Assembly (NCBI GenBank): GCA_003169975.1
Contig: PNAA01000020.1
Span: 1-33,241 of the forward strand
Length of the DNA: 33,241 bases
Direction: 5' to 3'
Source: Spartobacteria bacterium
GTDB taxonomy: Bacteria; Verrucomicrobiota; Verrucomicrobiia; Chthoniobacterales; UBA10450
The notes beneath the pieces are model-generated. The model was not told where the DNA came from and searched no databases. It worked only from the letters and a program-made list of their open reading frames with translations. Positions within the stretch are counted from its first letter, which is position 1, and every line of letters starts with the position of its first letter. Positions 1 through 33,241 of the stretch are shown in pieces. The position numbers and the translations under genes are program-made.

Positions 1-90
1 TTCCTTTCTTCTGGTCTAGAGCCTACGGAAAATCCGGCGTTCTATCCCTTCCGGTAACCAGCCACTCGATGGATCGCTGCAGCCGCATCA

Positions 91-111
91 AGGATGAAGG
101 ATGAAGGATGA
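91..111. repeat. Short tandem repeat, 3 x AGGATGA
   Basis: Three perfect head-to-tail copies of the 7-mer AGGATGA lie in the intergenic stretch before the permease gene. No gene is visible in positions 1-248; the open frames there have no recognisable protein. The repeat may be a slippage product and no function is evident. Confidence 0.7.
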
Positions 112-248
112 AAATATTGGCGAGAAGCTCTCCCGCGTTCCTGCCTTCACGGTTCGTAGCCTGTGTGACTGGCGCGTCGTCTTCCGTCGGCGTCAACCGG
201 GGCAGATTGTGTCTTCCATTGCGCTGAGACTCACGTAGAAATTGGCGC

Positions 249-1598
249 GTGTTCAGGCTCACGAAGGCTCTCGGCAAGGGTCCGCGGCGTAAGCTGCGGA
301 TGTTGCCGCTGCTGGCGGCCACTTACTTTATGGTCTCGGGCGGGCCGTATGGGCTGGAGGAGATCATCGGGGACACCGGCTATGGCTGGTCGCTGCTCAT
401 CCTCTTCGCGCTCCCGTTTTTCTGGAGTCTGCCGACGGCGCTGATGATCGGCGAACTGGCCGCGGCCGTGCCGCAGGAAGGTGGCTTCTACGCCTGGGTG
501 CGACGCGCGATGGGTCCTTTTTGGGGTTTCCAGGAGGCATGGCTCTCGCTCGCGGCTTCGATCTTTGACATGGCGATCTATCCGACCTTGTTCGTGACTT
601 ATCTCGAACATTTCCAAGGTTGGGGTCCGGTCCTGACCACGGGTCACCGGGAGCTGTGGATCGAGCTGGCGGTCGTGATCATCGCGACCCTGTGGAACCT
701 GCGCGGGGCGGTCGCGGTGGGCGCTGGCTCGGTCGTGATGTGGTTTGTGGGTCTGGCGCCTTTTGTCGTCCTGCTGGGGGCGGCGTTCTGGCGCGGGCTG
801 CATTCCGCGCCAGCCACGCTCGCGCCGCCGCATGGTCACGCCGATCTGGCGGCGGGAATGCTGGTGGCGCTCTGGAATTACATGGGCTGGGATAATGCTT
901 CGACGATCGCCGGCGAGGTGGAAGAGCCGCAGCGGACTTATCCGAGGGTGATGGTGACCGCGGCGCTGATCACGATGGCGACTTACCTGCTGCCGGTCGC
1001 GGCGGTCTGGTTTGCGGGGATTGCGCCGGACCAATTCTCGACCGGCGCCTGGGTGGACGCAGCGCAGAATCTGGTGGGGTATCCGCTGGCGCTGGCGCTG
1101 ACTCTGGTGGCGTCACTGGATAGCCTGGGCAATTTCAATTCACTCACTCTCAGCTATACGCGTCTGCCCTATGCGATGGCTTGCGACGGCCTGCTCCCGA
1201 GGGTGTTGACGCGCAGACTTCCGAACGGGGTGCCGTGGGTGTCGCTCTTGGTCTGCGCGCTGGGCTGGTCGCTCGCGCTCGGGCTGAAATTCGACCGGCT
1301 GATCACGGTCGATATCTCGCTCTGGGGCTTGAGCGTGGTGCTCGAGTTCGTCGCCCTGGTGATGCTGCGGGTGGCGGAGCCGGATCTGCCCCGGCCTTTC
1401 CGGGTGCCGGGCCCAACGTGGGTGGCGGTCGCTTTGGGAGCCGGGCCGGCGGTGCTGGTCGTCTTTACGCTCTGGGTGGCTCGCGCGGAGCGCGTGGGAC
1501 CGCTTCCGGCGGCGCTCTTTTCCTTGGGAATCGCCGCCTGTGGCGTGCCACTGTATGCGCTGGCGAAGTGGCGGCTCGACCGTCGGTCGACGGCATAA
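249..1598 (+). CDS. APC-superfamily amino acid permease
   Basis: This encodes a 449-residue polytopic inner-membrane transporter of the amino acid-polyamine-organocation (APC) superfamily, which imports amino acids or polyamines by symport or exchange. A short basic N-terminus (residues 1-19) precedes about twelve hydrophobic segments. The first carries the broken-helix signature VSGGPYGLEE (about residues 29-38), where the substrate backbone is bound in this fold, and the segment GGFYAWVRRAMGPFWGF is typical of the second/third helices. The call starts at a GTG at 249; an in-frame ATG at 300 falls just before helix 1 and is possible, but would remove the basic leader. No clear Shine-Dalgarno site precedes either. 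A small palindrome, CCGTC-GGTC-GACGG, overlaps the 3' end. Substrate cannot be told from sequence; the family is fairly certain. Confidence 0.88.
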   Translation: MFRLTKALGKGPRRKLRMLPLLAATYFMVSGGPYGLEEIIGDTGYGWSLLILFALPFFWSLPTALMIGELAAAVPQEGGFYAWVRRAMGPFWGFQEAWLSLAASIFDMAIYPTLFVTYLEHFQGWGPVLTTGHRELWIELAVVIIATLWNLRGAVAVGAGSVVMWFVGLAPFVVLLGAAFWRGLHSAPATLAPPHGHADLAAGMLVALWNYMGWDNASTIAGEVEEPQRTYPRVMVTAALITMATYLLPVAAVWFAGIAPDQFSTGAWVDAAQNLVGYPLALALTLVASLDSLGNFNSLTLSYTRLPYAMACDGLLPRVLTRRLPNGVPWVSLLVCALGWSLALGLKFDRLITVDISLWGLSVVLEFVALVMLRVAEPDLPRPFRVPGPTWVAVALGAGPAVLVVFTLWVARAERVGPLPAALFSLGIAACGVPLYALAKWRLDRRSTA

Positions 1599-1986
1599 CT
1601 GTCGCGGAGCAACCGCCCTGCTCTGCAAGGAAGAAGTTCCGAAAAGCTGCCGTAACGGCTGCGAAGCAACGGTCGGCTTCGCCTTCGCCCGGCGGGAGCG
1701 ACATGATCCTGAATTCATGCAGGGCGACCCTGAATTCTGAAAATGTTTTCCTGAACTCGCGCAGACCGTTCGCGAAATCTCCCTTGCCTTGTCATCCGCT
1801 ACGGTACGGAGACTCGCGGATTGGGCCTAAGACATCTGGAGCAACGACCAGCCGCAGCGCCCGCCGCCAAGCTCGTGCCGTCGACGTTGGAAAGCGTCTA
1901 AAAGGCGCAAGGAACCACGCCACCGTCAGCACTCTCGTGTGGTGCTCGAGGTGGGTTCTTCCCCCGGCTTCCAGATTTGCTGCGGG
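1599..1986. other. Intergenic stretch without a recognisable gene
   Basis: About 390 bases separate the permease stop from the 3' end of the AMP nucleosidase gene on the other strand. Two copies of CCTGAATTC (near 1705 and 1730) are the only local repeat I see. The open frames across it are continuations of permease shadows with no family resemblance. No tRNA-like fold or terminator with a T-run is evident. Confidence 0.5.
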
Positions 1987-2757
1987 TCAGAAGCGCAGAT
2001 GCTTCACAGTGAGCCCGTGATTGATCAACTCGCTGAGCGCGTCGATCCCGATGCGCAGGTGCAGGTCCATGAACTTGTTCGTCACCGCTTCGTCGCTCAA
2101 CGCCGTCTTCACCCCTTCGGGCACCATCGGCTGATCCGACACGAGGAGGAGCGCGCCGGTCGGAATCTCGTTGTGGAAGCCGGTGATGAAGATGGTCGCC
2201 GTCTCCATGTCGATCCCCATGCAGCGCACCCGCGCCAGATATTTCTTGAACGCCTCGTCGTGCTCCCAGACCCGCCGGTTCGTCGTGTAGACCGTCCCGG
2301 TCCAATAATCTTTCCCGTAGTTGCGGATCGTGGTTGAGATCGCTTTTTGCAACGAGAAGGCCGGGAGCGCCGGCACCTCAGGCGGCAGGTAATCGGTCGA
2401 GGTCCCCTCGCCCCGGATCGCCGCGATGGGGAGGATCAGGTCGCCCAGTTTATTCTTCCGCTTAAGGCCGCCGCATTTTCCGAGAAAGAGCACGGCCTTG
2501 GGCTTGATCGCGCCCAGCAGATCCATCACCGTCGCGGCGCTCGCGCTCCCCATCCCGAAGTTCAGGATCGTGATCCCGTTGGCGGTCGCGTTCGGCATCG
2601 GCCGGTCCGAACCGCGCACCGCTACGCCGAAAGCCTCGGCAAACCAGTTCACGTAATTGCTGAAATTCACCAGCAAAACATACTTCGAGAAATCCTTCGC
2701 CGGCGTCCCCGTGTAACGGGGCAGCCAGTCGGCGACGATGTCGGCTTTGGTTTTCAA
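1987..2757 (-). CDS. amn: AMP nucleosidase (short form)
   Basis: The 256-residue protein belongs to the PNP/UDP phosphorylase family and matches the short AMP nucleosidase type, which hydrolyses AMP to adenine and ribose 5-phosphate in the cytoplasm. Visible family features are the phosphate/ribose region NFGMGSASAATV (about 67-77), GKCGGLKRKNKLGDLILP (93-110), the ribose-binding GIDMETAT (181-188) and VSDQP (206-210) with the probable catalytic Asp. It lacks the N-terminal regulatory domain of the ~480-residue E. coli enzyme, as is usual for short forms. The start is a TTG at 2757; no in-frame ATG lies just upstream. It is divergent from the DUF885 gene, sharing a ~105-bp upstream region. 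Another purine nucleosidase activity is the main alternative. Confidence 0.85.
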   Translation of the reverse strand: MKTKADIVADWLPRYTGTPAKDFSKYVLLVNFSNYVNWFAEAFGVAVRGSDRPMPNATANGITILNFGMGSASAATVMDLLGAIKPKAVLFLGKCGGLKRKNKLGDLILPIAAIRGEGTSTDYLPPEVPALPAFSLQKAISTTIRNYGKDYWTGTVYTTNRRVWEHDEAFKKYLARVRCMGIDMETATIFITGFHNEIPTGALLLVSDQPMVPEGVKTALSDEAVTNKFMDLHLRIGIDALSELINHGLTVKHLRF

Positions 2758-2863
2758 GATGGGAGATTGAATCAGGTAAGCACGAAAGAAGAAAGGCTTG
2801 GGGCATGCGGGTCAGGCGCGCTTTGGACTTTTCGGCGGGCGGGCGGGCGCTTACGCTCGGGCG

Positions 2864-4639
2864 GTGAAGAAGATTCTCTGCAGCGCGGCGGTTATGCTGA
2901 TTTCCGGTTTCTTGACGGCCAACGGCCAAACACCCAGCCAGACCAGGCCGGATATTTCCAACAAGACGTTGCTCACCAAACCCGGCCCCAGCCTGCAAGG
3001 CCGCGCGGAAGCCACCGCGTTGCACAAGCTGGCGGACGATTATTACGATTGGCGCAACGCGCAGTTTCCCGTGCGGAGCAGCGACGCCGGGCTGCATACC
3101 TGGGATGACCGCCTAACGGATTACTCCGCGGAAAAAATAGCGGCGCGGGCGGAATACACCCGCGCCCTGCTCGCCAAGGTGAACGCGATGCAAACCGCCA
3201 ACTGGCCGAAAGACGAGCGGATCGATTGGATGCTCTTTCGCGCGCAACTCGAGGGCGCGGCCTTCGACGATCGGATCTGGCACTCGACCAGCCGCGATCC
3301 GCAGACCTACGTGAGCGAATGCAGCAACGGGATTTTCTCGCTCCTGAAAAAGGAATACGACACGCCGCGAAACCGCGCTCTGGCCGCGACGAAACGGCTC
3401 CAGGCGATGCCGGCCCTGCTCGCCCAGGGGGAAAAGAACCTGCAGAAGCCGGTGCGGCTTTTCGCCCAGCTCGCGATCGCCTCGGCGCGCGCGATCGACC
3501 CGCTCTTGAACGACAGCCTGATGACGCTCGCGACCGGTCTCGCGCCTAACGAAAAGGAAGCGCTCATCACGGCGCGCGACGAGGCGCTCGCGGCGCTCCA
3601 CGGGTTTGCCGATCGCCTCGAGAAACAACTCCCGTCCATGGTCGCCTTCGCGCCCATGGGAGAGAAAAATTACAACGACTACCTCCATCACATCCTGCTC
3701 CTGCCGCTCGACGCGGCGCAGGTGGAAATGATCGGGCGGGTGGAACTGGCTCAGTACCGCACCTACGAAGCGTGGCTGCCGGATCCGTCGCTGGCCGATC
3801 CCGATCCGAGGCGGAGCAAAAATATTCCGCCGGACCAGGCGTCGTTCCTGAAAGCGTATGAGAGCCGCGAGGCAGAGATGATTCAGTTCCTGAAAGATCG
3901 CCGGTTAATCACGCTGCCGGATTACCTCGGCAAATTTGAAATCCGACAATTGCCCGAAGCGTTCAAACCGACCAGTCCGGGAGGGTTCATGAATCCACCG
4001 GGCGTTTACGACAAGGACTCGACCGGTTTCTATTTCATCCCGACCTACAGCCCGGACTCGAAGAACTTCTACATCCGCGCGGCGATCGAAGATCCGCGTC
4101 CGATCCTCGGGCACGAAGGCATCCCGGGGCATTTCCTCCAGCTCTCGATTGCCAACCATCTGACGGACGAAATTCGCCGGCAACACGACAACAACGTCTT
4201 CATCGAAGGCTGGGCGCTTTATGGCGAGGAAATGCTGATGCGTGAGGGCCTTTACCCGCTCGACTCGGCCTCGCAGGGGCAGGTCTTGCGGCTGGCCCGC
4301 TATCGGTCGGCGCGCATCGGGGTCGATGTGAATCTGCACACCGGCAAATGGACCTTCGAGCAGGCGGTGAAATATTTTATGGAAGCCGGCGGGCTCGACC
4401 ACGAAGCGGCCGAAGGCGAAGCGGCCGGCGCGGCTTCCAACCCAACGCAGAAGATCAGCTACATCGTCGGGAAATGGCAGATCATGGATTTGTTAGGCCG
4501 CTATCGCGACGAACAGGGCAAAAACTTTCGGCTTGGCCAATTCCATGACGACCTGATTAAGAACGGCAGCCTGCCGCTCTCGGTCATCAAGTGGATCATG
4601 CTCGATGATCCAGCGGACGTGGAAGAGGCGCTGAAGTAA
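2864..4639 (+). CDS. DUF885 family secreted metallopeptidase-like protein
   Basis: I place the start at GTG 2864, giving 591 residues that open with a clean signal peptide (basic KK, hydrophobic AAVMLISGFL, then TANGQT). The frame stays open upstream to a TTG at 2798, but that adds a Gly/Arg-rich stretch unlike a signal sequence. The protein is DUF885: a largely helical domain with the zinc-site motif HEGIPGH (residues 417-423, form HExxxGH) and downstream EGWALYGEEM (448-457), whose Glu residues are probable third ligand and helper. Family members are thought to be periplasmic or outer-membrane peptidases; the substrate is unknown. The copy appears full length and intact. The 9-mer GCCTAACGA discussed in the findings occurs inside it at 3544, with a one-base variant at 3111. 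Confidence 0.85.
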   Translation: MKKILCSAAVMLISGFLTANGQTPSQTRPDISNKTLLTKPGPSLQGRAEATALHKLADDYYDWRNAQFPVRSSDAGLHTWDDRLTDYSAEKIAARAEYTRALLAKVNAMQTANWPKDERIDWMLFRAQLEGAAFDDRIWHSTSRDPQTYVSECSNGIFSLLKKEYDTPRNRALAATKRLQAMPALLAQGEKNLQKPVRLFAQLAIASARAIDPLLNDSLMTLATGLAPNEKEALITARDEALAALHGFADRLEKQLPSMVAFAPMGEKNYNDYLHHILLLPLDAAQVEMIGRVELAQYRTYEAWLPDPSLADPDPRRSKNIPPDQASFLKAYESREAEMIQFLKDRRLITLPDYLGKFEIRQLPEAFKPTSPGGFMNPPGVYDKDSTGFYFIPTYSPDSKNFYIRAAIEDPRPILGHEGIPGHFLQLSIANHLTDEIRRQHDNNVFIEGWALYGEEMLMREGLYPLDSASQGQVLRLARYRSARIGVDVNLHTGKWTFEQAVKYFMEAGGLDHEAAEGEAAGAASNPTQKISYIVGKWQIMDLLGRYRDEQGKNFRLGQFHDDLIKNGSLPLSVIKWIMLDDPADVEEALK

Positions 4640-4672
4640 CGGGACGATCACCCGCTCCCTCATCGCTCCGGC

Positions 4673-5512
4673 CTAAGGACCGGGCTTTTTCGGCTTCGGA
4701 GTTGGAGTGGCATCCGGCGGCAAAGTCCGGCGGGGCCGCGCGGTGGGAGTCGGCGTCGCCAGGGCCCCCTTTTGCTTGTATTCGAGGCGCGCTTTGCGAT
4801 TTTTCGCGTCCTCGTTCGTCGGCTCCAAGCTCAGCACCTTGTCGCAATCCGCGATTCCTTTAGAGAGGTCGCCCTTCAACTCATAGACGTAGCTGCGGTC
4901 GAGATAACCTTCCTTGTCCTTCGGCTTGTCCTTGATGATCGCGTTGAAATCGGCGATCGCCTTGTCGTACTCCTTCAGGTTCCAAAATGCGAAAGCGCGG
5001 CGATCGAGGATCGCGGGATCGTCCTTTTCTTTCAGGACCACGTTGTAATCCTGGACGGCTTTTTGGTAGTCCTTGGTCGCCAGATAGGCGAAGGCGCGAA
5101 AGCGGTAGCTCGCGACGCCGTTCGGATTGAGCTTGATCCCCCGATCGAGATCCTCGATCGCCTTGTCGTATTTCTGCTGCGTAGTGTAGGTGACGCCGCG
5201 GTTGATGTAGCTGGCCGAATTATTTGGCTCGGCCTCAAGCCCATCGCTGAACGCCTTGATCGCCTCATCCAATTTCCCCGCGCCGCGCAAAGCGATGCCG
5301 AGGTTGTTGTGGTTGTTGGCTTCTTTCGGATCGGCCTCGACCGCCTTCCGGAAGGCCTCAATCGCCTTGTCCCATTGTCCTTTTTTCGCCGCCTCTTTTC
5401 CTTCCACGGCATATTTGTAAGCGTCCGCCTTGTTGTCGGCGAAAGTGATGGCGGGTAAAAACAACGCCAGCGAGAGCGACGCGGCGGCGAACTGACGGTT
5501 CAAACTTTTCAT
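4673..5512 (-). CDS. Exported TPR-repeat protein
   Basis: The chosen ATG at 5512 gives 279 residues starting MKSLNRQFAAASLSLALFLP, a Sec signal peptide ending near AITFADNKA. The upstream open frame to 5575 is rejected because it would bury the signal peptide. The mature part is built of about six tetratricopeptide repeats (for example GQWDKAIEAFRKAVEADPKE, GKLDEAIKAFSDGLEAEPNN, QKYDKAIEDLDRGIKLNPNG), a scaffold for protein-protein contacts. The C-terminus is a basic Pro/Thr-rich tail (TPTPTARPRRTLPP, then PTPKPKKPGP), possibly a cell-wall contact region. Its stop lies 33 bp from that of the DUF885 gene, so the two are convergent. Partners cannot be deduced. Confidence 0.85.
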   Translation of the reverse strand: MKSLNRQFAAASLSLALFLPAITFADNKADAYKYAVEGKEAAKKGQWDKAIEAFRKAVEADPKEANNHNNLGIALRGAGKLDEAIKAFSDGLEAEPNNSASYINRGVTYTTQQKYDKAIEDLDRGIKLNPNGVASYRFRAFAYLATKDYQKAVQDYNVVLKEKDDPAILDRRAFAFWNLKEYDKAIADFNAIIKDKPKDKEGYLDRSYVYELKGDLSKGIADCDKVLSLEPTNEDAKNRKARLEYKQKGALATPTPTARPRRTLPPDATPTPKPKKPGP

Positions 5513-5602
5513 ATTGTTGCGTTTCCCAGTATACAGACGCGCGGGCACTTTGGTCGCAACAATTCTCTCCCGCAAGTGGAAGCTGGCGCTGCGCTGGCGG
5601 AA

Positions 5603-6409
5603 TTAAACCGCCGGCGCTTCGACCGCAGAACCCGGCTCATCGACCCGCGTGATGCGCAGCGCCCGGCCGGTCGTTTCGTCGATCTCGACGAGCACCCCGC
5701 GCAAGCGCGCTTCGCCGCCGGCCACCGGGAAGGGTGCCGGAAGATTCGAAACAAAACGCCCGACAATCGGCTCGATCGCCCGGCCGAGAATCGAGTGCAC
5801 CGGCCCGCACATCCCGGCATCGCAGATAAACGCCGTCCCGTTCTCGAAAATCTGCTCGTCGGCCGTCTGCACATGGGTGTGCGTGCCGAGCACGGCCGAG
5901 ACCCGGCCATCGAGATAACGGCCGAGCGCGATTTTTTCGCTCGTCGTCTCGCCGTGCGCATCGACCACGATGACCGGGGTCTCCTCGCGCATTGCATTGA
6001 CCGCCGCATCGAGCAGCGGGAACGGATTCTCGAGGATCGGCTGCATGAAAGTGCGCGCCTGCACGTTGATCACACCGACTTTGCCTTTCGCGGTCTCGAG
6101 GACCACCGTGCCCGCGCCGGGCGCGCCGGCTGGATAATTGAGCGGCCGCAACAAACGCGGCTCCGTGTCGATGAAGGGCAGAATCTCCTTGCGATCCCAG
6201 ATATGGTCACCGGTCGTGATGACCGAGACTCCGGCGCGCAACAAGTCGATCGTGATCTTCGGAGTGATGCCACGGCCGGCCGCGGCGTTCTCGCCGTTGA
6301 CAATCGTGAAATCAATCGCGTGCGCGCGCTTCAATTCCGCCAGGCGCGCGATGACCGCGCTGCGCCCGGGCTCGCCGACGACGTCGCCGAGGAAAAGAAT
6401 CGTGAGCAT
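5603..6409 (-). CDS. ymdB: YmdB-family metallophosphoesterase
   Basis: The 268-residue protein is a TIGR00282/YmdB-type calcineurin-like phosphoesterase; characterised members hydrolyse 2',3'-cyclic nucleotides and influence biofilm or motility choice in Firmicutes. Metal-binding motifs are in order and intact: GDVVGEPGR (8-16), VNGEN (37-41), TTGDH (65-69), DAHGE (150-154) and GTHTHVQTAD (175-184). The final PVHS..GRAIEPIVGRF region is also typical. Start is ATG at 6409. It is divergent from the amidase gene with only 38 bp between the two start codons, so their promoters must overlap. The family is secure; the biological role in this phylum is not known to me. Confidence 0.9.
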   Translation of the reverse strand: MLTILFLGDVVGEPGRSAVIARLAELKRAHAIDFTIVNGENAAAGRGITPKITIDLLRAGVSVITTGDHIWDRKEILPFIDTEPRLLRPLNYPAGAPGAGTVVLETAKGKVGVINVQARTFMQPILENPFPLLDAAVNAMREETPVIVVDAHGETTSEKIALGRYLDGRVSAVLGTHTHVQTADEQIFENGTAFICDAGMCGPVHSILGRAIEPIVGRFVSNLPAPFPVAGGEARLRGVLVEIDETTGRALRITRVDEPGSAVEAPAV

Positions 6410-6447
6410 GGCGCGATCATCGTATTAAACTCAAAAATCCCAAACTG

Positions 6448-7749
6448 ATGTTTCGCTCTCTCGTTACCCATGGGTTGGCCTTCTTTCTTCTCCTCACCGG
6501 GCCCGCCGCGCGGGCGGTGGACGAGGAATTGCCTAACGAGTCGGCGTCGAACCTGAGCACGCTCGGCCGCAAACCCGACTGGAGCGAGCTCGAGAAATAC
6601 CAGGCCACCATCACGCACGACGAATTCGTGCATTTGTTAAACGATGTTTATTGCAGCCGCGGATACAACCCGGAGCTGATCAAGATCGAGCCGGACGCGG
6701 CGCGGATTCTGACCGCGACCGGGACGCAGAATTACGTCGTCCTGCACTTTGCGAAAAGCGAAGCGGACCGCCTGCCATTGACCCAATGGTGGACAGCTCC
6801 GAGCGCCTTGTCCGCGCCCGGCGGCGCGGGCCCGCTCGCGGGATTCCACATCGCGCTCGATCCCGGCCACCTCGGCGGGACCTGGGCGAAAATGGAAGAG
6901 CGCTGGTTCAAGATCGGCGAGGCCCCGCCGGTGCAGGAAGGCGACATGACGCTGCGGGTGGCGCAACTCCTCGCGCCGCGCCTGGAATCGTTAGGCGCAA
7001 GAGTTTCGTTCGTCCGCGACAAGCCCGAGCCGATCACGCCCTATCGGCCGTCGGATTTCGAAGCCACCGCCCGGCAATTCCTTGAGCACGCCGGGATTGC
7101 CAACCCGCGGGAGAGCTTCGACGGCCCGGCGGACCCGGAAAAGGAGCACACCGTGGGGTGGCAGCGCGAGCTGCTTTTTTATCGCAATAGCGAAATCCGC
7201 CGCCGCGCCAGCCTGGTGAATTTTCGGCTGCAACCCGATCTCGTGCTCGCCCTGCACTTCAATGCGGAGCCGTGGGGCGATTCCAATCACCCGACCCTCA
7301 CGCCCAACAACCACCTGCACCTGCTGGTGAACGGCGCCTATCTGCCGCCGGAACTGGAGCTCGATGACGAGCGATTTGAAATGCTGCAGAAGTTGCTCAG
7401 CCGCGCATTTCCCGAGGAACTTGCGCTCGCGGAGACGATCGCCGGAACGATGGCGAAAAGGACCGGCCTGCCGCCCTACCATTACAAGACGGAGAATGTC
7501 ACACCCGTCGGCACGAGCGGCTACGTCTACGCGCGCAACCTGATGGCGACGCGACTTTATCGTTGCCCGACGGTTTACCTGGAGCCGTACGTGATGAACA
7601 GCCGCGCCGTGTTCGTGCGGGTGAAGGCGGGAGATTACGAAGGCACGCGGCGGGTCGCGGGAAAAATAAGGCCGAGCATTTATCGCGAATACGTGGACGG
7701 CGTGGTCGACGGCTTGCTTGCCTATTTCAAAAAGACGCGGCCGTTGTAG
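6448..7749 (+). CDS. Exported N-acetylmuramoyl-L-alanine amidase-like protein
   Basis: A 433-residue protein with a signal peptide (MFRSLVTHGLAFFLLLTGP, cleavage near ARAVDE) and an Amidase_3-type zinc hydrolase domain in the second half. The zinc and catalytic residues can be followed: H141 in ALDPGHLGG, E164 in QEGDMTLRVA, H270 in LALHFNAEPW and E379 in TVYLEPYVMNS. Such enzymes cut the bond between N-acetylmuramic acid and the stem peptide during wall turnover or daughter-cell separation. The first 130 residues match nothing I know. It is larger than minimal AmiC-type domains because of insertions around residues 210-245 and 285-350. The stop TAG sits inside the left arm of an inverted-repeat element. 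Confidence 0.82.
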   Translation: MFRSLVTHGLAFFLLLTGPAARAVDEELPNESASNLSTLGRKPDWSELEKYQATITHDEFVHLLNDVYCSRGYNPELIKIEPDAARILTATGTQNYVVLHFAKSEADRLPLTQWWTAPSALSAPGGAGPLAGFHIALDPGHLGGTWAKMEERWFKIGEAPPVQEGDMTLRVAQLLAPRLESLGARVSFVRDKPEPITPYRPSDFEATARQFLEHAGIANPRESFDGPADPEKEHTVGWQRELLFYRNSEIRRRASLVNFRLQPDLVLALHFNAEPWGDSNHPTLTPNNHLHLLVNGAYLPPELELDDERFEMLQKLLSRAFPEELALAETIAGTMAKRTGLPPYHYKTENVTPVGTSGYVYARNLMATRLYRCPTVYLEPYVMNSRAVFVRVKAGDYEGTRRVAGKIRPSIYREYVDGVVDGLLAYFKKTRPL

Positions 7750-7829
7750 ACGTTTCGCTGTGCGAAACGCGGGCACAAGCGTAGCGGAAACATCGGCCCC
7801 CGCGCTTCGCAGAGCGAAACGTCTACAAC
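7744..7829. repeat. Inverted-repeat (REP/MITE-like) element, copy 1
   Basis: The left arm reads TTGTAGACG followed by the hairpin CGTTTCGC-TGT-GCGAAACG (7751-7769); the right arm contains CGCTTCGC-AGA-GCGAAACG followed by TCTACAA, the reverse complement of the left end. The element fills the gap between the convergent amidase and aroB genes, and both genes end inside it as TTG TAG, i.e. each arm provides a Leu-stop end. A second copy lies at 10067-10176. It could act as a bidirectional transcription barrier; it encodes nothing. Confidence 0.8.
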
Positions 7830-8908
7830 GCGGCTACGGCCGCGCGGAGGTCCTCCATCGTCACCTCTTCGGAGACGCTGGCCCGCCCGATCTCGTGCGC
7901 GACCACGAAACGAACCCGGCCGTTCTCGAATTTCTTGTCGCGCGGCAGCGCAGTGAAAATTTTTTCGCGCGGGAAGCTCGGCGGCAGTGCGGTCGGGAGA
8001 TGATGGGCCCGCAGGGCGGCGTTGATTTTTTCGGCTTCGCCTAACGACAAGCCGGCCCGCCTGACGGAAACGTGCGTCGCCGCGACGATCCCGAGACCGA
8101 GCGCTTCGCCGTGCAGCATGTTGCCGTAGCCGGCCGCGTATTCAATCGCGTGACCAATCGTGTGGCCAAAGTTCAAGAGCGAGCGCGTTCCGTTCCGCTC
8201 GCGCTCATCGGCCGCGACAATCGCCGCCTTGATCCGCACATTCCGCTCAACCAGCTCCTCGGGGTGGTCGCGCTCGAAAGCGGCGAGCGAATCGAAAAGT
8301 CCGGCGTCGCGAATGATTCCATGTTTGATCACCTCGGCGAATCCTTCGTGCCAGATCCGATCCGGCAGCGAGCGCAGCGTCTCGGTGTCGATGACGACGA
8401 GGGCGGGATGATGGAAGCTGCCGATCAGATTCTTCCCGGCGCTGGAATTGACTCCGGTTTTCCCCCCGATACAGCTATCCACCTGGGCGAGCAGCGTCGT
8501 CGGCGCCGCGACGTAAGGAATTCCACGCAAAAAGATCGAAGCGACAAAGCCGGCGAGATCGCCGACGACTCCGCCGCCTAACGAAACCAGAAACGAAGAG
8601 CGATCCAGGCCCGCGGCGCTCAGTTTTTCGCAGAGCGCGCCGGCTTGCACGATCGATTTCGCGTCCTCGCCTGGAGCGATCGTGAGCACCTCTGGCGCAA
8701 AACCGGCGTGTCGCAAACTGTCGCATACCTTGTTTCCGAAAAGGGGCGCGACATTTTCATCGGAAATGATCGCGCACCGGTCACCGCGAGGCTCTCGCCT
8801 AACGAGCGGACCAATCTCCTCGAGCAGCCCCGGCCCGATCAGCGCCTCCGAGCGATGCGGCCCGGCGCGAACTTCCACCGTCCTCACGGCGGCCCTGCCG
8901 GGGCCCAC
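7823..8908 (-). CDS. aroB: 3-dehydroquinate synthase
   Basis: The 361-residue protein is AroB, which converts DAHP to 3-dehydroquinate in the second step of the shikimate pathway, using NAD and a divalent metal. Signatures are IISDENV (48-53), GEDAKS (80-85), the NAD-loop SLGGGVVGDLAGF (109-121), AQVDSCIGGKTGVN (141-154), WHEGFAEVIKHG (186-197) with the metal-binding Glu, LNFGHTIGHAIE and the metal-binding His in LHGEALGLG. The first codon is GTG 8908; GTG at residue 8 is a possible alternative. The start overlaps the end of the prepilin gene by 25 bp, so the two are probably co-transcribed. Length is normal. Three GCCTAACGA motifs fall inside this gene in different reading frames. Confidence 0.95.
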   Translation of the reverse strand: MGPGRAAVRTVEVRAGPHRSEALIGPGLLEEIGPLVRREPRGDRCAIISDENVAPLFGNKVCDSLRHAGFAPEVLTIAPGEDAKSIVQAGALCEKLSAAGLDRSSFLVSLGGGVVGDLAGFVASIFLRGIPYVAAPTTLLAQVDSCIGGKTGVNSSAGKNLIGSFHHPALVVIDTETLRSLPDRIWHEGFAEVIKHGIIRDAGLFDSLAAFERDHPEELVERNVRIKAAIVAADERERNGTRSLLNFGHTIGHAIEYAAGYGNMLHGEALGLGIVAATHVSVRRAGLSLGEAEKINAALRAHHLPTALPPSFPREKIFTALPRDKKFENGRVRFVVAHEIGRASVSEEVTMEDLRAAVAAL

Positions 8909-9537
8909 CGGTAGTTGGCATCGTCTCCCGTCGCGCCGGTGTCCGTTTTGAAAGCGGTCCAGGTCAAACTGTCCACGTGCAAGTCGGCGAAGAGCGCATT
9001 GATCCTTGTGCGCTTGCTCTGCGTCCCGCCGATTGCTGTCCCGCCCGGCGCAGATGCATCCTTTAGGACCGTTACCGTTGTCGTGCCCGACAATCCCTGA
9101 AATTCGACTTTGCTCGCGTTGCTGTCCTGAGCGGGCGCGATGAGAATGAAAGCGGTCGGTCTTGCGATCTTGTCGGACGTAATTCCGATGCTGTTGGGGT
9201 TCAGTCCGTAGCTAACCGGCGCGGTCGTATCGCTTTCCTGAGGCGCGCGTGCACTATCGAATGGCGACTGAAAGATTTTCCAGCTCGGCAGATATTTCGG
9301 ATGCAGACTTTTCATCCACGAAGTGACCGTTTGAACCTGAAAAAGGACACCATCGTTGTCATTCAGATAAGTCTGGGTGGCGATCCCGAGCTGTCGCAGA
9401 TTGCTCAAGTCCTGCGTGATTCGCGCTTTCTCCTGCACACTGCTGAAAACGGGGAAAGCCAGACCGGCCAGGATCGCGATGATCACGACGACGACCAACA
9501 ACTCGATCAAGGTAAAAGCGCCCCGCGATTTTTTCAT
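8884..9537 (-). CDS. Prepilin-type N-terminal cleavage/methylation protein (pseudopilin)
   Basis: From ATG 9537 the 217-residue product starts MKKSRGAFTLIELLVVVV, the type III signal of prepilins: a short basic leader, Gly6 before the prepilin peptidase cut, then a hydrophobic helix with the conserved Glu of TLIE. The mature part has the planctomycete/verrucomicrobial style: QDLSNLRQLGIATQTYLNDNDG after the helix and a C-terminal INALFADLHVDSLTW similar to the H-X9-DG region of these proteins. It may be a minor subunit of a type II secretion or type IV pilus-like system; no other assembly gene is in the window. The frame continues upstream to 9651 but that would hide the leader. It precedes aroB with a 25-bp overlap. 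Confidence 0.87.
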   Translation of the reverse strand: MKKSRGAFTLIELLVVVVIIAILAGLAFPVFSSVQEKARITQDLSNLRQLGIATQTYLNDNDGVLFQVQTVTSWMKSLHPKYLPSWKIFQSPFDSARAPQESDTTAPVSYGLNPNSIGITSDKIARPTAFILIAPAQDSNASKVEFQGLSGTTTVTVLKDASAPGGTAIGGTQSKRTRINALFADLHVDSLTWTAFKTDTGATGDDANYRWAPAGPP

Positions 9538-9649
9538 ACTCCAGATTTCGTGCCGGCGAACCGTATCATCCCAGCTCGGTCGTGCGTAAGCGAAATCGCG
9601 CGCCAAGCAAAGCTTGCTCATCGACCGCGGCGTTGTGTAAGTTGCAGAC

Positions 9650-10072
9650 ATGCCTGATCCAGCCGATCCCGTTCAACCACCCCCGCCGGTGCCGGGCACC
9701 GATCCAACGACCCGCCCCACCTCCACGGGGCTGCCCTCGAACGTGGCCGCGGCGCTCGCTTGTTTCCCGCTCATCGGCGGCATCATCTTTTACATCCTTG
9801 AGAAGAGCGATTCCTTCGTTCGCTTCTACGCCATGCAATCGATCATTTTTGGCGGCGCGTGGTTTCTCTTTGGCATTGTCTGGCGCATTGCCTTCAGCAT
9901 CCTGACCAGCATCCCGGCGCTCGGGTGGCTTTTCGCGTTTGTCCTCTGGCTCGCCTGGGCGGTCGTGAACGTTGGTTTTCTCGTCGTCCTCATCGTTGCG
10001 ATCGTCAAAGCCTTCAGCGGCGTGCGCTGGGACATCCCGTGGGTCGGGGCCATGGCGCGCAAGCAGCTGTAG
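9650..10072 (+). CDS. DUF4870-type small membrane protein
   Basis: This 140-residue protein has a Pro-rich cytoplasmic-looking N-terminus (about 1-28) followed by three hydrophobic segments: NVAAALACFPLIGGIIFYIL, an amphipathic stretch KSDSFVRFYAMQSIIFGGAW, and two C-terminal membrane spans. The VRFYAMQS core and overall order match DUF4870/YtjA-like membrane proteins, whose function is unknown. ATG 9650 is the only good start. It is divergent from the prepilin gene (112 bp apart). Its stop codon TAG (10070-10072) lies within the left arm of the second inverted-repeat element, like the amidase gene with the first one. Confidence 0.78.
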   Translation: MPDPADPVQPPPPVPGTDPTTRPTSTGLPSNVAAALACFPLIGGIIFYILEKSDSFVRFYAMQSIIFGGAWFLFGIVWRIAFSILTSIPALGWLFAFVLWLAWAVVNVGFLVVLIVAIVKAFSGVRWDIPWVGAMARKQL

Positions 10073-10176
10073 ACGCCTCCCTCTGGGACGCGCGCGCTCG
10101 ATCCTGTTGTCCAGTAAGACGCCCTTTTTGCCGGCGACGCGGAGACCTGCGCTTCGCAGAGCGAAGCGTCTACAAC
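10067..10176. repeat. Inverted-repeat (REP/MITE-like) element, copy 2
   Basis: The left end CTGTAGACG is followed by degenerate sequence; the right arm has the perfect hairpin CGCTTCGC-AGA-GCGAAGCG (10150-10168) and then TCTACAAC, complementary to the left end. It sits between the convergent DUF4870 and holA genes and provides the TAG stop of the former. Compared with copy 1 the hairpin stem carries paired changes (T-A to C-G), which argues that the fold matters. Confidence 0.7.
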
Positions 10177-10204
10177 GCGCGCCGGACAGCCGCGCCGGAT
10201 TGTT

Positions 10205-11329
10205 TCAGCGTCGCGCGAGCAGCTTCACCACGACCTGGTTGAGGATCAGCTCGTGATCGAGCTGGCTGGTGACGATTTGCAAGTTCGCGGTGAGGCAGGC
10301 TTCGAGGCCCGCGATCAACTGTTCGGTCTCGAACCGATGCGCCTGCATCGCCGCAATCCCGAGCGTGTAGCCGTTGATCGAGCCGTCTTTTTTGCGCGGC
10401 AAATGTTCGGTCGCTTCGGCCGGAAGGCGATTCAAAGTTGAAATGAAAGAAAAGGGCGCGCTCGGCCGCGGCAGTCGATGGCGCTGCATCAGGTCTTTGG
10501 CCAGAAGGAGATTGCGGACCGTCGGGATCATCGCGACGAGCAGGATCCCGATGACCGATTCACCCTGGTCGAGCAACCGCCTAACGAGCGTGAGCGCGCG
10601 CTCGAGGTGGCGCGCAGCGAGCGCATTGCCGAGCTCGAAAATGACGCCGCCGCGCGAAAGCGGGACGAGGGTCCGAACGTTCTCCAGCGTGACCCGCCGC
10701 TCTTTTTCGCCGAGAAAAAGATCGATTTTCTCGAGTTCGTTGTTGATCGCGCGGGTCTCGCCACCGGTCAGGAGAACGAAGAGGTCGAGGGCCTCTGCAT
10801 CGAAGCGCAATTTCCGTTCCCAGCCTAACGAAAGGACGAGATCGGTCGCGGCTTCCTCCCAGCCGCTGCGGCTCGCATCGAGCTTGTCGAACACCTGCAG
10901 CTCGGCCCGTTTCGCGAGCGCTTTGTAAAAGGACCGCCGCTTGTCCACTTCCGGCGCGCTGAGAAGAAATTTCACCTCCCCGGCCCCGAAGTCGCTCTCC
11001 AGCGCCGTGCTCAATTCGGCGAGCGCTTCCTGCACCGTCGCCGAGCCGCCCAGTTTGCTGTCGCCCAAAAAATTTGCATTCTTCAGCCAGACCAATTTGC
11101 CGCCGCCGAAGAAGGGCAGGGTTTGCAGGGCCTCGATCGCCGAACGAATCCGCGTCGCGGCCTGGTCGGCATGGTCGGCGCAACCGTCGATCGTCTCGAG
11201 GCCGAAGTCGCCGCCCTCCGCCGGCGTGAGCTTCGCCGCCAATTCGGCTGCCGCCGTCTTTACCGCGCTCTCGTCGGAGCCGACGACGGCGTAAACGTTC
11301 GCGCTTTGGCGGGTGGCCTTTGTTTTCAT
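10205..11329 (-). CDS. holA: DNA polymerase III subunit delta
   Basis: The 374-residue protein matches HolA, the clamp-loader subunit that opens the beta clamp. Features are the N-terminal YAVVGSDESAVKTAAAELAA (weak Rossmann/AAA-like start without a functional P-loop, as normal for delta), the domain I segment LQTLPFFGGGKLVWLKNANF (about 69-88), KALAKRAELQVFDKLD, and the C-terminal collar with LTGGETRAINNELEKIDLFL and ALTLVRRLLDQGESVIGILL. Start ATG 11329 overlaps the stop of the upstream peptidase gene as ATGA, a 4-bp overlap suggesting translational coupling. Two GCCTAACGA motifs occur in it, in two different frames. Confidence 0.9.
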   Translation of the reverse strand: MKTKATRQSANVYAVVGSDESAVKTAAAELAAKLTPAEGGDFGLETIDGCADHADQAATRIRSAIEALQTLPFFGGGKLVWLKNANFLGDSKLGGSATVQEALAELSTALESDFGAGEVKFLLSAPEVDKRRSFYKALAKRAELQVFDKLDASRSGWEEAATDLVLSLGWERKLRFDAEALDLFVLLTGGETRAINNELEKIDLFLGEKERRVTLENVRTLVPLSRGGVIFELGNALAARHLERALTLVRRLLDQGESVIGILLVAMIPTVRNLLLAKDLMQRHRLPRPSAPFSFISTLNRLPAEATEHLPRKKDGSINGYTLGIAAMQAHRFETEQLIAGLEACLTANLQIVTSQLDHELILNQVVVKLLARR

Positions 11330-12324
11330 CCGCGAGTGAAACGACTGAAGCGTTTCTCAAATTCTGCCATATCGGAAAAATCATTCTCGTAAATTTCCAC
11401 CAGCGCCGTAGTAACCGGCTCACCGTCGACCACCCGGTCGACAAACTTCGGGAATAATTCCTTCGGATACTGGTGGCAAAGATAACGCACGAACTTTGCG
11501 CTCGTCTCGTAAAGGCGCGCGACCTCGTCGAGGTCTGCCGGATAACGTCCGGTCGCGGTCAGCTCGGCGACGGTCATCTGCGTGAAGTGAAGTTTGCGCT
11601 GGTTGGAGCGCGCGGAGCGTGAGTTGCGGGCCGCGACGCTTGCCTCGCCCATGTATTCGGCAAAACCTTCGTTCAACCAGAGCGGCCATCTCCGACGCCC
11701 ATAAATCCGCGCGATAATCGCGTGCGTCGTCTCGTGCGCCAGGGTTTGCGAATCGAAACCGCCCTCCGCGGCGCGGAGATCGAGAAAGAGATCGTCCCGG
11801 ATCGCGAAACTGTGCACCCAATCGGGCGCGTGCGTCCCCTCGAGGAAGTTTTGCCATTCCTTCTCATCCCGGAAAACGTAGACGTGCGATTTGCGCGCGT
11901 ATTGTTCCGGCACCGCGCCTAACGATTGGGCGACATACCAAAGATCGAACTCGATTTCCCGCACGACCTGGAGGGCGTCGCCCATGCTGCGGTAATGGAT
12001 GATGAAGTTGTCGGTCTCGCCTTGCCGCCACTGGGTCGGTCGGAGGGCGAGCGCCTTTTCCCCGGCGGCGCTGATTTCGCGATTGGGTAGTTGGTCCCAG
12101 CTCTCCTGACGCAGCGGGACATCGTAGGGGGGCCGGGTCGAGCGCACCGGCGACGTTGCTGGGGTTTGGGCGGCGGCATTTCCCGGAGATCGGCTCGGGA
12201 ATGGCCAGGCGGGTGACGGAGATTGGGCGCGGAGCGGGATGGAAAAAAGAAACGCGATCGCGGCACCGGCCGCCGCCGTCCGGAGGAAGGAAGGGCTATT
12301 CCGACGCAGCCGGAATTTCCGCAT
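11326..12324 (-). CDS. Exported peptidase MA-like (gluzincin) protein A
   Basis: The start chosen is ATG 12324, giving 332 residues opening MRKFRLRRNSPSFLRTAAAG and a hydrophobic segment ending LRAQ, a Sec signal peptide; the open frame further upstream to 12513 lies inside the preceding gene and is rejected. After a Pro-rich linker (35-70) comes a peptidase-MA/DUF1570-like domain with zinc motif HETTH (197-201) and LNEGFAEY (217-224), whose Glu is the probable third ligand. It is clearly paralogous to the next gene upstream. It overlaps that gene's end by 29 bp and holA's start by 4 bp, implying one transcript. The substrate is unknown. Confidence 0.83.
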   Translation of the reverse strand: MRKFRLRRNSPSFLRTAAAGAAIAFLFSIPLRAQSPSPAWPFPSRSPGNAAAQTPATSPVRSTRPPYDVPLRQESWDQLPNREISAAGEKALALRPTQWRQGETDNFIIHYRSMGDALQVVREIEFDLWYVAQSLGAVPEQYARKSHVYVFRDEKEWQNFLEGTHAPDWVHSFAIRDDLFLDLRAAEGGFDSQTLAHETTHAIIARIYGRRRWPLWLNEGFAEYMGEASVAARNSRSARSNQRKLHFTQMTVAELTATGRYPADLDEVARLYETSAKFVRYLCHQYPKELFPKFVDRVVDGEPVTTALVEIYENDFSDMAEFEKRFSRFTRG

Positions 12325-13264
12325 CCTTCGAGGCGTAAGAGACAAATTCCTTTTCCAGCGCGGCGACATCGAAGAATCGCCCAGCGTAGTTGCGAGACAA
12401 CGCGGTGTCGAACGGTTCACCATTGGCGACGGCATCGAGCAGCGCGCGAAAGCCGGAAGGGCTGGCGGCAACCAGAAATCGGACCAGGCGTTCGGATTCA
12501 TGGTAAAAGACATCGATCTGCTCGCCCGGGGGGTAATCCGCCAGCGCGACTAATTGCGGCAGCGGGATCAAGCGGTCGGCCGCAATCGACTGCGAACTGG
12601 GCCGGGCATTGTAGTTGCGGGCGCGCTGGTAACTCGCGCGGGTGAGGCGCGAGACGTATTCGGCGAAGCCTTCGTCCACCCAACGGGGAAGCGGGCGTCG
12701 GTAGAGGCGGAAGAGGATGAGATGCGCGATCTCGTGACCTAACGAGTTATTGGCAAATTTGTGCGACGGATTGCGCACGATGAAGAGACTGCCGCGGGAG
12801 TGGATGCCGCCCGTCCACGGCTCGAGGCGCGCGTTGACCTGGAATGCCTTCCAGTCATCCGCCTTCTCGAAAATGTAGATGTGTGACTTTTCGGCCGCGC
12901 CCGGCAGCGCCTCGAGACCGAGTTCCCGGGCGATCACCCGGAAGTGGAACTCAGCTTCCACCGAAATCGGCGTCGCCACATAGCTATGGATGAAGTGGTA
13001 GATAAAATGCTCAGTCTCGCCGTGCTTCCAATCCAGTGGACGAATGGCCAGTGCCTTCGCGCCGAGCGGATTCGGGTCCATCTGACTGAGCGCGGAAAAC
13101 TCCACCTCGGGGAGAGCATGCAATCCCGGCGGCGGTTCTTCGTCCGCGCCACGCGGGACTTGGCTCAAGGCCGGCCCGATGTGCATGAGCAACCCGGCGC
13201 AGAAAAACGCCAACCTGCAACCAGATCGCGTCGCAACCCGCCCTGGCAAGACCTCTGGATCCAT
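12296..13264 (-). CDS. Exported peptidase MA-like (gluzincin) protein B
   Basis: A 322-residue paralogue of the adjacent gene. The N-terminus has a hydrophobic segment (about residues 18-34, CRLAFFCAGLLMHIGPALSQ) consistent with export. The core mirrors protein A: GAKALAIRPLDWKHGETEHF, KSHIYIFEKADDWKAF, then zinc motif HEIAH (177-181) and VDEGFAEY (196-203). The pair probably arose by tandem duplication and has diverged strongly. It is the first gene of a minus-strand cluster (B, A, holA). The 251-bp space upstream, shared with the FG-GAP gene, holds no gene I can support. Exact substrate unknown. Confidence 0.82.
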   Translation of the reverse strand: MDPEVLPGRVATRSGCRLAFFCAGLLMHIGPALSQVPRGADEEPPPGLHALPEVEFSALSQMDPNPLGAKALAIRPLDWKHGETEHFIYHFIHSYVATPISVEAEFHFRVIARELGLEALPGAAEKSHIYIFEKADDWKAFQVNARLEPWTGGIHSRGSLFIVRNPSHKFANNSLGHEIAHLILFRLYRRPLPRWVDEGFAEYVSRLTRASYQRARNYNARPSSQSIAADRLIPLPQLVALADYPPGEQIDVFYHESERLVRFLVAASPSGFRALLDAVANGEPFDTALSRNYAGRFFDVAALEKEFVSYASKDAEIPAASE

Positions 13265-13515
13265 TCGAGCCCATAGCGAGCTTTTCCTGTGCCGCTCGGC
13301 CTACCCGATGGAGGCCGGCGCGACGGCGGCGGCGAATTTTACCGTGCGGCTTGGCGGCATGCATGGTAGACTTGGACGCATGCGTTGACCTGGGTTTGTC
13401 GAACCTGATCGTGTCGTTCGGGCAAATTCCGTTAATAACCGAAAATCGTTGACATTTTGTGGTCGATAATTCAAACTCAATAGCTTTACAATAAGCCAAA
13501 GCAACAGCCATAAAT

Positions 13516-16020
13516 ATGAATACACTCGGCCTAACACCTTCGTCCACAACGGTGCTTTGCCGCCCCCAAGTTGGGCCGAATATCTCGTCCCCTTTTAGCC
13601 TCAAGAAAAAGCTCGTCTGGCTCGCGCTGGCCACCGCGCTTGTCGCCCTCTCCGCATCCACATTGTTCGCCCAACAATTTACGGATGTCTCGGTCGCGGC
13701 AGGATTGCATCGCGACCCTACGAGGTCGTGGGGTAACCCGCTGTGGGGCGATTTCAATAAAGATGGTTTGCTCGATCTGTTCGTGCCCAACCACGAGGCA
13801 CCGGGGAATATCGAGGGAGGGGGTGTTCTTCCCTACATCTATATCAACAACGGCGACGGGACCTTCACTGACGTCATTGCGACCTCAGGAATCACGACGC
13901 AGGTGCCTGACACTGCGGCCTGGCAGGGAATTTCGATCGGCGACTACGATGGCGATGGAAACCTCGACATCTATATCTCCGAACCGCCTTTCCAGAGCGG
14001 AGGGATGGCGCCGACCAGCGACCTTCTCTTCAAAGGCAATGGCAATGCCACGTGGACCTACGTGAGCAATGTCACGGGCATCCTACTCGCTCGCGATTAC
14101 GGCGAATGCTCCTTCTTCGTCGATTACGACAATGACGGGCTGCTGGATATCTTTGAAAAGATCATCCCCAACGCCGTCGGCGAGACCGCCGCGAATGTCC
14201 TTTACCATAACAATGGCGATGGAACCTTTACTTCAGTTCCTGGCGCCGGCGGCCTGGCCGATGCCGAACATGGCATGACCGAAGGATCCATCGTTTCATT
14301 CGCGGATTACGATAACGACGGCTACATGGACGTCGTCATGGGTGGGAATGGAGCCAGCGACGCGTTGTATCATAACAATGGCGACGGAACCTTCACCGAT
14401 GTAACCGTCGCTGCGGGATTCACGCCGGCAGTCAATACCCAGGGGTTCGCCTGGGGCGATTACAACAATGATGGCTTGCTCGATCTTTACATCTCCAGAG
14501 GAACGACGAGCGGCAATGGAATCTTGGGAAACACCCTCTATCAAAATAATGGCGACGGAACATTCACCGATGTAACCAACCAAGCCAGGGTCAACGACGC
14601 CACAAACACCTGGGCGGCAGTCTGGGGAGATTACGACAATGACGGGTTTCTGGATTTATTCGTGGCCCGGCCCGGGACGAGTGCATTTGGTCCTGGTAAT
14701 GCCAACATTCTTTATCATAACAATGGCGATGGAACATTCACCGATGTCGCCGCCCAAGAGGGCGTGGCACTGGAGGATGGACAGAGGACTTCCGCGCACA
14801 AGCTGGCGGCCTGGGGGGACTACAACAACGATGGGTTCCTAGATTTGGTAGTGAAAGACGGGATTGGGCCGACTCTGCAAACGGGCGATGCCTTCATGGG
14901 ATTGCACTATCTCTTCAAGAACAACGGTGCAACCACTTTAAGTAGTAATCACTTTATCAAGCTTAACCTGCAAGGTGTCCAGTCCAACCGGTTCGGGATC
15001 GGAGCCCGCGTGACTGTGACTTATCCTACTGGAATCCCTACTGGAATCGCTTTCCGCGAAAACAATGGCGGAGGCGGTGGCGAGTGGGCATCCCAGGGAG
15101 GGGGCCCGCTCCACTTTGGCATCGGCTCGGCCGAGACGGCGACAGTGAGAATCACCTGGCCGAGCGGCCTTGTGGATCTCCTCCCTTCGGTTGCCGCCAA
15201 TACCACTATGACGGTTATCGAAGGCTCCAGCCCCCCGCCGGTGGTTTCCCAGAACATCTCGACGCGTTTGGACGTGCAGACTGGGGACAACGTCGGCATC
15301 GCCGGATTCATCATCACCGGAACGGCTCAAAAGAGAGTGCTCATTCGCGGGCTCGGACCTTCGCTGGCGGCATCTGGCATTCAGGATTTCCTGGCGGATC
15401 CAACCCTCGAATTGCACAAGCCCTTCGGTGTGGTCCTGACTAATAATAACTGGAAGGACACTCAAGAATCGGAGATCGCTGCGACGGGCCTGGCACCAAG
15501 CAACGATTCCGAAGCGGCGATTACCGCCACCCTGATTCCAGGAACTTACACTGCCATCTTAAGCGGAACGAACGGTACCACCGGAATTGGGTTGGTGGAA
15601 GTCTACGATTTGGATCAAGGAGATACCTCGCAACTCGCGAATGTGAGCACTCGCGGATTCGTCGGCACAGGAGATAATGTGATGATTGGTGGAGTGATCA
15701 TCGGTCCTATGGGAGCGCCAGACGCGACTGTGGTGGTGCGGGCGCTCGGGCCGTCGCTCGGAGCCGAAGGAGTCGTCGGAAGCCTGGCTGATCCCACATT
15801 AGAGTTACACGATGTGAATGGGAACCTCATCAAGTCGAATGACAACTGGCAGGATGACCCGGCCCAGGCCGCCCTTATCGAGGCTGCCAACCTTGCCCCA
15901 ACCGACCCGCGCGAAAGTGCGATCGACATTTCGCTGGCGACGGGCAGCTACACGGCAATCGTTAGCGGCAAGAGTGGTACGACTGGCGTCGGGTTGGTCG
16001 AAGTTTACAACCTGCAATAG
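13516..16020 (+). CDS. Exported FG-GAP/VCBS and ASPIC-UnbV propeller protein with two C-terminal GLGPSL modules
   Basis: The 834-residue protein starts at ATG 13516 with an extended N-terminus and a signal peptide (KKKLVWLALATALVALSAS, cut near LFAQQ). About residues 55-430 form a beta-propeller of FG-GAP/VCBS repeats with calcium-loop motifs such as DYDGDGNLDIYI, DYDNDGLLDIF, DYDNDGYMDVVMG and repeated HNNGDGTFTDV. An ASPIC/UnbV-like domain follows (GIGARVTV ... ASQGGGPLHFGIGSAETATVRITWPSG). The end (about 556-834) is a tandem pair of ~140-residue modules, each with TGDN..I.G.II, GLGPSL or ALGPSL, LADPTLELH, NDNW or NNNW, and GLVEVY. The same module ends the third kelch protein. It is likely a surface or secreted calcium-dependent adhesin; function is inferred only. 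A close paralogue follows 83 bp downstream. Confidence 0.87.
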   Translation: MNTLGLTPSSTTVLCRPQVGPNISSPFSLKKKLVWLALATALVALSASTLFAQQFTDVSVAAGLHRDPTRSWGNPLWGDFNKDGLLDLFVPNHEAPGNIEGGGVLPYIYINNGDGTFTDVIATSGITTQVPDTAAWQGISIGDYDGDGNLDIYISEPPFQSGGMAPTSDLLFKGNGNATWTYVSNVTGILLARDYGECSFFVDYDNDGLLDIFEKIIPNAVGETAANVLYHNNGDGTFTSVPGAGGLADAEHGMTEGSIVSFADYDNDGYMDVVMGGNGASDALYHNNGDGTFTDVTVAAGFTPAVNTQGFAWGDYNNDGLLDLYISRGTTSGNGILGNTLYQNNGDGTFTDVTNQARVNDATNTWAAVWGDYDNDGFLDLFVARPGTSAFGPGNANILYHNNGDGTFTDVAAQEGVALEDGQRTSAHKLAAWGDYNNDGFLDLVVKDGIGPTLQTGDAFMGLHYLFKNNGATTLSSNHFIKLNLQGVQSNRFGIGARVTVTYPTGIPTGIAFRENNGGGGGEWASQGGGPLHFGIGSAETATVRITWPSGLVDLLPSVAANTTMTVIEGSSPPPVVSQNISTRLDVQTGDNVGIAGFIITGTAQKRVLIRGLGPSLAASGIQDFLADPTLELHKPFGVVLTNNNWKDTQESEIAATGLAPSNDSEAAITATLIPGTYTAILSGTNGTTGIGLVEVYDLDQGDTSQLANVSTRGFVGTGDNVMIGGVIIGPMGAPDATVVVRALGPSLGAEGVVGSLADPTLELHDVNGNLIKSNDNWQDDPAQAALIEAANLAPTDPRESAIDISLATGSYTAIVSGKSGTTGVGLVEVYNLQ

Positions 16021-16103
16021 GAGAGCGAGGCGCTTGATTGCAGCATGGCCGGCACGTCGCCCGGCTCGGGAAGCTGCGCGAGGATAGAAACAGTAAGCGT
16101 ATA

Positions 16104-18176
16104 ATGAATACCGATCTCTTCAGTTCCGAGGTCGAGGTTCAATCCGACAGCACTCCTCCGTCGCGTCCAGCTCCAACTCGATGGGCCAAGCAGCAGTTTT
16201 CCCTGACCATGACCGTGGCGGTTGGATGTTTCGCACTTTTCGCAGCCTCCTCATTGGCCCAACAGTTCACCGACGTTTCAGTGGAAGCTGGCCTGCACCG
16301 CGAGCCGACGAGGTCGTGGGGCAACCCGATGTGGGGCGACTTCAATAACGACGGCTTGCTGGACTTGCTCGTCCCGAATCACGAGCTGCAACTTTCCGGT
16401 GGTCCGTATGTCTACCTCAACAACGGCGATGGAACCTTTACCGATGTCCTCCCTACCTCGGGAATCATGAAAGAAAACCCCGACACTCAGGCGTGGCAGG
16501 GTATTTCGATCGGCGATTACGACGGCGATGGAAATCTTGACATTTTTATTTCCGAACCGCCGTTTCAGAGCGGAGGCGCAGCACCGACGCGCGACCTACT
16601 CTTCAAAGGCCATGGTGACGGAACCTGGACATACGTCAGCGACGTCGCCGGCCTCGAAACGGGTCGCAATTACGGCGAGTGCTCCTTTTTCGTGGATTAC
16701 GACAACGACGGCAAACTGGATATTTTCGTGAAGAATATCCCAAATTCGGCTACCGAGGCCGGCGTCAATGTCTTATACCACAACAATGGCGATGGCACCT
16801 TCACCCAGGTCCCCGGCGCCGGCGGCCTGGCCGATGCCGAACATGGCATCACCGAAGGATCCATCGTCTCTTTCGCGGATTACGATAACGACGGCTACAT
16901 GGATGTCGTCATGGGCGGGAATGGAGCGACCGATGCATTGTATCACAATAACCGAGATGGGACATTCACCGATGTCACGACCGCCGCTGGATTGACGCCG
17001 CGGGCCAACACCCAGGGTTTCGCCTGGGGCGATTACAATAATGATGGCTTGCTGGATCTTTATATTTCCAGAGGAAAATCAAGCGGCAAAGGGGTCCTTA
17101 ATAACACCCTTTATCGCAATAATGGCGACGGAACATTTACCGATGTAACCAGCCAGGCCGGAGTGGACGATGGGACAAACACCTGGGCAGCGGTCTGGGG
17201 CGACTACGACAACGACGGATTTCTGGACTTATTCGTAGCGCGACCTGGGACGAATGTAATTGGCCCTGGTAACGCCAACATTCTTTACCATAACAATGGT
17301 GACGGAACATTCACGGATGTGGCCGCCCAGGAAGGCGTGGCGCTCGAGGACGGGCTCGTCACCTCTGCCCACAAACTCGCTGCCTGGGGGGACTATAACA
17401 ACGACGGCTTTCTCGACCTGGTGGTGAAGGATGGCATTGGACCGAACCTGAACACAGGCGATTCCTTCATGGGCTTGCACTATCTTTTCAAAAACAACGG
17501 CAATGGCAACCACTTCATCAAGCTTAACCTGCAAGGCGTCCGATCCAACCGGCAAGGGATCGGAGCCCGTGTGACTGTGATTCATGGCGGAATAATTGCC
17601 TTCCGCGAAAATAACGGCGGTGGCGGCGGTGAGTGGGCATCGCAAGGCGCTGGTCCTCTTCACTTCGGCATCGGCTCGGCCAGCCAGGCATCAGTCCAGG
17701 TCAACTGGCCCAGCGGCATCGTCGACACCGTCGCCGCGGTCGCGGCCAATGCGACCATTACTTTAGTTGAAGGCTCGAGCAACCCGACTCCCACTCCCAC
17801 GCCCACCCCAACTCCGACGCCTTCGCCGCCGTCCATCACTCAGCAACCGCGCAACCGAACGGTCACGGCGGGACAGACGGCGACGTTCAAGGTGCAGGCC
17901 ACAGGGGCGCCACCATTGAGTTACCAGTGGAAAAAGAACGGTGCCAACATCCAAGGCGCAACGCGCTCCACCTATGTCACTCCGCCGACAACCCTGGCCG
18001 ACAACGGCTCACTTTTTGCCGTCGTGGTGAGCAACAGCGTGGGCAGTGTCACCAGCCACAATGCGCAACTCGTTGTCAGGCCTGGCTCGGCTAAGTCGGA
18101 CTCCGACGGGACCTCTAAAAATGAGACTGTCGCCTTCAACGTCCGACCTGCCGGGATCACGTTTGGCGAGCCCTAG
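16104..18176 (+). CDS. Exported FG-GAP/VCBS and ASPIC-UnbV propeller protein with PT linker and Ig-like domain
   Basis: From ATG 16104 the protein is 690 residues; the in-frame TTG at 16038 would add a non-signal stretch. A signal peptide (TMTVAVGCFALFAASSLAQQ) precedes a propeller and ASPIC/UnbV region nearly the same as in the upstream gene, with shared blocks such as ADAEHGxTEGSIVSFADYDN. After VEGSSN the two proteins part: here a PT-dipeptide linker (TPTPTPTPTPTPS) leads to one bacterial Ig-like domain (SITQQPRNRTVTAGQTATF ... LSYQWKKNGANIQGA ... SNSVGSVTS) in place of the two GLGPSL modules. This indicates duplication followed by C-terminal replacement. The product is probably extracellular. 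It converges with the first kelch gene. Confidence 0.85.
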   Translation: MNTDLFSSEVEVQSDSTPPSRPAPTRWAKQQFSLTMTVAVGCFALFAASSLAQQFTDVSVEAGLHREPTRSWGNPMWGDFNNDGLLDLLVPNHELQLSGGPYVYLNNGDGTFTDVLPTSGIMKENPDTQAWQGISIGDYDGDGNLDIFISEPPFQSGGAAPTRDLLFKGHGDGTWTYVSDVAGLETGRNYGECSFFVDYDNDGKLDIFVKNIPNSATEAGVNVLYHNNGDGTFTQVPGAGGLADAEHGITEGSIVSFADYDNDGYMDVVMGGNGATDALYHNNRDGTFTDVTTAAGLTPRANTQGFAWGDYNNDGLLDLYISRGKSSGKGVLNNTLYRNNGDGTFTDVTSQAGVDDGTNTWAAVWGDYDNDGFLDLFVARPGTNVIGPGNANILYHNNGDGTFTDVAAQEGVALEDGLVTSAHKLAAWGDYNNDGFLDLVVKDGIGPNLNTGDSFMGLHYLFKNNGNGNHFIKLNLQGVRSNRQGIGARVTVIHGGIIAFRENNGGGGGEWASQGAGPLHFGIGSASQASVQVNWPSGIVDTVAAVAANATITLVEGSSNPTPTPTPTPTPTPSPPSITQQPRNRTVTAGQTATFKVQATGAPPLSYQWKKNGANIQGATRSTYVTPPTTLADNGSLFAVVVSNSVGSVTSHNAQLVVRPGSAKSDSDGTSKNETVAFNVRPAGITFGEP

Positions 18177-18286
18177 AGGTGGGGGCTTACGCGGGCAAGC
18201 CGGAACCACGGTTGAGATACGTGCGCTGACTGGATTACACCCTTTAAATAGGCGTGCAGCCCGGAGCGCCCAGGGAGAAAATACGG

Positions 18287-20401
18287 TTATGGAATGACCA
18301 GCTCGGCCGTTCCGCTGACGTAGGGCCGGCCTACCCCTCCCGCGATCATGATTCTTCCATCATTGAGCAGCGTCGCGGTGTGATTCTGTCGGGCAACAGT
18401 CATCGTCCCGAAGAGGCTGAATTGACCGGTCGCAGGATCATAAATTTCCACCGAATCGAGCGCTTGCTGGGCACCTCCAAAAACGGAGCCGCCCGTGATA
18501 TCTCCACCTATTTCCAGTACCTTGCCCTGGAGAGAACCCCAGGCTGGATTGGACAGAAATATCCCCCGGTGCCGTCCCCGCGCCTGGACCATTGGACTAA
18601 CTGCGGTGAACGAGCGTGCATCGGAATGATAGACGTCCGCCGGATCGGGCGTGAAGGTCCCGCCCGCGACGAGCGTCGTGCCATCGGGAAGCAGCGTCGC
18701 CTCATGCTCCGCGCGCGCGACATGCATTTTCTGCACGCTGGCCCATGTCGCAAGCGAAGGCGTATAGACTTCCGCGGTATCCGTTTCCCGGTCTCCACCT
18801 CCCTGGGTGTTCGCGAGAATGTTCCCGCCCATAACCAGGACAGTGCCATCCAACAGCAATACGGCACGGTGACGCTTGCGCTGCACGTTCATGGGTCCGG
18901 TAAAGGAAAAGGTCTCCGAGGTGGGGTTGAATAACTCGCAGGTCTGTGTCTCAAGCCCGCCGGTGGTGACTCCGCCGGACACGAGCACGGTTTGATTACC
19001 AAGCAATGTGGCAGTATGAAGCGCGCGCAGTCTATTCAGGTTGCTGGTGAGGCGGAATAGGGACGTTGCAGGATCGTAAATTTCGGCGCTTCTCAGATAG
19101 CCGGTGTTAGTTTTACCCCCTGTTATTAAGACAAGATTGCTGGCCAACAAGGTTGCCGTGTGGCTCTTTCGCGCCGTCGTTAGGAGGCCGACCGATGTGA
19201 AAGTGTTGGTCGCCGGATTGAAGACCTCCGCGGATTTGAGCGGTGCAGTGTCCGTGCTTCCCGCGGCGAGGAGGACCTTGCCGTCCGGTAAGAGCGTAGC
19301 GGTGTGCTGATTGCGTCCGCTCTGCATGTTACCTAATGAGGTAAATGCATGCGTGACCGGATCGATTATCTCGGCCGTCTTTAAGGTCGAATTACCGGTC
19401 ACCCCTCCGGCGACGAGAATTGTCCCATTCAAGAGCATGGTGGCCGTAGGCTCGCCCCGATTCTCGGCCATGGTGTCGTGCAGCGACCACGAGCGACTGG
19501 TCGGATTGTAGATCTCGTTCTGGGCCAGGAAACCGCTTTCCAGCGTCACGCCTCCGATAACCAGCAAGCGGCCGTCGGGCAACAGAATGGCCTGGTGATT
19601 GGAGCGGTGGTAGAGCATGCTCGTGCCGATGGTAAATGTCTGTGAGCTGGGGCTGTAAAACTCTGTTTCGTCGTGCGGGCTCGTGCCCGAAAAACCACCG
19701 GTGATGAAAACGGTTCCATCAGGCATAAGGGTAGCGGTTTGATTCGCGCGCGGGACCTGCATCGTATTGGATAAGACCGTAAAGCTTTGATTAGTAGGAT
19801 TGAAGATCTCGGCCAGGTTCGATGCGATGCCCGCGACATACCCGCCCGCGATCAGCACCGTGCCGTCGGGTAAGAGATTAGCGGTGTGACTCACCCGGCT
19901 GATCGGTGTTCCCGTGGTGGCCGTGAACTGTTGCGTCGCAGGGTTGAACAGTTCGGCCGTCTTGCTACCGACAACCAACACCAGACCGCTGGGGAGCAGC
20001 GTGGCCGTATGTTTGTTTCGCGCGACTCTCATGTTTTTGGCGGTAGCGGTGAAAAGACCGGTCGCCGGATCGTAGATTTCCGCGGTCTTCAGGACTACCG
20101 TGCCTTGATCTCCACCGGTAATCAGCACTCTTCCATCCGGAAGGAGGGTCGAGGTGTGATCAGCGCGTGCTGCCGTCATTACGCCGGTCGGAGTGGCCTG
20201 GCCAGTCGCGGGATCGTAGAGCAGAGCGGAATTCAGAGTGGTACTCTCGTTGAGACCGCCGGTAATCAGGACCTTGCCGGCGTTTAGCAGGGTGGCAGCG
20301 TGCCCAGTTCGCTGCGGGCTGAGGATAATCAGAGACTGAGCGGTTGTCGCGCCGAACAACGCGCAAGCGATGAACAGAAGAGTCGTGATGGTCCTTTTCA
20401 T
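18287..20401 (-). CDS. Exported kelch-repeat protein 1
   Basis: The ATG at 20401 gives 704 residues with signal peptide MKRTITTLLFIACALFGATT; the open frame to 20503 is not used. The mature protein is almost entirely kelch motifs of about 50-55 residues, each with a HTATLL-x-x-G-x-VLITGG core followed by ...AEIYDPAT..F, making roughly a dozen blades in one or two beta-propellers. The protein ends right after the final blade (GGVGRPYVSGTAELVIP), without anchor or extra domain. It has the same length as kelch protein 2 and about the same order of blades, so the two are a recent tandem pair. Role unknown; galactose-oxidase-like enzymatic residues are not evident. Confidence 0.87.
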   Translation of the reverse strand: MKRTITTLLFIACALFGATTAQSLIILSPQRTGHAATLLNAGKVLITGGLNESTTLNSALLYDPATGQATPTGVMTAARADHTSTLLPDGRVLITGGDQGTVVLKTAEIYDPATGLFTATAKNMRVARNKHTATLLPSGLVLVVGSKTAELFNPATQQFTATTGTPISRVSHTANLLPDGTVLIAGGYVAGIASNLAEIFNPTNQSFTVLSNTMQVPRANQTATLMPDGTVFITGGFSGTSPHDETEFYSPSSQTFTIGTSMLYHRSNHQAILLPDGRLLVIGGVTLESGFLAQNEIYNPTSRSWSLHDTMAENRGEPTATMLLNGTILVAGGVTGNSTLKTAEIIDPVTHAFTSLGNMQSGRNQHTATLLPDGKVLLAAGSTDTAPLKSAEVFNPATNTFTSVGLLTTARKSHTATLLASNLVLITGGKTNTGYLRSAEIYDPATSLFRLTSNLNRLRALHTATLLGNQTVLVSGGVTTGGLETQTCELFNPTSETFSFTGPMNVQRKRHRAVLLLDGTVLVMGGNILANTQGGGDRETDTAEVYTPSLATWASVQKMHVARAEHEATLLPDGTTLVAGGTFTPDPADVYHSDARSFTAVSPMVQARGRHRGIFLSNPAWGSLQGKVLEIGGDITGGSVFGGAQQALDSVEIYDPATGQFSLFGTMTVARQNHTATLLNDGRIMIAGGVGRPYVSGTAELVIP

Positions 20402-20612
20402 GAGTGCAAAGGGGTGAGGTGAGGAAAACTCCGGAATAAACCGGTTCGGCGGGAAATTCGACGTTCGCAATTTTCGCGGGAAAAGTCCAGCTAATTCAGC
20501 CACCCGAATCCTTCAGCGGGTAGAGACCGAAAACGAATCACCCCCCCTTTTACCCGCGGGACGAAAGCCGGCTGATCCCGACAGAATCCACGAACCCAGC
20601 TTGACGGTCCGG

Positions 20613-22727
20613 CTATGGAACAACCAATTCGGCAGTCCCGCTGACGTAAGGCCGGCCCACCCCGCCGGCAATCAGGATCCGCCCATCATTAAGCAGCGTC
20701 GCGGTGTGATTCTGTCGTGCCGTGGTCATGGTCCCGAACAAACTGAACTGACCGGTCGCGGGATCGTAGAGCTCCACTGAATCGAGAGCCTGTTGCGCGC
20801 CCCCGAAAACGAAGCCAGTAACCACATCCCCGCCAATCGCGAGGACCTTACCTTGCAAGGAGCCCCAGGCAGGATTCGAAAGCAGGATCGCTCGATGCCG
20901 TCCGCGCGCTTGCACCATCGGACTCACCGCCGTGAAGGAACGGGTGGCACTGTAATAAACGTCTGCTGGATCAGGCGTGAAAGTGCCGCCGCAAACCAGG
21001 ACCGTGCCGTCTGGGAGCAACGTCGCCTCATGCTCCGCGCGCGCGACGTGCATGTTTTGCACGCTCGCCCAACTACCGCTCGCCGGCGTGAAGACTTCGG
21101 CCGTATTCGTGTCTCGATCTCCGCCCCCTTGTGCATTCGTCAGAATATCCCCGCCCATAACCAGAACTGTGCCGTCCAAAAGCAAGGCGGCACGATGGCG
21201 CTTTCGCTTGACTGCCATGTGGCCGGTATAAGAAAACGTTCCAGCCGCCGGGTTGTAGAGCTCACAGGTGTTAGTTTCGTTGCCCCCGGTCGAGACCCCG
21301 TCAGCCATCAACACGGTCTGATCGCCGAGCATTGTGGCCGTGTGCAGAGCCCGCAATTGATTCATCACACCAGTCAACTGGAATTGCTTTGTGGCCGGGT
21401 TATAAAGCTCCGCGCTTCTCAGATACCCGGTGCCGCTCTTGCCTCCGGCCACCAGGACAAGATTATTGGCGAGGAGTGTCGCGGTATGACTTTTTCGCGC
21501 CGTCGCCAAGGATCCCACGGTGCTGAAAGTGTTGGTTACCGGGTCGAACAGTTCGGCTGAATTGAGCGGCGCCGTATCGTTGCTCCCGGCGGCCAGAAGG
21601 ACTGTGCCATCGGGCAAGAGAGTCGCGGTGTGCTGATTCCGCCCGACTTGCATATTGCCCAGCGAGGTGAAGTTGTGGGTCACCGGGTCAACCACCTCGG
21701 CCGTATCCACGGTCAGGTTACCAGTAACACCACCGGCCACGAGAATGGAGCCGCTCAGAAGCGTTGTGGCCGTGTGGTTGGCGCGATTCTCCGTCATGGT
21801 GTCATGCAAGGACCACGAACGGAGCGTTGGATCGTATATTTCGTTCTGAGCCAAAAAACCGCTTTCCAAAGTGACGCCACCGATTACCAGCAGTTTGCCG
21901 CTGGGGAGGAGAATCGCCCGATGATTCGAGCGATGGTAAAGCATACTCACGCCGGCAGCAAAAGTTTGGGGACCAGGACTGTAAAACTCTGTCTCGTCGT
22001 GCGGGCTCGTGCCTGAAAAACCACCGGTGATGAAAACGGTCCCATCAGGCATAAGCGTAGCGGTATGATTCGCGCGCGGGACCTGCATCGTACTTGCGAG
22101 GACGGTAAAACTCTGAGCCGTTGAATTATAAATCTCCGCGCTTTGCGACGCGATCGCGCCTACATAACCCCCGGTGATAAGAACTGTGCCGTCAGTCAGG
22201 AGCGTAGCCTCCTGGCTTTTTCGATTCACCGCTGTCCCCAAGGTCGGCGTAAACTTTTGCGAAGTCGGGTTGTAGAGGTCCGCCTTCTTGCCACCGTCGA
22301 TCAAGACCTGGCCGCTGGAGAGCAGAGTTGCGGTATGCTGAGTCCGCGCCACACTCATATTCTTGAGCGTTTTGGTGAAAAGACCCGTGGTCGGGTTATA
22401 AATCTCGGCGGTTTGCAAGGCCACCCCGTTTTGGTCGCCACCGGTCAGAAGTACGGTTCCATCAGTCAACAAAGTGGAGGTGTGATTCTCTCTCGGAGCA
22501 GTCATCGTCCCGGCCGGCACTACCTGACCCGTCGCCGGATCGTAGAGTAATGCCGAGTCCAGGGTCGCGCTTTCGTTGATTCCGCCCGTGATTAACACTT
22601 TGCCGGAGTTAAGCAGGGTGGCTGCGTGCCCGGTCCTCTCCGGGTTAAGAACAATCTGCGCCCGTGTGGGTACGGAGGAGAGTAGCAGGCAGGCAAGTGC
22701 TAGAACAGATACAACGTTTGTTTTCAT
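20613..22727 (-). CDS. Exported kelch-repeat protein 2
   Basis: A 704-residue protein with signal peptide MKTNVVSVLALACLLLSSVP (cut near TRAQ) and the same array of kelch blades as kelch protein 1, ending GGVGRPYVSGTAELVVP. Blade cores such as HTSTLLTDGTVLLTGGDQ and HTATLMPDGTVFITGGFSG are shared at equivalent positions, so the copies align blade for blade rather than by repeat expansion. The start ATG 22727 has no obvious Shine-Dalgarno site. It lies between the other two kelch genes, all on the minus strand, with 211 and 298 bp gaps, so separate promoters are likely. Confidence 0.87.
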   Translation of the reverse strand: MKTNVVSVLALACLLLSSVPTRAQIVLNPERTGHAATLLNSGKVLITGGINESATLDSALLYDPATGQVVPAGTMTAPRENHTSTLLTDGTVLLTGGDQNGVALQTAEIYNPTTGLFTKTLKNMSVARTQHTATLLSSGQVLIDGGKKADLYNPTSQKFTPTLGTAVNRKSQEATLLTDGTVLITGGYVGAIASQSAEIYNSTAQSFTVLASTMQVPRANHTATLMPDGTVFITGGFSGTSPHDETEFYSPGPQTFAAGVSMLYHRSNHRAILLPSGKLLVIGGVTLESGFLAQNEIYDPTLRSWSLHDTMTENRANHTATTLLSGSILVAGGVTGNLTVDTAEVVDPVTHNFTSLGNMQVGRNQHTATLLPDGTVLLAAGSNDTAPLNSAELFDPVTNTFSTVGSLATARKSHTATLLANNLVLVAGGKSGTGYLRSAELYNPATKQFQLTGVMNQLRALHTATMLGDQTVLMADGVSTGGNETNTCELYNPAAGTFSYTGHMAVKRKRHRAALLLDGTVLVMGGDILTNAQGGGDRDTNTAEVFTPASGSWASVQNMHVARAEHEATLLPDGTVLVCGGTFTPDPADVYYSATRSFTAVSPMVQARGRHRAILLSNPAWGSLQGKVLAIGGDVVTGFVFGGAQQALDSVELYDPATGQFSLFGTMTTARQNHTATLLNDGRILIAGGVGRPYVSGTAELVVP

Positions 22728-22862
22728 ATGTTTTCCATCCGGTCGGAGACTTGGTCAAAATATCCTTTACACCGGTTCTTGGCAGCCTACTCCCGACGGG
22801 ATTTCCCGCGGATTGCCGCCAGGTTACAAATGCGAGAGCAGTGGCTGACGGAAATGGTCAGC

Positions 22863-22931
22863 TCAGGAAAGGAGTAACTGGCTATTGATGGCGCCTGGAT
22901 CATCGAGGTCATACACCTCGACCAACGCCAT
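22863..22931 (-). pseudogene. Orphan 3' fragment of a GLGPSL-type C-terminal module
   Basis: On the minus strand this short frame reads MALVEVYDLDDPGAINSQ and four more residues before a natural TGA. LVEVYDLD is the exact closing strand of the modules that end the FG-GAP protein 1 and kelch protein 3, but nothing of the rest of a module is intact upstream. It therefore looks like the remnant tail of a deleted gene, in the gap between kelch genes 2 and 3. Apart from this the gap (22728-23025) holds nothing recognisable. Confidence 0.6.
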
Positions 22932-23025
22932 GCCTCCTCGCGGCCCCATCGAGATTGACCGCAAATACCTGAAAAGGAGCGTCCGTCGAAACCGATCACT
23001 GCTGCAGGCCGGGGCGAAGAGTCGC

Positions 23026-26000
23026 TTAATGGGCTACGATCTCCGCCATCCCGCTCATTCCCATCTTTTGGCCGCTTGTCGCGAAGCTGTGAGGGCTTTG
23101 GTGGGAAGAAAGATGCTGGTTTTGTGGCCTGCTGCCGGTGCTGTCAACAGTGTACGCCTCGACCAGACCGACACCCGTGGTGTCACCGACCCCGCTCAAG
23201 ATCAAGGTGTATTGGCCGGCCGGCAGGATTTCGTAGAGCGCCGACTCTTTCGGATCGGTCGGCGCGAGACCGGCGTCGCTGATCTGCTGCATGTTGGGGT
23301 CATCCATCCAGTTGTCGTTGGAATCGATCACGTCGCCATTGCTGTTGTGCAGCTCGAGGACTGGGTCGGCCAAAACATTGGACAAGCCGAAACTCGCCAG
23401 GGAAGGTCCGATACCGCGCAGGATCACGGTGGAGGAGCCGCCACCACCGCCGCCGAGAATAAAGCCACCGATCATGACGTTGTCACCGGTCTCGACAAAC
23501 CCGCGGGTGCTGATGTTGGCGAGCTTGGAAACGGCCGCGACGTTATCGAGGTCGTAGACCTCGACCAAGGCGACTCCGGTGGTGCCGCCCACTCCGCTTA
23601 CGGTGGCGGTATATTCGCCCGGATCGAGCGTGGCGAGGATGGCGGACTCGGCGTCGTCGCCCGGCGCGAGGCCGGTTGCCACGATTGCGGCTTGCTGGGT
23701 GTCCTTCCAGTTATCGTTAGTCACAACGGAGCCGTCCGGTTTATGTAACGCGAGGATCGGGTCGGCCAGAACGCCGCTCAACCCGAGGGAGGCGAGCGAG
23801 GGCCCGATGGCGCGCAGGAGCACTTGTTTTGGGTCCGTGCCGGAAATGATGAAGCCGCCGATAAGAGCATTATCACCCGTCCCGACGTTGAGGCGGGTGG
23901 AGATATTGAGTGGCTTACCCTCAACGGGCGTGGGAGATGGCGATGGAGTAGGTGTAGGACTTGGCGTTGCCGTGGTCACGGTGAAGTCGGCGCCGTTCGT
24001 TGTCCCGCCAGAGTTGGTCGCGGTTATTCGAAAGTGGTAGAGCGTGCTGGAAGAAAGGCCTGTGACCGGTGAAGCGACTTTGAGATCCGCCGTGCCGCTG
24101 CCCGCGTCCCCGGTCGCCGTGGCTAAGCCATAGCTGGTGGTCAGTCCGTAATCAAAGTGGAACGTGGCGTCGGCACCGTGGGGATCGACCGAGCCGTTAA
24201 ACGTCACGCCACTCGAACTAATGCTGGTTGCCGCAAGAGTGGCCACCGTGGGCGGTGCCGGCGTTGGTGTCGGTGTGGGCGCCGCCGTGGTCACGGTGAA
24301 GTCTGTGCCGGTTGCTGTTCCGAAAGAGTTAGTGGCGCTGATCCGGAAGTGGTAGAGCGTATTCGGGGTAAGCCCCATGGCTCCAGTAGCGACTTTGAGC
24401 GTCGCGGTGCCGCTGCCCGCATCCGTTGTCGTCGTGGTCAACCCGTAGCTAACGGTCAGCCCATAGTCGAAATGATAGGTGGTGTCGAAGCCCCGCGGAT
24501 TGACGGTGCCGTTAAACATCACGGCCGTCGCAGTGATATCAGTCGCCGCAAGGGTAACGACCGTTGGCGGCATGGGCGTCGGCGTCGGCGTCGGAGTCGG
24601 CGTCGGTGTTGGAGTCGGACTTGGCGTCGGGGTGGGGCTCGGCGTCGGACTAGGGGTTGGTCCCGCCAGCAACTCAGCCGTAGCGCTGACAAACGGCCGA
24701 CCGACCCCGCCAGTAATGAGGATTCTGCCGTCAGTTAGCTCGGTCGCGGTATGGTTCTGGCGTGCCACGGTCATCGTGCCAAACAGGCTGAAAGTCTTGG
24801 CCAGTGGATCGTAGATTTCCACTGAGTCCAGCGCTTGCTGTGCACCGCCGAAGACCGAGCTGCCGATGTCAGAGCCGCCGATGGCCAGCACATGCCCCTG
24901 TAACGAACCCCAGGCAGGGTTGATCAGCCGCAGGGAAACATGGCGCCCGCGCGCTACGATCATCTGGCCGACCGTCGAGAAGGTATCCACCGAATGATCA
25001 TACAAATCGGCCGCCACCGGTGTGGCCGTTCCCCCGGTTACCAGCACGGTGCCGTCTTCCAGGAGCGTCGATTCGTGTTCCGCCCGCGCCACGCTCATGT
25101 CTCCCACCATCGCGAACCCTTGGGCGGTAAGACTGTAGAGCTCGGCCGTGGGGGTTTCCCGGTCGCCTCCCCCTTGATCGTTGGGCACCGTATCGCCTCC
25201 CTCCACCACCACCGTGCCGTCATCGAGCAACGACGCCCGGTGACGTTTCCTCTGCAAGTTGAGCGATCCGGTAGGGCTGAAAGCCTCCGTCGAGTAACGG
25301 AAAAGTTCCGCCGTAGCGGTCGAGACACCGCCCGTAATGACGCCACCGACGAGGAGGACTTCGCCGTCGTTGAGCAACGTCGCGGTGTGCAGCGCGCGCA
25401 CGCTAGTCATGGGACTCGTGGAATGGAATAACTGGGTCGTCGGGTCGTAAACCTCCGCGCTGCGGAGGTAGCCGGTGATCCCGCCCTTGCCGCCAGCGGC
25501 CAGCACGTCGCCCGTGGGCAGCAAGGTGGCGGTGTGGCTCTTTCGTCCGTCGATCATCGAACCGACTAACGAAAAAGAATTGTTCGACGGGTCGTAGAGT
25601 TCGTTCGAGTTCAGGTTGTCGAGCTGGGTGTCGTTACTGCCCCCGGTCAGCAGGACTGTTCCTGTTCCGTCGTTCAGCAGGGTCGCGCGATGCTGGTTCC
25701 TTGCCACCTGCATGTTATTGATGGCAGTAAAATCATGCGTGACTGGATCGAGAATTTCGGCCGACTGCAAGGTTCGATTTCCCGTTACGCCGCCGGCCAC
25801 GAGGATGTTGCCGCTCTGCAGCATCGTCGCGGTGTGCGCGGCGCGGTTCTCGATCAGCGAGGCATAAGGCGTCCAGAGCTGCGTGCCCGGGTCGTAAACT
25901 TCATCCGCGAAAAGGAAGCCGCTCTCCAGCGTCACCCCGCCGATCACCACCACGCGCCCGTCTCCCTGGAGCACGGCCTGATGATTCGACCGGTGGTAGA

Positions 26001-26847
26001 CCATCGGCGTATCGATCGTGAAAGTCTGTTGCACGGGATCGTACATCTCCGTTTCATCATGCGGGCTGGTTCCAGAGAAACCGCCGGTGATGAATACCTT
26101 TCCGTTAGGCAAAAGGACCGCCGCGAGATTCGCGCGCGGGACCTGCATGTGGTTGGCCAATACGGTAAACTGCCCGGTCGCCGGGTCGTAAATCTCCGCG
26201 TCGTCGGTCGCGATATTACCAATATAGCCGCCGACGATCAGGACCGTGCCATCCTGCAGCAGGATCGAAGAATGACTCGATCGATTGAGCGGCGTTCCCG
26301 CGGTGGCGGTAAAGGTCTGCGCGGACGGATCGTAGATGTCCGCCGCCTTGCCTCCCACCAGCAGCACCTGGCCGTTCTGCAGGAGCGTCGCGGTGTGCTT
26401 GCTCCGCGGAATCCTCATTCCCTGAAAGGTCGGGGTGAAAACACCGGTCGTCGGGTCGTAAAGCTCCGCCGACTGCAAATCGACCGTGCCTTGGTCACCT
26501 CCAGCGACAAGGACGTTGCCATCAGGCAGCAGCGTCGAAGTGTGATCGGCCCGCGGAGTCGTCATCGTTCCGGTCGGAGCGATCGTGCCGACGCCCGGAT
26601 CATAGAGCAAAGCCGAATCGAGCGTCGCCGTCTCATTCACGCCCCCGGTGATCAAGACCTTCCCGGAACCAAGAAGCGACGCGGCGTGGCTGGTGCGCTC
26701 GGGGGAGAGAGGAATTGTCTGGGCCTTGGCGGGAACAATTCCGAGCAGGCTGAGGACGACGAGTAAAGTGATCGAGTAACGTTTCAAAGCAGGAGTTTCA
26801 GCGAGAATAGCGGGATGCCGGACTGATTGGAGCCCGTATTTTGGCAT
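23026..26847 (-). CDS. Exported kelch-repeat protein 3 with FN3-like domains and two GLGPSL modules
   Basis: The product is 1273 residues from ATG 26847. Its paralogues start at MKR/MKT, so a TTG at 26787 (then KRYSITLLVVLSLLGIVPA) may be the true start of the signal peptide. Domains in order: kelch propeller region homologous to proteins 1 and 2 (about 40-735), a PT/PSP-rich linker, FN3-like domain 1 (VVTLAATDITATAVMFNGTV ... YHFRISATNSFG), a second linker, FN3-like domain 2 (VATLAATSISSSGVTFNGSV ...), a third linker, then two C-terminal modules (TGDNALIGGFII ... IGPSLASLGLSGVLADP; TGDNVMIGGFIL ... IGPSLASFGLSNVLADP). After the last GLVEAY the frame runs on ~40 low-complexity residues, as if the original stop was lost. 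Likely a large surface protein. Confidence 0.85.
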   Translation of the reverse strand: MPKYGLQSVRHPAILAETPALKRYSITLLVVLSLLGIVPAKAQTIPLSPERTSHAASLLGSGKVLITGGVNETATLDSALLYDPGVGTIAPTGTMTTPRADHTSTLLPDGNVLVAGGDQGTVDLQSAELYDPTTGVFTPTFQGMRIPRSKHTATLLQNGQVLLVGGKAADIYDPSAQTFTATAGTPLNRSSHSSILLQDGTVLIVGGYIGNIATDDAEIYDPATGQFTVLANHMQVPRANLAAVLLPNGKVFITGGFSGTSPHDETEMYDPVQQTFTIDTPMVYHRSNHQAVLQGDGRVVVIGGVTLESGFLFADEVYDPGTQLWTPYASLIENRAAHTATMLQSGNILVAGGVTGNRTLQSAEILDPVTHDFTAINNMQVARNQHRATLLNDGTGTVLLTGGSNDTQLDNLNSNELYDPSNNSFSLVGSMIDGRKSHTATLLPTGDVLAAGGKGGITGYLRSAEVYDPTTQLFHSTSPMTSVRALHTATLLNDGEVLLVGGVITGGVSTATAELFRYSTEAFSPTGSLNLQRKRHRASLLDDGTVVVEGGDTVPNDQGGGDRETPTAELYSLTAQGFAMVGDMSVARAEHESTLLEDGTVLVTGGTATPVAADLYDHSVDTFSTVGQMIVARGRHVSLRLINPAWGSLQGHVLAIGGSDIGSSVFGGAQQALDSVEIYDPLAKTFSLFGTMTVARQNHTATELTDGRILITGGVGRPFVSATAELLAGPTPSPTPSPTPTPSPTPTPTPTPTPTPTPMPPTVVTLAATDITATAVMFNGTVNPRGFDTTYHFDYGLTVSYGLTTTTTDAGSGTATLKVATGAMGLTPNTLYHFRISATNSFGTATGTDFTVTTAAPTPTPTPAPPTVATLAATSISSSGVTFNGSVDPHGADATFHFDYGLTTSYGLATATGDAGSGTADLKVASPVTGLSSSTLYHFRITATNSGGTTNGADFTVTTATPSPTPTPSPSPTPVEGKPLNISTRLNVGTGDNALIGGFIISGTDPKQVLLRAIGPSLASLGLSGVLADPILALHKPDGSVVTNDNWKDTQQAAIVATGLAPGDDAESAILATLDPGEYTATVSGVGGTTGVALVEVYDLDNVAAVSKLANISTRGFVETGDNVMIGGFILGGGGGGSSTVILRGIGPSLASFGLSNVLADPVLELHNSNGDVIDSNDNWMDDPNMQQISDAGLAPTDPKESALYEILPAGQYTLILSGVGDTTGVGLVEAYTVDSTGSRPQNQHLSSHQSPHSFATSGQKMGMSGMAEIVAH
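24575..24660. repeat. Degenerate hexanucleotide tract encoding the PT linker
   Basis: An imperfect run of GGCGTC / GGNGTN units encodes, on the minus strand, the Pro-Thr/Pro-Ser linker between the kelch propeller and the first FN3-like domain of kelch protein 3. Shorter related tracts lie near 23928-23965 and 24259-24281, and on the other strand at about 17785-17830 in the FG-GAP protein 2 gene. Such tracts are prone to in-frame length change. Confidence 0.7.
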
Positions 26848-26996
26848 CGAAGACCGCCCTTCGTCCAGTAAATTCGGAAATAATCGCCAGCGAGCAAGGA
26901 CCGAGTGCCATAATCAAGGTGATCGCACGGCCGCCGGCCCGCGCCTGGCAGGGCAGTCCATCGCGAGTGGACGCTCCGCTCTGGTCTTCTTCGGCG

Positions 26997-27027
26997 GTGC
27001 GACACGGGCGGAGCGAACGTGTCGCAC
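26997..27027. repeat. Intergenic hairpin, 10-bp perfect stem
   Basis: GTGCGACACG (26997-27006) and its exact complement CGTGTCGCAC (27018-27027) flank an 11-base loop. No T-run follows on either strand, so it is more like a REP-type hairpin than a classical terminator, although it lies just past the end of the small minus-strand ORF. Confidence 0.6.
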
Positions 27028-27062
27028 GTCCGCCAGCGATTCGAGATGAAAAAAGGCGCCGA

Positions 27063-27146
27063 TTATTGCTTCGGGAGTCGCTGCCAGACAATCAGCGCGT
27101 AGGCGGCAATGAAACTGGCGGCAGCGATTGCGATCAGGTAGTCCAT
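27063..27146 (-). CDS. Possible 27-residue single-span membrane peptide
   Basis: An ATG at 27146 opens a frame of 27 residues, MDYLIAIAAASFIAAYALIV followed by WQRLPKQ and a TAA stop. It has one continuous hydrophobic span and a short basic tail. In size and shape it resembles KdpF-like or other tiny membrane subunits, but no kdp genes are near and no clear ribosome site precedes it. It may be a chance ORF; I report it as a candidate only. Confidence 0.3.
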   Translation of the reverse strand: MDYLIAIAAASFIAAYALIVWQRLPKQ

Positions 27147-27365
27147 AAGTTTTCTTTGGGTTCGGATGCTAGCTTGGCTGGACTGGCTTGAACGCGCTTC
27201 GCGTCGCTTGGCATTCACTGTGCAAAAATTGTGCTCGGCGCGAGCGGCCGAGGCGCGCCAGTCTCACTCCGCACCGGCACGACAGATGCTCCCGCAACAG
27301 GCCAGATTGGACATGCGGGCGTTTTACCCTAAGGTGCACGCCTGCGCTTCCGCCTGACGGTTCGC

Positions 27366-29192
27366 ATGTCGGCCTGCTGCGGCGGCCGTTGCTTCCCTCC
27401 GAAGCAAACGAAGTCAGTTAACAACATCACATCCATACCTTTGAATACCACACACACTCATAGCCATCTCGTCCCGCCGCACGGCGGGAAACTCATCGAC
27501 CTCATTCTCGCTCGCGACCAGGCCGCCGCGACCAAAGCCGAATCGCGCGATTTCCCTTCCTGGGATCTCACCCCACGCCAAATCTGCGACCTCGAGATGC
27601 TCCTTAACGGTGGCTTCTCGCCCCTCACCGGCTTCATGAACAAGGCCGACTACGAAGGCGTTTGCCGCGACATGAAACTGGCCAGCGGCCTCCTTTGGCC
27701 GATGCCGATCACCCTTGATGTCACCGAAACCTTCGCCAAGACTCTCAAGTCCGGCAGCAGCAAGATCGCCCTGCGCGACGGCGAAGGCGTCATGATCGCC
27801 ATCCTGCACGTCGAGGATGTCTGGCAACCCGATCGCCAGGCCGAAGGAAAAACCGTCTTCAAGAGCACGAGCAACGCGCATCCGGGCGTCGCCTACCTGA
27901 TGAACAAGAGTAACCCATGGTACGTCGGCGGCCGTCTCGAAGGCCTGCAACTCCCGAGCCATTACGACTTCAAGACTCTCCGCTCCACTCCCGCCGAGCT
28001 GCGCGCGGAGTTCGCCCGCGAAGGCTGGCGCCGCATCGTCGCTTTCCAGACCCGCAACCCGATGCACCGCGCCCACGTCGAACTCACCTTTCGCGCCGCG
28101 AAGCAGGTCGAAGCGAGCCTTCTCATTCATCCCGTCGTCGGCATGACCAAGCCCGGCGACGTCGACTACTTCACCCGCGTCCGCTGTTACCAGCTCCTCG
28201 TCGGCAAATACCCGGCTGGCACCGCCAAGCTCGCTCTCGTCCCCTTCGCCATGCGCATGGGCGGCCCGCGCGAAGCCGTCTGGCACGCGCTCATCCGCAA
28301 GAACTACGGCTGCACCCACCTCATCGTCGGCCGCGACCACGCCGGCCCGGGCAAGGACACCGATGGCAAACCATTCTACGGCCCCTACGAAGCGCAGGAG
28401 CTCTTCGCCAAACACGAAAAGGAAATCGGCGTCACCCAGGTGCCCTTTCAGATGATGGTCTACCTCGAGGACAAGGATAAATATTTCCCGGCTAACGAAG
28501 TGCCGGAAGGCTCCCGCGTCCTCGATCTTTCCGGCACCGAGCTTCGCTCCCGGCTTAACGAAGGCCGCGAAATCCCGGGCTGGTTTACCTATCCAGAAGT
28601 CGGCGTCGAGCTGCGCAGGAGTTTTCCGCCGCGCCACAAGCAAGGTCTCACCATCTTCTTCAGCGGACTTTCCGGCAGCGGCAAATCCACCATCGCCAAT
28701 GTGCTTATGACCAAGTTCCTCGAAGTCGGCGGCCGGCCGGTCACCATGCTCGATGGCGACCTCGTGCGGAAACATTTGTCCTCCGAGCTTGGGTTCTCCA
28801 AGGAACACCGCGACATCAACATCCGCCGTATCGGCTACGTCGCTTCCGAGATCACGAAGAACGGCGGTATCGCCATCTGCGCCCCGATCGCGCCCTATGA
28901 CGCCACCCGCAAGGACGTCCGCGGCCTCATCGAGCCAGTCGGCGGTTTCATTTTGGTCCACCTTTCCACCTCGGTGGACGTGTGCGAAGGCCGCGACCGC
29001 AAAGGTCTCTACGCCAAGGCGCGCGCCGGCATCCTGAAAGAGTTTACCGGCATCTCCGATCCCTACGAAGAGCCGACCGACGCGGAGTTGCACATCAACA
29101 CCGCCGAGCTTTCGCCGGAAGAAGCGGCGCAGGAAATCGTCCTGCACCTGGAGCGCGAAGGCTTCATCGGGATGAATCGCGAAATGGCCTAA
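27366..29192 (+). CDS. Bifunctional sulfate adenylyltransferase / adenylylsulfate kinase
   Basis: The 608-residue protein fuses ATP sulfurylase (N-terminal ~400 residues) to APS kinase (C-terminal ~190), making APS and then PAPS from sulfate and ATP for assimilation or sulfation. The sulfurylase part has RNPMHRAH (230-237, the ATP-binding HxxH type motif with a preceding QTRNP), GRDHAGPG and PFQMMVYL; the kinase part has P-loop GLSGSGKST (about 434-442), LDGDLVRKHLSSELGFS and DINIRRIGYVA. The ATG 27366 start adds a Cys-rich leader (MSACCGGRCF) that looks non-native; TTG 27441, just before THTHSHLVPPHGGKL, is a good alternative. The stop TAA is inside a GCCTAACGA motif and a strong terminator follows 20 bp later. 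Confidence 0.93.
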   Translation: MSACCGGRCFPPKQTKSVNNITSIPLNTTHTHSHLVPPHGGKLIDLILARDQAAATKAESRDFPSWDLTPRQICDLEMLLNGGFSPLTGFMNKADYEGVCRDMKLASGLLWPMPITLDVTETFAKTLKSGSSKIALRDGEGVMIAILHVEDVWQPDRQAEGKTVFKSTSNAHPGVAYLMNKSNPWYVGGRLEGLQLPSHYDFKTLRSTPAELRAEFAREGWRRIVAFQTRNPMHRAHVELTFRAAKQVEASLLIHPVVGMTKPGDVDYFTRVRCYQLLVGKYPAGTAKLALVPFAMRMGGPREAVWHALIRKNYGCTHLIVGRDHAGPGKDTDGKPFYGPYEAQELFAKHEKEIGVTQVPFQMMVYLEDKDKYFPANEVPEGSRVLDLSGTELRSRLNEGREIPGWFTYPEVGVELRRSFPPRHKQGLTIFFSGLSGSGKSTIANVLMTKFLEVGGRPVTMLDGDLVRKHLSSELGFSKEHRDINIRRIGYVASEITKNGGIAICAPIAPYDATRKDVRGLIEPVGGFILVHLSTSVDVCEGRDRKGLYAKARAGILKEFTGISDPYEEPTDAELHINTAELSPEEAAQEIVLHLEREGFIGMNREMA

Positions 29193-29212
29193 CGAGATCG
29201 ACTCTTAGCAAC

Positions 29213-29248
29213 CGCCGCTTGCGAGCCATTCTCGCAAGCGGCGTTTTT
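29213..29248 (+). terminator. Intrinsic terminator after sat/cysC
   Basis: A perfect 13-bp stem, CGCCGCTTGCGAG (29213-29225) and CTCGCAAGCGGCG (29231-29243), with loop CCATT, is followed at once by five T residues. It lies 20 bp beyond the sat/cysC stop codon and is the clearest rho-independent terminator in the window. Confidence 0.9.
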
Positions 29249-29297
29249 GCGTACGAACCCGACCTCGCCCTGAACTCCTGGAGGGAAGCGCGCCGTC

Positions 29298-29342
29298 GCT
29301 TCCGGGCATGGCTCCAATCGCCGCGTAGCTTCCGGGCATGGC
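29298..29342. repeat. Direct repeat, 15 bp, period 30
   Basis: The sequence GCTTCCGGGCATGGC occurs at 29298-29312 and again at 29328-29342, embedded in a longer imperfect repeat that includes a CAAT(C/T)GCCGCGT segment. It belongs to the non-coding region (29249-29579) between the terminator and the DUF1801 gene. Confidence 0.6.
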
Positions 29343-29410
29343 GCGTCCTACTTCAATTGCCGCGTCGTCCACCGCCGGCACCGACGGCGCGGTGCCCTCC
29401 ATTCCCCCTC

Positions 29411-29507
29411 GTTCCCAAACTCCAGTTTGGGAACGCACTTGTCCCGGAAACTCTGTTTCCCTCTCGTTGCCGTTTGGGAACGCACTTGTCTCCGAAACTC
29501 CGTTTCG
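29411..29507. repeat. Tandem hairpin repeats (REP-like), two units
   Basis: Unit 1 starts with GTTCCCAAACT-CC-AGTTTGGGAAC (29411-29434), goes on GCACTTGTC and ends with hairpin GGAAAC-TCT-GTTTCC (29446-29460). Unit 2 lacks the left arm of the first hairpin but keeps GTTTGGGAACGCACTTGTC and ends with CGAAAC-TCC-GTTTCG (29493-29507). A third unit lies at 30133-30182 on the other side of the DUF1801 gene. The second hairpin changes in a base-paired manner from unit to unit. No coding function is supported. Confidence 0.8.
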
Positions 29508-29579
29508 TCGCTCCTTCAAACAAGCTTGCCCTCTACCTCCTCATTCGCCAAAATCGGCACTTCTCGTTAGTCCATCCAT

Positions 29580-30065
29580 ATGAGCAAACAACAAACCAAA
29601 GACCTGCTCGGCTTTCTCAAGCCCTTTCTCGCCGAGATCAAGGAGCGGGCTTTATGGTTGAGAGAGTTCGTTTGGGACCTCTACCCGGGCTGCAACGAAC
29701 TCATCTACGACAACTACAACGCCCTGGCTTTCGGCTGGTCGCCCACCGATCGCCTTGGGCATACCTTCTGTTCCGTTGCGGTGGGGCGATCGAGCCACAA
29801 CGTTCACTTTGGCTTTTACTGGGGTTCCCAAATCGCCGATCCAAAAAGGATCCTGCTCGGAAAAGGAAATCAGTACCGATATCTTCTCGTCGGGAGCAAG
29901 GAAGCTTTCCCCAACGCATACATCAGGAAGCTCCTGAAAGAGGCATACGCCAACTCCATGGCGAAGGTGAAGGACCCGAGCCAAATCATGCATGGCGCGA
30001 CGATCACGAAATCAATTTCAGCGGCCAAAAGGAGTCCAAAGCGCGTTGCAAAGAAGAAAAAATAG
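29580..30065 (+). CDS. DUF1801 domain protein
   Basis: The 161-residue protein starts at ATG 29580 and matches the DUF1801 / YdhG-like fold: LREFVWDLYPGCNELIYDNYNALAFGWS, then TFCSVAVGRSSHNVHFGFYWGS, ILLGKGNQYRYLLVGSKE, and a helical end with a very basic tail (AAKRSPKRVAKKKK). Members are small soluble proteins related to iron-chaperone/YdhG families; the function is not established. It is flanked on both sides by the same hairpin repeats and sits between a terminated housekeeping gene and the integron integrase. The 14 bases just before its start region contain CTCGTTAG, the same sequence that ends the attC sites further on. Confidence 0.72.
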   Translation: MSKQQTKDLLGFLKPFLAEIKERALWLREFVWDLYPGCNELIYDNYNALAFGWSPTDRLGHTFCSVAVGRSSHNVHFGFYWGSQIADPKRILLGKGNQYRYLLVGSKEAFPNAYIRKLLKEAYANSMAKVKDPSQIMHGATITKSISAAKRSPKRVAKKKK

Positions 30066-30132
30066 ACCCGTGTTCTGTTTCGGGATGAGGCACGGACAAT
30101 ACAGCCACTGCTGGCCGGCTTTCCCCTCCCTC

Positions 30133-30211
30133 GTTCCCAAACTCCAGTTTGGGAACGCACTTGTCTTCGCAACTCCGTTGCGCCTCGCCCCCGACTTGGG
30201 CACGCACTTGT
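30133..30211. repeat. Hairpin repeat (REP-like), third unit
   Basis: Same element as at 29411-29507: hairpin GTTCCCAAACT-CC-AGTTTGGGAAC (30133-30156), GCACTTGTC, then CGCAAC-TCC-GTTGCG (30168-30182), and a partial fourth unit with CACGCACTTGT ending at 30211. It lies between the DUF1801 gene and the 3' end of intI. The rest of 30066-30276 shows no gene. Confidence 0.8.
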
Positions 30212-30276
30212 ATTGGCCGTAGGGTAAGCTCCAAGGCCGCAGCCATTCGTTAGGTTAAAGACCCGCGCAGCATCCC

Positions 30277-31281
30277 TCAATCCAGCGGGCTCTTCACCCC
30301 GAGGCCCGGCTTGTTCAGCACGTGGGTGTAGATCATGGTCGTCGAAACATCCTTGTGGCCCAATAACTCCTGCACCGTGCGGATATCGTAGCCATTTTCG
30401 AGCAGATGCGTGGCGAAGGAATGCCGCAGGGTGTGACAGCTCGCCGCCTTGGCGATGCGCGACTTTTGCACCGCCACCTTCACGGCGTTTTGCAGATTTT
30501 TCTCGCCCACATGATGCCGACGCAGCACCGGACGACCGTCCGCCGCTGCCCCGCGCGGATCGATCGACCGTTTCTCCGCGGGAAAGACCCATTGCCAGGC
30601 CCATTGCCGCGCCGCGCCGGGATTCTTCCGTGCATAGGCATCGGGCAACCAGACCGTGCCAAACCCCTCCGCCAGTTCCCGCTCATGAACCGCTTGCACC
30701 CGCTCCAGATGCTCGCGCAGCGCCGGCGCCACCGTCACGGGCAGCATCGTCACCCGATCCTTGCCGCCTTTGGCATGGCGCAAAGTGATCTGCAGATAGC
30801 GGAAATCGACATCCTTGACTCGCAAACGCAGGCATTCGAGCAGGCGCAGTCCGCTGCCGTAAAGCAGCTCGCCCATCAGCCGGTATTGACCGCTCAATTC
30901 GCGCAACACCGCCTCCACCTCCCCTCTGGCCAGCACCACCGGCAGCTTCGGCGGGCGCTGCACCCGCTGCAGGCCCTCCACCACGCCCAATTTGCGTTCC
31001 AAAACCACCTCGTAAAGGAAGAGCAGCGCGTTGAGGGCCTGGTTCTGGGTGGCCGCAGCCACCGCGCGTTCGCCCGCCAGGTAATTCAGGAACGCCGCCA
31101 CCTCGGCCTCTCCCATTTCCTGCGGATGGCGTTTGCCATGGAAGAGAATAAAGCGGCGGATCCAGCCCAGATACGCCTCCTCGGTGCGCAGGCTGTAGTG
31201 GCGGGTGCGCAAAATCGTCCGCACTTGTTCGAGAAATTTAGGCTTGGCTCTTTCGCTTTTGTCGGGCAGACTTGTTGCCAT
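30277..31281 (-). CDS. intI: Integron integrase (IntI-type tyrosine recombinase)
   Basis: A 334-residue tyrosine recombinase that inserts and excises gene cassettes by recombining attI with single-stranded folded attC sites. The SAM-like N-terminal domain (about 14-95, with [20 protein letters not shown]) and the catalytic domain are complete: R146 (SGLRLLE), K171 (AKGGKDR), H283 and R286 (CHTLRHSF), H309 (LLGHKDV) and Y318 (TTMIYTHV). The stretch of about residues 213-262 ([18 protein letters not shown] then [16 protein letters not shown]) holds the extra helix region that sets IntI apart from XerC/D. The C-terminal end is also IntI-like ([12 protein letters not shown]). ATG 31281 has a good AAGGAAGG ribosome site at 31285-31292. 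It points away from the cassettes, the canonical integron layout. Confidence 0.93.
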
Positions 31282-31359
31282 GCCTTCCTTTTATCCCCAA
31301 CCCTGCCTCCTGAGCAACCGAAATAGGCGAATACCCGTTTCGTATACTATCTGTTAGGC
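31282..31359 (+). other. attI recombination region and probable cassette promoter area
   Basis: The 70-odd bases between the intI start and the first cassette end in the core site GTTAGGC (31353-31359), where the integrase would cut after the G. This position, upstream of intI and directly before the first cassette, defines attI. A TATACT (31343-31348) could be the -10 of a cassette promoter on the plus strand, but I see no matching -35, and no LexA box (CTG-N10-CAG) is evident. Confidence 0.7.
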
Positions 31360-31387
31360 GTATGCGAGTCCACGCAAGCATGAAGTA

Positions 31388-31906
31388 ATGCGATTGCCTT
31401 ATGATATTCTGTTGCGGGATGCGCTTTCCGAGATCACTCGCAGCGAGCGCAAATTTCTTATCTTGGTCAGTGCGGTAGGTCTAACAGTTCTTCACGTCGG
31501 TTTGGTCCCGACGAGGATTGATGCGCTGGGAATCGAATTCTCACAAATTGATCAGAAGACTCTTCTGAGAGCGCTTGCAGCAGCTGTCCTATACTTTTTA
31601 GTCGGATTTATTGTCTACGGCTTGTCGGATTTCGTTGCTTGGCGGCGAGACCTTCATATGGCTCGTCGGGATACAAAGCTAGACCAGCTGCGAAAAAACA
31701 AGGAATATGAAGAGGTTTCTCCTAGGCAACCAGCGCCGTCGCCGACCGCTCCTTTCGTGGGCCTGGAGCCGTTTCGCCGCTGGGAGTATGAGAGTAGATC
31801 GCTTCTTCGCTCAGAGTTTCCTGTGTCTCTTTTACGTGCCATGTTCGACTTTCTGCTTCCGATTGTGGTCGGCGTCGTTGCCAGCATTCAACTCCTTTCT
31901 GCGTGA
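31388..31906 (+). CDS. Integron cassette 1: unknown membrane protein
   Basis: The 172-residue protein starts at ATG 31388, 35 bp inside the cassette. It has three likely membrane spans: FLILVSAVGLTVLHVGLV (about 23-40), LLRALAAAVLYFLVGFIVYG (59-79) and, at the C-terminus, LLRAMFDFLLPIVVGVVASI. A charged loop (RRDLHMARRDTKLDQLRKNK) and a Pro-rich segment lie between spans 2 and 3. I recognise no family. Its base composition is more AT-rich than the housekeeping genes, as is common for cassettes. Confidence 0.8.
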   Translation: MRLPYDILLRDALSEITRSERKFLILVSAVGLTVLHVGLVPTRIDALGIEFSQIDQKTLLRALAAAVLYFLVGFIVYGLSDFVAWRRDLHMARRDTKLDQLRKNKEYEEVSPRQPAPSPTAPFVGLEPFRRWEYESRSLLRSEFPVSLLRAMFDFLLPIVVGVVASIQLLSA

Positions 31907-31916
31907 TCCAAAATAC

Positions 31917-31982
31917 GCCTAACCAAGCGATGCAGCGAACTCCGAAAGCATTCGGAGTCGCTGATCTTGTATCTCGTTAGGC
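31917..31982 (+). other. attC site 1 (66 bp)
   Basis: R'' GCCTAAC (31917-31923) is complementary to R' GTTAGGC (31976-31982) and to the cassette's own 5' core at 31353. Between them, CAGCGA + A + CTCCGAA (31933-31946) pairs with TTCGGAG + TCGCTG (31951-31963) around loop AGCA; the unpaired A at 31939 is the extrahelical base expected in attC sites. R''-L'' spacing is 9 bp. The site defines cassette 1 as about 31354-31976. Confidence 0.93.
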
Positions 31983-31984
31983 CT

Positions 31985-32395
31985 ATGCGCGCTCTACGCA
32001 TTTTGATTGCCTTCATAACGGTTGCTGTTTGTAGCGAAACGGTGGAAGCGGTCCTCTCGCCGGAACAGTTGCGTGCTATCGGGCACCAAGCTAGCCAGGC
32101 GGTGCTTTATGCGCCGAAACCAGATTATCCACTTGAAGCACGATTCCATCATTTCACCGGCTCTGGTACGTTCATTATTCGCGTCCCCGTAAAAACAGGC
32201 CGAGTGGCAGAGGTTCGGGTATCGCGAAGCACAGGGCACGCGATTCTGGATGCAGCGGCCGTAAACGCCCTCAAACAGTGGCGTTTTAAGCCAGGCGTTT
32301 TGCGGCCCATTGGCGAGATTTCACCTCAGCGGCATGATCCATTCGGGAAGACGGACGCTCTGCTCAAAGTCCCGATCAATTTTACTATGCGATGA
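31985..32395 (+). CDS. Integron cassette 2: exported TonB C-terminal-like protein
   Basis: From ATG 31985, two bases beyond the attC core, the protein has 136 residues; the TTG at 31967 lies in the attC site and is not used. A signal peptide or anchor (MRALRILIAFITVAVCSETV) precedes a TonB C-terminal-type domain: YPLEARFHHFTGSGTFIIRV, TGRVAEVRVSRSTGHAILDAAAVNALKQWRFKPG. This domain normally contacts the TonB box of outer-membrane transporters, but here there is no long Pro-rich periplasm-spanning arm and no exbBD neighbour, so it is more likely a stand-alone periplasmic TonB-C protein. Confidence 0.85.
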   Translation: MRALRILIAFITVAVCSETVEAVLSPEQLRAIGHQASQAVLYAPKPDYPLEARFHHFTGSGTFIIRVPVKTGRVAEVRVSRSTGHAILDAAAVNALKQWRFKPGVLRPIGEISPQRHDPFGKTDALLKVPINFTMR

Positions 32396-32397
32396 CG

Positions 32398-32673
32398 ACC
32401 TAACCATACGAGAGGCTGTGTGATAAGTCGTTCATCGTCCGAAGGTGTGAAAAAACGAAGCTCACAATTGACCTACACGGCGTTTTTATTTTCTCCGAAG
32501 GTGATTCGAACCTCTTTTTCGTGCTCCGAAATCGCTTCGCTGGAGTTTTCACACAGCCTCGCGATGGAGCTGACCACGAGCCGCCGTACCATCCGGTTTT
32601 CCATGACTTCAAACCGCCAACCCGCCGCCACCCGCGCTCTCGCTCGTGGCAGCTCATCTTATTCTCGTTAGAT
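32398..32673 (+). other. attC site 2, interrupted by an insertion
   Basis: R'' ACCTAAC is at 32398-32404 and R' GTTAGAT at 32667-32673. The stem is GAGCTG + A + CCACGAG (32567-32580) pairing with CTCGTGG + CAGCTC (32643-32655), with one extrahelical A as in attC1. R'' is separated from L'' by 162 bp instead of 9 because of an insert. Removing 153 bp (32412-32564) gives a 123-bp site with 9-bp R''-L'' spacing, the same as attC3. Cassette 2 spans about 31977-32667. Confidence 0.85.
32411..32561. mobile_element. MITE-like insertion in attC2 (~150 bp)
   Basis: The ends are inverted repeats: GAGGCTGTGTGA (32412-32423) and TCACACAGCCTC (32549-32560), 12/12 complementary, with partial matching beyond. 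Flanking CGA or CG on both sides suggests a 2-3 bp target duplication. It contains no gene, so it needs a transposase from elsewhere. It also has TCCGAAGGTG twice inside. The exact outer boundary is uncertain by one base. Confidence 0.75.
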
Positions 32674-32690
32674 TCAAAACACCACCTCTT

Positions 32691-33119
32691 ATGCTCGCCA
32701 AAAAATTCGCCCTCGCTTTCGGTATCGCCGTCGTTTTCCCTGCAATGCTTCACTATGGCGTGGCGACCTTCACGCCCGAGCCGCGATGGCAAGACTACAC
32801 TGTGTCCCCACTTATCGACCACGACTCGACGGAATATCAGAAGAAGGAAGCTGAACGTCGTGCGGCGGAGCACGTATTCGAGAGACATCTTTTCGCTGTC
32901 GCGGTGCCACTGGGTCTTTTAGCCATCATTGTTGGCGCTTTTTTGCCAACTCAGGCTATCGGCACAGGTTTGATGTTCGGCGGCATCTTCAGTGTTTGCG
33001 ACGGTTACTTCAACTATTGGGCCGAGCTTTCCGCTCAGCTTAAGTTCCTCTCGCTCTTGGCTGCCTTCGTGGTGCTCATCGTCGTGGGGTATCGAAGAAT
33101 TGAGAAGAAAGAAATCTAA
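32691..33119 (+). CDS. Integron cassette 3: unknown membrane protein
   Basis: ATG 32691 lies 23 bp inside the cassette and gives 142 residues; the upstream GTG at 32646 is inside attC2 and is rejected. The protein has an N-terminal span (FALAFGIAVVFPAMLHYGVA), a charged middle (EYQKKEAERRAAEHVFERHL) and three more hydrophobic segments (FAVAVPLGLLAIIVGAFL; IGTGLMFGGIFSVCDGYF; FLSLLAAFVVLIVVGY). No family is recognised. The last codons overlap the R'' box of attC3 (33114-33120), so gene and recombination site share bases. Confidence 0.8.
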   Translation: MLAKKFALAFGIAVVFPAMLHYGVATFTPEPRWQDYTVSPLIDHDSTEYQKKEAERRAAEHVFERHLFAVAVPLGLLAIIVGAFLPTQAIGTGLMFGGIFSVCDGYFNYWAELSAQLKFLSLLAAFVVLIVVGYRRIEKKEI

Positions 33120-33236
33120 CCATGCGCTCCAGCTGACGGCGAGCCGCCGTACTATCCAGCTTCACATCAGTTCAACCTGCCAATCCGTAGCGATGCGCGC
33201 CCTCGCTCGAGGCGGCTCATCTTGTTCTCGTTGATA
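33114..33236 (+). other. attC site 3 (123 bp) and start of cassette 4
   Basis: R'' ATCTAAC (33114-33120) is the exact complement of the 5' core GTTAGAT of cassette 3 (32667-32673), proving the pair. GAGCCGCC (33141-33148) pairs with GGCGGCTC (33211-33218). The right end, ATCTTGTTCTC then GTTGATA (33230-33236), aligns with that of attC2. The core of the next cassette is unusual (GTTGATA rather than GTTRRRY). An ATG at 33236-33238 may begin the cassette 4 gene, cut off by the window end. Confidence 0.87.
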
Positions 33237-33241
33237 TGGCT

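Follow-up and report, generated by a model that had tools for sequence, protein, structure and literature searches.

An IS1182-type MITE inside an integron attC site and recurrent insertion at the same attC position in Verrucomicrobiota

The integron described here has attC sites of 66 and 123 bp and, between them, one of 276 bp, which raises the question of whether the long site is a native form or an ordinary attC broken by a mobile element and, if it is broken, whether the element has a preference for such sites. The window, by which we mean the whole stretch of 33,241 nucleotides that was analyzed, is the entire contig (C43) of a 4.47-Mb draft genome and ends just beyond the third attC; its integron consists of an integrase followed by three cassettes. 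The features were assigned as follows.

30277..31281, minus strand: intI, integron integrase (NCBIfam TIGR02249, 441 bits, cut-off 265)
31917..31982, plus strand: attC1, 66 bp, uninterrupted, R''-L'' spacer CAAGCGATG (9 nt); from sequence, folded hairpin with R and L stems
31985..32395, plus strand: cassette 2 gene, TonB C-terminal domain protein (Pfam PF03544, E 1.3e-10)
32398..32673, plus strand: attC2, interrupted, 276 bp, or 123 bp minus the element and one copy of the target duplication (sequence; empty-site alignment)
32398..32404, plus strand: R'' box ACCTAAC of attC2 (sequence; consensus RYYYAAC)
32408..32411, plus strand: left 4-bp target duplication, ACGA (compared with GCGA at 32561-32564; exact duplications in relatives)
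32412..32560, plus strand: IS1182-type MITE, 149 bp, terminal repeats at 32412-32426 and 32546-32560 (repeat and comparative searches)
32561..32564, plus strand: right copy of the target duplication, GCGA (comparison with relatives)
32567..32581, plus strand: L'' side of attC2, GAGCTGACCACGAGC, displaced 153 bp from R'' (in the fold, pairs with GCTCGTGGCAGCTC near 32642-32655)
32667..32673, plus strand: R' box GTTAGAT of attC2 (box comparison among sites)
32691..33119, plus strand: cassette 3 gene (no family match in family profile searches)
33114..33236, plus strand: attC3, 123 bp, uninterrupted, spacer CATGCGCTC, degenerate R' GTTGATA (79% identity to restored attC2)

The interrupted attC site

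attC2 is interrupted, in the interval from R'' to L'', by a gene-less element of 149 bp (32412-32560) whose terminal repeats are GAGGCTGTGTGA. The inverted ends read GAGGCTGTGTGAWAA; the two terminal repeats (GAGGCTGTGTGATAA and GAGGCTGTGTGAAAA) are identical at 12 of 12 positions and at 14 of 15 over 15 bp, and a repeat finder extended the pair to 21 nt at 86%. It carries no transposase gene, and the open reading frames listed there cross its borders. An earlier note on this DNA had described a gene-less segment of about 150 bp with 12-bp perfect inverted ends, in agreement with these measurements, and a flanking duplication of 2 to 3 bp. The target duplication (TSD) is actually 4 bp long, and in the window its two copies differ at one base (ACGA/GCGA); it is exact in six of eight related copies, and relatives have GCGA/GCGA, GCGC/GCGC, and TCGC/TCGC at the same place. 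Because its ends are those of the IS1182 family, we classify the insert, from its sequence, as a MITE of that family.

No Rfam family exceeded the threshold in the window, a plasmid similarity search found no match, and no promoter or terminator supplied by the MITE was found. A tRNA-like core (GGTTCGAATC motif) was tried as a candidate, and ARAGORN was negative. Further copies of the 150-bp element, a prospect raised in the earlier note, are absent from its own draft genome, where it is single copy; genome G010 has two copies, and G719 has two identical ones. The window's genome also holds seven MITEs of ~148 bp with other ends, GGGCGTGTTGCTCAAA (L150 and L153-L158; contigs C18, C33, C23, C58, and C8), which have the interior core of the window MITE (AAAACGACGCTCACAATTGACCTATA...GTGATTTGAACCC), so that the core is kept and the ends differ. 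Some of these are flanked by the palindrome GGGGTCGCGTCTAAA/TTTAGACGCGACCCC, and a 1.6-kb IS1182-like element with GGGCGTGTTGCTCAAA ends occurs in the same genome (L111).

Removing 149 + 4 bp and joining the flanks yields a 123-bp site with R'' and R' boxes, pairing L'' and L' arms, and an extrahelical L'' base, as in other attC sites. The earlier claim that a 153-bp deletion produces an attC of this length is thus borne out, as are the 123 bp of attC3 and the 9-nt spacer of attC1; restoration "to the base" holds with one ambiguity, since the duplication begins with A in one copy and with G in the other. When the restored site served as query against the family's 83 genomes, attC sites were matched at ~100 places in 35 of them (best match, 87% identity over 120 bp), and the great majority of these were uninterrupted and covered most or all of the query. 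Among the fetched loci, 32 of 51 alignments were full length, with an R''-L'' spacer that was mostly CANNCGATG or CANNCGCTG.

Could the 149 bp nevertheless be part of a native, long recombination site? The fixed place of the segment within attC in several genomes could be read that way, and the earlier note had named, as the mark of such a site, the same 276 bp in unrelated integrons that lack any 123-bp form. The ~100 family attC sites, most of them uninterrupted over 117 to 124 bp, refute this reading and show the 276-bp form to be an insertion; the occupied sites (window, G004, and G005) align only from query position 12, which is the insertion point, and in other phyla, copies of these ends flanked by 4-bp duplications lie outside attC. 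We consider a native long attC hardly credible. That attC2 is broken by a MITE whose removal restores an ordinary attC, the central claim of the earlier note, is upheld by the empty-site alignment, the IS1182-type ends, and the exact TSDs of relatives. What that note overlooked is that insertion at this attC spot is targeted and recurrent.

Related elements at the same attC position

A complete autonomous copy with these ends was not found in the window's own draft genome. The earlier note had proposed looking there for an insertion sequence with the same ends; an IS1182 remnant with a variant end lies in another attC of that genome (G000 contig C36). In a relative, G155, an IS1182 element occupies a contig start (C64:1-1704), and its transposase (NF033551, 379.9 bits; cut-off 270) has a reading frame that is complete except for a few undetermined bases. 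The two ends of this IS also lie beside attC halves at the ends of contigs C151 (R'' side) and C88 (L'' side), with TSD GCGA. A genome of the window's genus, G004, carries a 779-bp internally deleted IS (C42:817-1595) that is 77.7% identical to the G155 IS over 632 bp; the attC that it occupies has its R' box, GTTAGGT, at +106. The first 17 nt of the window MITE are identical to those of the deleted IS and match the complete IS at 16 of 17 positions. Only ~17 nt per end are common to MITE and IS; the MITE interior is not IS derived, and a candidate origin by internal deletion of the IS was ruled out for that interior.

We searched the order by blastn (213 genomes), by profile, and, within the family (83 genomes), by ends only, with concordant results. 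Counting only insertions with paired ends or transposase evidence from the ends-only family search, plus the copy in G024, which has GGGG at its end and was therefore recovered by similarity, all 11 sites (window; G000 C36; G010 C25 and C4; G155 C164; the G155 IS; G005; G004; G022 C10 and C22; G024) fall in the R''-L'' spacer of an attC. Nine copies were measured, two from G719 included, and the distance from the AAC of R'' to the element start is 7 nt in eight of them and 8 nt in the ninth. Four of eight MITEs are in plus and four in minus orientation, and copies are 63 to 83% identical between genomes. A downstream R' (GTTAGRY, at 76 to 107 nt) was recognized at five of seven intact occupied family sites and was not recognizable at the other two (G024 and G155), and no insertion was seen on the R' side of attC. 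One copy from a different family within the order (G048) occupies a short palindrome that is not an attC.

Eight partnerless matches resembling the terminal repeats (G156, G013, G014, G166, G172, G175, G002 C132, and G155 C164:4-18) were left uncounted; most look like chance, as controls gave about as many, while those in G002 C132 and at the G155 contig start may be remnants. A relaxed anchored pattern gave more control hits than matches, and its count was not used as evidence. The G022 copies on C10 and C22 have identical 20-bp ends, both at contig starts. Contig C164 of G155 starts within a further MITE copy (L196:1-18), and several G155 and G022 contigs break off in such elements, which means that draft genomes understate the number of copies.

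A class-wide pattern search that gave no control hits led to G719, the Limisphaerales genome of contig PMOA01, in which a 149-bp MITE, identical in sequence in its two copies, occupies two separate attC sites, one with TSD TCGC and the other with GCGC, both exact. Across 320 Limisphaerales genomes, the matches listed include 57 R''-anchored ends in 21 genomes; all 57 of these listed ends lie at 7 nt, where the pattern allowed 6 to 9, and there were zero control matches. A second end was found within 2.3 kb for 13 of the 57, delimiting MITEs of 149, 119 to 120, and 109 bp and elements of 1,672 to 2,154 bp. The remaining ends, which are most of the 57, are one-ended and may reflect decay, contig ends, or a diverged second end. 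One copy with a coding-looking flank (L072) was reinstated once its genome proved to contain more R''-anchored copies, although no R' could be located for L072 itself. Many one-ended junctions (L281-L325; e.g., G820 contigs C37, C214, C223, and C309) show R'', 7 nt, an element end, and ~61 conserved bases followed by unrelated sequence, some with GTTAGGC 118 to 200 nt downstream; these junctions may represent recombination sites that were altered and then spread along arrays.

Recurrent insertion at the same attC spot in relatives points to a transposon group specialized on integrons, and we consider it very probable, from sequence comparison, that the window MITE was moved by an IS1182-family transposase and that one group of such elements in Verrucomicrobiota has this specialization. 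At the level of the sequences, ends, target, and TSD are held in common, empty sites exist, both orientations occur, and an essentially complete and a deleted IS1182 are found at the one position. Weighing against this reading are the missing autonomous copy in the window's genome, the MITE interior that is unlike the IS, the two occupied sites whose R' is not recognizable, the mostly one-ended Limisphaerales junctions, and a target that, unlike those in other phyla, is not centered on a local palindrome. An alternative hypothesis is that, in the absence of any target preference, one old insertion broke a single attC and this site was then spread by descent or cassette exchange. The MITE copies are indeed related, and attC sites resemble one another across the family, but the two orientations already contradict a single event. 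The TSDs (GCGA, GCGC, and TCGC) and the L'' arms also differ, MITEs, a deleted IS, and a complete IS all share the position, and one genome (G719) has identical copies in two different attC sites. We regard a single spread insertion as very improbable.

Target recognition and known attC-targeting elements

The exact end pair at this spacing was found in 87 stretches of public genomes from many phyla, with lengths peaking at 140 and 149 to 150 bp, and because of this recurrence, the pair at fixed spacing is more than chance. Elements of 1,686 bp with the same ends occur at Acidovorax and Paenalcaligenes loci, and the transposase of the Acidovorax element belongs to the IS1182 family (NF033551, 458.9 bits). 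In the cross-phylum set the TSDs are 4 bp, exact in 61 of 89 cases and with three of four bases shared in 18 of 89. The IS1182-type MITEs elsewhere (in Variovorax, Acidovorax, Boseongicola, Blastocatellia, and others) thus resemble the window MITE in ends, in length (mostly 139 to 150 bp), and in the 4-bp TSD, but differ in their targets, which are dispersed palindromes such as CCGCTTCTGGCCGAAAGCGG, centered on the TSD, rather than attC; 35 of 89 targets score ≥8, compared with 6.4 expected from shuffles. CTAAC was found 5 to 10 nt away at none of the non-verrucomicrobial ends (of 184 ends tested in total), and in the set of 92 copies it is nearby at verrucomicrobial ends only. Lengths of same-ended MITEs in Proteobacteria, Acidobacteria, and other phyla (L007-L093) are sharply fixed, mostly at 139 to 141 or 148 to 150 bp, with differing interiors, which suggests a constraint on length or structure. 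In another verrucomicrobial genus (L118-L141; G418, G521, and G401), MITEs of 241 to 310 bp and end pairs ~1.67 kb apart have the same ends, palindrome targets, and a TTTA-like TSD.

We postulate that the transposase would make a 4-bp staggered cut in the R''-L'' spacer, at the consensus CTAAC-NNN-^NCGM, 7 nt after the AAC of R'', and that this cut, at NCGM, would fall on the R'' arm where the central spacer meets the L box. The element would enter by its inverted ends in either orientation, with duplication of 4 bp, and a transposase of the G155 type would mobilize the MITE in trans. The transposase might read the attC hairpin, the sequence of its R''-spacer part, or both.

Whether the duplex motif CTAAC-NNN-NCGM or the folded hairpin is recognized is finely balanced, and recognition of the duplex has, in our judgment, nearly an even chance. 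R'' and the following 7 nt are constant while L'' is variable, the natural spacer consensus is CANNCGATG, the R' side is without insertions, and the verrucomicrobial target, unlike those in other phyla, is not centered on a local palindrome. Against duplex recognition, other IS1182 elements pick inverted repeats without sequence homology (PMC5678879), and the same ends lie at palindrome centers in other phyla. We tentatively entertain, at somewhat short of even likelihood, the proposal that an IS1182 DDE transposase recognizes attC in its folded, hairpin form and invariably cuts one particular arm, where the central spacer adjoins the L box, the elements being integron-specific parasites of Verrucomicrobiota that switch attC off and fuse neighboring cassettes.

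To our knowledge, two kinds of attC-specific element are known, and both are guided to the site by RNA (the IS1111-attC group by a guide RNA, and the group IIC introns). Insertion sequences of the IS1111-attC group, such as ISKpn4 and ISPst6, target the attC sites of cassettes (Tetu and Holmes 2008; Post and Hall 2009; as cited in PMC11187229) and in this resemble the elements described here. IS1111 elements have a DEDD transposase and a guide RNA and insert at one attC end, whereas the elements here combine true terminal repeats and a TSD with a DDE transposase of the IS1182 type and enter the spacer that separates R'' from L''; where the transposase at such a site is complete, it belongs to NF033551 (IS1182) rather than being an IS110/IS1111 DEDD enzyme. 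Group IIC-attC introns are also mobile and likewise target the attC hairpin (PMC7923331). They are retroelements that enter the bottom strand at TTGT/T, with neither terminal repeats nor TSD and in orientation opposite to the cassettes; in place of a ribozyme and reverse transcriptase, we found 149 bp with terminal repeats, a TSD, and no Rfam match. IS1272, of the IS1182 family, targets inverted repeats and is reported to replace its inverted-repeat target without a TSD (Wan et al. 2017, PMC5678879). It is like the attC elements in transposase family (NF033551) and terminal inverted repeats, and its preference for inverted repeats is comparable, but the attC elements keep both attC halves, have a 4-bp TSD, and occupy a fixed, asymmetric place; the lack of a TSD and removal of the target repeat that mark IS1272-type insertion were not seen at the attC sites.

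A literature search that covered few subscription journals found no report of an attC-targeting IS1182/MITE group. The parts are known (MITEs, IS1182, inverted-repeat preference, and attC-targeting elements); no description was found there of their combination, an IS1182/MITE group that in two orders of Verrucomicrobiota is specialized on a single 4-bp attC position. An IS1182/MITE group that strikes the same 4 bp of attC without a known guide would be a third, mechanistically different solution, and it raises a testable question: is a DDE transposase able to read a folded recombination hairpin?

Possible effect on cassette movement

The insertion would put the R and L boxes on different arms of a three-way junction; attC2 would then recombine poorly, and as a result cassettes 2 and 3 would tend to move jointly, as one unit, between attC1 and attC3. 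The earlier note had expected impaired folding of the R box. Folding with DNA parameters agrees in direction, with an R-stem pairing probability of 0.66 in the empty and 0.32 in the occupied site, but the predicted loss is only modest, as the MITE pairs within itself: an enforced R stem costs 0.33 kcal/mol in the empty and 0.81 kcal/mol in the occupied site, an extra ~0.5 kcal/mol. By this model, the thermodynamic effect of the MITE on attC2 would be mild.

Such figures also fit the alternative that the insertion is neutral, the MITE hairpin being extruded from the central spacer while the integrase still recombines attC2. Changes to the central spacer of Vibrio attC lower recombination, however, and its inversion does so ~470-fold (PMC2727003), so a 149-nt branch there would be expected to hurt. 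By analogy, this published result offers a stronger argument for impairment of attC2 than folding does, and we consider a neutral insertion unlikely. Under impaired recombination of attC2, the locking of cassettes 2 and 3 is plausible and a reasonable inference. Insertion of this kind would provide a natural mechanism for halting single-cassette movement, with multicopy examples in Limisphaerales. Sites of the same kind as those in the window also lie on seven other contigs of its genome (C49, C29, C42, C1, C25, C44, and C8), and the integron or attC clusters there are thus large and fragmented.
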